64,000 nt of DNA from Cellulomonas hominis (GTDB lineage Bacteria; Actinomycetota; Actinomycetes; Actinomycetales; Cellulomonadaceae). Below the pieces are notes generated by a model, which was given only the letters and a program-made list of their open reading frames with translations, was not told where the DNA came from and ran no database searches. The stretch is taken from contig NZ_JACHDN010000001.1 of NCBI RefSeq assembly GCF_014201095.1, forward strand, positions 558,001-622,000. Reading direction: 5' to 3'. The position numbers and the translations under genes were made by a program. Of this stretch, positions 1-64,000 are shown in pieces; the first letter of the stretch is position 1, and each line of letters opens with the position of its first letter.

Positions 1-708
1 CGACGCGCCCGCCGGTGAGCAGGTCAACCACAAGCGCGTCGCCCGGGTGATGCGCGCGGCGGGTATCGCGGGCTACGTCAAGAAGCGTCGAGTGCGGACC
101 ACGATCCCCGAGCCGTCGGGCCGCAAGCACCCCGACCTGCTCAAGCGGGACTTCACCGCGCCGGCACCGAACCGGCGCTACGTCGGCGACATCACCTACC
201 TGCCGATCGCCGACGGCACGAACCTCTACCTCGCCACGGTCATCGACTGCCACTCCCGCCGGCTCGTCGGGTGGGCAGTCGCCGACCACATGCGCACCGA
301 GCTCGTCGAAGACGCGCTCAAGGCCGCCGCCGCGACCCGCGGCACCCTGGCCGGGGCGCTGTTCCACTCCGACCACGGGTCGGTCTACTGCTCGAAGGAC
401 TACGCCAGGGTCTGCGCGAGGCTCGGCGTGACCCAGTCGATGGGCGCCGTCGGGTCCTCGGCCGACAACGCGATGGCCGAGTCGTTCAACGCCACCCTCA
501 AGCGCGAGGTCCTGCAAGACGACGCCTGCTGGCCCGACGAGCCAACCTGCCGCCGGCAGGTCTTCCGCTGGCTGACCCGCTACAACACCCGCCGCCGCCA
601 CTCCTGGTGCGGCTACCTGTCCCCGACCGCCTACGAGGCCCGCCGGGCCGCTACGCTGCCGATCGCCGCGTAATCACACCCCGTGTCCAAGAACCGGGGG
701 TAGGGCCC
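1..708 (+). mobile_element. IS3-family element (IS-A), copy 1, left part outside window
   Basis: This is the right-hand half of an insertion sequence nearly identical to the complete copy at 853-2218 but in the opposite orientation. It carries the C-terminal two thirds of the transposase OrfB and ends in the inverted repeat whose outer end is at 708 (core TGTCCAAGAACCGGGG followed by TAGGGCCC). It is inserted in a second IS3-family element: the bases from 709 onward are antisense to that element's transposase. The left end and target duplication lie outside the window. Confidence 0.9.
2..673 (+). CDS. IS3-family transposase OrfB (IS-A copy 1), 5' end outside window
   Basis: DDE-type integrase/transposase subunit that would cut and join the IS ends. 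The open frame enters from the window edge and ends at 673. Over its visible length it corresponds residue for residue to the full-length OrfB at 888-1784. All three catalytic acidic residues are visible: Asp in VGDITYL, Asp in FHSDHGS, and Glu in NAMAESFNATLK. The gene continues off the left edge, so its start and its partner orfA cannot be seen. Nothing inside the visible part is broken, so this copy could be functional if its left half is intact. Confidence 0.9.
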   Translation, partial: DAPAGEQVNHKRVARVMRAAGIAGYVKKRRVRTTIPEPSGRKHPDLLKRDFTAPAPNRRYVGDITYLPIADGTNLYLATVIDCHSRRLVGWAVADHMRTELVEDALKAAAATRGTLAGALFHSDHGSVYCSKDYARVCARLGVTQSMGAVGSSADNAMAESFNATLKREVLQDDACWPDEPTCRRQVFRWLTRYNTRRRHSWCGYLSPTAYEARRAATLPIAA

Positions 709-852
709 GATCGACCAGCCGATGATCTTGCGGCTGAAGGCGTCCAGCACGCAGCAGCAGTAGAGCTTGCCCTCGCGGGTGGGGTGCTCGGTGATGTCGG
801 TGACCCACAGCTCGTTCGGTCGAACCCGGTGGAACTTGCGGTTGACCAGGTC
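709..852 (-). pseudogene. Middle fragment of a second IS3-family transposase (IS-B orfB)
   Basis: This 144-bp island between the two IS-A copies encodes, on the minus strand, about 48 residues of an integrase-core domain starting DLVNRKFHRV, with the first catalytic Asp in VTDITEH and then VLDAFSRKIIGWSI. It continues in frame from the N-terminal piece at 2219-2548: removing IS-A (853-2218) and one copy of the GTC duplication gives ...VTAGD|LVNRK... without loss or gain of bases. The remaining C-terminal part, with the other two catalytic residues, would lie beyond the left IS-A copy outside the window. The gene is split at least twice and cannot give an active transposase. Confidence 0.85.
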
Positions 853-887
853 GGGCCCTACCCCCGGTTCTTGGACACGGGGTGTGA

Positions 888-1784
888 TTACGCGGCGATC
901 GGCAGCGTAGCGGCCCGGCGGGCCTCGTAGGCGGTCGGGGACAGGTAGCCGCACCAGGAGTGGCGGCGGCGGGTGTTGTAGCGGGTCAGCCAGCGGAAGA
1001 CCTGCCGGCGGCAGGTTGGCTCGTCGGGCCAGCAGGCGTCGTCTTGCAGGACCTCGCGCTTGAGGGTGGCGTTGAACGACTCGGCCATCGCGTTGTCGGC
1101 CGAGGACCCGACGGCGCCCATCGACTGGGTCACGCCGAGCCTCGCGCAGACCCTGGCGTAGTCCTTCGAGCAGTAGACCGACCCGTGGTCGGAGTGGAAC
1201 AGCGCCCCGGCCAGGGTGCCGCGGGTCGCGGCGGCGGCCTTGAGCGCGTCTTCGACGAGCTCGGTGCGCATGTGGTCGGCGACTGCCCACCCGACGAGCC
1301 GGCGGGAGTGGCAGTCGATGACCGTGGCGAGGTAGAGGTTCGTGCCGTCGGCGATCGGCAGGTAGGTGATGTCGCCGACGTAGCGCCGGTTCGGTGCCGG
1401 CGCGGTGAAGTCCCGCTTGAGCAGGTCGGGGTGCTTGCGGCCCGACGGCTCGGGGATCGTGGTCCGCACTCGACGCTTCTTGACGTAGCCCGCGATACCC
1501 GCCGCGCGCATCACCCGGGCGACGCGCTTGTGGTTGACCTGCTCACCGGCGGGCGCGTCGTCGTTGAGCTCGGCCGTGACCCGCGGCGCGCCGAGCGTGC
1601 TGTCCGCGGCGTGGACCTTGCGGATCCGTGCCTCGAGCCGAGCGTCCGCCGCGGCGCGCTCGGCCCGCGCCGGCGCGCCAGCCTTCCACGCGTAGTAGGA
1701 CGAGCGCTCGACCTGCACGAGCTCGCACAGTCGCTTCACCGGGTAGGTGGCGGAGTTGTCGGCGACGAACTGGAAGCGACTCAC
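888..1784 (-). CDS. IS3-family transposase OrfB, 298 aa
   Basis: Catalytic half of the IS3 transposase. An N-terminal HTH_21-like region (about residues 40-105) precedes an rve integrase core with the DD(35)E triad at D138 (GDITYL), D199 (HSDHGS) and E235 (AMAESFN); the 35-residue spacing between the last two is the family norm. The GTG start at 1784 overlaps the orfA stop in the sequence GTGA. In this family OrfB is normally made as an OrfAB fusion by -1 frameshifting, and the overlap permits this, but I do not see a convincing slippery heptamer, so reinitiation at GTG is also possible. Length is typical and the copy looks intact. Confidence 0.93.
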   Translation of the reverse strand: MSRFQFVADNSATYPVKRLCELVQVERSSYYAWKAGAPARAERAAADARLEARIRKVHAADSTLGAPRVTAELNDDAPAGEQVNHKRVARVMRAAGIAGYVKKRRVRTTIPEPSGRKHPDLLKRDFTAPAPNRRYVGDITYLPIADGTNLYLATVIDCHSRRLVGWAVADHMRTELVEDALKAAAATRGTLAGALFHSDHGSVYCSKDYARVCARLGVTQSMGAVGSSADNAMAESFNATLKREVLQDDACWPDEPTCRRQVFRWLTRYNTRRRHSWCGYLSPTAYEARRAATLPIAA

Positions 1785-2149
1785 CAGCGCGTCTCCCCGG
1801 CGAAATACTTCGCCGCCTGCTGCAAGATCGCCCGCTCGGTGGACAGCTTGGTCGTCTCGACCTCGAGCTCGCGGACCCGGGCCTCGAGCCGGGCGATCCG
1901 CTCCTGCGGCGACTCGCCGACAGGCGCCGTCGAGCTCGCCGCAGCGCTCTTGGACCGCAACGGGCTGGGCGTCGCCGACCCGTCGACGGCCGTCTTGGCG
2001 CCCGTGCCGTAGACCTCGAGCCAGTGGCGCAGCGTGCCGCGCACGATGCCCAGGTCCGCGGCGATCCCGCGCACCGTGGCGCCCGGAGTGGACTCGTACA
2101 AGTCGACGGCCTGACGACGGAACTCCTCGGAGTAGCTCTTCCTGGCCAT
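1781..2149 (-). CDS. IS3-family transposase OrfA, about 122 aa
   Basis: DNA-binding half of the IS3 transposase. The N-terminus, MARKSYSEEFRRQAVDLY, begins a classic HTH_Tnp_1 helix-turn-helix (GATVRGIAADLG), followed by a Ser/Ala-rich linker and a C-terminal leucine-zipper-like coiled coil (ERIARLEARVRELEVETTKL) ending near ILQQAAKYFAGE, typical of IS3 OrfA proteins. I chose the ATG at 2149. The frame is open up to a TTG at 2200, but that codon lies inside the terminal inverted repeat. The 3' end overlaps orfB. Confidence 0.88.
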   Translation of the reverse strand: MARKSYSEEFRRQAVDLYESTPGATVRGIAADLGIVRGTLRHWLEVYGTGAKTAVDGSATPSPLRSKSAAASSTAPVGESPQERIARLEARVRELEVETTKLSTERAILQQAAKYFAGETRW

Positions 2150-2218
2150 GAACTGGATCATCTCGCTTCCCCAGCGCGTTGCTGGATTCAGCGTGTCCAA
2201 GAACCGGGGTCAGGCCCC

Positions 2219-2548
2219 GTCACCGGCCGTGACGACGCCGCGCAGCCGTTTGACCCTGGCGGGGCCCGGCAGCCCGTAGATCCCGGCATCGTGCATGAGG
2301 GTGAACACCAGTCGGGAGGAGACCGTCACATCCATCGCCATGGTCAGTTCGGCGTGCACGCGCCGGTAGCCGTAGGTGCCGCGCGAGGCGACATGGACCT
2401 CCCGGATGAGGCCCGTGAGCCACTGGCGGCGTAGCTGGGTCTGGGACGTGGCACGGTTGCGGTAGCGGTAGTAGCCGGGCTTGCTGACGCCCAGGACACG
2501 GCAGCAGGTCAGGACCGGGTGCCCGGCGGCGACGAGGGTGTCGATCAC
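2219..2548 (-). pseudogene. N-terminal part of IS-B transposase orfB, interrupted by IS-A
   Basis: The first about 110 residues of an IS3-family OrfB (MIDTLVAAGHPVLTCCRVLG, then a YYRYR motif and the HTH_21 region RGTYGYRRVHAEL), opening with a GTG at 2548 that overlaps the orfA stop as GTGA. Translation then runs into IS-A and terminates within a few codons. The sequence continues in frame in the 709-852 island. It differs clearly from IS-A OrfB, so this is a separate IS type and not a rearranged copy. Confidence 0.87.
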
Positions 2549-2841
2549 CGGGTGGACCCTTTTGGGTGCGGGGCCTCGTTCCCGAGCAGGTTCGACGCGA
2601 CGCGCAGGATCTCGACCTCGCGTTCCAGCTCGCGGATGCGTGCCCGCGCCCGTCGCAGGTCCGCGCTCTCGGCCCGCGGAACTCCCTCGATCTCGCCGCG
2701 GTCGATGCGGTCCTGACGCAGCCAGTTCTGCAAGCAGCTCGCGCTGATTGCCAGGTCACCGGCGACCGTGCTGGCGGGCTTGCCTGCCCGCACGAGCGCG
2801 ACCGCCCTGGCGCGGAACTCCGGTGGATACGGCTTCGGCAT
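2545..2841 (-). CDS. IS3-family OrfA of IS-B, 98 aa
   Basis: A small helix-turn-helix transposase subunit: MPKPYPPEFRARAVALVRAG, then the HTH (STVAGDLAISASCLQNWL) and a heptad-rich C-terminus (IRELEREVEILRVASNLL) ending near APHPKGSTR. The start is placed at the ATG 2841, which fits the family N-terminus; the frame is open farther upstream to 2922. It is intact, but its partner orfB is split by IS-A, so it is probably without function in transposition. Confidence 0.85.
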   Translation of the reverse strand: MPKPYPPEFRARAVALVRAGKPASTVAGDLAISASCLQNWLRQDRIDRGEIEGVPRAESADLRRARARIRELEREVEILRVASNLLGNEAPHPKGSTR

Positions 2842-2982
2842 GGTTCGAACCTTCTCTCTGGAGAAGCCGAACCACCAGACCCCATCTGGTAACCGAACCG
2901 TAGGGCAGGTCACCGCTGTCACCTATCCGTGCAGCAGACCCATCTGGGCTGACGCCTGTGACCGAGTGTTCAGTGCGCGCTG

Positions 2983-2988
2983 TATAGT
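2983..2988 (+). promoter_or_regulatory. Candidate -10 element of cmtR
   Basis: TATAGT lies 7 nt before the cmtR ATG, so transcription would begin at or next to the start codon (leaderless mRNA). The surrounding stretch 2969-2993 contains two GTTCAGT half-sites, one on each side of the -10, a plausible place for the ArsR-family protein to bind. Inference from position only. Confidence 0.5.
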
Positions 2989-2995
2989 TCAGTCC

Positions 2996-3355
2996 ATGCT
3001 GACTATTGCTTCGCGTCTCGACGTGATGAACCGCCTGGGTCGTGCACTGGCCGACCCCACTCGATCCCGGATCATCTTGACCCTGCTCGACCATCCCGCT
3101 TACCCGGCGGAACTGGCCCGAGATCTGGACCTGACACGCCCGAACGTGTCCAACCACCTGGCATGCCTGCGCGATTGCGGGATCGTCGTCTCCGAGCCCG
3201 AGGGTCGTCGGACACGATATGAGATCGCCGATTCGCACCTGGCGCAGGCGCTGACGGCACTGGTCGATGCCACCCTGGCAGTGGACGAAGACGCCCCGTG
3301 CATCGATCCCGCCTGCTCGCTTCCCGGATGCGACGCAGCTGGGGAGGGCGCATGA
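2996..3355 (+). CDS. cmtR: CmtR-like ArsR/SmtB cadmium/lead-sensing repressor, 119 aa
   Basis: Winged-helix metalloregulator that represses its own operon until Cd(II) or Pb(II) binds. The sequence aligns well with what I know of mycobacterial CmtR: LGRALADPTRSRI, a recognition helix TRPNVSNHLACLRDCG, and YEIADSHLAQAL. The cysteines fall exactly at C57, C61 and C102, the three thiolate ligands described for CmtR, so metal sensing by the same site is likely. The ATG at 2996 overlaps nothing upstream; the 3' end overlaps cadD by ATGA, giving translational coupling. Lower GC and different codon choice from the genes to the right, plus the adjacent IS elements, suggest acquisition by transfer. 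Confidence 0.9.
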   Translation: MLTIASRLDVMNRLGRALADPTRSRIILTLLDHPAYPAELARDLDLTRPNVSNHLACLRDCGIVVSEPEGRRTRYEIADSHLAQALTALVDATLAVDEDAPCIDPACSLPGCDAAGEGA

Positions 3356-3954
3356 TCCTCACCTCGGTCTTGCAGGCGATGGGCCTGTTCGCAGCGACCA
3401 ACATCGACGACATCATCGTGCTCTCCCTCTTCTTCGCGCGAGGGGCAGGCCAGCGCGGCACTACCGCCCGCATTCTGGCCGGCCAGTACCTCGGATTCGC
3501 CGGCATCCTCGGTGCCGCGGTCCTGGTGACTATCGGTGCCGGAGCATTCCTGCCCTCGGCAGCCATCCCGTACTTCGGTCTCATCCCTCTGGGCCTCGGC
3601 CTCTGGGCCGCATGGCAGGCCTGGCGCGGAGACGATGACGACGATGACGACGAGGTCAAGGTTGCCGGCAAGAAGGTCGGCGTGTGGACAGTCGCAGGCG
3701 TCACCCTTGCCAACGGCGGCGACAACATCGGCGTCTACACCCCTGTCTTCCTCAGCGTGGAACCTCTCGCAGTAGTCGCCTACTGCATCATCTTCCTCGC
3801 GCTCGTCGCGGTCCTGGTGGCCCTGGCAAAGTTCGTCGCCACCCGCCCCCCGATCGCCGAAGTGCTCGAACGCTGGGAGCACATCCTCTTCCCCATCGTT
3901 CTCATCGGCCTCGGCATCGTGATCCTCGTCAGCGGCGGAGCCTTCGGACTCTGA
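3352..3954 (+). CDS. cadD: CadD-family cadmium resistance transporter, 200 aa
   Basis: Small polytopic inner-membrane protein expected to export Cd(II). It has about five to six hydrophobic segments, the conserved acidic motifs ATNIDD (residues 15-20) and NGGDN (121-125), and a cytoplasmic-type loop bearing seven consecutive aspartates (94-100) before KVAGKKVGVW. CadD/LysE-superfamily proteins keep NxDD and GGDN motifs in the same positions. The start ATG at 3352 overlaps the cmtR stop, so the two form one operon under CmtR control. Length is right for CadD (about 200 aa). The poly-Asp loop could gather cations near the pore, but that is speculation. Confidence 0.88.
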   Translation: MILTSVLQAMGLFAATNIDDIIVLSLFFARGAGQRGTTARILAGQYLGFAGILGAAVLVTIGAGAFLPSAAIPYFGLIPLGLGLWAAWQAWRGDDDDDDDEVKVAGKKVGVWTVAGVTLANGGDNIGVYTPVFLSVEPLAVVAYCIIFLALVAVLVALAKFVATRPPIAEVLERWEHILFPIVLIGLGIVILVSGGAFGL

Positions 3955-4105
3955 CGTAGCGGCAGCGATCCAAACGGCCCCGACCGGGCGCACCCCTCTC
4001 GGTTCAGACCGCGACACCTACCTGCAGCCAGTCCTGCGTGATCGCGGCAACAAGACCGCCACGGAGCGCTGCAAAAACCCCGCCACCAAGCGAACGAAGC
4101 CACAG
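3955..4105 (+). other. Junction between the metal-resistance patch and a truncated dehydrogenase
   Basis: About 150 bp that I cannot assign to a gene or a repeat. Base composition is closer to the cmtR-cadD patch than to the DNA on the right. The frame of the downstream dehydrogenase fragment is open through it, but the encoded residues (Lys/Arg/Thr-rich) do not resemble the family. This marks the recombination point that removed the 5' part of the next gene. Confidence 0.5.
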
Positions 4106-5236
4106 CTCGAGCGCGCCTGGTCCACGCCCGGCGGGTTCGTGCGCGGCGCGCGGTTCGTGTTCCGGGCGCTCGGGTCCGCCGTGCGCGGGCAGCGGCTGGC
4201 CGGCATCGGCGCGGCGCTGGCGACCCAGTTCCTCGACGCGGTGGTCCAGCAGGCGGGCGTCCCGCTGTGGCTCGACAGCCCGCTGGAGTCCCTGGTCCTC
4301 GAGGAGGACCGGGTCGTCGGCGTGCGGATCACCCGGGACGGCACGCCGCTCACCATCCGGGCGCACCGGGGCGTCATGCTCGCGGGCGGCGGGTTCGACC
4401 ACAACCAGCAGTGGCGGCAGAAGTTCCACGGCATCGACGGCGACCCGTCCGGCAACCCCGGCAACCTCGGCCGGCCGATCGAGATCGCGCAGGCGGCCGG
4501 CGCCGCGGTCGAGCTCATGGACGACGCCTGGTGGGGCGCCTCCATCGCCGCGGCCCCCGGCGGCGACCCGCTGTTCCTGGTCGGGGAGCGCTCGCTGCCG
4601 TACTCGATCCTCGTGGACGCCCGCGGCGAGCGGTTCGCCAACGAGTCGGAGTCCTACGTCGACCTCGGGCACCACATGCTGGAGCACGACCCGGACGGCC
4701 CGTACTGGCTGGTCGCCGACGCGCGGCACGCCCGCCGCTACCTGCGGAACTACGCGCTCGACCCCCGCGCGACCAGGGCGATGGCCGAGGCCGGCACGTA
4801 CGTGAAGGCCCCGACCCTGGCCGAGCTCGGCCGGCAGATCGGCGTCGACCCGGCGCGGTTCCGGGCGACCGTCCAGCGGTTCAACGGCTTCGCGCGGTCC
4901 GGCGTGGACGGCGACTTCGGCCGCGGCAACTCCGCCTACGACCGGTACTACGGCGACCCGCTGGTGCACCCGAACCCGAACCTCGGGCCGATCGAGCGCG
5001 GGCCGTTCACCGCGTTCCAGGTCGTCATCGGCGACCTGGGGACCAAGGGCGGCGTGCTGACCGACGTGGACGGCCGGGCCCTCCGCGAGGACGGCACCGT
5101 CATCGGCGGCCTGTACTCGGCGGGCAACAACTCGGCGTCCGTGATGGGCCGCACCTACCCCGGCCCGGGCTCCACGATCGGCCCCGCCGCCGTGTTCGGG
5201 ATGCGCGCCGCGCGGCACATGGCCCGCGCCCGGTGA
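4106..5236 (+). pseudogene. KstD-like FAD-dependent dehydrogenase, N-terminus missing
   Basis: C-terminal about 375 residues of an FAD_binding_2 flavoprotein of the 3-ketosteroid-delta1-dehydrogenase/fumarate-reductase-like group. Visible landmarks are GVMLAGGGFDHN in the middle and the terminal FAD-contact block GLYSAGNNSASVMGRTYPGPG-STIGPA, which is characteristic of KstD-type proteins. Full-length members are about 550 residues and start with a GxGxxG dinucleotide-binding fold; that fold and roughly the first 180 residues are absent. A GTG at 4139 could start translation, but the product could not bind FAD normally. The loss coincides with the edge of the IS/cadmium patch. A perfect hairpin follows the stop. 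Confidence 0.8.
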
Positions 5237-5241
5237 CGCGC

Positions 5242-5273
5242 CGACGGGGCGGGGATCGCTCCCCGCCCCGTCG
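5242..5273 (+). terminator. Intrinsic terminator-like hairpin
   Basis: A perfect 14-bp GC-rich stem (CGACGGGGCGGGGA and its complement) with a TCGC loop, 5 nt after the dehydrogenase stop codon. There is no T tract, as is common for actinobacterial terminators. Confidence 0.75.
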
Positions 5274-5327
5274 ATGCCGTCGGCCCGGCGCCGCCCGCCC
5301 TCCCGGGGGCGCCGGGCCCGATGGGGG

Positions 5328-5435
5328 TCAGTCGCTCTCGCCCGCGCGGCGGTCCGCCGCGAGCTTGCGGCCCAGCGCGATGACGGCTCCGGCGGCCGCG
5401 ACGGCGGTGACGATCTTCCAGGGGCGTGCGGACAC
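5328..5435 (-). CDS. Small single-pass membrane protein, 35 aa
   Basis: Starts GTG at 5435 (MSARPWKIVTAVAAAGAVIA), with a purine-rich ribosome binding site (GAGGAGAGA) just upstream that overlaps the end of the preceding small gene. One hydrophobic helix (about residues 7-23) is followed by a basic and charged tail (RKLAADRRAGESD). It resembles its upstream neighbour in plan and N-terminus (MSA-x-x-W-x-IV), so the two are probably tandem paralogues. An ATG at 5450 is an alternative start, but it would place the strong SD inside the gene. Function unknown. Confidence 0.6.
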   Translation of the reverse strand: MSARPWKIVTAVAAAGAVIALGRKLAADRRAGESD

Positions 5436-5446
5436 GGGCTCTCTCC

Positions 5447-5560
5447 TCATCGCTGGACGCGCTGCCGTCCCGCGCGCAGCCGCTGGACCGCCTCGCCCAG
5501 ACCGACGACGGCGATCACGGCCGCGAGGCCGGCGACGACGATCCAGAGCTGTGCGGACAC
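5447..5560 (-). CDS. Small single-pass membrane protein, 37 aa
   Basis: GTG start at 5560 with AGGAG 7 nt upstream. The product MSAQLWIVVAGLAAVIAVVG has one transmembrane helix and a positively charged tail (EAVQRLRAGRQRVQR), predicting an outside N-terminus and a cytoplasmic tail. Its stop lies 11 nt before the start of the second small gene, so they are transcribed together. Not recognised as a known family; the good SD, the paired arrangement and the conserved plan argue that it is real. Confidence 0.6.
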   Translation of the reverse strand: MSAQLWIVVAGLAAVIAVVGLGEAVQRLRAGRQRVQR

Positions 5561-5702
5561 GATCTGCTCCTGACGGGGTGCGGCTGCTGACGAGATCCAT
5601 CGTGGCCGACCGGGCACGCCCGGCGGATCGCCCGGCGGGACGATCCTGCGGTACGACGACCGGCGTACGCCGTGGACCGCGGGGTCGTCCTCACGGCGCA
5701 GG

Positions 5703-7895
5703 TCAGACGACGACGGCGGGCGGCTCGGCCACCGAGAAGTTGTGCCGGAACACGTCGTGCGGGTCGTACCGGCGCTTGAGGTCCCGTAGCCGCGCGAGCG
5801 TCGCGCCCGGCCACGCGTCCGCCAGCCGCTCGGGGCGCGGGTCGGTCTCGAAGGACACGTACAGCCCGTCGAAGTGCTCCGCCATCGCGTCCCAGAGCGC
5901 GTCGAGCCGCCGCCGGCTGCCGCCGAACGCCAGCACGCTGAAGTTCGCCGACCGGTGCGCGTACGCCGTCGCGTCGGCGGGCACGTCGTGCACCGCACCG
6001 CCGGCGGCCCGGATCTGGAAGAACGACGTCGCGCCGCTGCGGACCAGCCGGGCTGCGTCGGCCGCGAGCGCCGGCGTCAGGTGCTCGGCCATCGCGGTGC
6101 GGGTCACCGGCTCGCCCTCGGAGGTGTGCTGGACCTCGGGCGCCGTGACGACCGCGCTGTAGGGCAGCACCTGGACCTGCTGCTGGAGCAGCGGGGCGAT
6201 CCGGGCGAACGGCTGCAGCCGGGCGATGATCGTGTCCGGGTCGTCGGAGTCCACCATCGCCATCACCTGCGCCGCGACCAGCCCGCCGCGCGGAGGCCCC
6301 ATGATGAGGAACGCCGTGGTGTCCCGCGGCGCGGCCTCGACGGCGGCGCCCCAGTCGACGAGGAACTGCTCGGTGTCGGAGGCGTCGAACACCAGGTGCG
6401 CGAAGCCGACGTCGCCGACCTCGTCCACCTCGAACTCGAACGACGTGACGACGCCGAGGTTCGCCCCCGCCCCGCGCACGCCCCAGAACAGGTCGGGGTG
6501 CTCGGTGTCGCTCACCCGCACGACGGACCCGTCCGCCAGCACGACCTCGGCCGCGCGCAGGTGGTCCAGCGTCAGCCCGTGCTCCCGGACCAGGAAGCCG
6601 ATGCCACCCGCCGTCGCGAGCCCGCCGACACCGACACCCCCGGAGTCGCCCGAGGTCAGCGCCCAGCCCAGCGGCTGCAGGGCCTCGGCGACGTCGCCCC
6701 AGCGGGCGCCCGGCTCGATCCGCACGCGCCGGGTGGCGTGGTCGAGGACCTCGATCGCGCGCATCCGGGACAGGTCCAGCACGATGCCGCCGTCGTTGGT
6801 GGACCGGCCGCTGATGCCGTGGCCGCCGGACCGGATGGCGAGCGGCACGTCCTGGGACCGGGCGAACGCCAGCGCCTCGACGACCTCGGCGGTGCTCGTC
6901 GGCCGCAGGACCAGGCCCGGCCGGCCGCCACGCAGGTAGGTGGACCGCACGGCCGCGTACCCCGCGTCCCCCGGCTCGACCGCGGTGCTGGCGAGGGCGG
7001 CGGGGATGGCGTCGTAGTCGATGCCCGGGCGGCGGGCCGCGCGGACCGCGGCGCTGCGCACGGTGCCGACGACGGTGCCCCGGGCCGCGCGGGCGGCCGC
7101 GACGCGCTCGCGCACAGCAGGGACGACCTCGCCGGCGAACCGGGCCAGGGCGGCGTCGTCCGGCGGCTCGACGACGAGGGTGCCGACGCCGTGGTCGAGG
7201 ACGAGGGCGGCGAGGTCGTCGGCGCCGGGGAGGTGGTGGAGGACGAGGCCGCGGCGGACCTCGCGCGGGTCGCGGCCGGCGGCGGCGAGGGCGGTGTCGA
7301 GGACGCGCTGCTGGGCGGGGACGTGGGCGGGGGCGTCGGCGGCGCCGGAGAGCCACCAGCCGTCGGCGACGCGGGCGGCGAGCGCGAGGGCGCCGGCCGG
7401 GTCGCCCGGGTCCGCGCCCAGCCAGAGCGGCAGGTTGTGCGCCGGGGCCGGCCCGCGCTGCGCCCCGGGGACGCGGACGTGCCGGCCGTCGACCACCAGC
7501 GGCCGGGGGTCGGCGGCGTCCCACATCCCGCGCAGCACCTCGACGGCCTCCGCGAGCACGTCGACCGCCTCGTCGCCGTGCGCCGGGTCGGGCGACAGAC
7601 CGAGCGACAGCCGGCCGCCCGCGAGCTGGTCGAGGTTCGCGGCGGACCGGGCGAGCACCGCCGGGACGCGGTCCGCGAGGCCGAGGCCGCGCGTCGCGAG
7701 CCCGAGCCCGGTGGTGCCGGACGCGACGTGCGCGAGCACGGTCCACGGGTCGAGCGCCCCGTCGCCCGGCACGACCGCGAGGTCCAGCCCGGCCTGCTCG
7801 GCGTGGCGCGCGGCCCGCAGCGGGGCGCCGGGGTCGGCGGGGTCGGCCGGCAGCAGGACGCCGACCTGCAGCGGGTGCCCGAGGTCGCCGGTCAC
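5703..7895 (-). CDS. Fused LLM flavin oxidoreductase-like / covalent-FAD oxidase protein, 730 aa
   Basis: Residues 1-275 resemble luciferase-like (LLM/F420-type) monooxygenases (QVGVLLPAD, HAEQAGLDLAVVPGD, LAGGRLSLGL, ARVADGWWLSG). Residues about 315-500 are a PCMH-type FAD domain (RPTSTAEVVEALAFAR, then IRSGGHGISG with H359 as the likely 8-alpha-histidyl-FAD ligand, and SGGVGVGGLATAGGIGF). The C-terminus (RYDPHDVFRHNF) is the BBE motif of berberine-bridge-type oxidases. The cysteine needed for bicovalent FAD is absent. The GTG start at 7895 overlaps the upstream LLM gene stop (GTGA). No internal stop or frame change separates the halves, so the fusion looks genuine. The substrate is unknown. 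Confidence 0.82.
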   Translation of the reverse strand: MTGDLGHPLQVGVLLPADPADPGAPLRAARHAEQAGLDLAVVPGDGALDPWTVLAHVASGTTGLGLATRGLGLADRVPAVLARSAANLDQLAGGRLSLGLSPDPAHGDEAVDVLAEAVEVLRGMWDAADPRPLVVDGRHVRVPGAQRGPAPAHNLPLWLGADPGDPAGALALAARVADGWWLSGAADAPAHVPAQQRVLDTALAAAGRDPREVRRGLVLHHLPGADDLAALVLDHGVGTLVVEPPDDAALARFAGEVVPAVRERVAAARAARGTVVGTVRSAAVRAARRPGIDYDAIPAALASTAVEPGDAGYAAVRSTYLRGGRPGLVLRPTSTAEVVEALAFARSQDVPLAIRSGGHGISGRSTNDGGIVLDLSRMRAIEVLDHATRRVRIEPGARWGDVAEALQPLGWALTSGDSGGVGVGGLATAGGIGFLVREHGLTLDHLRAAEVVLADGSVVRVSDTEHPDLFWGVRGAGANLGVVTSFEFEVDEVGDVGFAHLVFDASDTEQFLVDWGAAVEAAPRDTTAFLIMGPPRGGLVAAQVMAMVDSDDPDTIIARLQPFARIAPLLQQQVQVLPYSAVVTAPEVQHTSEGEPVTRTAMAEHLTPALAADAARLVRSGATSFFQIRAAGGAVHDVPADATAYAHRSANFSVLAFGGSRRRLDALWDAMAEHFDGLYVSFETDPRPERLADAWPGATLARLRDLKRRYDPHDVFRHNFSVAEPPAVVV

Positions 7896-8830
7896 GCGCG
7901 GGCCGCCGGGGCCGGGACGGGCGCCGTGCCGCGGGTGCCGCGCTCGGCGGCGACGAGCTCCCGGACGGCCGGGGCGATCTCCTGGCCGACCGTCGCCAGC
8001 AGGGTCGGGTCGTCCCCGCCGACGATGAACGCGCTGATCCCGTGCTCGAGCGCGAGGACCGCGAGCTCCTCGACCCACTGCTGCGGCGGCCCGGAGAGCA
8101 GGTTCCCGGTCGGGCGCGGGGCGAGCTGCCCGCCGACGTTGAGCAGCCGGCGCACCGCGGTGGGCGCGCGGCCGGCCGCCTGCGCGGCGTCGTCGATGCG
8201 GGCGTTGGCGTCGTCGAGGTCCTGCAGGCTCTGCAGGTAGGACAGCGACGGGAGCCAGCCGTCGGCGAGCTCGCCCGTGAGCCGGAGCATCCGCGGCTTG
8301 TACGCGCCGACCCAGATGCCGACCGGGTGCGCCGGGGCCGGGCCGCGCTTCGCGCCGACCGCGGACCAGTGCTCGCCGGGCAGGTCGACGCGGGTGCGGT
8401 CGGTGGTGTCCCACAGCGCGCGGATGATGCCGATGGCCTCGCGCAGCGCGTCGACGCCCTGGCCGGGGGTCAGCCGCCGGCCGCCCATCGCCTCGATCGC
8501 GTCCCAGAACGCGCCGGAGCCGAGCCCGAGCTCGACCCGGCCGCCCGACAGCAGGTCCAGGCTGGCGACCGAGCGCGCGAGCACCGCGGGCGGGCGCAGC
8601 GGCAGGTTCGCCACGTTCGGCGCCAGGCGGATGCGCTCGGTGCGCGCGGCCACCCAGGACAGCAGCGTCCAGGTGTCGAGGAACCCCGGCTGGTACGGGT
8701 GGTCCTGGAACGTCGCGAGGTCGAGGCCGGCCTGCTCCGAGAGCTGCGCCAGCCCGACGACGCGCTCGGGGGCGGCGTTGGTCGGCGTGATGAAGGACCC
8801 GAACAGCAGATCGTGGCCGTAGTCGGACAT
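7892..8830 (-). CDS. LLM class flavin-dependent oxidoreductase, 312 aa
   Basis: Single-domain TIM-barrel oxidoreductase of the luciferase-like/F420-dependent family. Hallmarks visible: FGSFITPT at the N-terminus, QDHPYQPGFLDTWT, NVANLPLRPPAVLARSVASLDLLSGGRVELGLGSGAFW, and the C-terminal FIVGGDDP. Whether it uses FMN or F420 cannot be decided from sequence alone; the full-length barrel (about 310 residues) suggests it is active, unlike the more diverged LLM half of the fusion protein downstream. It is the first gene of a two-gene operon, preceded by a strong SD (GAGGGAGAGG), and divergent from a MarR regulator 96 bp away that probably controls it. Confidence 0.88.
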   Translation of the reverse strand: MSDYGHDLLFGSFITPTNAAPERVVGLAQLSEQAGLDLATFQDHPYQPGFLDTWTLLSWVAARTERIRLAPNVANLPLRPPAVLARSVASLDLLSGGRVELGLGSGAFWDAIEAMGGRRLTPGQGVDALREAIGIIRALWDTTDRTRVDLPGEHWSAVGAKRGPAPAHPVGIWVGAYKPRMLRLTGELADGWLPSLSYLQSLQDLDDANARIDDAAQAAGRAPTAVRRLLNVGGQLAPRPTGNLLSGPPQQWVEELAVLALEHGISAFIVGGDDPTLLATVGQEIAPAVRELVAAERGTRGTAPVPAPAARA

Positions 8831-8912
8831 GCGTGGCGCCTCTCCCTCGGTACCCGTCGGCAGGCCCGATCGTATGTGTTGCAGACGATTGGCTCAACCG
8901 CGGGTCGGCGCG

Positions 8913-8918
8913 TAGCAT
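8913..8918 (+). promoter_or_regulatory. Candidate -10 element of marR (8927)
   Basis: TAGCAT lies 8 nt before the ATG, again implying a nearly leaderless message. The whole 96-bp divergent spacer 8831-8926 must hold both promoters and any MarR operator; an imperfect TTG/CAA dyad around 8879-8896 is the best operator candidate, but weak. Confidence 0.4.
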
Positions 8919-8926
8919 TCCGGGAC

Positions 8927-9406
8927 ATGACCACCACGGACGCGCACCCGGCCTCCGACCTCGGCTGGTCGCTCGGCGTGCTCCTGCGGGCCTACGAGCG
9001 GGCGATGACCTCGGCGCTCGCGGACGTGCCGCACGAGTTCCGGGGGTTCCTCGTGCTGCGCGAGGTGGTCCGCGGCGCGCACCCCAGCCAGGCCGCGCTC
9101 GCCGCCAGCCTCGGCATCGACCGCACGGTCATGACGTACCTGCTCGACGACCTCGAGCGCGCGGGGCTGGTCAGCCGGCAGGTGGCCGAGGTCGACCGCC
9201 GGCAGCGCCGCGTCCTGCCGACCCCCGCCGCGGAGGCGCTGCTCGCCGAGCTCGAGCACCGCGTCGCCGTCGCGGAGGACGCGGTGTTCGGCGCGCTCGA
9301 CCCCGCCGACCGCCGCACGGTCGGCGTGCTGCTCCGCCGCGCGGCGTGCGAGTACCGCGACACGGGCGACCCGTGCGCGGTCGTGGAGCAGGCCCTGTCC
9401 CGCTGA
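8927..9406 (+). CDS. MarR-family transcriptional regulator, 159 aa
   Basis: Winged-helix dimeric repressor. The core reads FLVLREVVRGAHPSQAALAASLGIDRTVMTYLLDDLERAGLVSRQVAEVDRRQRRVLPTPAA, with the recognition helix (SQAALAASLGIDRTVMTYLL) and the wing (DRRQRR) in the expected places. Flanking helices supply dimerisation. It is divergent from the LLM/FAD-oxidase operon and is most simply its ligand-responsive repressor. No cysteine suggests redox sensing in the DNA-binding part; the two Cys residues are in the C-terminal helix. Confidence 0.85.
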   Translation: MTTTDAHPASDLGWSLGVLLRAYERAMTSALADVPHEFRGFLVLREVVRGAHPSQAALAASLGIDRTVMTYLLDDLERAGLVSRQVAEVDRRQRRVLPTPAAEALLAELEHRVAVAEDAVFGALDPADRRTVGVLLRRAACEYRDTGDPCAVVEQALSR

Positions 9407-9440
9407 CCCACCCGACCGGGCCCGGCCCACCGCCGAGCCG

Positions 9441-9911
9441 TCAGGCCTCGCGGGTGCAGGCCGCCAGGAGCAGGTCCGCCGCCTCGCGGATGCGCGCCAC
9501 CTCGGCCAGGTCCAGCCCGAGGCCCGCGACCATCGCCCCGGGGATCCCGACCGCCTGCTCGCGCACCGCCCGGCCGGCGTCGGTCAGCCGGATCGCGAGC
9601 GCCCGCTCGTCCACCCCGTCCCGGTCCCGCGTGACGAGCCCCATCGCCGCGAGGCGCCGCACGAGCGGGGACGTCGTGGCCGGCTCCAGGTGCAGCAGCC
9701 CGGCGAGGGCCTTGAGCGTGAGGTCGCCGTGCTGCCAGAGCGCGAGCATCGCGAGGTACTGCGGGTGGGTGAGCCCGAGCGGCTCGAGCAGCGGCCGGTA
9801 GAACGCGACGAGCGCGCGGGACGCCGCGGACACGGCGAGGCAGACCTGCGCCTCGACGGCGAGCGGGTCGGCGCCGGCCGGGTCGGCGGGGGCGTCCGGT
9901 GCGGCGGTCAC
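9441..9911 (-). CDS. OhrR-like MarR-family regulator, 156 aa
   Basis: Organic-hydroperoxide-type MarR repressor. The N-terminal helix carries the peroxidatic-type cysteine (C24, in AQVCLAVSAASRALVAFYRPLLEPLGLTHPQYLAML), followed by the winged helix (LKALAGLLHLEPATTSPLVRRLAAMGLV) and the wing (RDRDGVDERALAI). The Cys and the YRPLLxPLGLT-PQYL block are OhrR hallmarks. The usual target, an ohr peroxiredoxin gene, is not beside it: it is tail-to-tail with the other marR and divergent from a 67-residue unknown 70 bp away. GTG start. It probably senses oxidant and may act on distant or divergent targets. Confidence 0.8.
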   Translation of the reverse strand: MTAAPDAPADPAGADPLAVEAQVCLAVSAASRALVAFYRPLLEPLGLTHPQYLAMLALWQHGDLTLKALAGLLHLEPATTSPLVRRLAAMGLVTRDRDGVDERALAIRLTDAGRAVREQAVGIPGAMVAGLGLDLAEVARIREAADLLLAACTREA

Positions 9912-9981
9912 ACCCCGATGCTACCGAGGATTCGTGAGGGGCCATATGATGAGGGCACGAACCGATCGGGAGGACGGCGCG

Positions 9982-10185
9982 ATGGGCACCATCGGCAAGG
10001 CGGGCGACAGGCGCGAGGCGGCGCTGCTCAGCGTGTTCGGCCCCGCGCAGGTCGGGGACCCGCTGGCCCCCGACCGCGAGGTCGCCGAGGCCGACCGCGA
10101 GCGCGACCAGGCCCTGCGCACCGAGTTCGTGCGCGTCACCGGTCCGGACGGCCGGTCCTACCTGGTCGAGCGCCCGGTCGTCTGA
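9982..10185 (+). CDS. Hypothetical protein, 67 aa
   Basis: Small charged cytoplasmic protein, MGTIGKAGDRREAALLSVFG at the start and FVRVTGPDGRSYLVERPVV at the end, with an Asp/Glu/Arg-rich middle. The ATG at 9982 is chosen because GGGAGGA sits 7-13 nt upstream. Not recognised. It is divergent from the OhrR-like gene with 70 bp between the starts, so it may be that regulator's target. Confidence 0.6.
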   Translation: MGTIGKAGDRREAALLSVFGPAQVGDPLAPDREVAEADRERDQALRTEFVRVTGPDGRSYLVERPVV

Positions 10186-10204
10186 GGCCCCGCCCCGCGG
10201 GGCC
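10186..10204. terminator. Short GC hairpin between convergent genes
   Basis: GGCCCCG and CGGGGCC separated by five bases, directly at the stop codon of the small + strand gene and a few bases from the end of the - strand LVIVD gene. It could serve both directions. Weak, because the region is GC-rich throughout. Confidence 0.4.
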
Positions 10205-10210
10205 CCGCGC

Positions 10211-11446
10211 TCAGGAACCGTCGTACTGCAGGACGTACAGCCCCGCGTTGTAGTCGGTCACGTACGCGACGCCCTCGGCGTCCACGAACACGTCGAAGCT
10301 CTGGATCACCCGCGGCCGCCCCGGCCGGGTGTCGACCATCCGCTCCGGGGCCGGCGGCACCCAGCCGGCGACGAGCTCCGGCCGGTACGGGTCGCGCAGG
10401 TCGAAGGCCCGGACGCCGGCGTTCTGGTACGTCGCGAAGACGAGCTCCTCGCTCTGGAACGACCCCGGCCGGTTCTCGTGCAGGTTGTGCGGCCCGAAGT
10501 GCCCGCCCTTGGCGACGAAGTCGTCCTCGGCGGGCTGCGGGAAGGTCGCGATGCTCACCGGGTTGGCGGGGTTGCGGACGTCGAACACCCACGTGTGCTT
10601 GATGCCGTCGGCGGCGTTGTCGGCCACGCCCTCGTCGGCGACCAGCAGCAGGTTCCGGCCGGGCAGCGGCAGGGCGGTGTGCGTCCCACCCCCGAACGGG
10701 TCGGACCAGTTCCGCGCGGCGACCAGCGACGGCGCGGAGCGGTCGGACACGTCGAGGATCGTCAGGCCGCCGTCCCGCCAGGACGCGTACGCGGTGTCCC
10801 CGTGCACGATCGCGTGGTGAAGGGCGTACCGCCAGCGGCCGGTGTCCCACGTCGGGGTCTCCCCCGCCGCCTCGTGCATGCCGGGCAGCCACCAGCGCCC
10901 GGCGATCTGCGGCCGGGTCGGGTCCGCCAGGTCGATCGTCACCAGGACGTAGTCCGTGAAGCCGTCGAGCAGCGCCGACGCGTAGGCCCAGCGCCCGCCG
11001 GTGTACCAGAGCCGGTGCAGGCCGACGCCCTCGACCGGCATGAAGGCGATCTCCCGCGGCTCGGCGGGCGCCGAGATGTCGAACACCCGCAGGCCCGCGG
11101 CGTACCCGCGCGCCGCCTGCAGCGCCGGGGTGCCGATCGAGCGGGTGTAGTAGTCCGCCTCGGTCTGGAACTCGGTGTCCGCGAACAGGTCCTTGGCGTT
11201 GACGACCAGCAGCAGGTCGTCGGCGGTCTGCAGGTGCACGCTCCACGTCCCGGGCGGCGCCGCGACGAAGCCCACCGGCCGCGGGTCGCGGGGGTCGCGC
11301 ACGTCCAGCACCGAGAACCCGCCGGAGAACGCGTGCGCGACGTACGCGTGCCCGCGGTGCACCATCACCTGGCAGCCGTCGGGGCGGCCGCCCTGGTCAC
11401 TGTGCCCGAGGAACGTGAAGCCCTGCGCGAAGTCGGGGGTGGTCAC
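10211..11446 (-). CDS. LVIVD-repeat beta-propeller protein, 411 aa
   Basis: A protein built of repeated blades of the LVIVD type: strings such as GFSVLDVRDPRDPRPVGFV, GLRVFDISAPAEPREIAFM, VLVTIDLADPTRPQIAGRW, GLTILDVSDRSAPSLVAAR, TWVFDVRNPANPVSIATF and VRAFDLRDPYRPELVAGW recur about every 55-60 residues, predicting a propeller of six or seven blades. No signal peptide is visible, so it is probably cytoplasmic. It begins 10 nt after the sugar ABC permease stop, making it the last gene of that operon. That suggests a role in handling or sensing the imported compound, but no catalytic motif is evident. GTG start. Confidence 0.8.
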   Translation of the reverse strand: MTTPDFAQGFTFLGHSDQGGRPDGCQVMVHRGHAYVAHAFSGGFSVLDVRDPRDPRPVGFVAAPPGTWSVHLQTADDLLLVVNAKDLFADTEFQTEADYYTRSIGTPALQAARGYAAGLRVFDISAPAEPREIAFMPVEGVGLHRLWYTGGRWAYASALLDGFTDYVLVTIDLADPTRPQIAGRWWLPGMHEAAGETPTWDTGRWRYALHHAIVHGDTAYASWRDGGLTILDVSDRSAPSLVAARNWSDPFGGGTHTALPLPGRNLLLVADEGVADNAADGIKHTWVFDVRNPANPVSIATFPQPAEDDFVAKGGHFGPHNLHENRPGSFQSEELVFATYQNAGVRAFDLRDPYRPELVAGWVPPAPERMVDTRPGRPRVIQSFDVFVDAEGVAYVTDYNAGLYVLQYDGS

Positions 11447-11456
11447 GGGGCGCTCC

Positions 11457-12473
11457 TCAGCGGTCCTTGCGCAGGAACGCGAACGCGAGCGCGACGACGA
11501 ACACGCCGCCCTTCACGATGTCCTGCGCGTAGTACGGGACGTTCATCATGGTCAGGCCGTTGAGCAGGATGCCGATCAGCAGCGCGCCCAGCAGGGTCCC
11601 CACGACGCTCGGGCGCTTCTGCCCGAAGATCGCGTAGCCGACGTACGCGGCGGCCACGGCGTCCATGAGCATCGGGGCGCCGGCGGACACCTGGCCCGAG
11701 CCGATGCGGGCGGTCAGCACGATGCCGCCGACCGCCGCCAGCACGCCGCTGATGACGTACGCCAGCGTGATGAGCCGTCCGACCGGCAGGCCGAAGTGCC
11801 GGGCCGCCTCGACGTTCCCGCCGACCATCGCCATGTGCCGGCCGGTCGTGGTGCGGGTGAGGAACAGGTGCGACACCACGACCACGGCGAGCAGCAGCAG
11901 CACCGCGACCGGCACGCCCAGCACGTCGCCCTGCCCGATGGCGAGGAACGACGGCACGACGATGCCGGGCGCCGGCCCGTCGGGGGTCTGCACGCCCGGG
12001 TAGATCGAGAACCCGTTCGTGTACGTGAGCTGGACCCCGTTGACGACGAACAGCATCGCCAGGGTCGCCAGCAGGTCCGGCAGCCGCAGCTTCACGATGA
12101 GGAACGAGTTCACCAGCCCGACGATCGCCCCGAGCGCGAGCGGAACCAGCAGCGCGACCAGCAGCTCCTGCCGGTGGTAGACCATCGCCGCGGCGGCCCC
12201 GATCGTCGCCAGCGACGCCACCGAGCCGATCGACACGTCGAACCCGTTGACCACCAGCGAGAACGTCACGCCGAGCGCGAGGAACGCGGAGACCGACACC
12301 GAGCGGACGATGTCGATGAGGTTCTTGTAGGTGAGGAAGTTGTCGTTCACCAGGGAGAAGAACACGACCACGGCGACGATGACCAGCACCGCGGCGTACC
12401 GGTAGGCGAACGCGCGGGCGGCGCTGCCGGTGACGGCGCGGGCGGGCGCCTGCGGCTCGGCGGTGAGGGTCAC
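11457..12473 (-). CDS. Ribose/sugar-type ABC transporter permease, 338 aa
   Basis: BPD_transp_2 (RbsC-like) inner-membrane permease. About nine to ten hydrophobic segments; family motifs GFDVSIGSVASLATIGAA near residue 85-100, VGGNVEAARHFGLPVGRL (the EAA-like coupling loop) and GYAIFGQKRPSVVGTLLGALLIGILLNGLTMMNVP near the C-terminus. The GTG start at 12473 overlaps the ATPase stop (GTGA), so the subunits are translationally coupled. It pairs with the ATPase and lipoprotein genes upstream to form a full importer. The sugar cannot be named from sequence. Confidence 0.92.
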   Translation of the reverse strand: MTLTAEPQAPARAVTGSAARAFAYRYAAVLVIVAVVVFFSLVNDNFLTYKNLIDIVRSVSVSAFLALGVTFSLVVNGFDVSIGSVASLATIGAAAAMVYHRQELLVALLVPLALGAIVGLVNSFLIVKLRLPDLLATLAMLFVVNGVQLTYTNGFSIYPGVQTPDGPAPGIVVPSFLAIGQGDVLGVPVAVLLLLAVVVVSHLFLTRTTTGRHMAMVGGNVEAARHFGLPVGRLITLAYVISGVLAAVGGIVLTARIGSGQVSAGAPMLMDAVAAAYVGYAIFGQKRPSVVGTLLGALLIGILLNGLTMMNVPYYAQDIVKGGVFVVALAFAFLRKDR

Positions 12474-13957
12474 GGGATCTCGGCTTTCTCTGCGGCGAGC
12501 ATGAGGTCGACGGGCTCCAGCCCGTGCGCGGGACGGTCCAGGGCGACGCCGGACCGGTCCAGGACGACGATCCGGTCCGCGATGCGCAGGGCGTCGTCCG
12601 GCTCGGCGGTCAGGTACAGGACGCCGGCCCCGGCGTCGGCGGCGCGCTCGACGGCCCGGAACAGCGCCTCCTTCGCGGCGACGTCCACGCCCTTCATCGG
12701 CTCGTCGAGGACGAGCAGGCGGCGGGCCGCGCCGTCCCACTTGGCGACGGCCACCTTCTGCTGGTTGCCGCCCGACAGCCGGCGCACCAGGCGCTCCGGG
12801 GCCGGCGGCTGCACGTCGTAGTCGACGACCAGGCGGCGGGCGCGGGCGGCCTCGGCGCGGTGCCGGACCAGGCCGCGGAGCCGCAGCGACAGGTGGGTCT
12901 GCACGGTCTCGTCCAGCCACAGGCCGTCGCGGCGGCGCTCCTCGGGCACCAGGCCGACGCCGAGGCGCGCGGCCTGCTCGGGGCGGGACACCCGGACCTC
13001 CCGGCCGCCGACGCGGGCGCGGTACGGGCGCGCGAGGCCGAACAGCGTGCGGGCGAGGGTCGACTTGCCCGTGCCGAGCTGGCCGAACACCACGACCACC
13101 TCGCCCGCAGCGACGGAGAGGTCCAGCGGGCGCCGGCCGCGGCCGAGGTCGAGGCCGGTGACGGCGAGGGCGTGCTCGGGCACCCCGGGCTGCGCGGGCG
13201 CCGCGGCGCGCTCGGAGCGCCGCGTCCCGTGCGCGACCTCGCCGGTCATCGCGGCCACCACCTGCTCGGGCGTGGTCTGCGACGCCGGCGCGGCCAGCAC
13301 GGTCCGGCCGCCGCGCAGCACGGTGACGGTGTCCGCGAGCGCGAACACCTCGGCCAGGCGGTGCGAGATGAACACCAGCCCGATGCCGCGGTCCCGCAGC
13401 GCCCGGACGATCGCGTAGAACCGCTCCGTCTCCGGCACGTCGAAGGAGGACGTCGGCTCGTCCAGGACGACGAACCGCGCGTCCGACGCCACGGCCCGGA
13501 CCAGCGACAGCACCTGCTTCTCGAACAGCGACAGGTCCTGCACCAGGCGGTCGACGTCGAGGTCGACGCCGTACCGGGCGAGCAGCGCGCGCGCCTCCTC
13601 CCGGTTGGCCCGGGGCCGGAACCCGCGGGCACCCCGGGCGCGCAGCAGGCCGACCGTGAGGTTCTCGTGCACCGTCATCGACGCCACGAGGGCCCGGTCG
13701 ACCTCCTGCGACAGCAGGGCGACGCCTGCGCGGTTCGCGTCCCCCTGCCCCGCGAACCGCGCCGGCGCGCCGTCCAGCACCACGCGGCCGGCGGTCGGCC
13801 GCAGGACGCCGGTGGCCACGTGGACGAGGGTGCTCTTGCCCGCGCCGTTCACCCCGAGCAGGGCGTGCACCTGCCCGGGGCGGACGGCGAACGACACGTC
13901 GTGCAGGACCGGGCCGTCCCCGTAGTCGTGCGTGATGTCGACGAGCTCGAGCGGCAT
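12470..13957 (-). CDS. Sugar ABC transporter ATP-binding protein (RbsA-like), 495 aa
   Basis: Two fused nucleotide-binding domains. Domain 1 has Walker A GVNGAGKST and Walker B FVVLDEPTSSFD, but its signature reads LSLFEKQVLSL, without the glycine of the usual LSxG. Domain 2 has GQLGTGKST, a proper LSGGNQQK and LLVLDEPMKGVD. One degenerate composite site is common in this class. Located in the cytoplasm on the permease. Begins 4 nt after the binding-protein stop and overlaps the permease start. Length matches RbsA/MglA-type proteins (about 500 aa). Confidence 0.92.
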   Translation of the reverse strand: MPLELVDITHDYGDGPVLHDVSFAVRPGQVHALLGVNGAGKSTLVHVATGVLRPTAGRVVLDGAPARFAGQGDANRAGVALLSQEVDRALVASMTVHENLTVGLLRARGARGFRPRANREEARALLARYGVDLDVDRLVQDLSLFEKQVLSLVRAVASDARFVVLDEPTSSFDVPETERFYAIVRALRDRGIGLVFISHRLAEVFALADTVTVLRGGRTVLAAPASQTTPEQVVAAMTGEVAHGTRRSERAAAPAQPGVPEHALAVTGLDLGRGRRPLDLSVAAGEVVVVFGQLGTGKSTLARTLFGLARPYRARVGGREVRVSRPEQAARLGVGLVPEERRRDGLWLDETVQTHLSLRLRGLVRHRAEAARARRLVVDYDVQPPAPERLVRRLSGGNQQKVAVAKWDGAARRLLVLDEPMKGVDVAAKEALFRAVERAADAGAGVLYLTAEPDDALRIADRIVVLDRSGVALDRPAHGLEPVDLMLAAEKAEIP

Positions 13958-13961
13958 GGCG

Positions 13962-15065
13962 TCAGGCGTTCTGGCTCTCCAGCGCGGCGACCCAGTCCGG
14001 CCACTCCAGCGAGGAGGCGGACCACGCGGGCACCACGTCGGCGAGCTGGTCGAAGGTGATCTCCTCCGCCGGCAGGTCGGCCTTCGTCACGAGGGCCGGC
14101 GGGACCTGCACGGACGCCTCGACGTCCTCGCCCGCCACCTTCTCGTACGCGAGCCGGACCTGCGCCTGGCCGATGGACGACGGGTTCGTGGCCGAGGCGG
14201 CCTCGAAGTCGACCTTCTCGTTCCAGAAGTACGGCAGCTCCTGGTCGGTCAGGTCGACGGAGTACACCGCGATGTCGGTGCGGCCGGCGGCCTCCAGCGC
14301 GGCGAACGCCCCGCGGGTGAACTCGTTCCAGTGCGACCAGATCGCGTCGATCTGCCCCGGGTCCGGGTACTGCTTGAGCAGCGCGTCGACCTGCGCCTGG
14401 GTGTCCAGGGCGGAGTTGCCGGACACCACGCCCGCACGGGCGACCTCGGTGGACTCCGGGTGGTCGGCGAGGAACGCGTCCACGGCCTCCGACCGGCGGT
14501 CCAGCGGCGGGTAGCCCGCGACGCTCAGCACCACGATGTCCGCGGCCCCGTCGAAGTCGTCGGAGATCTGCTGCAGGCCGTTGCCGGCGAGCGCGGCGTC
14601 GTCCTGGTTGATCTGGGTGATGCCGTCCAGCGTGAGGTCCGAGTCGTACGTGACCACGGTGATCCCCGCGTCCAGCGCGTCCTGCACCGGGCCGTCGAGC
14701 GCCTCGGCCGTGCCGTTGTTGATGAGCAGCACGTCGGCGCCGGAGTTCACCGCGGTGTCGACGTTCGACGCCATCTTCGCGAGGTCGTTGTTCGAGTCGT
14801 AGACCTGCAGCGACCCGCCGAACGCGTCCACCTGGGACTGCACCGCGCGGGCGTAGGTCTCGTACCAGGAGCCGGTGGTGATGCGGGTGACCAGGGCGAC
14901 GTCGAGCGGGTCGACGACCGCCTCCGGGATGTCGGCGTCCGAGCCGGCGGCGACGGTCGCGCCGCCCGCGCTCGGGGCCGTCGCGGCGGGCTGCTCCGAC
15001 GCGCAGGCGGTCAGGGCCAGCACCGGGAGGACGGCGAGGGCGGCGAGATTCTTCCACGAGGACAT
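13962..15065 (-). CDS. Sugar ABC transporter substrate-binding lipoprotein, 367 aa
   Basis: Lipoprotein anchored outside the membrane: MSSWKNLAALAVLPVLALTA followed by the lipobox cysteine C21, then an Ala/Ser/Gly-rich linker and a Peripla_BP_4 domain (VALVTRITTGSWYETYARAV, LLINNGTAEALDGPVQDALD, GITVVTYDSD, IDAIWSHWNEFTRGAFAAL). It delivers ligand to the permease/ATPase pair downstream. First gene of a four-gene operon (binding protein, ATPase, permease, LVIVD protein). SD GGAG lies before the ATG at 15065. Its promoter should be in the gene-free DNA upstream, where the least GC-rich stretch is 15318-15365. Confidence 0.92.
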   Translation of the reverse strand: MSSWKNLAALAVLPVLALTACASEQPAATAPSAGGATVAAGSDADIPEAVVDPLDVALVTRITTGSWYETYARAVQSQVDAFGGSLQVYDSNNDLAKMASNVDTAVNSGADVLLINNGTAEALDGPVQDALDAGITVVTYDSDLTLDGITQINQDDAALAGNGLQQISDDFDGAADIVVLSVAGYPPLDRRSEAVDAFLADHPESTEVARAGVVSGNSALDTQAQVDALLKQYPDPGQIDAIWSHWNEFTRGAFAALEAAGRTDIAVYSVDLTDQELPYFWNEKVDFEAASATNPSSIGQAQVRLAYEKVAGEDVEASVQVPPALVTKADLPAEEITFDQLADVVPAWSASSLEWPDWVAALESQNA

Positions 15066-15425
15066 GCGGCTGCTCCATCAGGGGGCGCGCGGGGGGGCGC
15101 GCGGCGGGAGGGGGTCCGGCGATCGGCGCGCCGGGCGGTGCGGGGGGTGCGTCCGGGGCGCGCTCAGCGGGCGCGGGACGCGGGCGTCAGCGACATCGAC
15201 CCGGGGCGTGGCGGTGCACCGGACGGCGGGGGCCGGTCGGGGTGCGGGTCACGGGATCCGTCCTGGGGGCGAGTCGGTCGCGGCCGGGGATGCCCACCCT
15301 GCCGTCGCGGCCGATCATGGGGCATTTCCTACGTTCTGAGACGCCCGTTCCTCCTGTTGAGACAAGGTGCCCCGGGACGGGGTGCAGCCCGGGGTCCCGG
15401 GGGTCCCCATCCCCTGCGCCTCGCG

Positions 15426-15480
15426 GAGTGGAAGGTTCGAGCGGACACGCCGGCGGCGTGTTCGTCCGAACCTTCCACTC
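15426..15480. repeat. Long palindrome, type A (P1)
   Basis: Two 27-nt arms around one base. The outer 14 bp (GAGTGGAAGGTTCG and its complement) and the inner 7 bp (ACACGCC/GGCGTGT plus G) pair perfectly, with mismatches between. Nearly identical to P3 at 15892-15954. Confidence 0.9.
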
Positions 15481-15525
15481 TGCGGGCGGTCGGGGGCCGG
15501 GGCCGAAGGTCGGGCCCGGGGGCCC

Positions 15526-15673
15526 GGATTGGGGGGTCGGGGTTCCGGGGGCCCGGGGGCCCGGATTGGGGGGTCGGGGGCCCGGGGGCCCGGGGGCCCG
15601 GATTGGGGGGTCGGGGGCCCGGGGGCCCGGGGGCCCGGATTGGGGGGTCGGGGGCCCGGGGGCCCGGGGGCCG
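15526..15673. repeat. Four tandem copies of a 37-bp G-rich unit
   Basis: Units start at 15526, 15563, 15600 and 15637 with GGATTGGGGGGTCGG and end in repeats of GGGGGCCCG. Copies 2 and 3 are identical; copy 1 has a few changes near its middle and copy 4 differs only at its last base. Each unit has several runs of five or six G on the + strand, so quadruplex formation is possible. Confidence 0.95.
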
Positions 15674-15756
15674 CGGGTCAGGGGGTCGGGGGGCCGGGGC
15701 CGCCGGGCCGGGCTGGGGTTGGGCGGGCTGGGGCACGCTGGTGAGTCGGGGCCCAC

Positions 15757-15814
15757 GTGAGTGGAGGGTTCTGGCGCGACTCGCCGGGCGTGTCGGGCAG
15801 AACCCTCCACTCAC
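15757..15814. repeat. Long palindrome, type B (P2)
   Basis: Perfect 17-bp arms (GTGAGTGGAGGGTTCTG and complement) enclosing a partly complementary 24-nt centre. Shares the GTGGA-x-x-GTTC plan with type A. Near-duplicate of P4. Confidence 0.9.
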
Positions 15815-15891
15815 GGGCGCGGGCCGGCTCCTCTGTCGGGCCGGGCCGGGTCGGGCCCGGTCGGGTCGGACCGGGGCTGCCCCGCGGTGTG

Positions 15892-15954
15892 GGCGGAGTG
15901 GAAGGTTCGAGCGGACACGCCCGCGGCGTGTTCGTCCGAACCTTCCACTCCGCC
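15892..15954. repeat. Long palindrome, type A (P3)
   Basis: Same core as P1, differing by about one base in the centre, with arms extended by complementary GGC/GCC so that the outer perfect stem is 18 bp. Confidence 0.9.
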
Positions 15955-15986
15955 GGACCAGGGCCGCGGGCGCGGCGGGACCCCGC

Positions 15987-16044
15987 GTGGGTGGAGGGTT
16001 CTGGCGCGACTCGCCGGGCGTGTCGGGCAGAACCCGCCACTCAC
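15987..16044. repeat. Long palindrome, type B (P4)
   Basis: Near copy of P2 with single-base changes in each arm (GTGGGTGGAGGGTTCTG; CAGAACCCGCCACTCAC), giving an A-B-A-B order for the four palindromes. Confidence 0.9.
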
Positions 16045-16060
16045 CGCGGCGGGGGCGCGG

Positions 16061-16816
16061 TCAGGGGCGGCGGACGCGGGTGCGGGTGCGGAGGGCGACC
16101 ACCAGGGCCGCCGCGCCCGCCGCGAGTCCCAGGGCGCCGAGGGTGCGGCCCCACGCGTCCGGGGTCGCGGTCGCGGCTCCCGTCCCCGCGTCGGCATCTC
16201 CGTCGGACCCCGCGTCGGCGTCGCCGTCGGACCCCGCGTCGGCGGCCGCCTCCGGGGCGCCGTGGCCCCCGTGCGTGTCCGCCGCCTCGGTGGTCGTCAG
16301 CTCGGGCGCCGGGTGCTCCGGCTCCGTGCCGTCGTCGGTGGTCTCGTCCCAGTCGACGACCGTGCCGTCCGAGTACCCCTGGTGGGCGGGGAGCACCAGG
16401 CGGGTGCCCGCCTCGGGCAGGGGGCCGACGGACAGCTCGAGCTCCTGGAACTCCCCGTCGCGGATGCCCTCGCCGTCGGCCGTCCAGACCACGCGCACCG
16501 GAGCACGCGTGATCGTGGCGCCGCCGACGTCGACGGGCTCGGGCAGGTCGCCCTCCTCGACGGTGGCGGTCCAGCCCGGCAGCGGGCGGGTGCTGACCGA
16601 GGTGAGCGGGGTGCCGGTGGGCAGGTCCACGGTGACGCTCGTGGTGGCGGCGGTGGCGGACTCGTTGGGCACGCGGAACGTCAGGACGGTCCAGCCGCCG
16701 GCGGCGGTGGCCTCCGGGACGACGCGGACGTGCGCCGACGCGCCGCCGGCGGGCAGCAGGACCAGCGTGGCGGCCAGGGCGGTGCCGGCGGCCAGGCGGG
16801 TGCGGTGTGCGGGCAT
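16061..16816 (-). CDS. YcnI-like (DUF1775) copper-binding protein, 251 aa
   Basis: Exported, membrane-anchored protein. A signal peptide (residues 1-28, ending GGASA) leaves His29 as the mature N-terminus, the residue used by YcnI proteins for copper binding. The DUF1775 beta domain follows (HVRVVPEATAAGGWTVLTFRV, PNESATAATTSVTVDLPTG, PLPGWTATVEE, FQELELSVGPLP), then an acidic repeat linker (DAGSDGDADAGSDGDADAG) and a C-terminal transmembrane helix with a basic tail. Length about 250 is usual for actinobacterial members. The ATG at 16816 starts the signal peptide cleanly. Likely function: copper handling at the cell surface. Confidence 0.88.
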   Translation of the reverse strand: MPAHRTRLAAGTALAATLVLLPAGGASAHVRVVPEATAAGGWTVLTFRVPNESATAATTSVTVDLPTGTPLTSVSTRPLPGWTATVEEGDLPEPVDVGGATITRAPVRVVWTADGEGIRDGEFQELELSVGPLPEAGTRLVLPAHQGYSDGTVVDWDETTDDGTEPEHPAPELTTTEAADTHGGHGAPEAAADAGSDGDADAGSDGDADAGTGAATATPDAWGRTLGALGLAAGAAALVVALRTRTRVRRP

Positions 16817-16899
16817 GACGGGACTCCAGGGGTGCGGCAGGGGGCGCCGCACCGGCGGACGGCCGGCGCGGCGCGGGTGGACGCGCGACCGGGGCCGGG

Positions 16900-17517
16900 T
16901 CAGGCGGCGGTCGCGGGGTGCGGCACCCCGGGCGGCCCGCGCCGCCCCACGCCCCCGCGCCCCGCGGGCAGCGGGCGCACGCCGCGCACGGGCGCGACGA
17001 CCGGACCCCGCACCGCGCCGGTCGCCCGGTGGGCCCGGCCGAGCAGCGCGGGCAGCATCGCGGACCAGCGCCGGACCAGGCCGGCGACCCCGCGCTCGGT
17101 GCCGACGAGCAGCAGCACCGTGACGACCAGGGCGGCCGCGTGCGCGGCGAGCATCACCGGCGACGCGGCGTGCGCGTGGGCGGCCGACCCGGCCACCTCG
17201 ACCGCGTCCGCCCCGTGCAGGTGCACCCCCGGCACGACCGCGGCGGCCGCGCCCCCGGGGGACAGCCACGTGAGACCCGCGTGCACCCCGAGCTGCCCCG
17301 CGAGCGCGAGCGGCAGCACGACCGGCACGGACAGCGGTCGCCGCGCGAGCGCCGCGGCCCCGACCAGCACCGGCGCGCCGACCAGCAGCAGCGCGGCGGC
17401 CGACGGCAGCCCGCCGCCGGCGAGCACGTGCGCGCCGGACCCCAGGCCCAGCACGGCGCCGGCCACGCCCACGAGCCGCCCCGCGACGAGCGCGCGCAGC
17501 AGGGGGCTCCGGTCCAC
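16900..17517 (-). CDS. Hypothetical polytopic membrane protein, 205 aa
   Basis: GTG start at 17517 (MDRSPLLRALVAGRLVGVAG). About five hydrophobic segments, rich in Ala/Leu/Val/Gly. A His-containing loop between the last two segments (VHLHGADAVEV and AAHAHAASP) could bind metal. The C-terminus is basic and Arg/Pro/Gly-rich. It lies 83 bp upstream of ycnI on the same strand and is probably transcribed with it, which together with the His loop suggests a copper-related role, but I do not recognise the family. Confidence 0.6.
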   Translation of the reverse strand: MDRSPLLRALVAGRLVGVAGAVLGLGSGAHVLAGGGLPSAAALLLVGAPVLVGAAALARRPLSVPVVLPLALAGQLGVHAGLTWLSPGGAAAAVVPGVHLHGADAVEVAGSAAHAHAASPVMLAAHAAALVVTVLLLVGTERGVAGLVRRWSAMLPALLGRAHRATGAVRGPVVAPVRGVRPLPAGRGGVGRRGPPGVPHPATAA

Positions 17518-17673
17518 GCGCCCGACCGTACCCCGGGACGTAGGTCCCGGGGTCGTGGAGGGTGCCTGAGTGTCGGACGCATCGGTCACACTGGTCCCCG
17601 GCGGGGCGCAGGAGGCACGGGCGACGGGGCCGCGCAGACGCGCTCCCGCGCCCGCGAGCAGCAGGGAGACACG

Positions 17674-20067
<2,394 letters not shown>

Positions 20068-20152
20068 CGCGCCCCGCCCGGCGCGCCCCCGCGCGGCCCC
20101 GTAGCCTGCAGGGGTGCGCCGGGCGGACGCGCCCGGCGGGGACGGAGGTGGG

Positions 20153-22228
20153 GTGACCGCGCAGCAGGCGACCGCGCCCGGCGCCCCGGCACGCCCCCGC
20201 CGGCTGCCGGACGCCCGGGACTGGTGGCTCGTCCTCGCCTTCGCCGCGCTGTACGCCGGCGCGTGCCTGTTCGGCCGCTCGACCCGGGTGCCGGACGCCG
20301 ACGTCAGCCTCGTGTGGCCCGCCGCCGGGGTGTCGGTCCTCTGGCTCGTCCTGCGCGCCCGGCGTCCCTGGCCGTGGCTCGACCCGCTCGTCCTCGCGCT
20401 CACGACGGCGGTGGTCGTGGCCGGCACCGGCAGCCGGCCGCTCTCGGCCGCGATCGGCGCCGTCGCCGCGACCGCGCAGGCGGTGCTGTGCTGCTGGGTG
20501 CTCGCGCGCCGGGTCCCGTACGTGTGGGCCGCGCGGGGTCGCCGGCAGCTGCGCCGGGTCCCGGACCTGTGGTGGTTCCTGCTGGGCGCCGCGGGGAGCG
20601 CCGTGGTGACGGCGCCGCTCGTGGAGGCCGCGGTGGTCCTCGGGGGCCAGCCGTGGACCTGGCGGACGGGGCTGCTGTGGTCCGCCCGGAACACCGTCGC
20701 GATCCTGGGCATCGTGACGCTCGGGTGCGCGGTCGGCGACTGGCTGCGGGTGCGCCGGAGCGCGTCCACCGAGCAGGAGCGCGTCGAGGGGTGGACCGGC
20801 AGCCGCGGCGGCGGCGACCTGCTCGCGGCGCTCGTCCTGGCCCCGCTGCTCTACGTGCTCTGGTTCGCCGAGCTGTCCGACATCGCCGTGGTCTTCCCCC
20901 TGATCGGCCTCACGGTCTGGGCGGGGTCGCGCCTGCCCACCCGGACGGTGGTGCTGCACGCGCTCGCGTGCGGCGTCGTGGCGATCCAGCTCACCGTCGC
21001 CGGGATCGGCGCTTTCGCGTCCCTGCCCGACGCGACGACGCAGGTGGCGGTGGCGCAGCTCTACGTCGGGCTCATCACCGTCATCGGGCTAGCCCTGGCC
21101 ATCGCCCGCGAGGAGCGCGGCCGCCTGGTCGCCGAGCTCGCGGCCGCCCGCGACCGCGCCCAGGAGCAGGCCGCCCTGCTCAGCACCGTCGTCGACACGA
21201 TGGCCGAGGGCGTGCGGGTGGTGGACGCGCAGGGCCGGGTGGTCGTGCGGAACCCGACCGCCACCCGGCTGCTGGCCGGCCGCTCGCACCTCGACCCGGA
21301 CGACAGCACCACCGACCTCGCGGGGCTGGCGCGCCTGGACGGCTCCCCCGTGCCGGACGCGGAGCTGCCGTTCCGGCGCGCGCTGGCGGGCGAGGAGGTC
21401 CGCGACCTGGACCTGCTGGTCCGGGTGCCCGGCACCCCCGAGCCGCGGATCGTTACGTTCTCGTCCTCCCCCATCCCGGACGCGTCGGGCGGCGGCGTGG
21501 TCACCGTGCTCCGGGACGTCACAGCGGAGCGCACCGAGCTGCGCCGGGCGGCGCAGGTGCAGGCGAGCCTGCTGCCGGCGCGCGGGCTGGACGTCCCGGG
21601 ATTCGACCTCGCGGCGCGGTTCGTGCCGGCCGGGTCGGTCGGCGGCGACTTCTACGACTGGCAGTCGCTCCCGGACGGGCTCGTGCTCACCCTCGCGGAC
21701 GTGATGGGCAAGGGGACCGCCGCGGCGATCCTGGCGGCGACGACACGCTCGGTGCTGCACGCGCAGCCGAGCCTGCACGACGTCGCCGGCACCCTCGCGG
21801 CCACCGAGCGTGCCATGGACGCCGACCTGGTGAACGCGGGCGCGTTCGTCACGATGTTCCGCGCCTACGTGGACGTCGCGGACGGCAGCGTGTCCTACAC
21901 CGACGCCGGGCACGGGCTGTCGCTCATCGTCGGCGCCGACGGCAGCGCGCGCCGGCTGTCGGCCACCGGCCTGCCGCTCGGCATCGCGCCCGGTCCGGCC
22001 CGGACCAGCGCGCAGGCCCGGCTGCGGCCCGGCGACCTGCTGGTGACGTTCAGCGACGGCGTGCTCGACGCGCTGGGCGGCTCGCTGCAGGACCTCGACC
22101 AGGTGCGCCGGGTGGTGCGCGGCACCCGGTCGGCGGAGGAGGCGGCGGACGCGGTGCTGTCCCTGGTGCGCGACACGCGGCAGCCCGAGGACGACCTCAC
22201 CGTCGTGACCCTGCTGCGGGCGGCGTGA
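20153..22228 (+). CDS. MASE1-PAS-SpoIIE (PP2C) phosphatase, 691 aa
   Basis: Membrane sensor phosphatase. Residues about 20-320 hold a MASE1-type domain of about eight helices (DVSLVWPAAGVSVLWL is typical). A coiled coil (REERGRLVAELAAARDRAQEQ) and a PAS domain (VVDTMAEGVRVVDAQGRVVVRNPTA) lead to a SpoIIE/RsbU phosphatase: LLPARGLDVPGFDLAARFVP, GGDFYDW, LADVMGKGTAAA, TDAGHG, FSDGVLD and EDDLTVV with the metal-binding Asp residues. Such enzymes dephosphorylate anti-anti-sigma (STAS) proteins. Start: GTG 20153 has an adjacent GGAGG; a GTG at 20114 preceded by TAGCCT at 20102-20107 would give a leaderless form 13 residues longer. Confidence 0.88.
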   Translation: MTAQQATAPGAPARPRRLPDARDWWLVLAFAALYAGACLFGRSTRVPDADVSLVWPAAGVSVLWLVLRARRPWPWLDPLVLALTTAVVVAGTGSRPLSAAIGAVAATAQAVLCCWVLARRVPYVWAARGRRQLRRVPDLWWFLLGAAGSAVVTAPLVEAAVVLGGQPWTWRTGLLWSARNTVAILGIVTLGCAVGDWLRVRRSASTEQERVEGWTGSRGGGDLLAALVLAPLLYVLWFAELSDIAVVFPLIGLTVWAGSRLPTRTVVLHALACGVVAIQLTVAGIGAFASLPDATTQVAVAQLYVGLITVIGLALAIAREERGRLVAELAAARDRAQEQAALLSTVVDTMAEGVRVVDAQGRVVVRNPTATRLLAGRSHLDPDDSTTDLAGLARLDGSPVPDAELPFRRALAGEEVRDLDLLVRVPGTPEPRIVTFSSSPIPDASGGGVVTVLRDVTAERTELRRAAQVQASLLPARGLDVPGFDLAARFVPAGSVGGDFYDWQSLPDGLVLTLADVMGKGTAAAILAATTRSVLHAQPSLHDVAGTLAATERAMDADLVNAGAFVTMFRAYVDVADGSVSYTDAGHGLSLIVGADGSARRLSATGLPLGIAPGPARTSAQARLRPGDLLVTFSDGVLDALGGSLQDLDQVRRVVRGTRSAEEAADAVLSLVRDTRQPEDDLTVVTLLRAA

Positions 22229-22734
22229 CCGGCGTGGACGTGCTGCTGCTCGCCGACACGCACGTCCCCCGGCGCGCCCGCGACCTGCCGCCGGAGGTCT
22301 GGGCGGCGGTCGACGCCGCGGACGTCGTGCTGCACGCCGGCGACTGGGTGGACGTCGCGCTGCTCGACGCCCTGGAGGAGCGGGCCCGCCGGGTGGTGGG
22401 CTGCTGGGGCAACAACGACGGCCCGCAGCTGCGCGCCCGGCTCCCGGAGGTGGCCCGGGCGACGCTCGGCGGCGTGCGGTTCGCCGTCGTGCACGAGACC
22501 GGCCAGCGCACCGGCCGCGAGGCGCGGGCGGCCGCCGTGTACCCGGACGCGGACGTGCTCGTGTTCGGCCACAGCCACATCCCGTGGGACAGCGTCGCCC
22601 CCGGCGGTCTCCGGCTGCTGAACCCCGGGTCGCCCACCGACCGCCGGCGGCAGCCGACGGGGACCTACCTCACCGCGCGGGCCCACGACGGCGCGCTGAC
22701 CGACGTCGTCCTGCATCCGGTCCCGCGGTCCTGA
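22225..22734 (+). CDS. YfcE/MJ0936-type metallophosphoesterase, 169 aa
   Basis: Small calcineurin-like phosphodiesterase with all metal-binding blocks: DTH near the N-terminus (LLLADTHVPRRA), GDW (VVLHAGDWVD), GNNDGPQL, HETGQRTG and GHSHIPWD. This family hydrolyses phosphodiester bonds, but the physiological substrate is rarely known. GTG at 22225 overlaps the phosphatase stop (GTGA), so it is coupled to the MASE1-SpoIIE gene. Cytoplasmic; length typical (about 165-170 aa). Confidence 0.87.
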   Translation: MTGVDVLLLADTHVPRRARDLPPEVWAAVDAADVVLHAGDWVDVALLDALEERARRVVGCWGNNDGPQLRARLPEVARATLGGVRFAVVHETGQRTGREARAAAVYPDADVLVFGHSHIPWDSVAPGGLRLLNPGSPTDRRRQPTGTYLTARAHDGALTDVVLHPVPRS

Positions 22735-22752
22735 CGCCGCACCGGCCCGGCC

Positions 22753-23931
22753 TCAGTCCCGCCGCAGCGCCACCACGGTGAGGTCGTCCGGCCGCTCCGC
22801 CGCACCCGCGGCGAGCCGCAGCACCCCGTCCACGGCGGCCTGCGCCGACCCCGCGCCCCGGACAGCGTCGACGACCCGCGGCAGCCCGGTCGCGACGGTG
22901 CCGTCGCCGAGGTCGAGCACCCCGTCGGAGAACGTCACCAGCAGGTCGCCGGGCGCGAGGCGGACGCCCCGCTGCTCCCGCGCCGGCTCGTCCAGCACCC
23001 CGAGCGGCAGCCCGGTCGCCTCGAGCCGCTCGCACGTCCCGTCGGCCCGCACGAGCGCCGTCAGCCCGTGCCCCGCGTCGGCGTACCGGACGTCGCCCGT
23101 GGCGGGGTCGAGGCACGCGTGGAACGCCGTCGCGAACACCCCGGCGCCGGACAGGTCGGCGTGCAGCACCGCGCCGGCCCGGGCCAGGGACTGCCCCACG
23201 TCGGACCCGTGCGCCGAGCCCCGCAGCACCGCCCGCACGGAGGCCGCGATGATCCCGGCGCCCGCGCCCTTGCCCATGACGTCCACCAGGCTGAGCACGA
23301 GCCCGCCGTCCGCGGTCGGCGCCCAGTCGTAGAAGTCCCCGCCGACGGCGCGGCTCGGCAGGCACGCGCCCGCGACGCCGTAGCCGGGCACGTCGGGCGC
23401 GGTGCGCGGCAGCAGCCCCGCCTGCACCTGGGCGGCGCGCTCGAGCTCGGAGTCGATGACGAGCTCCTTCTCGACCCACGCCGCGAGGTCGCGGAGCAGC
23501 GCCGCGCTCTCGGCCGGGAAGGCGCGCGGCCGGTTGTCCGCGATGCACAGCGTGCCGACGCGGTACCCGCCCGGGGCGACCAGCGGCTGCCCGGCGTAGA
23601 ACCGCAGGCCGTCGGGCTGGTCCACGTACCGCGAGGCGGCGAACCGCGGGTCTGCCGTGGCGTCCTCGACCACGAGCATCGCGTCCTGGGTGACGGCGGT
23701 CCCGCAGAACGAGTCGCCGCGCGGCACGACCTCCTGGTCGAACCCGGCCATGGCCTTGTGCACCACCACGTCGCGGTCGACCAGCGAGACGAGGGCGGTC
23801 GGGACGTCGAACAGCTGGCGCGCGAGGCGGACGACCCGGTCGAAGCGCTCCTCGGGGGGCGTGCCGAGCACGCCGAGGCGGTGCAGCGCAGCGACGCGGT
23901 CCTGCTCACGGGCGGTGGTGTCGGTGGACAT
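22753..23931 (-). CDS. GAF-SpoIIE (PP2C) phosphatase, 392 aa
   Basis: Cytoplasmic sensor phosphatase. An N-terminal GAF domain (LGTPPEERFDRVVRLARQLF, SFCGTAVTQDAMLVVEDA, GYRVGTLCIADNRPRAF) precedes a SpoIIE/RsbU-type catalytic domain (LLPRTAPDVPGYGVAGACLP, VGGDFYDW, LVDVMGKGAGAG, ADAGHGLTALV, FSDGVLDLGDG, PDDLTVVALRRD). It ends an operon with the RsbW-like kinase (51 nt upstream) and STAS protein, so its natural substrate is probably the phosphorylated STAS protein encoded there. The GAF domain would set its activity in response to a small molecule or redox cue. Confidence 0.88.
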   Translation of the reverse strand: MSTDTTAREQDRVAALHRLGVLGTPPEERFDRVVRLARQLFDVPTALVSLVDRDVVVHKAMAGFDQEVVPRGDSFCGTAVTQDAMLVVEDATADPRFAASRYVDQPDGLRFYAGQPLVAPGGYRVGTLCIADNRPRAFPAESAALLRDLAAWVEKELVIDSELERAAQVQAGLLPRTAPDVPGYGVAGACLPSRAVGGDFYDWAPTADGGLVLSLVDVMGKGAGAGIIAASVRAVLRGSAHGSDVGQSLARAGAVLHADLSGAGVFATAFHACLDPATGDVRYADAGHGLTALVRADGTCERLEATGLPLGVLDEPAREQRGVRLAPGDLLVTFSDGVLDLGDGTVATGLPRVVDAVRGAGSAQAAVDGVLRLAAGAAERPDDLTVVALRRD

Positions 23932-23982
23932 CGCCTCCGACCGTACGTCAGCGGGCCCGCGAACGCCCGGGCCTCGCCGCCG

Positions 23983-24411
23983 TCAGCGGGCCCACACCCG
24001 CGCGAGCCGCCACGTGTTCCGCCCGTCCGCCCGGTCGAGGGTCAGGGTGTCGACGGCCCGCTTCACGAGCGCGATCCCCCGGCCGCTCTCGGCGAGGTCG
24101 TCGACGGGCGCCGGGTCGAGGTCGACGGACACGGCCGCGCCGTCGTCGGACAGCTCGGCCTCGAGCCGCGGCGGCGCCGACCGGAGCAGCACCGCGGCCT
24201 GCACCGGCCCCGGCCCGGAGGCGGGCACCGTGTGCCGCACGATGTTGGTCGCGATCTCGATGACCGCGGTCTCGAACCGGATCCGGTCGAGCTCGGGCAC
24301 GTCGGCGCTCGCCGTCCAGAGGCGGTCGAGCGCGGCGTGCACCTGGTCGAGCCAGACCGGCTCGGCCGGCCCCTCGACGCGGAGCTCCGCGGCCCCGTCA
24401 GCGCGCGGCAC
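23983..24411 (-). CDS. RsbW-like anti-sigma/serine kinase (HATPase_c_2), 142 aa
   Basis: GHKL ATPase-fold protein kinase that would bind a target and phosphorylate the STAS partner. N box: FETAVIEIATNIVRHTV (catalytic Glu and Mg-binding Asn); G1: LSDDGAAV; G2: ESGRGIALVKRAVD. Length matches RsbW (about 140 aa). The GTG start at 24411 lies inside the STAS gene (14-nt overlap), so the two are coupled. No sigma-factor gene is present in the window, so it may regulate a distant sigma factor or, as in some polysaccharide systems, a non-sigma target such as the glycosyltransferase of the same operon. Confidence 0.85.
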   Translation of the reverse strand: MPRADGAAELRVEGPAEPVWLDQVHAALDRLWTASADVPELDRIRFETAVIEIATNIVRHTVPASGPGPVQAAVLLRSAPPRLEAELSDDGAAVSVDLDPAPVDDLAESGRGIALVKRAVDTLTLDRADGRNTWRLARVWAR

Positions 24412-24733
24412 CGACCGCGTCCTCGACGGTCGCGTACGGCCGGAGCACCCGGTCCATGGTGGTGAGCTCGAGCACGGTGCGGACCTGCTGGCCGACCCGG
24501 GCGATCCGCAGGTCGCCGTCGGCCGCGCGCGCGGTGCGCAGGCCGCCGACCAGGGCGCCCAGCCCCGACGAGTCCAGGAAGGTGGTCTCGGCGAGGTCGA
24601 CGACGACCAGGGTGCGCCCGGCGGCCACCTCGGCGTCGACCGCCGCCTTGAGCTCGCCGGCGGCGGCCATGGTCAGCCGGCCGCGCACCCGCACCACCGC
24701 GGCCTGCCCGACCTGCTCGGTCACCAGCTCCAT
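24398..24733 (-). CDS. STAS-domain anti-anti-sigma factor, 111 aa
   Basis: RsbV/SpoIIAA-like switch protein. The conserved loop VDLAETTFLDSSGLGALVGG contains the phosphorylatable serine (S55 or S56), with the flanking beta-strands VRVRGRLTMAAAGELKAAV and LRIARVGQQVRTVLELTTMD in the usual places. Unphosphorylated it would bind the RsbW-like kinase; the SpoIIE phosphatases would reset it. It starts 22 nt after the glycosyltransferase stop, hence is co-transcribed with it. Confidence 0.9.
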   Translation of the reverse strand: MELVTEQVGQAAVVRVRGRLTMAAAGELKAAVDAEVAAGRTLVVVDLAETTFLDSSGLGALVGGLRTARAADGDLRIARVGQQVRTVLELTTMDRVLRPYATVEDAVGAAR

Positions 24734-24755
24734 CGACTCTCCTCCTCAGGAACCC

Positions 24756-26735
24756 TCAGGACGCGCGCCGCGCACGCGCGCGGCGGGGCGCCGCGTCGTC
24801 CGCCGCGCCCGGGTACCCCCGGTACCGCAGAGCCTGCACCACCACGCTCAGCACCACCAGGTCGTACCCGACCCACACGAGGTTGACGGCGGTGCCCACC
24901 CACCAGGACAGGCCCATCGACGCCCGGACGGTCCCGACCACCGCGGCGACCACGAGCAGCACCATCGCCGTGAGCTGCGGCCACACGAGCCGGGCCTGGC
25001 CCGGGCGCCGGCGGCCGCCCCGCGGGGTCTTCGGCGTCACCGCGAAGCCCAGCGGCCGGCCGAACCACACGTTCGCGGCGGCGGTCCAGACGGCCTTGAT
25101 CCAGACCGGGAACAGCGCGAGCGCGTACTGCTGGCCGCGCCAGGTCCGGACCCCGCGCGCCGCGATGACGAACAGCAGCTGGCTGGCCAGGAAGAACGGG
25201 ATGAACCGCACGAAGAAGTCCTGGCTCCAGGCGGTGACCGGCAGGACGCCGAAGCACAGGAAGATGATCGGCGCGGCGAGGTACACCAGCGCCGCGAACC
25301 CGGACAGGTACGACCACATGGTCGCGAAGTACATGAGCCGCTGCCCCACCGCGAGCCCCCGCACCGTCAGCGGGTTCTCCTGGAGCATCACCTGCATGGT
25401 GCCCTGGGCCCACCGCAGGCGCTGGGTCATCATCGTGCCCAGGTCCTCCGGCGCCAGCCCGTGCGCCAGCCGCTCGTGGTGGTAGACCGTCCGCCAGCCC
25501 AGCGCGTGCAGCCGCATCGCGGTCGCCATGTCCTCGGTGACCGACAGCGTCGCCACCGGCATCACGGCCTGCGCCTCGGCGGAGCGGCCCACGTCGACCG
25601 CCCGGACCAGCGCCTGCACCGACTCGATCGCCCCCAGCGGCGACCACTCCCGGTCGGCGAGGCGGGCCAGAGCGGGCTCGTCCACCACGACGGCGTCGAT
25701 CTGGTCGTCCCGGGCGATCGGCAGGGCGGCGATGGCGGCGAGGTCGGCCTGGATGCCGGCGACGTCGTGCGCGACGACGGAGGCCGAGATCGCGTCCACC
25801 CGGCGCTGGAACCCGTAGGTGACGTCCGACAGCGGCTCCCCCGCGTCGAGGGCGCCGAGCGCCTGCGCCGCCGCCTCCTGCACCTCGTGCAGCACGGCGG
25901 CCTGCTCCGCGTCGGGCGCGGTGCGCTGCGCCTGCTCGAGCACGCGGCGGGCGGCGTGCAGCGCCTCGCGGACCGAGCGCTCGGTCTCGCGCACGTAGCC
26001 GACGAGGCCGAGCTGCATGAGCGCGTCGCGCCGCAGCACCGCGTTGGACCCGCAGAAGAACGCCGCGTTCCAGCCGTCCTTGCCCTGCTGGATCGGGCCG
26101 TAGAACAGCGGCGCCTGGCTGCCCAGCGGGTCGGCCTCGGTGACGTTCGTGAAGAACTGCGGGGTCTGCACCAGCGCCACCCGGTCGTCCGCGAAGTACC
26201 CGAGCGTCCGGTCGAGGATCTCCGGCTCCGGGATCTGGTCCGCGTCCAGCACGAGCAGGAACTCGCCGTCCGTCACGAACAGCGCGTTGTTGAGGTTGCC
26301 CGCCTTGGCGTGCCGGGGCCGGTCCGTCCAGTCCGCCGAGCGCTCGATGTAGCCGACGCCGGCGGCCCGGGCGGCCGCGGCGAGCTCGGGGCGCGAGCCG
26401 TCGTCCAGCACCCAGGTGCGGTGCGGGTAGCGGATGTCCCGCGCGGCCTCGGCGGTGCGCATGACGAGGTCGACGGGCTCGTCGTACGTGGTGACGAACA
26501 CGTCCACCGTGAGGTCGGCGGGCGGCGCGGGCGGCTCCGGTCGGCGGCGCGCCCGCCACATGGTCATGCCGAACAGCCCGACGTCGACGAACGAGTACGT
26601 CTCGGCGACGACCAGCGGCACGGCGATCCACCAGGCCGACCAGTTCACCGACTCCAGCCAGCGCCAGGCGATGTAGTTCAGGCCGAGCACGAGCGTGATC
26701 GTGACGACCACCCGCAGCACGAGCTGCTGCCTCAC
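24756..26735 (-). CDS. Cellulose-synthase-like family 2 glycosyltransferase, 659 aa
   Basis: Processive membrane glycosyltransferase. Two N-terminal helices (residues 5-25, 33-58), then the GT2 catalytic domain with DDGS (D111, D112), KAGNLNNAL, the metal-binding DADQ (D164, D166), TED near residue 400 and QRLRW near 438, the last being the acceptor-binding QxxRW motif. Between about 245 and 395 lies an extra alpha-helical insert not typical of BcsA. At least four C-terminal helices follow, with FAVTPKTPRGG; no PilZ domain is present. GTG at 26735 has AAGGAG upstream. Likely product: an exopolysaccharide or membrane-bound glycan. It heads an operon with STAS, RsbW-like and GAF-SpoIIE genes. 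Confidence 0.88.
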   Translation of the reverse strand: MRQQLVLRVVVTITLVLGLNYIAWRWLESVNWSAWWIAVPLVVAETYSFVDVGLFGMTMWRARRRPEPPAPPADLTVDVFVTTYDEPVDLVMRTAEAARDIRYPHRTWVLDDGSRPELAAAARAAGVGYIERSADWTDRPRHAKAGNLNNALFVTDGEFLLVLDADQIPEPEILDRTLGYFADDRVALVQTPQFFTNVTEADPLGSQAPLFYGPIQQGKDGWNAAFFCGSNAVLRRDALMQLGLVGYVRETERSVREALHAARRVLEQAQRTAPDAEQAAVLHEVQEAAAQALGALDAGEPLSDVTYGFQRRVDAISASVVAHDVAGIQADLAAIAALPIARDDQIDAVVVDEPALARLADREWSPLGAIESVQALVRAVDVGRSAEAQAVMPVATLSVTEDMATAMRLHALGWRTVYHHERLAHGLAPEDLGTMMTQRLRWAQGTMQVMLQENPLTVRGLAVGQRLMYFATMWSYLSGFAALVYLAAPIIFLCFGVLPVTAWSQDFFVRFIPFFLASQLLFVIAARGVRTWRGQQYALALFPVWIKAVWTAAANVWFGRPLGFAVTPKTPRGGRRRPGQARLVWPQLTAMVLLVVAAVVGTVRASMGLSWWVGTAVNLVWVGYDLVVLSVVVQALRYRGYPGAADDAAPRRARARRAS

Positions 26736-26883
26736 TCCCGGCTCCTTCCGCAGACCGGACGACACGTCCGCCCACGGCGGTGCCACCCGGCGCGACCCTA
26801 CCCAGCGGGCGCGCGGCCCGCGCGCCGACCCTCCGCCCCGCACCGCTTCCTCAGGACGGGTCAACGACCGCCCCCCGCTGCCG

Positions 26884-29163
26884 ATGACTGGGCACGTGAC
26901 CGGACGTGCCCGACCGTCCCCGCTGCTGATCGCCGTCGCCGGCTGCGGGACCCTGGCGCACGCCCTGCTCCCGGTGGGGCCCGTCCAGGACGCCGTGTAC
27001 CTGCTGGTCGCGGTGCTGGCGGTCGTGGCCACGGCCCGGGCGACCGCCCGGCTGCCCCGCGCGCGCCGCGCCGCGTGGCTGCTGCTCACACTGGGCCTCG
27101 CCGCGTGGGTGCTCGGCGACGCGATCTGGACGTTCCTCGAGCGGGTCGCCGGCACGGACCCCTTCCCGTCCGTCGCGGACGTCGCGTACGTCGCGTCGTA
27201 CCCGCTGCTCGCGCTCGGGCTGGTCCGGGCGTTCCCGGCCCAACCGGGACGTCGGCAGCCGGTGTGGCTGCTCGACGCGTTCATGCTCGCGAGCGGCGGG
27301 CTGGTGCTGCTGTGGGTCTTCGTGCTGGAGCCGGCGCTGGCGGGCGGGTGGTCCGCACCGCTCGCCGCGGTCGTCGGTGCCCTCTACCCGCTCGGGGACG
27401 GCGTGCTGCTGGTGGTCCTCGCCCGCTCGTTCGCCGCGACCGGCCCCTGGTCCCGGGCGCACCAGCTCACCTCGCTGTCGGTGGTCGGCATCCTGCTGGC
27501 CGACCTCGCGTTCCAGCTCGCCCCGGCGTGGCCGTGGCTCGAGCGGCACGTCGCGGTCGCGGACACCCTGTGGCTCGCCGGCTACGTGCTGCTCGCCGCC
27601 GCGGCCTCGCACCCCTCCGCCGCGTGCCCGGCGCCGCCGCGGCCGACGGGCGAGCTGACCGGGGTGCACATCGCGTTCCTCTCCGTCTCGGTGGCCGTGC
27701 TGCCGGGGACGCTGGTCGTCGAGGCGCTGCGCGGCGGCCCGGTGCACCTCGTCCAGGTCTGCACGATCGGCGCGGCGCTGATCGTGGTGTTCATGACCCG
27801 GTTCGGCGGCCTGATCCGGGACATGCGCCGGCAGCACGCCCGGCTGGAGCACCTCACGGTGACCGACCCGCTCACGGGGCTGGCGAACGGGACCGGGCTG
27901 GCGCAGCGCGTCGAGGCCGGACCCGCCGACGCGCCGGAGGGCACCCGCCCCGCGGTGCTGCTGGTCGCGCTCGACGGGTACCGCGTGGTCATGGAGACGC
28001 TGGGGTACGGCGTGGCCGACGACCTGCTGCGCGCGGCCGCCGGCGTGCTGGCCCGGGAGGCCGACGACGGCGCGACGGTGGCCCGGCTGGGCCGGGACGT
28101 CTTCGCGGTCGGCCTGGACGTCGCCGGGCCGGACGAGGCCGAGGCGGCCGCCCGGCGGCTGCTGCACCGCCTGGCCGCCCCGGTCCCGGTCCGGGGCATG
28201 GACCTGGCCGCGGGCGCGCTGGTCGGCGCCGCGGTCGGCGTCGAGCGTCCCGTGTCGTCCGCGACCCTCCTCGGCCGCGCCGACGCCGCGCTCTCCGGGG
28301 CCCGGGCCCGGCCCGACCGGCTGGCCCTGGACCGCAGCGGCGGGTGCGACGAGTCCGGCTCGGCCCTGCCCGAGGCCGACCTGCTGCGCGGCCTGCCCGC
28401 GGCCGTGGCGGCGGGCGAGCTCGTCGTGCACGTGCAGCCGATGGTGGCCGTCGCGAGCGGCCGCATCGAGGGCGCCGAGGCGCTCGTCCGGTGGCAGCAC
28501 CCGGAGCACGGCCTGCTCGGCCCGGCGGCGTTCGTGCCCGCGGCGGAGCGCACGGGGCTGATCCGCCCGGTCACGCTGCACGTCCTCGACGTCGCGCTGG
28601 GGCACTGCGCCCGGTGGCGCGCGGCGGGCGCGCCGTGGTTCGTCGTCTCGGTGAACGTCTCCGCGCACGACCTGGACGACGACCGCCTCCCCGCGGACGT
28701 CGGCGCCGCGCTCACCCGGCACGGGCTGCCGGCGGACGCGCTGGCGCTGGAGGTGACCGAGACGATGGCGATGCGCGACGGCGTCCGGGCGGAGCGCACC
28801 CTGCGCGCGCTGTCCGGCCTCGGCGTGCACCTGGCCATCGACGACTACGGCGTCGGCTACGGCTCGCTGGACTACCTGCGGCGCCTGCCGTTCACGGTGC
28901 TCAAGGTGGACCGGGCGTTCGTCGCCCCTGCCGCGGACGACCGGGTGTGCGCGGAGATCCTGCGCTCGACGGTCGACCTCGGGCACGCGCTGGGGATGCA
29001 GGTGGTGGCCGAGGGCGTCGAGGACGCCCGCACCCTCGCCCTGCTGCGGGACCTGCGCTGCGACTCGGCGCAGGGGTGGGCGCTCGGCCGTCCCTGCGCG
29101 CCCGCCGCGCTGGACCCGCTGCTGCGCCCGGCGGTCCCGTCGCCTGCCACCCCTGTCGATTAG
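26884..29163 (+). CDS. Membrane c-di-GMP phosphodiesterase (degenerate GGDEF + EAL), 759 aa
   Basis: About nine N-terminal hydrophobic segments (residues 10-310) anchor a GGDEF-like domain (TDPLTGLANGTGL onward) whose signature reads GRDVF (403-407), so cyclase activity is unlikely. The EAL domain is well kept: EALVRW (532-534 EAL), VSVNVS, LEVTET, the metal-binding IDDYGVGYGSLDYL, FTVLKVDRAFV, VAEGVED and QGWALGRP. It should hydrolyse c-di-GMP, perhaps with GTP binding to the GGDEF domain as regulator. It is divergent (148 bp) from the glycosyltransferase operon. The ATG at 26884 is my choice; GTG 26896 is an alternative. Confidence 0.87.
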   Translation: MTGHVTGRARPSPLLIAVAGCGTLAHALLPVGPVQDAVYLLVAVLAVVATARATARLPRARRAAWLLLTLGLAAWVLGDAIWTFLERVAGTDPFPSVADVAYVASYPLLALGLVRAFPAQPGRRQPVWLLDAFMLASGGLVLLWVFVLEPALAGGWSAPLAAVVGALYPLGDGVLLVVLARSFAATGPWSRAHQLTSLSVVGILLADLAFQLAPAWPWLERHVAVADTLWLAGYVLLAAAASHPSAACPAPPRPTGELTGVHIAFLSVSVAVLPGTLVVEALRGGPVHLVQVCTIGAALIVVFMTRFGGLIRDMRRQHARLEHLTVTDPLTGLANGTGLAQRVEAGPADAPEGTRPAVLLVALDGYRVVMETLGYGVADDLLRAAAGVLAREADDGATVARLGRDVFAVGLDVAGPDEAEAAARRLLHRLAAPVPVRGMDLAAGALVGAAVGVERPVSSATLLGRADAALSGARARPDRLALDRSGGCDESGSALPEADLLRGLPAAVAAGELVVHVQPMVAVASGRIEGAEALVRWQHPEHGLLGPAAFVPAAERTGLIRPVTLHVLDVALGHCARWRAAGAPWFVVSVNVSAHDLDDDRLPADVGAALTRHGLPADALALEVTETMAMRDGVRAERTLRALSGLGVHLAIDDYGVGYGSLDYLRRLPFTVLKVDRAFVAPAADDRVCAEILRSTVDLGHALGMQVVAEGVEDARTLALLRDLRCDSAQGWALGRPCAPAALDPLLRPAVPSPATPVD

Positions 29164-29232
29164 TAGACGATTCAAGTATCCTCGTCCGACCGACCGGCGC
29201 CCCGCGGCGCCGACCGACCGGAGGAGACCCCC

Positions 29233-29874
29233 ATGCCCGACCGCCGTCCCACCGCGGCCGAGCGCCAGGCCCGCCTGGCCGCCGTCCGAGCCGAGCAGCG
29301 CAGCAAGGAGCGCCGGCGCACCGTCACCATCGCCTCGATCGCGGGGGTCCTCGTCCTCGCCCTCGTCGGCGTGAGCGCCTGGGTGATCCTCGACGCCGGT
29401 CGCGAGAACGCCGCCCTCGAGGCGCAGGCCGAGCAGGCCATCGACGGCGTCGAGCAGATCGACGGCCTGACGTTCAACCACGTCACGACCGCCGTCGACT
29501 ACGCCCAGGACCCGCCCGCGGGCGGCGACCACAACGCGGCCTGGCTGAACTGCGGCGTCTACACCGAGCCCGTCCCGGACGAGAACGCGGTGCACTCCCT
29601 CGAGCACGGCGCGGTGTGGATCACCTACGACCCCGCGCTGCCCGCCGACCAGGTCGCCGCGCTCGAGGCGCTCGCCGCCGGCCAGAGCTACGTGATCGTC
29701 TCCCCGTACGAGGGCCTGGACTCGGCCGTGGCCGCCTCCGCGTGGGGCTACCAGCTCAAGGTCGACTCCGCCGACGACGAGCGGCTCGCGGTGTTCGTGC
29801 AGAAGTACCTGCTGAACCCGGAGCTCGCGGAGGTCGGCGCCCCCTGCTCGAACGGCGTGGGCGTCCCGGCGTGA
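29233..29874 (+). CDS. DUF3105 membrane-anchored protein, 213 aa
   Basis: A basic N-terminus (AERQARLAAVRAEQRSKERRR), one transmembrane helix (about residues 31-52), then an extracytoplasmic DUF3105 domain with the conserved DPPAGGDHNAAWLNCGVYTEPV and NAVHSLEHGAVWITYDP blocks, rich in His and Cys, consistent with metal binding. A strong SD (GGAGGAG) precedes the ATG. The next gene overlaps by GTGA. DUF3105 and DUF305 genes are frequently neighbours in actinobacteria, which suggests a joint role at the cell surface; no activity is established to my knowledge. Confidence 0.88.
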   Translation: MPDRRPTAAERQARLAAVRAEQRSKERRRTVTIASIAGVLVLALVGVSAWVILDAGRENAALEAQAEQAIDGVEQIDGLTFNHVTTAVDYAQDPPAGGDHNAAWLNCGVYTEPVPDENAVHSLEHGAVWITYDPALPADQVAALEALAAGQSYVIVSPYEGLDSAVAASAWGYQLKVDSADDERLAVFVQKYLLNPELAEVGAPCSNGVGVPA

Positions 29875-30572
29875 CCTCGCCCGACGCGCCCGACGCGCCC
29901 GGCACCGCCCCCGCGGCGGGCCGGGGGCACGGGCGCGCGGTGCTCGCGGTCGTCGTCGTGGCCGCGCTGGCCCTCGGCGCCCTGGCCGGCGCGCTGCTCG
30001 CCCGGCAGCCGACGCTCACCGCCGCCGCCGAGGGCTCGGTGGACGCGGGGTTCGCCCGGGACATGCAGGCGCACCACGCGCAGGCCGTCGAGCTCGCGGT
30101 GCTGGTCCGGGACCGCAGCACCGACGAGGAGGTGCGGACCGTCGCCCTGGACATCCTGCTCACCCAGCAGAACCAGATCGGCCAGATGGCGGGCTGGCTG
30201 TCCACGTGGGGGCTGCCGGCCGCCGCATCGGACGCGCCGATGGCGTGGATGGCCGGCGAGGAGCACGCCCACACCGCCGGCGCCGCGGACCCCGACGCCC
30301 CCGCCGGCTACGCCGCGATGCCCGGGTGGGTGTCCCGGGAGGACCTCGCGCGGCTCACCGCCGCCGACGGCGCCGAGGCCGACCGGCTGTTCCTCGAGCT
30401 GATGATCCCGCACCACGAGGGCGGCGTGGCGATGGCCGGGTACGCCGTCGAGCACGCCCGCCGGCCCCAGGTCGTCGCCCTGGCCCGGAACATCGTGACG
30501 TCGCAGGAGCGCGAGCTGATTGCGCTGCACGCGATGCTCGACGCGCGCGGCGGTCCGCTGCCCGCGCCCTGA
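29871..30572 (+). CDS. DUF305 (ferritin-like fold) membrane-anchored protein, 233 aa
   Basis: Short N-terminal tail, a transmembrane helix (about residues 22-45), then a helical DUF305 domain with the paired motifs FARDMQAHHAQAVELAVLV and LFLELMIPHHEGGVAMAGYA. The repeated M-x-x-HH pattern is the hallmark of the family and resembles metal-binding four-helix bundles, often near copper genes. The GTG start at 29871 overlaps the DUF3105 stop. Met- and His-rich middle (PMAWMAGEEHAHTAG). Confidence 0.87.
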   Translation: MTSPDAPDAPGTAPAAGRGHGRAVLAVVVVAALALGALAGALLARQPTLTAAAEGSVDAGFARDMQAHHAQAVELAVLVRDRSTDEEVRTVALDILLTQQNQIGQMAGWLSTWGLPAAASDAPMAWMAGEEHAHTAGAADPDAPAGYAAMPGWVSREDLARLTAADGAEADRLFLELMIPHHEGGVAMAGYAVEHARRPQVVALARNIVTSQERELIALHAMLDARGGPLPAP

Positions 30573-30581
30573 CCCGCCCGC

Positions 30582-32414
30582 TCAGTCGCCGCCGCGCAGC
30601 TCCAGGCTGATCTGGTCGGCGTCGAGCACCTTGAGCGCCTCGGTGAGCGCCCCCGACGAGGCGGTGCCGAGGTCCCGGACCCGCAGCAGCGCCTCCCGCT
30701 GCGCGGTGAGCGTCGCGAGGCGCAGCTCCCGCACCTGGGCCGCGGCCGACGCGCGGTCCGCCTCGGCGGCCTCGTCCTCGTCGACCTCCTCGCCCTGGCG
30801 CGCGGCGATCCGGCGGGCCTTGTCCAGCACCGCCGGGTCGTACGGGGTGCCGTCCGCGCGCCGCAGGTCCGGGTCGCTCAGCAGGTCCGCCGCCGCGCGC
30901 GCCATCTCGACCACGAGCCGCTCCACGTCGGCCCGCTCGTCGGCGCCGTCCCGGGACAGCCCCAGCCGGCGCACCACCCAGGCGAGCGTGCCGCCCTGCG
31001 CCAGCAGCGTCCCCGCCGCGACGCCGAACGCGACCAGCACGAGCAGCGCCCGGTGCGGGGTCTCGCGCGGCAGCGACTGGGCGGCGGCCAGCGTGACGAC
31101 GCCGCGCATCCCGGCCCACACCAGCACGGCGCCCTCGCGCGGCCCGAGCGGCTCGGCCTGCAGGTAGTCGATGTCCGCGATCCGCCGGATGATCCGGGTG
31201 CGGAGCCGGGAGGTGCGGTGCTCGACGCTGTCGTCGCGGCCCACCGCCGGGCGGCGGCGCGGGACGCCGCGCAGCGTCCGGCGCCGCGTGCGCGGGTCGT
31301 CGACCGCGCCGGACGGCGGCGCGCCGGGGACGCGCAGCCGGGCGAGCTCCTCGGGCGTCATCGAGCCCAGGGCGTCCACCCGGTCGCTCGCGGCCGTGAG
31401 GTACCCGCGCACGGTGGCCCCCCGCCGGGCGCGCCGGGACAGCGTCCGCAGCAGGAACGCGACGTAGCCGGTGCGCACCAGCAGCACGACGACCGCCGAC
31501 AGCGCGGCCAGCCCGAACGCGATCCCCAGGTGGCCGTGGTCGTCCTGGACCTCCTCGACCAGGCCGTACAGCTCGAGGCCCATGAGCAGGAACACGCCCC
31601 CCTCGAGCAGCAGCTCCAGCGTCCGCCAGTTCGCCGCCTCCGCGATCCGGTCCTGCGGCCGCAGCCGCACGCTCCCCGCACCGGCCACCAGGCCCGCGGC
31701 GACCGTCGACACCAGGCCGGAGGCCCCGAGACGCTCCGCCGGCAGGTAGGCGATGAACGGCACGAGGAACGAGATCGCCGTGGTGAGGTGCGGGTCCGAC
31801 ACCCGGGTCCGCAGCCACAGGCTGACCTTCCCGACGACCGCGCCGACGACGACGGCCACCACCACCGCGTACACGAAGTCCGCGAACACGCCCCAGAGGG
31901 TGACCGACGTGGCCGTCGCCGCGATCGCCGAGCGGAGCAGCACCAGCGCGGAGGCGTCGTTCAGCAGGCTCTCGCCCTCCAGCACGGTGACCACGCGGGG
32001 GCTGACGCCGGACTTGCGGACGATCGACGTCGCGACGGCGTCGGTCGGGCTGAGGACCGCGCCCAGCGCGATGCCCGTCGCGAGCGAGACCTCGGGGACC
32101 AGCGCGCTGAAGATGAACCCGAGCACCACCGACGTCACCACGACGAGCAGCACCGACAGCCCGCTGATCGCCGTGAGGTCCCGGCGGAAGTCCATCGTCG
32201 GCAGCGACACGGACGTGGCGTACAGCAGCGGCGGCAGCACCACGCCGAGGATCCACTCCGGCTCGATCTCCACGGCCGGGACCACCGGCAGCAGGCTGAT
32301 CCCGACGCCGAGCAGGACCAGCAGCAGGGGCGCCGCCACCCCGACGCGCGGGGCGAGGGCCGTCACGGCGATGACGGCGATCGCGCCGATCAGGCCGACG
32401 AGCAGCAGGTCCAT
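30582..32414 (-). CDS. CPA1-family Na+/H+ antiporter (NhaP-like), 610 aa
   Basis: Twelve or so transmembrane segments over the first 430 residues. The ion-binding motifs are present: SPTDAVATS (122-130) and GESLLNDASALVLL with N152-D153, plus GMRGVVTLAAAQSLP. A long cytoplasmic insert (about residues 335-430, Arg-rich) interrupts the membrane domain, and a charged cytoplasmic tail of about 130 residues (EDEAAEADRASAAAQ, probable coiled coil) ends the protein. It would exchange monovalent cations for protons across the inner membrane. The ATG at 32414 overlaps the merR stop (TGATG), so both are made from one transcript. Confidence 0.88.
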   Translation of the reverse strand: MDLLLVGLIGAIAVIAVTALAPRVGVAAPLLLVLLGVGISLLPVVPAVEIEPEWILGVVLPPLLYATSVSLPTMDFRRDLTAISGLSVLLVVVTSVVLGFIFSALVPEVSLATGIALGAVLSPTDAVATSIVRKSGVSPRVVTVLEGESLLNDASALVLLRSAIAATATSVTLWGVFADFVYAVVVAVVVGAVVGKVSLWLRTRVSDPHLTTAISFLVPFIAYLPAERLGASGLVSTVAAGLVAGAGSVRLRPQDRIAEAANWRTLELLLEGGVFLLMGLELYGLVEEVQDDHGHLGIAFGLAALSAVVVLLVRTGYVAFLLRTLSRRARRGATVRGYLTAASDRVDALGSMTPEELARLRVPGAPPSGAVDDPRTRRRTLRGVPRRRPAVGRDDSVEHRTSRLRTRIIRRIADIDYLQAEPLGPREGAVLVWAGMRGVVTLAAAQSLPRETPHRALLVLVAFGVAAGTLLAQGGTLAWVVRRLGLSRDGADERADVERLVVEMARAAADLLSDPDLRRADGTPYDPAVLDKARRIAARQGEEVDEDEAAEADRASAAAQVRELRLATLTAQREALLRVRDLGTASSGALTEALKVLDADQISLELRGGD

Positions 32415-32812
32415 CAGACGACCACCGGGGCCTCGGCCGCGCGCACGACCCCGCGGTACCAGTCGATCTTGTCGGCCAGGTGCGCCTGCTGGCGGTTCAG
32501 CAGCGCGATCGTCGCGGCGACCTGCGCGGCGTGCGCCTCCAGCAGGGCCAGCCGCTCCGGCACCGTCGCGTCCGCCCCCGGGCCGGTGTCCAGCGCGAGG
32601 GCCGCGTACCGGCGCATCGCCGCGATCGGCATGCCCGTGTCCCGCAGGCAGCGCAGCACGCCCAGCCAGTCCAGGTCGGCGTCGTCGTACACCCGCCGCC
32701 CCGCCGCGTCCCGGCGCACGTCGCGCACCAGGCCGATCTTCTCGTAGTACCGCAGGGTGTCCAGGCTGAACCCGGAGCGCCGCGCGGCGACGGCCGGGGC
32801 GTAGGTGGTCAT
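32414..32812 (-). CDS. MerR-family transcriptional regulator, 132 aa
   Basis: N-terminal MerR winged helix (VAARRSGFSLDTLRYYEKIGLVRDVRRDAAGRRVYDDADLDWLGVLRCLRDTGMPIAAMRRYAAL), then a long dimerisation helix (LALLEAHAAQVAATIALLN) and a short tail. The C-terminal part lacks Cys metal ligands, so it is not a metal sensor; it matches the small AKR-associated MerR group. Divergent from an aldo/keto reductase with a perfect 16-bp palindrome between them. Translationally coupled to the antiporter gene. Confidence 0.88.
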   Translation of the reverse strand: MTTYAPAVAARRSGFSLDTLRYYEKIGLVRDVRRDAAGRRVYDDADLDWLGVLRCLRDTGMPIAAMRRYAALALDTGPGADATVPERLALLEAHAAQVAATIALLNRQQAHLADKIDWYRGVVRAAEAPVVV

Positions 32813-32840
32813 GGGCCCAGTGTGCCCGCGACGTCCCCCC

Positions 32841-32871
32841 TTGCGCTGGAGCGCGCTCCAGCCGACACGCT
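32841..32871 (+). promoter_or_regulatory. MerR-type promoter with 16-bp palindromic operator
   Basis: The perfect palindrome CTGGAGCGCGCTCCAG (32846-32861) fills the gap between a -35-like TTGCGC (32841-32846) and a -10-like CACGCT (32866-32871). The resulting 19-bp spacer is the overlong spacing that MerR activators correct by DNA twisting. Transcription would start about at the ATG of the reductase (32878). Confidence 0.75.
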
Positions 32872-32877
32872 GGCGCC

Positions 32878-33834
32878 ATGACGACGACCTCCCCCGTCCC
32901 CCCGATCGCCCTGGGCGCCATGCTGTTCGGCACCCGCCACGACGACGCCGAGTCCTTCGACCTGCTCGACGCCTACGTCGAGGGCGGCGGCGTCTGGATC
33001 GACACCGCCGACTGCTACGCCTTCTGGGCCGAAGGCTCCGGCCACGGCGGCCAGAGCGAGCGGGTGCTCGGCCGCTGGCTCGCCGCCCGGCCCGGCATGC
33101 GCGAGCGCGTGAGGATCGCGACCAAGGTCGGCTGCGAGCCCCTGTGGCCCGGCTCGTACCCCGAGCGGTCCACCGGCCTCGGCAGCGACGTCGTGCGCGG
33201 CGTCGCCCGGCAGGGCCTCGACCGCATGGGCGTCGACCACGTCGACCTGTTCTGGGTGCACCGCGACGACCGCGCCACGCCCCTGCCGGAGATCGTCGAC
33301 GCGTTCGGCGGCCTGGTGGCGGACGGCACGGCCGGGCGCTGGGGCTGCTCCAACACCGCGCTGTGGCGGTTCGAGCGCGCCGCCGCGCTCGCCCGCGCCG
33401 CCGGCCTCGCCGAGCCGAGCGCGTTCCAGCTCCGGTACTCCTACCTCCAGCCGCGGCCGATGGTCCGGGGCCACCTGCACGACCACCGGTTCGGCTGGCT
33501 GACCGACGACCACCTCGACCACGCCCAGCACACCGGCACCGAGCTGTGGGCCTACAGCCCCCTGCTGGGCGGCGCGTACGACCGCGACGACCGCCCGGTC
33601 CCCGAGGGGTACGACCACCCCGGCACCACCCGCCGGCTGGCCGCGCTCGCGGAGGTCGCGGGCGAGCTCGGCGTCTCGCGCAGCGAGGTCGTGCTGGCCT
33701 GGATGGCCGGCGGGTCGCCGCAGGTCGCGCCGGTCGCGGGCGTGAGCACGCCCGCCCAGCTGGAGGCGGCCCTGCGCGGCGTCCGCCTGGCGCTCCCGCC
33801 GGAGCTCCGCACCCGCCTCGACGCGGCCTGGTGA
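32878..33834 (+). CDS. Aldo/keto reductase, 318 aa
   Basis: NADPH-dependent (beta/alpha)8-barrel oxidoreductase. Family landmarks: GAMLFGTRHDDAESFDLLDAYVEGGGVWIDTADCYAFW (Asp and Tyr of the catalytic tetrad), RIATKVGC (Lys), VDLFWVHRDD (His), GRWGCSNTALWRF, WAYSPLLGGAYD and a C-terminal GVSTPAQLEAAL cofactor-binding block. Length and motif order are typical. Under the MerR-type promoter immediately upstream, probably induced by an electrophile or aldehyde; the message appears to be leaderless because the -10 candidate ends 6 nt before the ATG. Confidence 0.9.
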   Translation: MTTTSPVPPIALGAMLFGTRHDDAESFDLLDAYVEGGGVWIDTADCYAFWAEGSGHGGQSERVLGRWLAARPGMRERVRIATKVGCEPLWPGSYPERSTGLGSDVVRGVARQGLDRMGVDHVDLFWVHRDDRATPLPEIVDAFGGLVADGTAGRWGCSNTALWRFERAAALARAAGLAEPSAFQLRYSYLQPRPMVRGHLHDHRFGWLTDDHLDHAQHTGTELWAYSPLLGGAYDRDDRPVPEGYDHPGTTRRLAALAEVAGELGVSRSEVVLAWMAGGSPQVAPVAGVSTPAQLEAALRGVRLALPPELRTRLDAAW

Positions 33835-33857
33835 ACCGCGGGGCCGGCCCGGCCCGC

Positions 33858-33924
33858 GAGGTCGTCGGTTGCGCGCGAGGTCGCCGGTTGCGCACCCGGG
33901 CGGACGGGCGCAACCGACGACCTC
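33858..33924. repeat. Inverted/direct repeat cluster (GAGGTCGTCGGTTGCGC)
   Basis: GAGGTCGTCGGTTGCGC at 33858-33874 is repeated with one change at 33877-33893 and appears in perfect inverted form at 33908-33924. The outer pair would form a 17-bp stem. It follows the reductase stop and precedes the Zur-like box of aztD, so it may act as terminator. Different in sequence from the GAGTGGA palindromes. Confidence 0.8.
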
Positions 33925-33948
33925 GACGTGCGACCCGTGCGCGTTCGG

Positions 33949-33966
33949 TAATGAGAACGGGTATCA
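33949..33966 (+). promoter_or_regulatory. Zur-like box and promoter of aztD
   Basis: TAATGAGAACGGGTATCA shares 13 of 18 positions with the classic Zur/Fur-type palindrome TAATGATAATCATTATCA and begins with the same GGTAATGAGAA as the box upstream of the zinc-independent ribosomal genes. A TAACGT -10 candidate (33974-33979) follows, 6 nt before the ATG. Zinc-dependent repression is inferred from the box and from the gene downstream. Confidence 0.65.
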
Positions 33967-33985
33967 CTCGTGTTAACGTGCGGGC

Positions 33986-35323
33986 ATGAAGCACACCCCC
34001 ACCCGACCGCGCGCGCTCGGGGCCCTCGGCCTCGGGCTGTCCCTCGCCCTGCTCGCCGCCTGCGCCGACACCGGCTCCGGCTCCGGTGACGCCGCCCCGG
34101 CCGCCGACCCGACCACCGACGCCGCGCCCGCCGCCACCGAGGTCGCCACCGCGAAGCCCCGCCTCGTCCTCACGTACGACGGCGGCATCCAGGTGCTCGA
34201 CGCCGACACGCTCGAGCTGGTCGCCGACCTCCCGCTCGAGGGGTTCAACCGCGTCAACGCCGCCGGCGACAACCGGCACGTGATGGTCTCCACGACCGGC
34301 GGGTTCCGCGTCCTCGACGCAGGCACGTGGTCGGAGCCGCACGGCGACCACTCCCACTCGTACACCAGCGACCCCGTGCTCACCGACGTCACCTGGTCCG
34401 CCGAGAAGCCCGGCCACGTCGTCCCGCACGAGGGCCGCACGGCCCTGTTCGACGACGGCACGGGCACGATCACCGTCCTCGACTCGGGCGAGGTCGGCGA
34501 CGCCGGCGCCGAGGTCCGCGAGCTGACCACCCCGTCGGCCCACCACGGGGTCGCGGTCGAGCTGGCCGACGGCACGCTCGTCGTCTCCGAGGGCACCGAG
34601 GACGCCCGCACCGGCATCCGCGTCCTGGACGCCGAGGGCACCGAGGTCGCCGCCTCCGCCGAGTGCCCCGGCGTGCACGGCGAGGCCGTCGCCGCGGACG
34701 AGGCCGTCGTCATCGGCTGCGAGGACGGCGCGGTCGTCTACGCGGGCGGGAGCATCCAGAAGGTCGCCGCGCCGGACGCGTACGGCCGCATCGGCAACCA
34801 GGCCGGCACCGAGGCGTCCCCGATCGTCCTGGGCGACTACAAGTCCGACCCGGACGCCGAGCTCGAGCGACCGACCCGCGTCTCGCTGATCGACACCCGC
34901 GACGCGTCCCTGCGCCTGGTCGACCTGCCGTCCTCCTACACGTTCCGCTCGCTGGCCCGCGGCGACGACGGCGAGGCCCTGGTGCTCGGCACCGACGGCT
35001 CGCTGCACGTCATCGACCCGGAGTCCGGCACCCTCGTCCGCTCGATCCCGGTGGTCGACGCCTGGGAGGAGCCGGACGAGTGGCAGTCCCCGCGCCCGGC
35101 GGTCACCGTCCTCGACGGCACGGCCTACGTCACCGACCCGGCCGCGGACGCGGTGCACGCGGTGGACGTCGTCACCGGCGAGGTCTGGCTGAGCGCGACC
35201 CTCGAGGTCACCCCGAACGAGCTCACCACGGCCTCCGGCCAGGTCGACCCCCACGCGTCCGGGGACCACGCCCACGAGGACGAGCACGACGAGCACGCCC
35301 ACGAGGACGAGCACACCGACTGA
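33986..35323 (+). CDS. aztD: AztD-like zinc metallochaperone lipoprotein, 445 aa
   Basis: Lipoprotein (signal MKHTPTRPRALGALGLGLSL, lipobox cysteine C26 in LLAAC), Asp/Ala linker, then a beta-propeller-like domain with repeated short strands (PRLVLTYDGGIQVLDADTLE, GIRVLDAEGTEVAAS, HVIDPESGTLVRSIPV, VHAVDVVTGEVWL) and His clusters EPHGDHSHSYTSD and TPSAHHGVAVE that suit zinc. The C-terminus is a His/Glu/Asp tail (HAHEDEHDEHAHEDEH). These traits match AztD, the periplasmic chaperone that loads zinc onto the AztC binding protein. The gene for an AztC/ZnuA-like protein follows. Expression is probably under Zur. Confidence 0.82.
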   Translation: MKHTPTRPRALGALGLGLSLALLAACADTGSGSGDAAPAADPTTDAAPAATEVATAKPRLVLTYDGGIQVLDADTLELVADLPLEGFNRVNAAGDNRHVMVSTTGGFRVLDAGTWSEPHGDHSHSYTSDPVLTDVTWSAEKPGHVVPHEGRTALFDDGTGTITVLDSGEVGDAGAEVRELTTPSAHHGVAVELADGTLVVSEGTEDARTGIRVLDAEGTEVAASAECPGVHGEAVAADEAVVIGCEDGAVVYAGGSIQKVAAPDAYGRIGNQAGTEASPIVLGDYKSDPDAELERPTRVSLIDTRDASLRLVDLPSSYTFRSLARGDDGEALVLGTDGSLHVIDPESGTLVRSIPVVDAWEEPDEWQSPRPAVTVLDGTAYVTDPAADAVHAVDVVTGEVWLSATLEVTPNELTTASGQVDPHASGDHAHEDEHDEHAHEDEHTD

Positions 35324-35350
35324 CCCGTCCCCCATCGACCCACTGACCTC

Positions 35351-35410
35351 GCCGAGTGGAGAGTTCTGCCCGACACGCGCGGCGCGTCGTGCCAGAACTC
35401 TCCACTCGGC
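35351..35410. repeat. Long palindrome (P5) between aztD and the zinc-binding protein gene
   Basis: Perfect 19-bp arms (GCCGAGTGGAGAGTTCTG and one further base, with complement) around a centre containing ACACGCGCGGCGCGT. Same plan as the palindromes at 15.4-16.05 kb, intermediate between types A and B. It may end the aztD message or merely be a dispersed repeat. Confidence 0.88.
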
Positions 35411-35450
35411 ACGCGTCCGGTCCGTCCGGGCGCCGCCCCGGAGGAACCCC

Positions 35451-36422
35451 GTGCCCCGACGCACCCGCCCCGCCCGCACCACCTCCCGCACCACCCGCAC
35501 GACCCGCACCGCCGCGCTCGCGGCCGGCCTCGCCCTCGCCGCCGGCCTCACCCTCGGGCTGGCCGCCTGCGCGCCCGCCGCCGACGACGGCCGGCACGAC
35601 GTGGTCGCCGCGTTCTACCCCCTGCAGTACGTCGCCGAGCGCGTCGGCGGCGCGCACGTCGCCGTCACCTCGCTCACCCCGCCCGGCGGCGAGTCCCACG
35701 ACCTGGAGCTGTCGCCGAGCGCGGTCGCCGGGCTGGGGGACGCGGACCTCGTCGTCTACCTGTCGGGGTTCCAGGCGGCGACCGACGCGGCCGTCGCCTC
35801 GACCGCGCCGGCGCACACCGTGGACGCCGCGCAGGCGGCCGCCCTCGAGGTCGCGCCCGACGGCGTCGCACCCGGCACGTCCGGCACGTTCGGCACCAGC
35901 AGCCTGGACCCGCACTTCTGGCTCGACCCCACCCGGCTCGCGGACGTCGGCCACCAGGTCGCGGACGCGCTGGCCGAGGTCGACCCCGAGCACGCCGCGG
36001 AGTTCGCCGGCGCCGCGGACGACCTGGCGGCGGACCTGGACGCGCTGGACGGCGAGCTCGCCGCGGGCCTGGCGGCGTGCCGCGGCGCGACCCTGGTCGC
36101 CTCGCACGAGGCGTTCGGCTACCTCGCGCAGCGCTACGGCCTGCACCAGGTCGGCCTCAGCGGCATCGACCCGGAGGTGGAGCCGTCGCCGGCCCGGCTG
36201 CGGGACGTCGCCGCGACCGTCCGGGCCGAGGGCGTGCGCACGCTGTACTTCGAGGCGCTCACCAGCCCGAAGGTCACGCAGACGCTCGCGGAGGACCTGG
36301 GCGTCGGGACCGCGGTGCTCGACCCGTTGGAGGGCCGCACCGAGGGCGACGAGCGCGACTACCTCGACATCATGCGGGACAACCTCGACGCGCTGGCGTC
36401 CGGCCTGGTCTGCGCGGGCTGA
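35451..36422 (+). CDS. Zinc ABC transporter substrate-binding lipoprotein (AztC/ZnuA-like), 323 aa
   Basis: Cluster A-I metal-binding protein. Signal with a Thr/Arg-rich N-region, lipobox cysteine C40 (LAAC). The zinc site residues are in place: H83 (GGESHDLELSP), H155 (LDPHFWLDP), H219 (ASHEAFGYLAQRYGL) and D291 (VLDPLEG). The His-rich loop found in many ZnuA proteins is absent, as in AztC, which takes zinc from AztD instead. GTG at 35451 with SD GGAGGA. No permease or ATPase gene is nearby, so the transporter core must be encoded elsewhere. Confidence 0.87.
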   Translation: MPRRTRPARTTSRTTRTTRTAALAAGLALAAGLTLGLAACAPAADDGRHDVVAAFYPLQYVAERVGGAHVAVTSLTPPGGESHDLELSPSAVAGLGDADLVVYLSGFQAATDAAVASTAPAHTVDAAQAAALEVAPDGVAPGTSGTFGTSSLDPHFWLDPTRLADVGHQVADALAEVDPEHAAEFAGAADDLAADLDALDGELAAGLAACRGATLVASHEAFGYLAQRYGLHQVGLSGIDPEVEPSPARLRDVAATVRAEGVRTLYFEALTSPKVTQTLAEDLGVGTAVLDPLEGRTEGDERDYLDIMRDNLDALASGLVCAG

Positions 36423-36449
36423 CCCGCGCGGGCCCGCCCGGGCCGGGGC

Positions 36450-36719
36450 TCAGTGCGACCGCAGCGCCCGCACGAGGTCGGCCTTCTTCATCGAGGACCG
36501 CCCCTCGATGCCGATCTCGGCGGCGCGCCTGCGCAGGTCGTCCACGGTCCAGTCCTCGTACGACCCGGACTCGCCGCCCTTGCGGCCCACCGAGGACCGG
36601 CCGCGCGCGGCGGCGGCGTTCGCGATCCGCGCGGACTTCTCCTTGCTGTTGCCCTCGTCCCGGAGCTCCTCGTAGAGCTCCTTGTCCTTGACGCTCGGAC
36701 CGGAGTCACGGCGCGGCAT
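36450..36719 (-). CDS. Small Rho-N/SAP-like domain protein (DUF7218-type), 89 aa
   Basis: Basic, probably nucleic-acid-associated protein: MPRRDSGPSVKDKELYEELRD, then a conserved central segment (GNSKEKSARIANAAAARGRSSVGRKGG) and a C-terminal helix-extended-helix like the Rho termination factor N-terminal domain (WTVDDLRRRAAEIGIEGRSSMKKADLVRALRSH). Common in actinobacteria, function unknown. Monocistronic between the zinc-binding protein (convergent) and mrf. Confidence 0.78.
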   Translation of the reverse strand: MPRRDSGPSVKDKELYEELRDEGNSKEKSARIANAAAARGRSSVGRKGGESGSYEDWTVDDLRRRAAEIGIEGRSSMKKADLVRALRSH

Positions 36720-36818
36720 GGCGGCCTCCTCGCAGGCGACGACGTTCGGTCCCCTCGACCATGCCCCCGCCGGCACCGTGACGCATCCGCAGCACCGGCA
36801 GCCCCCCGGGCGACCGGC

Positions 36819-37919
36819 CTACGCCGCCCGGTCCCCCAGCCACGGCGCCAGCACGTCCTCGCGCCCGAGCCACGGGTGCAGCCCGCGCGCGTGCTCGTCG
36901 GCGGTGAGCAGCACGTCCTCGAACGCCGCGAGCAGGTCCGCCCGCACGTCCTGGACGCCGGTGAACACCAGCCGCGTGCCGGGCGCGCGCCGCCCCCAGG
37001 TGCCGACCTCGCCGACGGACAGCTGCCCGCCCGCGCCGTCCCACGCGCACACCGAGTCCGGCCGGCTCGGCACCCAGAACCGGCCGCGGCTGCGGTGCCG
37101 CCCCTGCCCGAGCCGGGCGACGTCCGCGACCAGCCGCTCGGGGTGCAGGGCCCGGTCGGCCCGCAGGTCGAGCGTCCACACGCCGTGCCGCGTCGGCGCG
37201 TCCGGCACCGGTGCGGCGCGCCGCGGGTCGAGCCGCCGGTCGCCCGCGCGCAGGTCGTGCGCCCCGGCGAACAGCGCCGCGGCGTCGGCCGCCAGCACGC
37301 CGTCCACGCGGAGCCCGTCGGCCGCGCGCACGTGGTCGAGCAGGTCGGAGGCGACCGGGTGCTCGGCCGGCTCCCCGGCGACCAGCACGACGTCCGCGTG
37401 CGCGACCTGGGCCGCGAGCGCCTCGCCGACGGCGCGCTCGTCGTCCGCGGTGAGCGCGACCCCGCGCTCGTCGAGCAGGTCGTCGCCCAGCAGGTCGTCC
37501 TCGAACGCGGCGAGGTCGAGCGCCGCGACGACGGAGGCGAGCCGCAGGCCGCGCAGCCGGCCGGCACGACCGGCGGCGGCCCCGAGGGCCCGCGTGACCG
37601 GCAGGGACTCCGCCGACACCGGCAGCGCGAGCAGCACCTGGTCCCACCGCGGGTCGCGCGCGAGGCGCTCCAGGGTCGGCACCGCGTCCTCGCGCACCGA
37701 GCAGGACAGGCACGCGTGCGCGAGCGGCACGAGGACGTCCTCGAGCACTCCGCCGGCGTCGGCGACCACGCGGCGGATCCCGCCGCCGTCGGGCCCGTCG
37801 ACGATGTCGTGCCGCAGCACGACGGTCCGCGGGTGGTCGACGACCACGCCGAGCGCGACGGCGTCGCGGAGCAGGGGGCCCACGGTGGCGAGCACCACGA
37901 GGGGCTTCGGCTGCGTCAT
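36819..37919 (-). CDS. mrf: MRF-like, CobW-related ribosome-hibernation recruiting factor, 366 aa
   Basis: COG0523/CobW-type protein without a usable P-loop: where GxxxxGK[ST] is expected, the N-terminus reads PLVVLATVGPLLRDA. The metal-binding cysteines are kept (C70, C73 in HACLSCSVREDAVPTL), as are the C-terminal CobW-like blocks (ALHPERLVADVARLGQGRHRSRGRFWVPSRP and GTRLVFTGV). This pattern matches the mycobacterial MRF protein, which recruits the hibernation factor to ribosomes carrying zinc-free proteins when zinc is scarce. It is divergent from such ribosomal genes, with a Zur-like box between. Family assignment is by remembered similarity to Rv0106-type proteins. Confidence 0.75.
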   Translation of the reverse strand: MTQPKPLVVLATVGPLLRDAVALGVVVDHPRTVVLRHDIVDGPDGGGIRRVVADAGGVLEDVLVPLAHACLSCSVREDAVPTLERLARDPRWDQVLLALPVSAESLPVTRALGAAAGRAGRLRGLRLASVVAALDLAAFEDDLLGDDLLDERGVALTADDERAVGEALAAQVAHADVVLVAGEPAEHPVASDLLDHVRAADGLRVDGVLAADAAALFAGAHDLRAGDRRLDPRRAAPVPDAPTRHGVWTLDLRADRALHPERLVADVARLGQGRHRSRGRFWVPSRPDSVCAWDGAGGQLSVGEVGTWGRRAPGTRLVFTGVQDVRADLLAAFEDVLLTADEHARGLHPWLGREDVLAPWLGDRAA

Positions 37920-37926
37920 GCCCGAC

Positions 37927-37966
37927 AGCCTAACGCTTGTCGCGAACGATTCTCATTACCTATGAT
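37927..37966. promoter_or_regulatory. Divergent leaderless promoters around one Zur-like box (mrf / rpmB)
   Basis: The Zur-like box is at 37942-37958 (on the - strand TAATGAGAATCGTTCGC, 13 of 17 positions matching TAATGATAATCATTATC). To its right TATGAT (37961-37966) lies 6 nt before the rpmB ATG; to its left, on the - strand, TAGGCT (37932-37927) lies 7 nt before the mrf start. One repressor-bound box would silence both directions when zinc is ample. Confidence 0.75.
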
Positions 37967-37972
37967 GACGAC

Positions 37973-38209
37973 ATGTCCGCTCACTGCCAGGTCCTCGGGA
38001 CCTCGCCCGGCTTCGGCCATGCGATCTCGCACTCCCACCGGCGCACGAAGCGCCGCTTCGACCCGAACATCCAGCGCAAGCACTACTGGGTGCCCTCGCT
38101 CGGCCGGCACGTCACGCTCACCGTCTCGGCCCGGGGCATCCGGACGATCGACGAGCTCGGCATCGAGGTCGTCGTCGCCCGGATCCGTGCCCGCGGGGAG
38201 AAGGTCTGA
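37973..38209 (+). CDS. rpmB: Ribosomal protein L28, zinc-independent paralogue, 78 aa
   Basis: Large-subunit protein L28 ([56 protein letters not shown]). The paired CxxC zinc motifs of the zinc-binding form are missing; only a lone Cys near the N-terminus remains. First of six packed ribosomal genes; the stop overlaps the rpmG ATG (TGATG). Probably leaderless, starting at the ATG after TATGAT. Replaces the zinc form under zinc shortage. Confidence 0.93.
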
Positions 38210-38376
38210 TGGCCCGCGCCGCCGACGTCCGCCCGATCATCAAGCTGCGCTCCACCGCGGGGACCGGGTTCACCTACGTCACCCGCAAGAACCGCCGCAA
38301 CGACCCCGACCGGCTCGTGCTGAAGAAGTACGACCCCGTCGTCCGGCGGCACGTCGACTTCAGAGAGGAGCGCTGA
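38209..38376 (+). CDS. rpmG: Ribosomal protein L33, zinc-independent paralogue, 55 aa
   Basis: L33 of the 50S subunit ([39 protein letters not shown]). It has no cysteine, so it cannot make the zinc ribbon of the C+ form. The ATG at 38209 shares its A with the rpmB stop. The end of the gene contains the SD (AGAGAGGAG) of rpsN. Confidence 0.93.
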
Positions 38377-38377
38377 C

Positions 38378-38683
38378 ATGGCCAAGAAGTCGAAGATCGC
38401 CGCGAACGAGCGCCGCAGGCAGGTCGTCGCCCGCTTCGCCGAGCGCCGCCTGGAGCTCAAGGCCGCCGCCGTGAACCCGCACCTGACCGAGGCCGAGCGC
38501 GTCGCGGCCCGGGCCGCCCTGCACGCCCTGCCCCGTGACGCGAGCCCGACCCGCGTCCGCAACCGGGACGTCGCCGACGGCCGGCCGCGCGGGTACGTGG
38601 GGAAGTTCGGGCTGTCCCGCGTCCGGATGCGCGCCATGGCCCACCGCGGCGAGCTGCCCGGCGTCACGAAGTCCAGCTGGTGA
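38378..38683 (+). CDS. rpsN: Ribosomal protein S14, zinc-independent (long) form, 101 aa
   Basis: 30S protein S14 of the roughly 100-residue type ([60 protein letters not shown]). The short zinc-binding form is about 61 residues with two CxxC motifs; neither is present here. 1 nt after rpmG, SD inside rpmG. Confidence 0.94.
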
Positions 38684-38693
38684 GGAGAACGAG

Positions 38694-38957
38694 ATGAAGC
38701 AGGGCATCCACCCCGACTACCACCCGGTGGTCTTCCGGGACATCAGCGCGGACTTCGCGTTCCTGACCCGGTCCACGATCACGTCCGAGAAGACCGTCGA
38801 GTGGCCGGACGGGAACACCTACCCGGTCGTCGACGTCGACGTGTCCTCCGCCAGCCACCCGTTCTCCACGGGCAGGTCCCGCGTCCTGGACACCGCCGGC
38901 CGCGTCGAGAAGTTCCGCCGGCGCTACGGCATCACCGCCCCCGAGGAGACCCGATGA
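38694..38957 (+). CDS. rpmE2: Ribosomal protein L31 type B, 87 aa
   Basis: Zinc-free L31 ([68 protein letters not shown]). Type B lacks the CxxC of type A and is known to be induced under zinc limitation. SD GAGGAGAAC precedes the ATG; the stop overlaps rpmJ (ATGA). Confidence 0.94.
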
Positions 38958-39076
38958 AGGTGCGCGCGTCCCTGGCGTCCCTGAAGAAGAAGGAGGGGTC
39001 GATCGTGGTGCGCCGCCACGGCAAGACCTTCGTCCTCAACAAGAAGAACCCGCGCTGGAAGGCGAGGCAGGGCTGA
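38954..39076 (+). CDS. rpmJ: Ribosomal protein L36, zinc-independent paralogue, 40 aa
   Basis: L36 ([20 protein letters not shown], then [20 protein letters not shown]). The usual C-x2-C-x12-C-x4-H zinc site is entirely replaced (no cysteine). Starts in the rpmE2 stop (ATGA) and ends in the rpmF start (TGATG). Confidence 0.92.
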
Positions 39077-39246
39077 TGGCCGTCCCCAAGCGCAAGCTCT
39101 CCCGCGCCAGCACCCGCACCCGGCGGTCGCAGTGGAAGGCGACCCCCGTCCCGCTGACCACCGCCCGCACCCCCGACGGCCGCACCGTCGAGGTCCCCCG
39201 CCGCCTCGTGCGCGCCGTCGAACGCGGCCTCGTCGACCCCGCCTGA
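39076..39246 (+). CDS. rpmF: Ribosomal protein L32, zinc-independent paralogue, 56 aa
   Basis: L32 ([53 protein letters not shown]). The family N-terminus AVPKRK-S is retained, but the four zinc-ligand cysteines are absent. Last gene of the six-gene cluster; overlaps the rpmJ stop by one base. Confidence 0.9.
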
Positions 39247-39266
39247 CCCGCCCCGGCCGCCGGGGG

Positions 39267-39272
39267 TACCGT
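39267..39272 (+). promoter_or_regulatory. Candidate -10 element for the hydrolase gene
   Basis: TACCGT, 7 nt before GTG 39280. It overlaps the upstream GTG at 39271, which therefore cannot be a start on a message initiated here; this argues for 39280 as the leaderless start codon. Confidence 0.5.
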
Positions 39273-39279
39273 GCCGGAC

Positions 39280-39915
39280 GTGACGCCCGATGCGCTGCCC
39301 CCGGCCCGCGTGGTGGAGATCGCCACCCCGCAGGGTGCCGCCCGCGCGCACGTGCGCGCACCGGCGGCCCCCGCCCCCGGCGCGCTCGTGCTCGGTCACG
39401 GCGCCGGCGGCGGCGTCGACGCGCCGGACCTGCGGGCCGTCACCGCCGCAGCCCTGGGCCTCGGGCTCGCCGTCGCCCTGGTGGAGCAGCCCTACCGCGT
39501 CGCGGGCCGGCGCGTCGGCCCCCGCGGCCCCGCGCTGGACGAGGCCTGGGCGGCGGTGGTCGCGGACCTGCGCGCCGGCGGGCTGGACGTCCCGCTCGTC
39601 ACGGGCGGCCGGTCCGCGGGCGCCCGCACCGCGTGCCGCACCGCGCTCGCCACCGGGGCCACCGGCGTGCTGTGCCTCGCGTTCCCGACCCGCCCCCCGG
39701 GCCGCCCCGACGCCCCCGACCGCCTGCCGGAGCTCGACGGGGCCGGCGTCCCGGTGCTGGTCGTCCAGGGCGCGACCGACCCGTACGGCACCCCGCCGGA
39801 GGCCCCGGGGCGCACCGTCGTGCGGGTCGCCGGGGACCACGGCCTGAAGAAGGACCTGCCCGCGGTCGCCGCGGCGGTCGCCGCCTGGCTGCCCGGGGTG
39901 CTCCCGCTCGGTTGA
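39280..39915 (+). CDS. Alpha/beta hydrolase (KANL3/Tex30-like), 211 aa
   Basis: Small alpha/beta-hydrolase-fold protein. Visible: LVLGHGAGGGVDAPDLRAVT (oxyanion-region HGAGG), VEQPYRVAGRRV, the nucleophile elbow TGGRSAGARTA (Ser), CLAFPTRPPGRPD, VLVVQGATDPYGTP (acid Asp) and GDHGLKKDLP (His). All parts of the Ser-Asp-His triad are present. The group includes predicted hydrolases and acyl-transfer enzymes of unknown substrate. Monocistronic, convergent with the next gene (2 nt between stops). Confidence 0.8.
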   Translation: MTPDALPPARVVEIATPQGAARAHVRAPAAPAPGALVLGHGAGGGVDAPDLRAVTAAALGLGLAVALVEQPYRVAGRRVGPRGPALDEAWAAVVADLRAGGLDVPLVTGGRSAGARTACRTALATGATGVLCLAFPTRPPGRPDAPDRLPELDGAGVPVLVVQGATDPYGTPPEAPGRTVVRVAGDHGLKKDLPAVAAAVAAWLPGVLPLG

Positions 39916-39917
39916 CG

Positions 39918-40394
39918 TCAGCCGTCGAGGAACGTCCGCACGGCCTCGGTGACCAGCGCGTGGTCCTCGGCCTGCGGCAGCCCCGAGACGGTCACCGCCC
40001 CGACGACGCCGACGCCCTCGACGTGCACCGGGAACGCCCCGCCGTGGGCCGCGTACTCCTGCAGCGGCAGGTCGTGCGCCTCCGCGAACGTCGTGCCCTT
40101 CGCGCGCGCCCGCAGGCCCTGCAGGTACGACGACGTCCCGAACCGCTCGACGACCCGCACCTTCCGCTCCACCCAGGAGTCGTTGTCGGCGGTGGTCCCC
40201 GGGCGGGCCGCGTGGAACAGCTGCTGCGTGCCGCGCCGGACGTCGACCGTGACGGGCAGCCCGCGCTCGGTCGCGACGCGCACGAGCAGGCAGCCGAGCT
40301 CCCAGGCGTCGTCGTTGGTGAAGGTGGCGAACCGCAGGTCGCGCTCCTGCCGTTCCACCTCCGCGATCAGGGTCCGCAGCTCGTGGTCGCTCAT
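39918..40394 (-). CDS. UPF0303 / HbpS-like heme-degrading domain protein, 158 aa
   Basis: One-domain cytoplasmic protein of the GlcG/HbpS fold, UPF0303 subgroup: LRFATFTNDDAWELGCLLVR, GLPVTVDVRRGTQQLFHAARPGTTADNDSWVERKVRVVERF, PLQEYAAHGGAFPVHVEGVG-VVGAVTVSGL. Length (about 158) is typical. Described relatives bind small ligands such as heme, but no activity can be deduced here. ATG at 40394. Confidence 0.82.
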   Translation of the reverse strand: MSDHELRTLIAEVERQERDLRFATFTNDDAWELGCLLVRVATERGLPVTVDVRRGTQQLFHAARPGTTADNDSWVERKVRVVERFGTSSYLQGLRARAKGTTFAEAHDLPLQEYAAHGGAFPVHVEGVGVVGAVTVSGLPQAEDHALVTEAVRTFLDG

Positions 40395-40426
40395 GCCCGC
40401 GATCCTGCCACCGGGTGCGCGCCCGG

Positions 40427-41110
40427 TCAGCCGCGCCGGCGCGCCCGCACCACCGTGTCCCGGATCGTGATCGTCCGGCCGTCCGGGTCCACGGCCTCGC
40501 GGGGCCGCGCCTCGGCGACGGGCACGTCCCAGTCCCCCGGCTCGAGCGCCGCGACGACCTCCGCCGGCTCGAAGAACAGCTCCGGCAGGTCGGGCCGGCC
40601 GATCGTGGTCGCGAGGTCGCTGCCGTGGTGCGCGACCACCAGCAGCGTGCCGCCGGGGGCGACGGCCGCGGCCATCCGCGCGAACGCCGACACCCGGTCG
40701 GCGGGCGGCAGGTGCAGGAAGTGCGAGGTCACCAGGTCGTAGCGCCCGGCCCCGGGGTCCCAGCTCCCGATGTCGCCGCGCACCGTGCGCACCCGCGCCG
40801 CGACCTCCGGCCCGGCCTGCTCGAGGGCGGCGTCCACCCGGTCCAGCGCCGCCTGGGCGAGGTCCACCGCGGTGACCTCCCACCCGCGCGCCGCGAGCCA
40901 GAGCGCGTCCCCGCCCTCGCCGCACGCGACGTCCAGGGCGCGGCCCGGCGGCAGGTCGCCGGCCTCCGCGACGAGCTGCGCGTTCGGCCGCCCGCTCCAG
41001 ATCCGGTCCGCGGACCGGTACCGCTCCTCCCAGAACGCGCGGTCGTGCCGCACCTCCCGCGGGTCCCCGTGGCCGGGCCGCGCGTGCCCGTGCCCGTCGT
41101 GCTGCTCCAT
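40427..41110 (-). CDS. Class I SAM-dependent methyltransferase with His-rich N-terminus, 227 aa
   Basis: Rossmann-fold methyltransferase: motif I ALDVACGEGGDALWLAARGW, then VTAVDLAQAALD (acidic loop), VRGDIGSW, YDLVTSHFLHLP and VAPGGTLLVVAHH. Similar in layout to TehB/thiopurine-type enzymes that methylate small toxic compounds or metalloids. The N-terminus MEQHDGHGHARPGHGD is His-rich, which is unusual for the family and could bind metal. SD GGAGGAGC before ATG 41110. It is 29 nt downstream of the flavin oxidoreductase gene, so probably in one operon. Confidence 0.8.
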   Translation of the reverse strand: MEQHDGHGHARPGHGDPREVRHDRAFWEERYRSADRIWSGRPNAQLVAEAGDLPPGRALDVACGEGGDALWLAARGWEVTAVDLAQAALDRVDAALEQAGPEVAARVRTVRGDIGSWDPGAGRYDLVTSHFLHLPPADRVSAFARMAAAVAPGGTLLVVAHHGSDLATTIGRPDLPELFFEPAEVVAALEPGDWDVPVAEARPREAVDPDGRTITIRDTVVRARRRG

Positions 41111-41139
41111 GCGCTCCTCCGTCGTCCGTCCGTGGTCCG

Positions 41140-42168
41140 TCACAGCCCGTGCCGCCCCGGCCCCGCCACCCGCTCCGCGACCGCCCGCTCGGCGGCCGCC
41201 GAGAAGGGCGCCGCCCGCTCGGCCCGGTACCGCGCGACCGCGGCCCGGGCGTCCGCGGCGGTCAGGTCCGCCACCACCGCCGCGCCGGCGGTCAGCCCGC
41301 CCGCGGCGGCCACCTGCACCTGCGCCATGAGGTCGGTGACGTTGCCGGCGGCCCACACCCCCGGGACGCCGGTGGCGCCGTCCGGGCCGGCGGCGACCCG
41401 GGTGCCGATCACGTACCCCTCGCGCACCACCGGCTCCACGGTCAGCCCGAGCCCGTCGAGCCCGTCGAGCCGCGCGTGCATCCCGGTCGCCGTGACGACC
41501 GCCGCCACGGGCAGCACCGCCCCGGACGCCAGCCGCACCCCGGTCAGGGTGTCCCCGGCGACGACGAGCCCGCCGACCCGCCCGTCCACGACCCGCACGC
41601 CGAGCGCGGCGAGCTGCTCCCAGCCGGCCTCGTCCGGCTCGTCGGCGGTGTGCAGGAACAGCGTCACGTCGTCCGTCCAGCCGCGCCAGAGCGTCGCCTG
41701 GTGCACGGCGAGCGGCCCGGCGGCGATGATGCCGACCGCGGCTCCCCGCACCTCCCAGCCGTGGCAGAACGGGCAGTGCAGCACGTCCCGGCCCCAGCGG
41801 TCGGCGAGCCCCGGCACGTCCGGCAGCCCGTCGGCGAGCCCGGTGGCCACGACCACGCGCCCCGCGCGCAGCACCGTGCCGTCCGCGAGCGCCGCCCGGA
41901 ACGCGTCGCCGTCGCGCCGGACGTCGGCGACGGTGCCCTCGACCAGCGTCGCCCCGTACCCGGCGACCTCCGCCCGGCCGCGTGCGAGCAGCTCGGCCGG
42001 CGGCAGCCCGTCCGAGCCGAGGTAGGCGTGCATGTGCGCGGCGGGCCGGTTCCGCGGGGTGCCGTCGTGCACCACCGCGACGCGGCGGCGCGCGCGGGAC
42101 AGGGTCAGCGCGGCGCTCAGCCCGGCCGCGCCGCCGCCCAGCACGAGGGCGTCGTACGTCTGGTCCAT
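41140..42168 (-). CDS. Thioredoxin-reductase-like NAD(P)/FAD oxidoreductase, 342 aa
   Basis: Two-dinucleotide-binding flavoprotein: N-terminal FAD fold YDALVLGGGAAGLSAALTLS, a CPFC redox-type disulfide (C132, C135 in LHCPFCHGWEVR), a second nucleotide fold starting AAVGIIAAGPLAVHQA (poorly conserved GxGxxA) and the FAD-closing GVPGVWAAGNVTDLMAQVQVAAAGG. The weak NADP fold suggests it belongs to the thioredoxin-reductase-like group rather than being TrxB itself. SD GGAGGAG before ATG 42168. Divergent from an XRE-cupin regulator 84 bp away. Confidence 0.85.
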   Translation of the reverse strand: MDQTYDALVLGGGAAGLSAALTLSRARRRVAVVHDGTPRNRPAAHMHAYLGSDGLPPAELLARGRAEVAGYGATLVEGTVADVRRDGDAFRAALADGTVLRAGRVVVATGLADGLPDVPGLADRWGRDVLHCPFCHGWEVRGAAVGIIAAGPLAVHQATLWRGWTDDVTLFLHTADEPDEAGWEQLAALGVRVVDGRVGGLVVAGDTLTGVRLASGAVLPVAAVVTATGMHARLDGLDGLGLTVEPVVREGYVIGTRVAAGPDGATGVPGVWAAGNVTDLMAQVQVAAAGGLTAGAAVVADLTAADARAAVARYRAERAAPFSAAAERAVAERVAGPGRHGL

Positions 42169-42215
42169 GGGGTCTCCTCCCGGTCGGCGTCCACGGTGCG
42201 CCGGGACGTGCTCTG

Positions 42216-42246
42216 TTGACAAGTGCCGTTGCCGGAACGGCAAACT
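42216..42246 (+). promoter_or_regulatory. Promoter and palindromic operator of the XRE-cupin gene
   Basis: A consensus -35 TTGACA (42216-42221) and a -10-like CAAACT (42241-42246, 19-bp spacer) bracket the perfect inverted repeat TTGCCGGAACGGCAA (42229-42243). The repeat covers the spacer and -10, so a protein bound there would block transcription; self-repression by the XRE-cupin protein is the simplest reading. Confidence 0.6.
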
Positions 42247-42252
42247 GGGCGG

Positions 42253-42897
42253 GTGCCCGACCGCCCCGCCCGCCCCGCACGCCCCGACGCCCCCGACGCC
42301 GCCGATCCCGCGCCCGACCTCGGCCCCGTCCTCGACGCGGTCGGCCCGCGCCTGCGCGACCTCCGCCAGCGCCGCGGCGCCACGCTGACCGACCTGTCCC
42401 GCAGCACCGGCATCTCCGTGAGCACCCTGTCCCGGCTGGAGTCCGGGCAGCGCCGCCCGACGCTCGAGCTGCTGCTCCCGCTCGCGCGCGCCCACCAGGT
42501 GCCGCTGGACGAGCTCGTCGGCGCGCCCGAGACCGGCGACCCCCGCGTGCACCTGTCCCCGTTCGTGCGGCACGGCGTCACGTACGTCCCGCTCAGCCGC
42601 AAGCCGGGCGGCCTGCAGGCGTACAAGCTCGTGTTCCCCGCCGGCCACCACCCCGGGCCGCCGGACCCGCGCACGCACGAGGGCTACGAGTGGATGTACG
42701 TCCTCACCGGCCGGATCCGGCTGGTGCTCGGCGACCACGACCTGCTGCTGGAGCCGGGCGAGGCGGTGGAGTTCGACACCCGGGTGCCGCACTGGTTCAC
42801 GAACCCGGGGCCCGGGCCGTCCGAGGTGATCAGCCTGTGGGGCCCGCAGGGCGAGCGGATGCACGTCCGCGCCCGGTCGACCCGCCGGCCGCGCTGA
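42253..42897 (+). CDS. XRE-family regulator with C-terminal cupin domain, 214 aa
   Basis: Residues about 25-90 form an HTH_3 domain (LRDLRQRRGATLTDLSRSTGISVSTLSRLESGQRRPTLELLLPLARAHQVPLDELVG). Residues 125-205 form a cupin_2 fold (HEGYEWMYVLTGRIRLVLGDHDLLLEPGEAVEFDTRVPHWFTNPG) with His/Glu ligands for metal or small-molecule binding. Such proteins sense a metabolite and control adjacent genes. GTG start at 42253 is 6 nt after the -10 candidate, implying a leaderless message. Likely controls the divergent oxidoreductase-methyltransferase pair and itself. Confidence 0.87.
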   Translation: MPDRPARPARPDAPDAADPAPDLGPVLDAVGPRLRDLRQRRGATLTDLSRSTGISVSTLSRLESGQRRPTLELLLPLARAHQVPLDELVGAPETGDPRVHLSPFVRHGVTYVPLSRKPGGLQAYKLVFPAGHHPGPPDPRTHEGYEWMYVLTGRIRLVLGDHDLLLEPGEAVEFDTRVPHWFTNPGPGPSEVISLWGPQGERMHVRARSTRRPR

Positions 42898-42900
42898 GGC

Positions 42901-44070
42901 TCACCGCGCCACCACGAGCGCGAGCGTCGCCGCCCCGACGCACAGGGGCGCGAGCCACAGCCCCTGCACCAGGAACGCGCGCACCGGCACGTGCACCAGC
43001 GCCTGCCGGCAGCGCCGCCACCAGAGCACCGTCGCCAGCGACGCCCACGGCGTCAGCAGCGGGCCGACCCCGGTGCCGATGAGGACGGCCGCGAGCCGCA
43101 GCGGGTCGCCCCCGGCGACCGGCTCGAGCACCAGGTACGCCGGCAGGTTGTTGAGCAGGTTCGCCGCCCCGGCCGACAGGCCCGCGACGCCGAGCAGCGC
43201 GCCCGCCCCGCCGCCGGCGGGCGCCACGTCCGCGAGCGCCTCCCCGAGACCCCGGACCTGCAGCGTCTCGACGGCGACGAACAGCGCGGCGACCACCAGC
43301 AGCATCCGCCACGGCACCAGGTCGCGCGCCCGCCCGGGCAGCGGCCGGCGGCGCACCGCGAAGGCCCCGACCAGCACCGCGGCCGCCCCCACGGCGACCG
43401 CCCACACCGGCAGCCCGGCGACGAACCCGACCGCCATCACCGCCGTCGTCGCCCCGGTCGCGAGCAGCAGGCCCCGGTCCGGCGGCGCGTACCGCGGCCC
43501 CGGGTCGAAGCGCCCCCGCAGGTCGGCCCGTCCGCGCACCGCGAGCACCGCCACCGTCACGACCACCGCCGCGAGCGCCGGCGCCCACATCACCCCGAGG
43601 TACCCGGCCCCCGCCTCGGTGAACCGGTGGTCCGCGAGCAGGTTCGTCAGGTTCGACACCGGCAGCAGCAGCGACGCGGTGTTCGCCAGCGCCACCACGG
43701 TCAGCACGAGCAGCAGCGGCGACGTCCCGGTCCGCCGCGCGAGCGTGATCGCCAGCGGGGTCAGCAGCACCGCGGTCGTGTCCAGCGACAGCAGCACGGT
43801 GGACACCACGGCGATCCCGACCAGCAGGAGCCACAGCACCCACCGGCGGCCGCCCGCCGACCGCGCGGCCGCGTCCGTCGCCACGTCGAACAGGCCCGCC
43901 GCGCCGCACAGCTCCGCGACGACGGTCAGCGCCGCGACGAACACCAGGACGGGGCCGACCCGCTCCGCGAGCGCCGCCGCGTCGGCCCGGGGCAGGACCC
44001 CGGTCACGACGAGCAGGGCGGCCACCCCCACGGCGACCGCCCACCACGGGACAGACCGCCGCCGGGACAC
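42901..44070 (-). CDS. ArsB/IT-superfamily ion transporter, 389 aa
   Basis: Polytopic inner-membrane protein with about 11 hydrophobic segments, of the ion-transporter group that includes ArsB and NhaD-like proteins: LCGAAGLFDVATDAAARSAG, STVLLSLDTTAVLLTPLAITLARR (the conserved TTA-LLTP re-entrant motif), ANTASLLLPVSNLTNLL and AGAANLLNNLPAYLVLEP (its inverted counterpart), GPLLTPWASLATVLWW. Lacks linked ars genes, so the substrate (arsenite, an anion or Na+) is undecided. GTG start. Convergent with the XRE-cupin gene and downstream of the epimerase on the same strand. Confidence 0.8.
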   Translation of the reverse strand: MSRRRSVPWWAVAVGVAALLVVTGVLPRADAAALAERVGPVLVFVAALTVVAELCGAAGLFDVATDAAARSAGGRRWVLWLLLVGIAVVSTVLLSLDTTAVLLTPLAITLARRTGTSPLLLVLTVVALANTASLLLPVSNLTNLLADHRFTEAGAGYLGVMWAPALAAVVVTVAVLAVRGRADLRGRFDPGPRYAPPDRGLLLATGATTAVMAVGFVAGLPVWAVAVGAAAVLVGAFAVRRRPLPGRARDLVPWRMLLVVAALFVAVETLQVRGLGEALADVAPAGGGAGALLGVAGLSAGAANLLNNLPAYLVLEPVAGGDPLRLAAVLIGTGVGPLLTPWASLATVLWWRRCRQALVHVPVRAFLVQGLWLAPLCVGAATLALVVAR

Positions 44071-44127
44071 GGCGGAACTGTAGGCCCCCCGGCCCCCGCC
44101 CGCCCGCGCGGTCCGCGCGGTCCGCGC

Positions 44128-45360
44128 CTAGTCGAGCAGCCCCTGGGCCAGCGCCGGCGCGATCACCGGCGTGAGCGGCAGGCGCGGGATCAGGGTCGCC
44201 TGCACCGCGTGGTACAGGTCGGCCTTGCCCTCCCAGACGGTCCGCGACACCCGGTTGTCCGTGCCGAGCTCGTGCCACCAGGACCCGCCGTCGTGGTCGA
44301 GCAGGTGCTCGGCGGCGTACTCCCACCACGTCGTGTACCAGTCGTCGAACCGCTGCTCGCCGGTCGCGGCGTGCAGGGCGGCCGCGGCGGCGATGCCCTC
44401 GGCGACGACCCAGTGCATCCGCTCGCGCACGACCGGGCGGCCGGACCAGTCGACGGTGTAGACGAACCCCGGCGCCCCGTCGACGTCCCAGCCCTCGCGG
44501 ACCGCGGCGTCGAACAGCGCGACCGCGTCGTCCAGCATCCAGGCCGGCGCGACGTCGCCGGCGGCCGTGATCGCGGCCCGGGCGTGCAGCGTGAGCCGCG
44601 CCCACTCGAGCCAGTGGCCGATCGTGGCGCCGTACGGGCGGAACGGGTGCGCCGGGGTGTCGGCGTTGTACTCGAGGTCGGCCTGCCACGCGGAGTCGAA
44701 GTGCTCGGGGATCCGCCAGGCGTTGTCGCGCGCGTACCCGTGCACGACGCGGCCGACGATCCGCACCGCGCGGTCCAGCCAGACCCGCTCGCCGGTGACG
44801 CCGTGCGCCGCCAGGTACGCCTCGACGGTGTGCATGTTCGCGTTGACGCCGCGGTACGCGTCGAGGTCGGTGAACGTGCGGTCCCAGGACTCGACGGCCA
44901 TGCCGGCCTCCTCGTCCCAGAAGTGCCGCTCGGACACCGCGAGGGCCTCGCGCAGCAGCGCCTCGGCGCCCGGGCGGCCCGCGGCGGCTGCCGAGGCGGT
45001 CGCCAGGACCACGAACGCGTGCGGGTAGGCCGCCTTCGCGTCGTCGCGCGGGGTGCCGTCCGCGTCCACCTCGGCGTACCAGCCGCCGTGCTCGGCGTCG
45101 CGGAACAGGCCGTCGAGCGCCGCGAGGCCGTGGTCGACGAGCGCGGCGTTCCCGGGCCGTCCGAGCAGGTGCGCGAGCGCGTACACGTGCGTCATCCGGC
45201 AGGTGATCCACAGCTCGACGGGCCCGGGCAGCGGGCGCCCCACGTCGTCGAGCCGCAGGAAGCCGCCGGCGGGCGCGGCCGAGGCCCTCCCGAAGGCGAG
45301 CAGGCGGTCGGTCTCGGTCTCCAGCCAGCGGGCGTGCGCGGGCGTCGTCAGCCACGTCAT
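44128..45360 (-). CDS. AGE-family sugar epimerase/isomerase (mannose-isomerase-like), 410 aa
   Basis: (alpha/alpha)6-barrel enzyme of the N-acylglucosamine 2-epimerase/aldose-ketose isomerase family. Conserved blocks: ELWITCRMTHVYALAHLLGR (Arg and His of the active site), AYPHAFVVLATASAA, NANMHTVEAYLAA, PHPF-like AHPFRPYGATIGHWLEWARL with the catalytic His, ERMHWVVAEGIAAA and WWHELGTDN. Probably interconverts aldoses and ketoses such as mannose and fructose. I prefer the ATG at 45360: TAGGGT ends 7 nt before it, giving a leaderless message that could not use the upstream GTG at 45378. Divergent from the lacI-GH65 operon. Confidence 0.83.
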   Translation of the reverse strand: MTWLTTPAHARWLETETDRLLAFGRASAAPAGGFLRLDDVGRPLPGPVELWITCRMTHVYALAHLLGRPGNAALVDHGLAALDGLFRDAEHGGWYAEVDADGTPRDDAKAAYPHAFVVLATASAAAAGRPGAEALLREALAVSERHFWDEEAGMAVESWDRTFTDLDAYRGVNANMHTVEAYLAAHGVTGERVWLDRAVRIVGRVVHGYARDNAWRIPEHFDSAWQADLEYNADTPAHPFRPYGATIGHWLEWARLTLHARAAITAAGDVAPAWMLDDAVALFDAAVREGWDVDGAPGFVYTVDWSGRPVVRERMHWVVAEGIAAAAALHAATGEQRFDDWYTTWWEYAAEHLLDHDGGSWWHELGTDNRVSRTVWEGKADLYHAVQATLIPRLPLTPVIAPALAQGLLD

Positions 45361-45367
45361 GACTGTC

Positions 45368-45373
45368 ACCCTA
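45368..45373 (-). promoter_or_regulatory. Candidate -10 element of the epimerase gene
   Basis: TAGGGT on the minus strand, 7 nt upstream of ATG 45360. It decides the start choice for the epimerase and places its transcription start 130-150 bp from the LacI operator. Confidence 0.5.
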
Positions 45374-45456
45374 GTCACACCGCGGACCGCCCTGCGCGGG
45401 CACGAAGCCCCAGGCAGGGCCGCGGATGCCGGCTTCGCCCGGCTCGTCCTGGGTCT

Positions 45457-45510
45457 TTGACACCGCCCCCGGCGCGGCTCGATGATGGATCACGGATTTG
45501 ACCGGTCAAA
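45457..45510 (+). promoter_or_regulatory. Promoter and LacI-type operator of the GH65 operon
   Basis: TTGACA (45457-45462), an 18-bp spacer and GATGAT (45481-45486) form a good promoter. The perfect 14-bp palindrome TTTGACCGGTCAAA (45497-45510) lies over and just after the expected start point, the classic position for repression. The protein encoded immediately downstream is a LacI-family regulator, so autogenous control of the operon is likely. Confidence 0.75.
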
Positions 45511-45566
45511 CGCGGCTCCGTCGGGTCCGACCGACCCCCCTGCACGGACGCCCCGAGGACCGCCCC

Positions 45567-46742
45567 ATGCCCCCCGCCGACCCCGCACGACCGGGCGCCC
45601 CCGCGCGCCCGGGCGCGGGCACCCGCACGGGCACCCGCACGGGCACGGGCACGGGCGCGCGGGTCACCATCCGCGCCGTCGCCGAGCACGCGGGCGTCTC
45701 CCGGCAGACCGTCTCCAACGCGCTGAACTCCCCCGGCCGCCTGTCCGCGGCCACGCTCGCCCGGGTCCGCCGCTCCGTCGCCGCGCTCGGCTACCGGCCG
45801 GACCGCGCGGCCCGCGCCCTGTCGTCGCGCCGGTCCGGCCTGATCGGCATCCGCGTCGGCCCGACCGCGCACCGCACCGCCGCGCACCCCGACCGGCTGC
45901 TGCACGCCCTGGTCGGCGCCGCCCGCCCGCACGGCTACCGGCTGCTCGCGTTCCAGGCGCCCTACGGGGACGACGACGCGGAGATCGCCGCGTACGCCGA
46001 GCTGCTGGCCGGTCACGACGTGGACGCGGTCGTCGTCGCCGACACCCACCCCGGCGACCGCCGGCCTGCGTGGCTCGCCGAGCACGGCGCGGCGTTCGCG
46101 GTGCACGGCCACCCCTGGGGCGACGCCGGCGCCGCGCACCCGTGGGTCGACGTCGACGGCGCGCTCGGCACCGCGCGCGCCGTCGCGCACCTCGCCGAGC
46201 AGGGCCACCGCCGGATCGGGTTCGTCGGCTGGCCCGCGGACGGCGCCGGCGGCGACGCCCGGCGCGCGGGGTGGCGGGACGCGCTGGCCCGGCTCGGCCT
46301 GGACGCCGGGCCGGACCTCACGGCGGCCGCCGACGACCCCGCCGCCGCCACCGCCGTCGCCGCCCCGGCGCTCGCCGCCTCCGGCACCGGCACCGCTCCG
46401 ACCGCCCTCGTCTGCGCCTCCGACGTGCTCGCGCTCGGCGTGCTGGCCGCGGTCACGGACGCCGGCGCGACCCCGGGCCGCGACGTCGCCGTGACCGGCT
46501 TCGACGACTCCGACCTGGCGACGCTCGCGCGCCCCGGGCTGACGAGCGTGCGCCAACCGATCACACTGGTGGCGCAGACCCTCGTCGAGCAGGTGCTGGA
46601 CCGGCTCGGCGTCGACCTCGGGCACCCGCCGGCCCCCGCCGGGTTCGTGGCGCCGGAGCTCGTCGTCCGTGCCTCCAGTGTCGCGCCCGCACCCCGCCGC
46701 CGGCCCGCCGTCCCCGACCTGTCCGCAGCACCCACCCCCTGA
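45567..46742 (+). CDS. LacI-family transcriptional regulator, 391 aa
   Basis: After a Pro/Ala/Gly/Thr-rich tail of about 30 residues comes the LacI HTH (VTIRAVAEHAGVSRQTVSNA, with hinge LNSPGRLSAATLARVRRSVAALGYRPDRAARALSSRRSGLIGI), then a periplasmic-binding-protein-like sensor domain (VVVADTHPGD, HLAEQGHRRIGFVGWP, ALVCASDVLALGVLAAVTDAG, VAVTGFDDSDLATLARPGLTSVRQP). ATG 45567 with AGGA upstream; a TTG at 45498 lies inside the operator and is rejected. First gene of the operon with the HAD and GH65 genes; inducer probably a disaccharide or its product. Confidence 0.9.
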   Translation: MPPADPARPGAPARPGAGTRTGTRTGTGTGARVTIRAVAEHAGVSRQTVSNALNSPGRLSAATLARVRRSVAALGYRPDRAARALSSRRSGLIGIRVGPTAHRTAAHPDRLLHALVGAARPHGYRLLAFQAPYGDDDAEIAAYAELLAGHDVDAVVVADTHPGDRRPAWLAEHGAAFAVHGHPWGDAGAAHPWVDVDGALGTARAVAHLAEQGHRRIGFVGWPADGAGGDARRAGWRDALARLGLDAGPDLTAAADDPAAATAVAAPALAASGTGTAPTALVCASDVLALGVLAAVTDAGATPGRDVAVTGFDDSDLATLARPGLTSVRQPITLVAQTLVEQVLDRLGVDLGHPPAPAGFVAPELVVRASSVAPAPRRRPAVPDLSAAPTP

Positions 46743-46757
46743 GCCCCTGGAGCACGT

Positions 46758-47525
46758 GTGGCACCCGCCCCCGACCGCCCCGCCGCGGTCCTCGACGGAC
46801 TGGACGCCGTCCTGTTCGACCTCGACGGCGTCCTGACGCCGACCGCCGTCGTGCACATGCACGCGTGGGCCCGGCTGTTCGCGCCGCTGCTCGAGGCGCG
46901 CGGCGTCGCGCCGTACGCGGACGCGGACTACTTCGCGCACATCGACGGCAAGCCGCGGTACGAGGGCGTCCGCTCGCTGCTGGCGTCGCGCGGCATCGAG
47001 CTGCCCTGGGGCGACCCGTCGGACGACCCGGCGACCGAGACCGTCTGCGGGCTGGGCAACCGCAAGAACGCCGTCTTCACCCAGGTGCTCGAGTCCGAGG
47101 GCGTCACGCCCTACCCCGGCTCGGTGCGCCTGGTCGACGCGCTGCTCGCCGACGGCCGGAAGGTCGCCGTCGTGTCGAGCAGCCGCAACGCCGTGCCGGT
47201 GCTCGCCGCCGCCGGCCTGACCGACCGGTTCCCGCTCGTCGTCGACGGCCTCGTGGCCGCCGCGCGCGGCCTCGCGGGCAAGCCGGAGCCGGCGACCTAC
47301 CTGTACGCCGCCGAGCAGCTCGGCGTGCCCGCGGCCCGCGCGGTCGTGGTCGAGGACGCCGAGTCCGGCGTCGCCTCCGGCCGGGCCGGGGACTTCGGGC
47401 TCGTCGTGGGGGTGGACCGGGGCGCGGGCGCCGCGGTCCTGCTGCAGCAGGGGGCTGACCTGGTGGTGGACGACCTCGCCGAGCTCGTCACCACGTCCGA
47501 CGACGCCGAGAGCACCGAGCCGTGA
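46758..47525 (+). CDS. Beta-phosphoglucomutase-like HAD hydrolase, 255 aa
   Basis: HAD phosphotransferase: motif I LFDLDGVLTPTAVVHMHAWA (nucleophile D21, acid/base D23), cap region with IDGKPRYEGVRSLLASRG, motif II VAVVSSSRNAVPVL, motif III KPEPATYLYAAEQLG and motif IV VVVEDAESGVASGRAG. All beta-phosphoglucomutase elements are kept. It would convert the beta-glucose 1-phosphate released by an inverting GH65 phosphorylase into glucose 6-phosphate. GTG start with GGAG upstream; the stop overlaps the GH65 start (GTGA). The gene pair mirrors Rv3400-Rv3401 of mycobacteria as I recall it. Confidence 0.88.
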   Translation: MAPAPDRPAAVLDGLDAVLFDLDGVLTPTAVVHMHAWARLFAPLLEARGVAPYADADYFAHIDGKPRYEGVRSLLASRGIELPWGDPSDDPATETVCGLGNRKNAVFTQVLESEGVTPYPGSVRLVDALLADGRKVAVVSSSRNAVPVLAAAGLTDRFPLVVDGLVAAARGLAGKPEPATYLYAAEQLGVPAARAVVVEDAESGVASGRAGDFGLVVGVDRGAGAAVLLQQGADLVVDDLAELVTTSDDAESTEP

Positions 47526-50035
47526 ACCCGACCTCCCTGTTCACCCCCGACCCCGTCGACCGGCACCGGTTCCCGGCGGACCCGTGGCGCCTGCGCGAGA
47601 CGCGGCACGACGCCGCCGACCTCGGCCGCACCGAGACCCTGTTCGCCGTCGGCAACGGCTACCTCGGCATGCGCGGCAACGTCGAGGAGGGCCGGGACAG
47701 CCACAGCCACGGCACCTTCATCAACGGGTTCCACGAGACCTGGCCGATCCGGCACGCCGAGGAGGCGTACGGCTTCGCCCGCGTCGGGCAGACGATCGTC
47801 AACGTCCCCGACGCGAAGATCATGCGGCTGTACGTCGACGACGAGCCCCTGCTCCTCACGGTCGCCGACCTGCACGAGTACGAGCGCAGCCTCGACTTCC
47901 GCGACGGCGTCCTCTACCGCGACCTGGTCTGGCAGACGCCGTCGGGCAAGCGCGTGCAGGTGCGCACCCGGCGCATGGTGTCGTTCGCCGAGCGGCACCT
48001 CGCGGTCATGACGTACGAGCTGACGATGCTGGACGCCGACGCCCCGGTCGTGATCAGCAGCCAGATCCTCAACCGGCAGGACGGCCAGGACGAGTACCAC
48101 GTCCGCGCCGCCGCGATGGGCGAGGGCTTCGACCCCCGCAAGTCCGAGACGCTGACCGAGCGCGTCCTGCAGCCCAGCACCCACTGGGGCTCGGGCGGCC
48201 GGTACGTGCTGTCCTACCGGGCCGCGACGTCCGGGATGACGCTCGCGGTCGCGGCGGACCACACGATCGAGACCGAGAACGACTACGAGGAGCTCTCGCT
48301 GGTCGAGGAGGACCTCGCCAAGCACGTCTACCGGATCGACGCCCAGCAGGGCCGGACGGTCCGGATCACCAAGGTCGTCACCTACCACTCGTCCCGCGGC
48401 GTCCCCGCGCGCGAGCTCGCCGACCGGTGCCGGCGCACCCTGGACCGGGTCGCGCAGACCGGCGTCGAGCAGCAGTTCGCCGACCAGCGGGCGCGGCTGG
48501 ACGCCTTCTGGGCCCGCAGCGACGTCGAGGTCCCCGGCCAGCCCGACCTGCAGCAGGCCATCCGCTGGAACCTGTTCCAGATCGCGCAGGCCACGGCCCG
48601 CGCCGAGGGCAACGGCATCGCCGCGAAGGGCCTGACGGGCTCCGGGTACAGCGGGCACTACTTCTGGGACACCGAGATCTACGTCCTGCCGTTCCTCACG
48701 TACACCTCGCCCCGGGTCGCCCGGAACGCGCTGCGGTTCCGGTACACGATGCTGGACGCGGCCCGCCGCCGCGCCGCCGAGCTCAACCAGCACGGCGCGC
48801 TGTTCCCGTGGCGGACGATCAACGGCGAGGAGGCCTCGGCCTACTACGCGGCCGGCACCGCGCAGTACCACATCGACGCCGACATCGCGCACGCCGTGCG
48901 GCAGTACGTGGCCGCCACGGGCGACGAGGGCTTCCTCGCGCGCGAGGCGATCGACATCCTCGTCGAGACCGCCCGCATGTGGGCCGACCTGGGCTTCTGG
49001 CGCGGGACGAACGGCGACGCGTCGTTCCACATCCACGGCGTGACCGGCCCCGACGAGTACACGACCGTCGTCAACGACAACCTGTTCACCAACGTCATGG
49101 CGCGGGCCAACCTGCGCGGCGCGGTGCAGGCCGTCGAGCGGCTCGCGCACGAGGACCCCGCCGCGCACGCCGCGATGGTCGCCCGGCTGCGGCTCAGCCA
49201 GGACGAGCTCGACGAGTGGGCGCACGCCGCCGAGCGGATGCACATCCCCTACGACGAGCGGCTCGGCATCCACCCGCAGGACGCGCAGTTCCTCGAGAAG
49301 GAGCTGTGGGACCTCGCGAACACCGACCCGGCCAAGCGCCCCCTGCTGCTCTACTACCACCCCCTGGTCATCTACCGGTTCCAGGTGCTCAAGCAGGCCG
49401 ACGTCGTGCTGGCCCTGTTCCTGCAGGGCGACCAGTTCACGGCGGAGGAGAAGCTCGCCGACTTCGACTACTACGACCCGCTGACCACCGGGGACTCCAC
49501 CCTGTCCGCGGTCGTGCAGTCCATCGTGGCGTCCGAGGTCGGGTACCAGGAGCTCGCGCTGCGGTACTTCACGGCCGCGCTGTACGTGGACCTCGCGGAC
49601 CTGCACCACAACACCTCCGACGGCGTGCACGTCGCGTCGGCGGGCGGCGTGTGGAGCGCGCTGGTCTGCGGCTTCGGCGGCCTGCGGGACCACGAGGGCG
49701 TCGTGTCCCTCGACCCGCGCCTGCCGGAGGTCTGGGACGGGCTGACGTTCCGGCTCACGCTGCGCGGCACCCGCGTCCGCGTGGACGTCCGGCACACCGA
49801 GCTGCGCCTGACGGTCGAGGAGGGCGACGCCGCCGACCTGGTGGTGCGCGGCGAGCAGGTCAAGGTCACGGCCGGCGACCCGGTCGTCCTCGCGCTGGCC
49901 CCGGCGCCGCGCCTCATCGGCACGCCGACGGTCCGCGACATCGAGGGCACGCGCCGCGCCGACGGCACGCTCATGACCGCGACGGTGCCGGACCACCCGA
50001 CGGTGCTGACCCCGCCGCCGCTCTCGCACGACTGA
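47522..50035 (+). CDS. Glycoside hydrolase family 65 disaccharide phosphorylase, 837 aa
   Basis: GH65 phosphorylase. An N-terminal beta-sandwich (ETLFAVGNGYLGMRGNVEEG, GTFINGFHETWPI) leads to an (alpha/alpha)6 catalytic barrel: KGLTGSGYSGHYFWDTEIYVLPFLTYTSP, phosphate/sugar-site HGALFPWRTINGEE, and VTGPDEYTTVVNDNLFTN with the general acid E512. DLHHNTSDGVHVASAGGVWSALVCGFGG closes the barrel, followed by a small beta domain. It cleaves an alpha-glucoside (maltose, trehalose, kojibiose or similar) with phosphate to give beta-glucose 1-phosphate. Specificity cannot be told from sequence here. Coupled to the mutase gene by a GTGA overlap. Its terminator appears to lie beyond an IS110 insertion. 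Confidence 0.9.
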   Translation: MNPTSLFTPDPVDRHRFPADPWRLRETRHDAADLGRTETLFAVGNGYLGMRGNVEEGRDSHSHGTFINGFHETWPIRHAEEAYGFARVGQTIVNVPDAKIMRLYVDDEPLLLTVADLHEYERSLDFRDGVLYRDLVWQTPSGKRVQVRTRRMVSFAERHLAVMTYELTMLDADAPVVISSQILNRQDGQDEYHVRAAAMGEGFDPRKSETLTERVLQPSTHWGSGGRYVLSYRAATSGMTLAVAADHTIETENDYEELSLVEEDLAKHVYRIDAQQGRTVRITKVVTYHSSRGVPARELADRCRRTLDRVAQTGVEQQFADQRARLDAFWARSDVEVPGQPDLQQAIRWNLFQIAQATARAEGNGIAAKGLTGSGYSGHYFWDTEIYVLPFLTYTSPRVARNALRFRYTMLDAARRRAAELNQHGALFPWRTINGEEASAYYAAGTAQYHIDADIAHAVRQYVAATGDEGFLAREAIDILVETARMWADLGFWRGTNGDASFHIHGVTGPDEYTTVVNDNLFTNVMARANLRGAVQAVERLAHEDPAAHAAMVARLRLSQDELDEWAHAAERMHIPYDERLGIHPQDAQFLEKELWDLANTDPAKRPLLLYYHPLVIYRFQVLKQADVVLALFLQGDQFTAEEKLADFDYYDPLTTGDSTLSAVVQSIVASEVGYQELALRYFTAALYVDLADLHHNTSDGVHVASAGGVWSALVCGFGGLRDHEGVVSLDPRLPEVWDGLTFRLTLRGTRVRVDVRHTELRLTVEEGDAADLVVRGEQVKVTAGDPVVLALAPAPRLIGTPTVRDIEGTRRADGTLMTATVPDHPTVLTPPPLSHD

Positions 50036-50286
50036 CTGTGAGGCTTGTGCCTGCGGCTCGCTGAGCGGTGGGCTGTGTTCGGTGGGTGCGCGCGTGACTC
50101 TACGTCTGACTGGCTTCGTGCCTTCGAGCGGACTTGTCCGCGCGTGCCTGCCGGCCCCGGCCCGACCGGAGTTGCTGGCCTGATCAGGAGCTTGACCGCC
50201 CGTGGACGCGGGCGTGTCCCGTCACAGTCCTGCCGATCTCCAGCCGGACCGGAACCTCACGTTCCTCCGGTTCGAAGGAGTACGCG
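50036..50286 (+). ncRNA. IS110 5' non-coding region, candidate bridge RNA
   Basis: In IS110-group elements the long non-coding region before the transposase gene encodes a structured bridge RNA that pairs with target and donor DNA. This 251-bp interval is in that position and holds hairpins such as GCGGACTTGTCCGC (50128-50141) and CGCCCG...CGGGCG (50197-50214), plus an imperfect stem near 50240-50275. The loops that would carry guide sequences cannot be assigned without folding and related copies. Position and family knowledge are the basis; expression is not shown. Confidence 0.4.
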
Positions 50287-51339
50287 GTGACCAGTCTGGC
50301 TGAACGCGTCGATCTCGTCATCGGGGTCGACACCCACAAGCACACCCACACCGCCGCGGTCGTGGACGCGACCACTGGCGGCACGCTCAGCGAGTTGACC
50401 GTCAGCACCGATCCGGGTGGCTATGGCGAGCTGCTGACCTGGGTCGGCGCGATCCGTGGTGGCTCGCGGGTCTGGGCGTTGGAAGGTGGCGGCGGCTACG
50501 GCGCCGGTCTGGCCCGGTTCCTCGGGTCGGCCGGTGAGCAGGTCGTGGAGCTGGACCGCCCGAAGCGAGCCGCCCGACGTCATGGCGCGAAGTCCGACTC
50601 CCTGGACGCGGTCCGCGCCGCACGCGAGGCCCTGGCCCGCGAGCACCTCGCGCGGATCAAGGACGACGGTCCTCGCGCCGAGCTCGCCGTTCTCATGGCG
50701 GCCCGCCGCTCGGGGGTCGAGGCCGCGACCCTGGCTCAGCGCCAGCTGCTCGCTCTGGTCACCGCGGCGCCAGAGGAGCTGCGCGCCGTGCTGCGCGGGG
50801 CGAACACGACCGTGACGGTCCAGACCGCCGCCCGGTTGCGGACCCGATCGGCCTGGGACCGTCAGACGGTGACCACCGCGAACGTCCTGCGGACCCTGGC
50901 GCGCCGGGTCCTGACCCTGCAGGACGAGGCCCGCGACCACGAGACCGCGATCGGTGAGATCGTGCGCTCGTGGCGGCCCGACCTGCTGACCCAGCCCGGG
51001 ATCGGAGCCCTCACCGCCGCCCAGGTCCTGATCGCCTGGTCCCACCCGGGACGGATCCGCTCCGAGGCCGCGTTCGCGATGCTCGCCGGGACCGCCCCGA
51101 TCCCCGCGTCCTCAGGCATGACGATCCGGCATCGGCTGAACCGTTCCGGGGACCGCCAGCTCAACCGCGCGCTGCACGTCATCGCCCTGTCTCGCGCCCG
51201 CTACGACCAGCGCACCCGCGACTACATCGACCGCCGCCGCGCCCAGGGCAAGACCGACCGCGAGATCCGCCGCTGCCTCAAGCGCTACATCGCCCGCGAC
51301 CTGTTCCGCCAACTCGAACACGGCCCACTCCCGGCTTGA
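50287..51339 (+). CDS. IS110-family DEDD transposase, 350 aa
   Basis: RuvC-like N-terminal domain with the DEDD tetrad: D15 (VIGVDTHKHTH), E66 (VWALEGGGGYG), D104 and D107 (HGAKSDSLDAVRAAREA). A coiled-coil linker follows (about residues 120-225), then the Transposase_20 domain (LLTQPGIGALTAAQVLIAW, FAMLAGTAPIPASSGMTIRHRLNRSGDRQLNRALHVIALSR) with the conserved serine in the PASSG motif. GTG at 50287 is chosen because AAGGAG lies 6 nt upstream. Length is normal and no defect is visible, so the element may be active. Confidence 0.92.
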   Translation: MTSLAERVDLVIGVDTHKHTHTAAVVDATTGGTLSELTVSTDPGGYGELLTWVGAIRGGSRVWALEGGGGYGAGLARFLGSAGEQVVELDRPKRAARRHGAKSDSLDAVRAAREALAREHLARIKDDGPRAELAVLMAARRSGVEAATLAQRQLLALVTAAPEELRAVLRGANTTVTVQTAARLRTRSAWDRQTVTTANVLRTLARRVLTLQDEARDHETAIGEIVRSWRPDLLTQPGIGALTAAQVLIAWSHPGRIRSEAAFAMLAGTAPIPASSGMTIRHRLNRSGDRQLNRALHVIALSRARYDQRTRDYIDRRRAQGKTDREIRRCLKRYIARDLFRQLEHGPLPA

Positions 51340-51358
51340 CGAACCATAGGAGCGTCCT

Positions 51359-51394
51359 CGCGGGGGTCCTCCGGGCGGACGGAGGACCCCCGCG
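51359..51394 (+). terminator. Strong hairpin terminator
   Basis: Perfect 15-bp stem (CGCGGGGGTCCTCCG and complement) with a 6-nt loop. It lies 20 bp after the IS110 transposase stop and upstream of the adhE promoter. It was probably the terminator of the GH65 operon before IS110 entered. Confidence 0.8.
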
Positions 51395-51434
51395 CCCGGC
51401 CGGACGAAGGTCCCCGGGACTCCGGTCCCAGACT

Positions 51435-51458
51435 TTGTGAAAAGTTTCTCGATAGCGT
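51435..51458 (+). promoter_or_regulatory. Rex-like redox operator and -10 element of adhE
   Basis: TTGTGAAAAGTTTCTCGA (51435-51452) matches 12 of 14 fixed positions of the Rex palindrome TTGTGAA-N4-TTCACAA. The -10 candidate TAGCGT (51453-51458) follows directly, so bound Rex would block RNA polymerase until the NADH/NAD+ ratio rises. Confidence 0.7.
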
Positions 51459-51522
51459 GGTCCACGTGAGGTCGACGGAGCCCTCTCATCCCCCTCATCG
51501 GACCCACCTCGGGAGTTGCCCC

Positions 51523-54249
51523 GTGACCACCACGACGAGCACCGACACCGCGGCCGCCATCGACCAGCTGGTCGCCGGCGCCACCAAGGCGCTGGCGGAG
51601 TACAGCCGCTTCACGCAGGAGGACGTCGACCGCCTGGTCAAGAAGGCCGCCGTCGCCGCGCTCGACCAGCACGGCCACCTCGCGGAGCTCGCGGTCGAGG
51701 AGACCGGCCGCGGCGTCTTCGAGGACAAGGCCGTCAAGAACATCTTCGCCTGCGAGCACGTCACCAACTCGATGTCCTCGCTCAAGACGGTCGGCGTCAT
51801 CAGCCGCGACGAGATCAACGGCATCACCGAGATCGCCGAGCCGGTCGGCGTCATCTGCGCCATGACCCCGGTGACCAACCCGACCTCCACCGCGATCTTC
51901 AAGTCGCTCATCGCGCTGAAGACCCGCAACCCGATCATCTTCGCGTTCCACCCGAACGCGCAGCGGTCGTCGGTCGCCGCCGCCCAGGTCGTGCGCGACG
52001 CCGCGATCGCCGCCGGCGCCCCCGAGAACTGCATCCAGTGGGTCGAGGCCCCCTCGATGGAGGCCACCGGCCTGCTGATGAACCACCCGGGGGTCTCCAC
52101 GATCCTCGCCACCGGCGGCAACGCGATGGTCCGCGCGGCCTACTCCTGCGGCAAGCCGGCCCTCGGCGTCGGCGCGGGCAACGTCCCGGCGTACATCGAG
52201 AAGACCGCGAAGCTCAAGCGGGCCGTCAACGACGTGGTGCTGTCCAAGTCGTTCGACAACGGCATGATCTGCGCCTCCGAGCAGGCCGTCATCCTGGACG
52301 ACGAGATCTACGACGCCGCGCTGGCCGAGTTCGCCGTCCTGCACGCCTACCGGGCCACCAAGAAGGAGAAGGCGCTCCTCGAGAAGTTCATCTTCGGCGT
52401 CGAGGCCAAGGGCAAGAACTGCGCCGACGCCAAGCTGAACCCGACGGTGGTCGGCAAGTCCCCGCAGTGGATCGCCGAGCAGGCCGGCTTCACGGTGCCG
52501 GCCGACACCTCGATCATCCTGGCGGAGGTCGGCTCGGTCGGCCCGAACGAGCCGCTGACCCGCGAGAAGCTCTGCCCCGTCCTCGCGGTGCTGCGCGCCA
52601 CCTCGACCGAGCAGGGCATCCAGCTCGCCGAGCAGATGGTCGAGTTCGACGGCCTGGGCCACTCCGCCGCGATCCACACCCAGGACGACGCGCTGACCGA
52701 GGAGTACGGCAACCGCGTCAAGGCGATCCGCGTCATCGCGAACGCCCCGTCGTCGCTCGGCGGCATCGGCGACATCTACAACGCCTTCATCCCGTCGCTC
52801 ACCCTCGGCTGCGGCTCCTACGGCCACAACTCGGTGTCGAACAACGTGTCGGCGATCAACCTCGTCAACATCAAGCGCGTGGGCCGGAGGAACAACAACT
52901 TGCAGTGGTTCAAGGTCCCGGCCAAGACGTACTTCGAGCCGAACGCCATCCGCTACCTGTCCGACATGGCCGACGTCGAGCGCGTCACCATCGTCACCGA
53001 CGCCACGATGACCACCCTCGGCTTCGTGGACCGCGTCCTGGACGTGCTGAACCGCCGCGGCAACCACGTGTCGGTGCAGATCATCGACCAGGTCGAGCCC
53101 GAGCCCAGCGTCAAGACGGTCCAGGCCGGCGCGGCGCAGATGCGGCACTTCCGCCCCGACACGATCATCGCCCTGGGCGGCGGCTCGCCGATGGACGCCG
53201 CGAAGGTCATGTGGCTGCTGTACGAGCACCCGGAGATCGTGTTCTCCGACCTCAAGCAGAAGTTCTTCGACGTCCGCAAGCGCGCCTTCAAGTTCCCGGT
53301 CCTGGGCGAGCTCGCCAAGCTCGTCTGCATCCCGACCACGTCGGGCACGGGCGCCGAGGTCACGCCGTTCGCCGTCATCTCGGACCCCGACGCCGGCAAG
53401 AAGTACCCGCTGGCCGACTACGCGCTGACCCCGACCGTCGCGATCATCGACCCGGTCCTCACCTCGAAGATGCCGCGCTCGCTGGCCGCCGACTCCGGCT
53501 TCGACGCCCTGACCCACGCCACCGAGGCGTTCGTCGCGGTGTACGCCAACGACTTCACCGACGGCATGGCGCTGCAGGCGATCCGCCTGATCTTCGACAA
53601 CCTGGCGCAGTCGGTGAACGGCGACCCGGCCGACCCGGCCACCAAGGCCGCCCGCGAGAAGATGCACAACGCGGGCACCATCGCCGGCATGGCGTTCGGC
53701 AACGCCTTCCTCGGGATCGTGCACGCGATGGCGCACGTCATCGGCTCGACGTTCCACCTGGTCCACGGCCGGACGAACGCCACGCTGCTGCCGCACGTCA
53801 TCCGGTACAACGGCCAGATCCCGACCAAGCTCACGAGCTGGCCGAAGTACGAGCACTACGTGGCCCCCGAGCGGTTCCAGCAGATCGCGCAGATGCTGGG
53901 CCTGCCCGCCGAGACCCCGGAGCAGGGCGTCGAGTCCTACGCCCTGGCGATCGAGGCGCTGCGCGCGAAGGTCGGCATCCCGTCGTCCTTCCAGGCGCAG
54001 GGCGTCGACGAGCAGGACTTCCTGTCCCGGCTCGACGAGGTCGCGATGGGTGCGTACGAGGACCAGTGCGCCCCCGCCAACCCCCGCATGCCGATGCGGG
54101 CGGACATGAAGGACATCATGACTGCGGCCTACTACGGCACCTCCGTCGCCGAGGTGCGTGGCCGCCGCGAGCAGCAGGGTGCGACGAGTGACGCGCCCGC
54201 CGGGGCGGGGGCCCCGGCCGAGGAGAGCGCCACGGTCGCCTCCTCCTGA
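51523..54249 (+). CDS. adhE: Bifunctional acetaldehyde-CoA/alcohol dehydrogenase AdhE, 908 aa
   Basis: Fermentative enzyme converting acetyl-CoA to ethanol with oxidation of two NADH. Residues 1-440 are the CoA-acylating aldehyde dehydrogenase: FTQEDVDRLVKKAA, EPVGVICAMTPVTNPTSTAI, and the catalytic C250 in NGMICASEQA. After a linker (NNNLQWFKVPAKTYFE) comes an iron-dependent alcohol dehydrogenase: GGGSPMDAAK, IPTTSGTGAEVTPF, DALTHATEAFVA and the iron-binding GIVHAMAHVIGSTFHLVHGRTNA. GTG 51523 fits the family N-terminus; in-frame GTGs at 51457 and 51466 lie in the promoter zone. Length matches AdhE (about 890) plus an Ala-rich tail. Forms spirosomes in other bacteria. Probably Rex-regulated and followed by a strong terminator. 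Confidence 0.93.
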   Translation: MTTTTSTDTAAAIDQLVAGATKALAEYSRFTQEDVDRLVKKAAVAALDQHGHLAELAVEETGRGVFEDKAVKNIFACEHVTNSMSSLKTVGVISRDEINGITEIAEPVGVICAMTPVTNPTSTAIFKSLIALKTRNPIIFAFHPNAQRSSVAAAQVVRDAAIAAGAPENCIQWVEAPSMEATGLLMNHPGVSTILATGGNAMVRAAYSCGKPALGVGAGNVPAYIEKTAKLKRAVNDVVLSKSFDNGMICASEQAVILDDEIYDAALAEFAVLHAYRATKKEKALLEKFIFGVEAKGKNCADAKLNPTVVGKSPQWIAEQAGFTVPADTSIILAEVGSVGPNEPLTREKLCPVLAVLRATSTEQGIQLAEQMVEFDGLGHSAAIHTQDDALTEEYGNRVKAIRVIANAPSSLGGIGDIYNAFIPSLTLGCGSYGHNSVSNNVSAINLVNIKRVGRRNNNLQWFKVPAKTYFEPNAIRYLSDMADVERVTIVTDATMTTLGFVDRVLDVLNRRGNHVSVQIIDQVEPEPSVKTVQAGAAQMRHFRPDTIIALGGGSPMDAAKVMWLLYEHPEIVFSDLKQKFFDVRKRAFKFPVLGELAKLVCIPTTSGTGAEVTPFAVISDPDAGKKYPLADYALTPTVAIIDPVLTSKMPRSLAADSGFDALTHATEAFVAVYANDFTDGMALQAIRLIFDNLAQSVNGDPADPATKAAREKMHNAGTIAGMAFGNAFLGIVHAMAHVIGSTFHLVHGRTNATLLPHVIRYNGQIPTKLTSWPKYEHYVAPERFQQIAQMLGLPAETPEQGVESYALAIEALRAKVGIPSSFQAQGVDEQDFLSRLDEVAMGAYEDQCAPANPRMPMRADMKDIMTAAYYGTSVAEVRGRREQQGATSDAPAGAGAPAEESATVASS

Positions 54250-54270
54250 CCCCCGGTCAGGCTGCTCGCC

Positions 54271-54308
54271 GAGCGCCCCGCCCGCGATCGTCCGCGGGCG
54301 GGGCGCTC
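54271..54308 (+). terminator. Strong hairpin terminator after adhE
   Basis: Perfect 16-bp stem (GAGCGCCCCGCCCGCG and complement) with a 6-nt loop, 21 bp after the adhE stop. Confidence 0.85.
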
Positions 54309-54371
54309 CCGTGTCCAGGCCCTTCCCAGCCCGTCCTGGCACAATGAGCGCCCCCGACGAGGAGGCCCCGC

Positions 54372-54905
54372 ATGACCACCCGCCGTGCCCCGCTGACCCG
54401 CGCCGCGCGCCTCGCGCTCGCCGTCCCGCTCGCCCTCGGCACCGCCGGGGTGCTCGGGGCGTGCGCCGAGGCCCAGGAGGCCGCGTCCCAGGCCCAGTCG
54501 GCCGTCGACTCCGCCCGCGAGTCCGCGAGCGAGGCTGCCGACCGGCTGTCCGCCCTGGCGGACTCCGCGCGCGAGCGGGTCGAGTCCGCGCGCGCCTCGC
54601 TGGACGACGCGACCGCCCGCCTCTCGGACCTCGACGGCACCGCGCAGGCCGCCACGCAGGACGCCGTCGACCAGGCGCGCACCGCGATCGACGACGCGAC
54701 GACCGCCCTGGCGGACGCCAAGGAGCAGGGCTCCGCCGCCGCGCAGGAGAAGCTCGAGTCCGCGCAGTCGGCGCTCGACCAGGCCCGGACCGCGCTGGAC
54801 GACGCCTCCGGTCAGGTCGACGCCACGACGGCCGACGCCCTCGACCGGCTGGCGCAGCAGGTCCAGGAGCTCGGCGACCAGGTGCGGCAGACCGAGCAGG
54901 GCTGA
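54372..54905 (+). CDS. Coiled-coil lipoprotein, 177 aa
   Basis: Signal peptide with a Tat-free basic N-region and the lipobox cysteine C31 (GVLGAC). The mature part is almost wholly a long amphipathic helix rich in Ala, Asp, Gln, Ser and Glu with heptad spacing (repeats such as QSAVDSARESASEAADRLSA and DQARTAIDDATTALADAKEQ), i.e. an extended coiled coil on the outer face of the membrane. No catalytic motif. SD GAGGAGG before the ATG. Function unknown; a structural or envelope role is plausible. Confidence 0.75.
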   Translation: MTTRRAPLTRAARLALAVPLALGTAGVLGACAEAQEAASQAQSAVDSARESASEAADRLSALADSARERVESARASLDDATARLSDLDGTAQAATQDAVDQARTAIDDATTALADAKEQGSAAAQEKLESAQSALDQARTALDDASGQVDATTADALDRLAQQVQELGDQVRQTEQG

Positions 54906-55019
54906 GACCGCCCCGCCACCCGTCCGGGCGAACGCCCCGCGCGACGCCCGGGCGGATGTCACCCGGGTGGACGCGCCGCGAGGCCTTGAGGCGGCGCCCG
55001 TCCTGCCGATGTCCCGGGT

Positions 55020-55142
55020 ATGAGCGCGCACCACCCCCGCACCCGGACCCGGCACCACGTGCCGTGGTTCGTCGTGTGCGCGTGGGCGTCGCTGCTGCTG
55101 CTGGTCCTCGGCGGGCTGGCCGCGGCGTCCGGGCTGCTCTGA
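55020..55142 (+). CDS. Possible small membrane protein, 40 aa
   Basis: ATG at 55020 opens a 40-codon frame: a His/Arg-rich head (MSAHHPRTRTRHHVPW) and one hydrophobic helix (FVVCAWASLLLLVLGGLAAA). The composition is what one expects of a single-pass membrane peptide, but there is no convincing SD, and a preceding -10 is unclear. It fills a 355-bp gap between the lipoprotein and the aminotransferase genes. Confidence 0.4.
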   Translation: MSAHHPRTRTRHHVPWFVVCAWASLLLLVLGGLAAASGLL

Positions 55143-55260
55143 CCGCCGGGCCAGGCCGCGGGCCGCCGCTCCGACACCCCGGACCGCACCGCGGGCACCC
55201 CCGACCCCCGCGGCCGTCGCGGGTCTACCCTCCTGGCGTCCCCGACACGACAGGACCGCG

Positions 55261-56532
55261 ATGAGCACCCCCTCCCCGACCTCCCCCGCCGGCCGGTGGC
55301 GCGACGCCGCCCGGTCCGCCGGCCTGCTGGGCGCCGACGGCGTGCCGCGTCCGACGATCTTCGCCGAGATGTCCGCGCTCGCCGCGCGCACCGGCGCGAT
55401 CAACCTCGGCCAGGGGTTCCCGGACGTCGACGGCCCGGAGTCGGTCAAGCGGGTCGCCGCGGACGCGATCGCCGCCGGCGTGAACCAGTACCCGCCGGGC
55501 CCGGGCATTCCGGAGCTGCGGCACGCGATCGCCGACCACCAGCGCCGGCACTACGGCCTCGAGCCGGACCCGGACACCGAGGTGCTGGTCACCACCGGCG
55601 CGACCGAGGCGCTCGCCGCGGCGCTGCTCGCCCTGACCGAGCCGGGCGACGAGGTGCTGACCCTCGAGCCGTACTACGACTCCTACGCCGCCGTGATCGC
55701 CCTGGCCGGCGCCCGGCACACGACGGCGCCGCTCGCCGCCACCCCCGACGGGTTCCGGCTGGACGCCGACGCGCTGCGCGCCGCGGTCACCGACCGCACG
55801 CGCGTGATCCTGCTGAACACCCCGCACAACCCGACCGGCGCCGTGCTCACCCGGGACGAGCTGGCCGTCGTCGCGGAGGTCGCCGAGCGGCACGACTGCC
55901 TGGTCGTCACCGACGAGGTCTACGAGCACCTCACCTACGACGGCGTCGCGCACGTCCCGTTCGCGACCCTCCCGGGCGTCGCCGACCGGACGCTGACCAT
56001 CTCGTCGGCCGGCAAGACGTTCTCGTTCACCGGGTGGAAGATCGGCTGGGTGACCGGGCCGGCGCCGCTGGTGGACGCGGTCCGCGCGGTCAAGCAGTTC
56101 CTCACGTACGTGTCGGGTGCGCCGTTCCAGCCCGCGATCGCGCACGCCCTGGCGCTGGAGACGTCCGACGGCCCCGACGCCGGCTGGGTCCGCGACCTGG
56201 CGACCTCGCTCGCGGCGCGCCGCGACCTGCTGAGCGCCGGGCTGGCGGACGCCGGGTTCGCCGTGGTCCGCCCGCAGGGGACCTACTTCGTGGTCGCGGA
56301 CGCCGCCCCGCTGCTGGCCGGCCCGCTCGCGGGCTCGGGCCTGCGCGACGCCGCGGACCTGTGCCGCGCCCTGCCGGAGCTGGCCGGGGTGGTGGGCGTG
56401 CCGGTCGGCGCGTTCACCCGCGACGGCTCCCCCGCCGACCGCGCCCTGCGCACGGCGGTCCGGTTCACGTTCGTCAAGCAGGAGCACGTCCTGGCGGAGG
56501 CCACCACCCGCCTGGCCGCCCTCGCCCGCTGA
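55261..56532 (+). CDS. PLP-dependent class I/II aminotransferase (DapC/kynurenine-type), 423 aa
   Basis: Fold-type I aminotransferase: INLGQGFPDVDGPESVKRVA, NQYPPGPGIPELRHAIADHQ, TTGATEALAAALLAL, LNTPHNPTGAVLTRDEL, VVTDEVYEHLTYDG and the PLP-binding K252 in ISSAGKTFSFTGWKIGWVTG. This subgroup includes kynurenine/glutamine transaminases and the actinobacterial N-succinyldiaminopimelate aminotransferase candidate DapC; sequence alone does not separate them. The ATG start has AGGA upstream. Monocistronic as far as can be seen. Confidence 0.85.
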   Translation: MSTPSPTSPAGRWRDAARSAGLLGADGVPRPTIFAEMSALAARTGAINLGQGFPDVDGPESVKRVAADAIAAGVNQYPPGPGIPELRHAIADHQRRHYGLEPDPDTEVLVTTGATEALAAALLALTEPGDEVLTLEPYYDSYAAVIALAGARHTTAPLAATPDGFRLDADALRAAVTDRTRVILLNTPHNPTGAVLTRDELAVVAEVAERHDCLVVTDEVYEHLTYDGVAHVPFATLPGVADRTLTISSAGKTFSFTGWKIGWVTGPAPLVDAVRAVKQFLTYVSGAPFQPAIAHALALETSDGPDAGWVRDLATSLAARRDLLSAGLADAGFAVVRPQGTYFVVADAAPLLAGPLAGSGLRDAADLCRALPELAGVVGVPVGAFTRDGSPADRALRTAVRFTFVKQEHVLAEATTRLAALAR

Positions 56533-56701
56533 CCCCCGCGCCCGCGCACCCCGCCCGCGCACCCCGCCGCCCCCCGGCCACCGAGGGGGTCCCCCGCGGA
56601 CGGGCGGGCACCTCCCGGACCGCCCCGGGTGATCGCACGGCACCCCCTCGGCAGGGGCACGGGCCGCGCACGCACCGTCCGCGCACGCCCGGGGCGCGCG
56701 G

Positions 56702-57991
56702 TCAGTGGGTGCTGGTCCAGCCGCCTCGGCGGTACGCCGGGGTGGCCAGGGCCAGGACGAGGAGGGCCGCCGCCGCGGCGCACGCCATGACCGTGGCCAT
56801 CGCGACCGTGTCCTCGCCCAGGACGCCGACCAGCGGGCTGACCACGCCCGCCACGCCCGCCTGGAGCGCGCCGATGAAGGCCGCGGCCGTCCCGGCGCGC
56901 TCGCCGTGCCGGGACAGCGCGATCGCCGAGGCGTTGGGCGGCGTGAAGTTCACCAGCGACATGATGAGGAACAGCGACACGAGCAGCGCGGGCAGCCCGC
57001 CGGCACCGGTGAGCGCGAGCCCGAGCAGCACGAGCGTCAGGAGGAACGACACCGGCAGCACGGCCCGGACGATCTGGATCGGCGCGTACCGGCGCACCAG
57101 CGCGGCGTTCACCTGGGCCCCGGCGACGAGCCCCACGCCGTTCACGGCGAACACCAGCGCGAACTGCCCGGACGTCAGCCCGAAGCCCTCCCGCAGCACG
57201 AACGGCGACCCGACCACGTAGCTCATGAGCACGGCCTGCCCGAGTCCCGGCAGCACCGCGAGCGCCACGAAGTGCCGGTCCTTGACCAGCACCCCGTACC
57301 CGCGCCACGCCCCGCCGGTGGACGGCAGCCGCCGCCGGGCGGGCAGCGTCTCGGGCAGCCGCAGCAGCACGACCACCCACAGCGCCGCCCCGTAGAGGGC
57401 GAGCGCGACGAACACCCCGCGCCAGCCGAACTCCCCCGCGATCAGCCCGCCGACCGTGGGCGCGAACAGCGGGGCCACGCCGATGACGAGCATGAGCCGG
57501 GACAGCAGCCGCGAGGCGTCGGGCCCGACGAACCGGTCCCGGATCACCGCCATCGCCACGACGGACGCCGAGGCGTTGAAGAAGCCCTGCATCGTGCGCA
57601 GCGCGATGAGCGGGACGATCGCCGGCGCGATCGCGCAGAGCAGCGAGGTCACGACGTGCAGCGCGACGCCGGTCAGCACGGGCTTCCGCCGGCCGAACCG
57701 GTCGGACAGCGGGCCGATGACGAGCTGGCCGACGGCGCCGCCGATCAGCATCGACGTCATGGTGAGCTGCGCGGCGGCGGCGCTGGTGTGCAGGTCGCGC
57801 GCCACGTCGGGCAGCGACGGCAGGTAGATGTCGGTGGTGACCGCGGGCAGCGCGGTCATGACGCCCAGCAGCAGGACGTACTTCGCGTTCGGGCGGAACA
57901 CGGGGTCCGGGCTGGCGGCGGCCGGTGCGACGGCGGGCGCCGCGCCGGGGGCGGGCGCAGGCGGGGGCGGGACGGGGTCGCCGGTGCTCAT
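56702..57991 (-). CDS. Bcr/CflA-type MFS drug exporter, 429 aa
   Basis: Twelve-helix major facilitator, drug:H+ antiporter-1 subgroup. After a Pro/Ala-rich cytoplasmic tail of about 30 residues come ALPAVTTDIYLPSLPDVARDL (Bcr hallmark of helix 1), GQLVIGPLSDRFGRRKPVLTG (motif A), IALRTMQGFFNASASVVAMAVIRDRF (motif B region) and VAPLFAPTVGGLIAGEFGWRGVF (motif C). It would expel drugs or metabolites. ATG at 57991. Convergent with the aminotransferase, with a 170-bp GC-rich spacer in which I see only weak inverted repeats. Confidence 0.9.
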   Translation of the reverse strand: MSTGDPVPPPPAPAPGAAPAVAPAAASPDPVFRPNAKYVLLLGVMTALPAVTTDIYLPSLPDVARDLHTSAAAAQLTMTSMLIGGAVGQLVIGPLSDRFGRRKPVLTGVALHVVTSLLCAIAPAIVPLIALRTMQGFFNASASVVAMAVIRDRFVGPDASRLLSRLMLVIGVAPLFAPTVGGLIAGEFGWRGVFVALALYGAALWVVVLLRLPETLPARRRLPSTGGAWRGYGVLVKDRHFVALAVLPGLGQAVLMSYVVGSPFVLREGFGLTSGQFALVFAVNGVGLVAGAQVNAALVRRYAPIQIVRAVLPVSFLLTLVLLGLALTGAGGLPALLVSLFLIMSLVNFTPPNASAIALSRHGERAGTAAAFIGALQAGVAGVVSPLVGVLGEDTVAMATVMACAAAAALLVLALATPAYRRGGWTSTH

Positions 57992-58047
57992 GTGGCCCCA
58001 TCGTCCCACGGCGCCGCCGCGGTCGCGAATCGATTCGACCCCGCCGG

Positions 58048-59142
58048 TCAGGCGGTGCGGATGCGCACCGGGGCGAGCGCCCCGATCCCCTCCAGCTCCC
58101 GCTCGGGCAGCGCCTGGAGCACCAGGCCCGGGGTGTCGACGAGCAGCCGCGCGGTCGCCGGGTCGGTCAGCACCGTGCTCGGGTCGGCGATGTCGGTCAG
58201 GCGCGCGGCGACGTTCACCGACGGGCCGAACACGTCGCCGAACCGGGACAGCACCCGCCCCCACACCACGCCGACCCGCACGGGCGTGACGCCGCGGGCC
58301 CCCTCGGCGAGCCCGCCGGCGCCCTTCTCGCGCTCGACGTCGAGGTCCCCGCCGAGCACCCGGGCGAGCTCCAGCGCCACGCGCGCACCGGTCCGCACGT
58401 CGTCCGCGACGAACAGCACGGCGTCGCCGATCGTCTTGACCACCCGGCCGCCGCCCTGCGTGACGACGTCCCGCGCGATGGTCTCGAAGCGCTGCACGAA
58501 GTCCGACAGGTCGGTCGAGCCCAGGCCGGCGGTGCGCCGGGTGAACGACACCATGTCCGCGAACCCGACGGCGCGGGCCAGCGGCAGCGCGGCCGGGTCG
58601 CCGGCCCGGTCCTGCCCGGCGGCGAACTCGACGGCGTACCGGGCGGCGATCGCGGCCAGGTGCCGCCGGTAGGAGTGCAGGAGCTGCGCCTCGAGGACGG
58701 GCGCCAGGTCGGGCAGCTCGTCGAGGACCGCGCGCCGCGCGGCCGGGTCGTCCAGGCCGCGGCGGGTGGCCATGTCCTCGACCAGGGCCTCCACCTGCCA
58801 CAGCGCGAGCCGGTCGCTGGTGTGCCCGAGCGCCCGGGTCAGCGAGATCATCGTGCGGCCGCCGACCCGCTCGTCCCGGAGCAGCGCGGCGGCGCTCCCC
58901 AGCGCCTCCGCGTCCCGGCAGGTGAACGCGACGTCGTCGGCGTCGGGGTGCGGCAGGCCCAGCGTCCGCCAGTAGAGCCGGACGAGCTCCAGGTCGACGC
59001 CCGTGCTGTCCGCGAGGTCGCGCAGCGACAGGGTCCGCGGGCCGCCGAGCAGCGCGGCGTCGAGCCGGGCGCCGGGGGCGTCGGCGGGGTCCGACGCGTT
59101 CCCGCCGTCCCCGTGCACCACGCCCTGCGTCCCGTCCGTCAC
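58048..59142 (-). CDS. Class III adenylate/guanylate cyclase, 364 aa
   Basis: Cytoplasmic nucleotidyl cyclase. The N-terminal about 190 residues include a MerR-like winged-helix segment (SLRDLADSTGVDLELVRLYWRTLGLPHPDADDVAFTCRDAEAL) and a helical region. The catalytic domain shows ARAVGFADMVSFTRRTAGLG (metal-binding Asp), RVVKTIGDAVLFVADD (second Asp), VRVGVVWGRVLSRFGDVFGPSVNVAARLTDIA with the Asn/Arg transition-state pair. Organisation resembles the actinobacterial pH- or ligand-sensing cyclases with an N-terminal autoinhibitory region. GTG at 59142 overlaps the birA stop, so it is co-translated with biotin ligase. Confidence 0.85.
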   Translation of the reverse strand: MTDGTQGVVHGDGGNASDPADAPGARLDAALLGGPRTLSLRDLADSTGVDLELVRLYWRTLGLPHPDADDVAFTCRDAEALGSAAALLRDERVGGRTMISLTRALGHTSDRLALWQVEALVEDMATRRGLDDPAARRAVLDELPDLAPVLEAQLLHSYRRHLAAIAARYAVEFAAGQDRAGDPAALPLARAVGFADMVSFTRRTAGLGSTDLSDFVQRFETIARDVVTQGGGRVVKTIGDAVLFVADDVRTGARVALELARVLGGDLDVEREKGAGGLAEGARGVTPVRVGVVWGRVLSRFGDVFGPSVNVAARLTDIADPSTVLTDPATARLLVDTPGLVLQALPERELEGIGALAPVRIRTA

Positions 59143-60020
59143 ACCGGTGACCCTAGTTCACCGGCGGGCCGCACGTGACGTACGTCACCGGCGAGCAGGC
59201 GCCGCTCCGCCCCGTCCGCGCCGCGCAGCACGAGGGCACCGTCCGCGTCGATCCGCACCGCCGTCCCGCGCGCCTCGGCGCCGTCCGGGAGCGTCGCCCG
59301 GACCGCCGACCCGAGCGTCCGGCACACCGCCGCGACGTCGGCGTCCAGCCCGGCGGCCGTCACGTCGCCGCCGTGCGCGCGCCAGCGCTCGAGCACCGCC
59401 AGGACCTCCCGCACCACGGCGACGAGCACGGCGGTCCGGTCCACGCCGGCCGCGCCCGCCGCGCCCGCCGCACGCAGCGACGTCGCGCTCGGCACCGGCA
59501 GCTCGGCCGCGGCCTGCCCGACGTTGACCCCGATCCCGAGCACCACCGCGTCGCCGGACGGGGCGACCTCCGCGAGGATCCCGGCGGCCTTGCGGTCGGT
59601 CCCCCACCCGGGCAGGTCCGCGCCGTCCGCGGCGGGCAGCAGCACGTCGTTCGGCCACTTGAGCGCCGCCGGCAGCCCCGAGACCGCCGACACGGCGCGC
59701 ACCACGCCGAGCCCGGTCAGCAGCGGCAGCCAGCCCCACGCGGACCGCGGCACGCCGGGGCGCAGCACCAGCGAGAGGGTCACCGCCGCGCCGGGCGGGG
59801 TGGTCCACGTGTGCCCGCCGCGACCGCGGCCGGCGTCCTGGTGCTCCGCGGTGAGCAGGCCGCCGTCCGCCCACGCGGGGTCGGCGGCCAGCCGCGCGAG
59901 CGCCTCGGTGCTGGTCGACCCGGCGACGGGCAGCACCTCGCAGCGGCGCAGCGGCCCGGCCGGGGCCAGCAGCGCCGCCCGCACCTCGTCCGCCCGCAGG
60001 GGGGCCCGTCCGGAGTCCAC
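59139..60020 (-). CDS. birA: Biotin-[acetyl-CoA carboxylase] ligase BirA, 293 aa
   Basis: Biotin protein ligase without the N-terminal repressor HTH (group I). Motifs: [37 protein letters not shown] (biotinyl-AMP binding loop), [39 protein letters not shown], and a small C-terminal SH3-like domain ([21 protein letters not shown]). It attaches biotin to carboxylase carrier domains. GTG start at 60020 lies 120 bp from the divergent acyl-CoA carboxylase beta-subunit gene, a functional link. The class III cyclase follows with a GTGA overlap. Confidence 0.92.
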
Positions 60021-60127
60021 CCGCCCATCCTCCCCCGCCGCCTCCACCGGGCGCTTGTCGCATCCGCACGACCCCGCGCGCCGGAGTCCGTGCGCGTCCG
60101 CACCCCCCGCGCCCCCGGCGCGGCCAC

Positions 60128-60133
60128 TAGCCT
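60128..60133 (+). promoter_or_regulatory. Candidate -10 element of the carboxylase operon
   Basis: TAGCCT, 7 nt before GTG 60141, implying a leaderless transcript. It lies in the 120-bp divergent spacer shared with birA. Confidence 0.5.
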
Positions 60134-60140
60134 TCCTCAG

Positions 60141-61781
60141 GTGACAGACACCTCTGCCTCGCACGCCCCCCGGACCCCGGACGCCCCCGCGGACGTCCCC
60201 CCGGGCGCCCCCGCCGGCACCGCCGCCAAGGTCGCCGACCTGGCCGACCGCCACCGCCGCGCCGTCACCGAGCCGGAGCAGGCGGCGGCCGAGAAGCAGC
60301 ACGCGCGCGGCAAGCGCACCGCCCGCGAGCGCATCGAGGCCCTGCTGGACCCGGGCTCGTTCACCGAGCTCGACGCCTTCGTGCGGCACCGGTCCACGAA
60401 CTTCGGCCTGGACCGCCGGCGCGTCCCGGGCGACGGCGTCGTCGTCGGGCACGGCACGGTCGACGGCCGCCCGGTCGCCGTGTACTCCCAGGACTTCACG
60501 GTGTTCGGCGGCAGCCTCGGCGAGGTGCACGGCCAGAAGATCACCAAGGTCATGGACCTCGCGCTGCGCACCGGGATGCCGCTGGTCGGCATCAGCGACG
60601 GCGGCGGCGCGCGCATCCAGGAGGGCGTCGCGGGCCTCACGCAGTTCGCGGAGATCTTCCGCCGCAACGTCGCCGCGTCCGGCGTGATCCCGCAGATCAG
60701 CCTGATCCTGGGCCCGTCCGCCGGCGGCGCGGTGTACTCCCCGGCGCTGACGGACTTCATCGTCATGGCCGACGGCACGTCGAACATGTTCATCACCGGC
60801 CCGGACGTCATCCGCGCCGTGACCGGCGAGGACGTCGGCTTCGAGGAGCTCGGCGGGGCCACGACGCACAACACGCGCTCCGGGGTCGCGCACTACCTGG
60901 CCTCCGACGAGGACGACGCGCTCGACTACGTGCGCTCCCTGCTGTCCTACCTGCCGCAGAACAACCTCACCGACCCGCCGGCCTACCCGCAGGAGGCGGA
61001 CCTCGAGGTCACCGACGAGGACCGCGAGCTCGACGCGCTGGTCCCGGACTCGGACAACCAGCCGTACGACATGCGCACCGTCGTGGAGCACGTGCTGGAC
61101 GACGGCGACCTGCTGGAGGTCCAGCCGCTGTTCGCGCGGAACGTCCTGGTCGGCTTCGGCCGGGTCGAGGGGCACGCGGTCGGGATCGTCGCGAACCAGC
61201 CGCTGACGATGGCGGGCACGCTCGACATCGACGCCGCCGAGAAGGCCGCCCGGTTCGTGCGCACCTGCGACGCGTTCGGGCTGCCGGTGCTGACGTTCGT
61301 GGACGTCCCGGGCTTCCTGCCGGGCACCGACCAGGAGTGGAACGGCATCATCCGCCGCGGGGCCAAGCTCATCTACGCCTACGCGGAGGCGACGGTCCCG
61401 CTGGTCACGGTCATCACCCGCAAGGCGTACGGTGGCGCGTACATCGTCATGGGGTCCAAGCAGCTCGGTGCGGACGTCAACCTGGCGTGGCCGACGGCGC
61501 AGATCGCGGTGATGGGCGCCGGCGGTGCGGTGAACATCCTGCAGCGCGGCGCCCTCAAGCAGGTCGCCGACGCCGGAGGGGACGTCGAGGCCGAGCGCGC
61601 CCGCCTGACCCGCGAGTACGAGGAGGCCATCGTGAACCCGTGGGACGCCGCCGACCGCGGCTACGTGGACGCGGTCATCGCGCCCGCCGAGACGCGCTCG
61701 CAGATCGTGCGCGCGCTGCGCGTGCTGCGGACCAAGCGCGCCGCGCTGCCGCCCAAGAAGCACGGGAACATCCCGCTGTGA
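60141..61781 (+). CDS. Acyl-CoA carboxylase beta (carboxyltransferase) subunit, 546 aa
   Basis: Propionyl/acetyl-CoA carboxylase beta subunit of the AccD5/PccB type. After a Pro/Ala-rich tail: [87 protein letters not shown] and [18 protein letters not shown] in the N-half; [73 protein letters not shown] in the C-half, the two oxyanion-hole regions of carboxyltransferases. It makes malonyl- or methylmalonyl-CoA with a biotinylated alpha subunit encoded elsewhere. Leaderless GTG start. Overlaps the next gene by GTGA; the epsilon subunit follows that. Confidence 0.93.
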
Positions 61782-62359
61782 CCGGCGACCCGCTCCTGCC
61801 CGGCGGCCACGGGCCCGACGACCACGGCCACGCCCACGACCACGACGGCGGCGCGCACGGCCCCGAGCCGCTGCCCGGCGTCGACACGGGCGCGATGCAC
61901 GGCGTGGTCGACGCGCTGACCGCCGCGCTGCACGAGTACGTCGAGACCGCCGCGGGCGTGCGCGCGGAGTTCGGCGCCGCCGAGGCGGACGAGGACCCGC
62001 GGGTGCTCGCGCTCGAGGCCCGCGTCTCCGGCCTGAACGCCCGGCTGTACGACCTGCTGCACGCGAGCCTCGGCATGCACTCCGAGCTCACCGGCATGAC
62101 GTGGGAGGACGAGACCCGTCCCGCCGCCGAGCCGGCCGAGGAGGAGGACACCGACGAGTTCCACCTCGGGTTCGTCGTGAGCGTGCCCGCCGGCCCCGCC
62201 GACCAGTCGATCGACGCCGTCCTCGGCATCGTCGACAACGGCGGCGCGGAGATCGTCGAGCGGCTCCTGGAGAGCGGCTACACCGTCGAGGGCTGGGGCG
62301 CGTCCCGCGGGGCGCCGGTGACGTTCGACGACGACGGCGACGACCCGGAGGGCTCGTGA
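61778..62359 (+). CDS. Hypothetical protein with His-rich N-terminus, 193 aa
   Basis: GTG start at 61778 in the beta-subunit stop, and its own stop overlaps the epsilon-subunit start, so it is embedded in the carboxylase operon. The N-terminus is His/Asp/Gly-rich ([20 protein letters not shown]), followed by a helical segment ([57 protein letters not shown]), an acidic linker and an alpha/beta C-terminus ([46 protein letters not shown]). I do not recognise the family. The His cluster suggests metal binding. No signal peptide or membrane helix. Confidence 0.7.
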
Positions 62360-62592
62360 CCGCGCCGCAGGGGCCGTCCGCGGCGCACGTGCAGGTCGTG
62401 CGCGGCACGCCGGACGACGTGGAGCTCGCCGCGCTCGTCGCCGGGCTGGTGGCCGCGGCCGGCGCCGGCGGGGACGAGCCGGACGGCGCGTGGTCCCCGC
62501 GGGACGCCTGGTCCGACCGCGCGCGCACCGTCCGGGGCACGCAGAGCACCTGGCGGACCGGCCCGGACGCCTGGCGCCGCAGCCTGCGCTGA
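62356..62592 (+). CDS. Acyl-CoA carboxylase epsilon subunit, 78 aa
   Basis: Small actinobacterial carboxylase epsilon subunit: HVQVVRGTPDDVELAALVAGLVAAAG near the N-terminus, the domain signature, and the common C-terminal SPRDAWSDRARTVRG-x-x-x-TWRTGPDAWRRSLR pattern. It strengthens alpha-beta contact and raises activity of AccD5-type complexes. GTG at 62356 overlaps the preceding stop. Its presence confirms that the beta subunit belongs to the epsilon-dependent class. Confidence 0.87.
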   Translation: MTAPQGPSAAHVQVVRGTPDDVELAALVAGLVAAAGAGGDEPDGAWSPRDAWSDRARTVRGTQSTWRTGPDAWRRSLR

Positions 62593-62642
62593 CCCGCCGG
62601 CCCGCGGCGGGGATCGGGACGAGCCGGCGGCCGCGGCGCGGG

Positions 62643-62648
62643 TAGGGT
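62643..62648 (+). promoter_or_regulatory. Candidate -10 element of the DUF885 gene
   Basis: TAGGGT, 7 nt before GTG 62656, another leaderless arrangement. Confidence 0.5.
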
Positions 62649-62655
62649 CGGCCGG

Positions 62656-64000
62656 GTGAGCACCGCACCCACCCCCGACAGCCGCGCACCGGAGCGTGCC
62701 GCGACCCCGATCGACGCCGTCGCCGACGCCTACGTCACGACGCTGGCGACCCTGAACCCGTTCGAGGCCACCGAGCTCGGCATCCCGGGTCACGACCACG
62801 AGGTCACCGACCTGTCCCCCGCCGGGCACGAGGCCCGCGCCGAGGCCGCCCGCGCCACGCTGCGCGCCCTGGACGGCCTGGCCCCCGCCGACGAGGTGGA
62901 CGAGGTCACCCTCGCGGCCATGCGGGAGCGCCTGGGCCTCGACGTCGAGCTGCACGAGTCCGGCGAGGTCCTCGCCGACCTCAACGTCATCGCCTCACCC
63001 GTGCAGGGCCTGCGGGACGTCTTCGACATCATGTCGACCGACGGCCCGGACGCCTGGTCCGCGATCGCGCAGCGCCTCGCCGGCCTGCCCTCCGCGGGCG
63101 CCGGCTACGTCGAGTCCCTGCGCCTGGCGGCGTCGAAGGGCCGCGTCCCGGCCGTCCGGCAGGTGCGCGAGGCCCTGGCCCAGGCCGAGGAGCTCGCGGA
63201 CCCGTCGACGTCCTTCTTCACCGGCTTCGTCACCGGCGCCGAGGCGAAGGCGGCCGTCGAGGCCGCGGGCGACGGGCTGCGCGCCGACCTCGAGCGCGGC
63301 GCGGAGGCCGCCCGGCAGACCTACGCCGAGCTCGTCACGTTCCTGCGCGACGAGCTCGCGCCGCAGGCGCCCGAGGCCGACGCCGCCGGGCGCGACCGGT
63401 ACGCCCTGTGGTCCCGGTACTTCCTGGGCGCGGCGGTCGACCTCGACGAGACGTACCAGTGGGGGCTCGAGGAGCTCGACCGCGTCGTCGCCGAGCAGGA
63501 GCGGGTCGCCGCGGAGATCGCCGGCCCCGGCGCGACCGTCGAGCAGGCCGTCGCCGCCCTCGACGCCGACCCGTCCCGCCGCCTGGAGGGCACGGAGGCG
63601 CTGCGCGCGTGGATGCAGGAGACCTCGGACGCCGCGGTCGCCGCCCTGGACGGCGTGCACTTCAGCATCCCGGACCCGATCCGCACCCTGGAGTGCCGGA
63701 TCGCACCGACGCAGAACGGCGGCATCTACTACACCGGCCCCTCGGACGACTTCAGCCGCCCGGGCCGCATGTGGTGGTCCGTGCCGCCGGAGGTCACGAC
63801 CTTCAACACCTGGCGCGAGAAGACGACCGTCTACCACGAGGGCGTCCCCGGCCACCACCTGCAGATCGGCCAGGCCGTGTACCAGCGGGCGACCCTGAAC
63901 TCCTGGCGCCGGCTCGCGTGCTGGGTGTCCGGGCACGGCGAGGGCTGGGCGCTGTACGCCGAGCGGCTCATGGCGGACCTCGGCTTCCTCGACGACCCGG
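62656..64000 (+). CDS. DUF885-family putative metallopeptidase, C-terminus outside window
   Basis: The open frame runs from GTG 62656 to the window edge (448 codons seen; members are about 550-600). Typical DUF885 features: DAVADAYVTTLATLNPFEATELG, VLADLNVIASPVQGLRDVFDIM, SFFTGFVTG, LWSRYFLGAAVDLDETYQWG, and the zinc-binding-like motif YHEGVPGHHLQIGQAV with Glu and His residues in HExxxHH order, then GHGEGWALYAERLM. No signal peptide is visible. Probably a cytoplasmic zinc-dependent peptidase, but no substrate is established. Confidence 0.85.
   Translation, partial: MSTAPTPDSRAPERAATPIDAVADAYVTTLATLNPFEATELGIPGHDHEVTDLSPAGHEARAEAARATLRALDGLAPADEVDEVTLAAMRERLGLDVELHESGEVLADLNVIASPVQGLRDVFDIMSTDGPDAWSAIAQRLAGLPSAGAGYVESLRLAASKGRVPAVRQVREALAQAEELADPSTSFFTGFVTGAEAKAAVEAAGDGLRADLERGAEAARQTYAELVTFLRDELAPQAPEADAAGRDRYALWSRYFLGAAVDLDETYQWGLEELDRVVAEQERVAAEIAGPGATVEQAVAALDADPSRRLEGTEALRAWMQETSDAAVAALDGVHFSIPDPIRTLECRIAPTQNGGIYYTGPSDDFSRPGRMWWSVPPEVTTFNTWREKTTVYHEGVPGHHLQIGQAVYQRATLNSWRRLACWVSGHGEGWALYAERLMADLGFLDDP

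Follow-up and report, generated by a model that had tools for sequence, protein, structure and literature searches.

A probable zinc-sparing module of six zinc-ribbon-free ribosomal protein genes, an MRF-like gene and aztD in Cellulomonas hominis

The DNA analyzed (the window) is a 64,000-nucleotide stretch of the Cellulomonas hominis contig NZ_JACHDN010000001.1, positions 558,001 to 622,000. Its plus strand carries a tight run of genes encoding zinc-ribbon-less L28, L33, S14, L31, L36, and L32 that occupies 1274 bp (37973-39246). The genes are an rpmB paralogue encoding zinc-free L28 (37973..38209, TIGR00009, 81 bits), zinc-free L33 (38209..38376, NF001860, 84 bits), a zinc-free 101-residue S14 (38378..38683, NF006477, 129.5 bits), zinc-free type B forms of L31 (38694..38957, NF002462, 132.5 bits) and L36 (38954..39076, NF002021, 71 bits), and L32 (39076..39246). 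The PDB matches of the L28 and S14 proteins include the 9e16 entries 'L28 C-' and 'S14 C-'. The L32 protein matched TIGR01031 (25.6 bits) over residues 2-25 only, the match stopping before the zinc-ribbon half. Stop and start codons of neighboring genes overlap at L28/L33 (1 nt), L31/L36 (4 nt), and L36/L32 (1 nt). L33, S14, L31, L36, and L32 contain no cysteine and L28 contains one, and CxxC pairs are missing from all six proteins, as in the C- set of ribosomal proteins. A divergent MRF-like gene (36819..37919, minus strand) starts 53 bp from the run, and aztD lies farther upstream (33986..35323, plus strand). The initial annotation had described six ribosomal proteins lacking their zinc CxxC motifs, packed with overlaps into 1.27 kb and facing mrf across a 53-bp spacer that holds one Zur-like box, together with a zinc chaperone gene preceded by a second such box. 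Family matches, cysteine counts, and the searches given below bore out each of these points.

For each of L28, L33, S14, L31, L36, and L32, the 4.49-Mb genome encodes a CxxC (zinc) form at another place. This answered the check for zinc-binding paralogues that the annotation had called for, and the idea that the six genes are the only copies was rejected. The L32 of the run and its CxxC counterpart share 65.5% identity over 29 residues. S18 and S4 are each encoded by one gene, both without CxxC, so that together with the run a single transcript could rid the ribosome of zinc-ribbon proteins. The genome also encodes a candidate HPF, a long form with the C-terminal domain.

Operators were sought with a 21-base pattern, TARTGANAAYSRTTNTCRYTA, allowing up to three mismatches in the whole genome. 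Two places were found, and both flank the locus: box 1 upstream of aztD (33949..33969, plus strand, two mismatches) and box 2, common to both divergent promoters (37938..37958, minus strand, three mismatches), although the pattern was written with both boxes in view, so that the search shows no more than the lack of an equally good match anywhere else. The reversed pattern gave no place in the genome at the same threshold, and none of 500 shuffles of the aztD upstream region reached three mismatches. The distal half of box 2 is weak. Its placement in the spacer by the initial annotation was correct, whereas its extent is 37938-37958 rather than 37942-37958.

In relatives, we compared upstream regions at loci having both MRF and L28 matches (a scope outside which L044, L046, L048, L056, L057, and L061 fall). 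For a separate count of boxes, 105 loci were entered and gave 77 distinct L28 upstreams. Of these, 54 have a box with four or fewer mismatches no farther than 60 nt from L28, compared with 0.08% of 3850 letter shuffles. Before the other genes of the run the same box was found at L33 in 3/45, S14 in 0/82, L31 in 11/75, L36 in 3/70, and L32 in 0/43 cases. The L28 promoter thus has an actinobacterial-type palindrome that is conserved in relatives and is represented here by box 2 at three mismatches. The genome search and this conservation before L28 led us to reject a chance match.

Putative core promoter elements accompany the boxes. For L28 these are a -35 (TTGTCG, 37937..37942, plus strand; TTGACG in many relatives) and, after an 18-nt spacer, a -10 (TATGAT, 37961..37966, plus strand) that lies 6 nt before the ATG. 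A TANNNT motif occurred 5-8 nt before L28 in 34/77 upstreams, as against 4.8% of shuffles, and was absent from this position at all five internal genes. The other two -10 elements were called from the sequence only. For the MRF-like gene the putative -10 (TAGGCT, 37927..37932, minus strand) lies 7 nt before its ATG. That of aztD (TAACGT, 33974..33979, plus strand) is only 6 nt before the ATG, so the aztD transcript may be leaderless.

The MRF-like gene and the ribosomal protein run are present together or absent together, occurring in identical sets of genomes (26 and 26 of 72 genus genomes, shared ancestry not being corrected for). Across a wider set of 81 genus genomes, 29 carry the run. All six genes adjoin MRF in 22 of 26 same-genus loci, the remainder being two loci without L31 and two that are cut short. 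From 147 confirmed MRF loci we took the 80 best, some of which end at contig edges, and 34 of these 80 hold all six ribosomal protein genes. The six-gene run is therefore not unique, and the description of the locus as one of the most complete such sets was not upheld.

The MRF-like protein is a COG0523/CobW protein with a CobW_C match that lacks the Walker A P-loop and retains CxxC. It missed the curated MRF cut-off (NF047431, 375 bits) with a score of 114.3 bits. That cut-off was passed in 25 of 394 genomes of the class, the source genome not being among them; the families that pass (f22 and f58) are probably mycobacteria and their kin. We rejected an ordinary GTPase, as none of 120 homologues listed (of 350 found) has a P-loop and a tree places the P-loop proteins apart. 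In that tree, built from 23 of the 34 rows of alignment A3 plus 13 of the 25 rows passing the MRF cut-off, all P-loop-less proteins, the cut-off-passing ones included, were split from nine P-loop proteins with SH-aLRT support of 100%, and the MRF-like protein fell in a separate subclade outside the clade of cut-off-passing proteins; it was a quick tree without bootstrap in which 19 of 56 inner branches are open. The predicted structure (pLDDT 95) gave strong PDB matches to YjiA only, with TM-scores of 0.35-0.36, and a PDB profile search with alignment A1 gave weak YjiA matches only.

These results bear on a reading, to which we give somewhat less than an even chance, in which the run is zinc-sparing but the MRF-like protein, instead of recruiting a hibernation factor, is a zinc-sensing or zinc-handling COG0523 derivative that acts elsewhere, for example in ribosomal protein exchange or metal delivery. 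The low score, below that of some P-loop COG0523 proteins (e.g. 155.7 bits), and the position outside the clade of cut-off-passing proteins would fit such a role. The well-supported split that places all P-loop-less proteins together with the cut-off-passing MRFs argues against it, as do the adjacency of MRF-like genes to zinc-free ribosomal protein genes and the presence of a long HPF. Kinship to the MRF named in the initial annotation is thus supported by the tree only, whereas the recruiter role it assigned was not established; with a score so far below the curated cut-off, hibernation recruitment is a candidate role.

AztD, a zinc metallochaperone and, judged by eye, a predicted lipoprotein with a His-rich C-terminal tail, scored 469 bits on NF038015 (cut-off 400) and matched the PDB AztD structures 6cmk/6n01 (E 1.8e-32). 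The next gene encodes a ZnuA/AztC-like zinc-binding protein (35451..36422, plus strand; PF01297, 248 bits), which fell short of the AztC model (148 bits, cut-off 350). Beside the pair, no permease match was found in the window and no ATPase gene, the one ATPase match in the window being at 13.6 kb, some 20 kb from the pair; the adjoining aztA and aztB of an AztABCD system were therefore not found. Genome-wide there is one strong ABC-3 permease (189 bits), while two others, with 22 bits, narrowly exceed the cut-off of 20. The strong one belongs to a binding protein-ATPase-permease operon at 3182 kb, which ranks best or second best on the AztA, AztB, and AztC models without passing any cut-off and whose binding protein is 54% identical to that of the window. 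Note that in Paracoccus the pairing of solute-binding protein and permease is described as highly specific (PMC7731109), which counts against a permease shared in this way.

Zinc capture does not appear to be a fixed part of the island, as had been suggested. AztD is encoded by 25 of the 29 run-bearing genomes and by 15 of the 52 that lack the run, and only some of the former have it next to the run. One could therefore take the aztD-binding protein pair beside the run as accidental proximity, with separate regulation and history. The AztD genes of run-less genomes, the distance between aztD and the run in other genomes such as G008 and G006, and the 3 of 12 aztD upstreams whose best box is no better than seven mismatches would agree with this. 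The excess of AztD in run-bearing genomes (Fisher p 6e-7, ancestry ignored), the rank of the aztD operator among the two best genome-wide matches, and the five loci from other genera in which importer genes lie next to an MRF-like gene (L052, L056, L058, L061, and L138, with no ribosomal protein match beside L056) speak against it, and we consider accidental proximity rather doubtful.

Two Fur-family proteins are encoded in the genome. One adjoins a catalase gene and the other, at 4122 kb, is read as the candidate Zur. Neither reached an NCBIfam cut-off: the candidate scored highest on Fur models (66 bits), and the Zur model gave 44.7 bits for it and 27.1 bits for the second protein (cut-off 167). 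Upstream of the importer operon and of the candidate zur, the sites had six mismatches, a level also reached at six other places in the same 12 kb and at three in the window, which would be odd should these genes be co-regulated with the locus. That the six genes are constitutive or under another stress is improbable, for although the regulator passes no Zur model and S. coelicolor L33B and L36 are reported to be under sigma-R rather than Zur (PMC3087516), the operator lies between the -35 and -10, is kept before L28 in most relatives, and is one of two best genome places that both flank the locus.

The zinc paralogues elsewhere in the genome and the conserved operator support zinc-sparing ribosomal proteins under a Zur-like operator. 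We consider it highly probable that the locus serves a Cellulomonas-type actinobacterium as a zinc-sparing module, with Zur as its most likely repressor, and that it acts as follows. When zinc is present, Zur would occupy 37938-37958 and cover both divergent core promoters. When zinc is low, the L28-L33-S14-L31-L36-L32 transcript and the MRF-like gene would be expressed together, and the six zinc-free proteins would take the place of their CxxC paralogues in new ribosomes, sparing zinc while translation continues. The second operator would turn on AztD and the zinc-binding protein, which would gather zinc to be imported, most likely by the one strong ABC-3 importer. By analogy with mycobacterial MRF, the MRF-like protein probably senses residual zinc at its CxxC and steers zinc-free ribosomes. 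A further proposal, which we advance only tentatively and which depends on the single CxxC-less S18 and S4, is that with one Zur site and one leaderless transcript, derepression would replace a ribosome bearing six zinc ribbons by one that bears none. This would be an all-or-none, whole-ribosome release of zinc, with the P-loop-less CxxC protein made from the other strand as zinc-sensing partner.

In Streptomyces coelicolor, genes for zinc-free ribosomal protein paralogues are spread over several loci. The Zur-controlled paralogues described there are of the same six kinds as here (S14, L28, L31, L32, L33, and L36), but L33B and L36 are reported to be under sigma-R there (PMC3087516), whereas here one run lies behind one operator. 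The Mycobacterium smegmatis cluster MSMEG_6045-6071 (PMC7174638) groups ZnuABC, a CobW-like protein, zinc-free ribosomal proteins, and MRF under Zur, and thus likewise joins zinc-uptake genes, MRF, and zinc-free ribosomal proteins. It has five of the latter (S18, S14, L33, L28, and L31). The present run has L36 and L32 in addition but lacks S18, the sole S18 of the genome having no CxxC, and AztD plus the binding protein adjoin it in place of znuABC. As in the Corynebacterium glutamicum Zur regulon, the motif overlaps the core promoter, transcripts may be leaderless, and one motif would serve divergent genes, although the targets there are transporter genes (PMC2823685) rather than a ribosomal protein run and an MRF-like gene. 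Like Paracoccus denitrificans AztABCD (PMC6689063, PMC7731109), the locus pairs AztD with a cluster A-I zinc-binding protein, but aztA and aztB do not lie beside the pair and the binding protein misses the AztC cut-off. The MRF-like protein resembles the COG0523-like Rv0106 (MRF of M. tuberculosis), which lacks GTPase motifs and has CXSC in place of CXCC (PMC2770081); the protein of the window falls in a subclade separate from the cut-off-passing MRFs.

The arrangement was thus confirmed and is well conserved among relatives, although it belongs to a kind that was known before. Cellulomonas-type bacteria offer a compact non-mycobacterial setting for asking how a zinc-ribbon-free ribosome works and if hibernation factor is recruited in these bacteria by the P-loop-less MRF-like group. 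Because the run is naturally present in some species and absent from others (29/81 genus genomes), the two sorts can be compared.

The six ribosomal protein genes L28, L33, S14, L31, L36 and L32 (37973-39246, plus strand; assigned by ribosomal protein family matches) belong to a real, conserved module, interpreted as a zinc-starvation response. The genes overlap or almost touch, and their sequences encode five proteins lacking cysteine altogether plus an L28 with one cysteine; for S14 and L28 the PDB matches include chains deposited under the names 'S14 C-' and 'L28 C-' (9e16). The run faces an MRF-like gene (36819-37919, minus strand) across a 53-bp spacer. Upstream of the run lie aztD (33986-35323) and a gene encoding a zinc-binding protein (35451-36422). 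Between the latter and the MRF-like gene sits a small gene with DUF7218 and Rho_N domain matches (36453-36719, minus strand), for which no link to zinc was seen and which was not counted in the module.

The genome searched is a single contig of 4,489,147 bases, of which the window is 558001-622000. A search with the six proteins joined in one query found CxxC copies of L28, L31, L33, S14 and L32 elsewhere, and an L36 family search gave one further true copy, also with CxxC. The initial annotation had held that an absence of zinc-binding paralogues would count against its reading; this is not the case, because a CxxC copy of each of the six proteins is found elsewhere in the genome. Eight ribosomal proteins with zinc-free forms are named in PMC5912738 (S4, S14, S18, L28, L31, L32, L33 and L36). 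Six of these are present here as a zinc type with a zinc-free twin in the run, and the other two, S18 and S4, are each encoded by a single copy lacking CxxC.

Of 118 genomes searched, the window's own among them, 43 gave MRF-like genes, and of 81 genomes from the genus, 29 have the ribosomal protein run; the genomes counted are related and the counts are not independent. Among the 72 genomes searched for both (G000-G071), the MRF-like gene and the run occupy identical sets of 26 and neither occurs in 46, a few of which are incomplete assemblies; MRF misses outside the matches listed were deduced from the tally. All six ribosomal protein genes are next to MRF at 22 of 26 same-genus loci (L31 is missing in two, and two are cut short). 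Among the best 80 of 147 named MRF loci, all six lie within 4.5 kb in 34 and none does in six; the closest MRF-like protein among these records is from Cellulomonas sp. IC4_254 (88% identical). Three MRF-like genes appear broken, with a two-piece match in genomes G028 (locus L041) and G083 (L057) and one in-frame TGA in G023 (L037). G028 keeps the adjacent ribosomal protein genes, as does G023 apart from L31, for which no match was found.

Domain search of the MRF-like protein returned CobW_C plus a truncated CobW nucleotide domain match. No Walker A motif was present in the 120 homologues listed of 350 found, and C70, C73 and R76 are invariant in an alignment of 34 relatives. The AlphaFold model (pLDDT 95.2, pTM 0.92) matched at E ≤ 0.001 only three PDB entries, all of the COG0523 GTPase YjiA, with low overall superposition (TM-score to query 0.35-0.36). 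The protein falls below the cut-off of the curated MRF model NF047431 (114 bits vs 375). A quick tree was built from 59 proteins, one of which (row L215) has a very long branch. In it the P-loop-less proteins, including those passing the MRF cut-off, separate from nine P-loop proteins with SH-aLRT of 100%. The window's protein groups with Cellulomonadaceae, Dermabacteraceae and Demequinaceae in a 13-member subclade rather than with the proteins passing the cut-off, and the island-type rows form no single clade overall. P-loop loss here is not new, since loss of GTPase motifs was reported for Rv0106 in 2009 (PMC2770081). Two P-loop-less MRF-like proteins (L223 and L224, two genomes of one family) carry CACC in place of CxSC. 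For mycobacterial MRF, PMC13418864 describes a zinc-bound form that Clp degrades in ample zinc and a protein that is stable in the absence of zinc and then promotes MPY recruitment. A long HPF with the C-terminal domain is present in the genome.

AztD scores above its curated cut-off, is alignable with the solved AztD and ends in a His-rich tail. The adjacent binding protein shares 54% identity with its counterpart in an importer operon at 3182 kb (binding protein, ATPase and permease; 4908-7700 of stretch L102), and lacks the His-rich loop of that counterpart. No permease gene lies next to the aztD/binding-protein pair, and the window's sole ATPase match is some 20 kb from it. Among ABC-3 permease matches in the genome one is strong, that of the importer operon (189 bits); two others score about 22 bits against a cut-off of 20.1. 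The operon's permease, ATPase and binding protein all fall under the Azt model cut-offs and score nearer Azt than Znu models; because they rank best or second best against the AztB, AztA and AztC models, the genome may have a split AztABCD-like system made up of this operon and the aztD of the window. The importer permease is likely used by the window's pair too; against such sharing stands the specific pairing described for Paracoccus in PMC7731109. Of 81 genomes from the genus, 40 encode AztD: it is present in 25 of the 29 that have the run and in 15 of the 52 that lack it. In Oerskovia and Cellulosimicrobium (loci L127, L137 and L139) the ribosomal protein run has aztD at its far end, with a binding-protein match nearby in L127 and none in L137 or L139.

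Two Fur-family proteins are encoded, one at 4122 kb and one next to a catalase gene. As neither reaches a curated cut-off in the family-model search, naming the 4122-kb protein Zur (66 bits vs a Fur model; 44.7 vs the Zur model, cut-off 167) is an interpretation and not a finding. A 21-base Zur-like pattern, drawn up with both boxes already known, occurs with ≤3 mismatches at two places genome-wide, both at this locus: box 1 (33949-33969) before aztD and box 2 (37938-37958) between the divergent genes. The reversed pattern gave no places in the genome at that level. The sites before the importer operon and the candidate zur gene have six mismatches each, a level reached at eight places in the 12-kb importer stretch, one in the 3.3-kb zur stretch and five in the window, counting the two true boxes. 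The importer stretch has two degenerate Zur-like palindromes side by side (L102 7569-7610, six mismatches each) in the interval separating the binding-protein gene from a divergent gene read as glycyl-tRNA synthetase; in the pattern scan they are no better than chance places of the same stretch. The sole such place in the zur stretch is the dyad TGTTGAGTATGATTGTCAACC (L013 1899-1919), directly upstream of candidate zur and possibly autoregulatory.

In relatives, 54 of 77 distinct L28 upstreams have a box with ≤4 mismatches no more than 60 nt from the gene, against 0.08% of 3850 shuffles. The same test gave 3/45 for L33, 0/82 for S14, 11/75 for L31, which is the first gene of its own unit in some loci, 3/70 for L36 and 0/43 for L32. 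Near the aztD start, at variable distance, the best box has ≤4 mismatches in seven of 12 loci, five or six in two and none better than seven in three.

Box 2 is flanked by a putative -35 (TTGTCG) and a putative -10 (TATGAT); since the latter lies just 6 nt before the L28 ATG, a leaderless L28 transcript is predicted. TANNNT occurs 5-8 nt before the start in 34 of the 77 L28 upstreams (against 4.8% of shuffles) and at none of the other five genes, and many other loci among the 77 have a longer L28 leader instead. Similar putative -10 elements precede the MRF-like gene and aztD in the window sequence. In Corynebacterium glutamicum, a single Zur motif is reported to cover divergent core promoters that give leaderless transcripts (PMC2823685). 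The present locus adds a single run, a single operator and a complete set.
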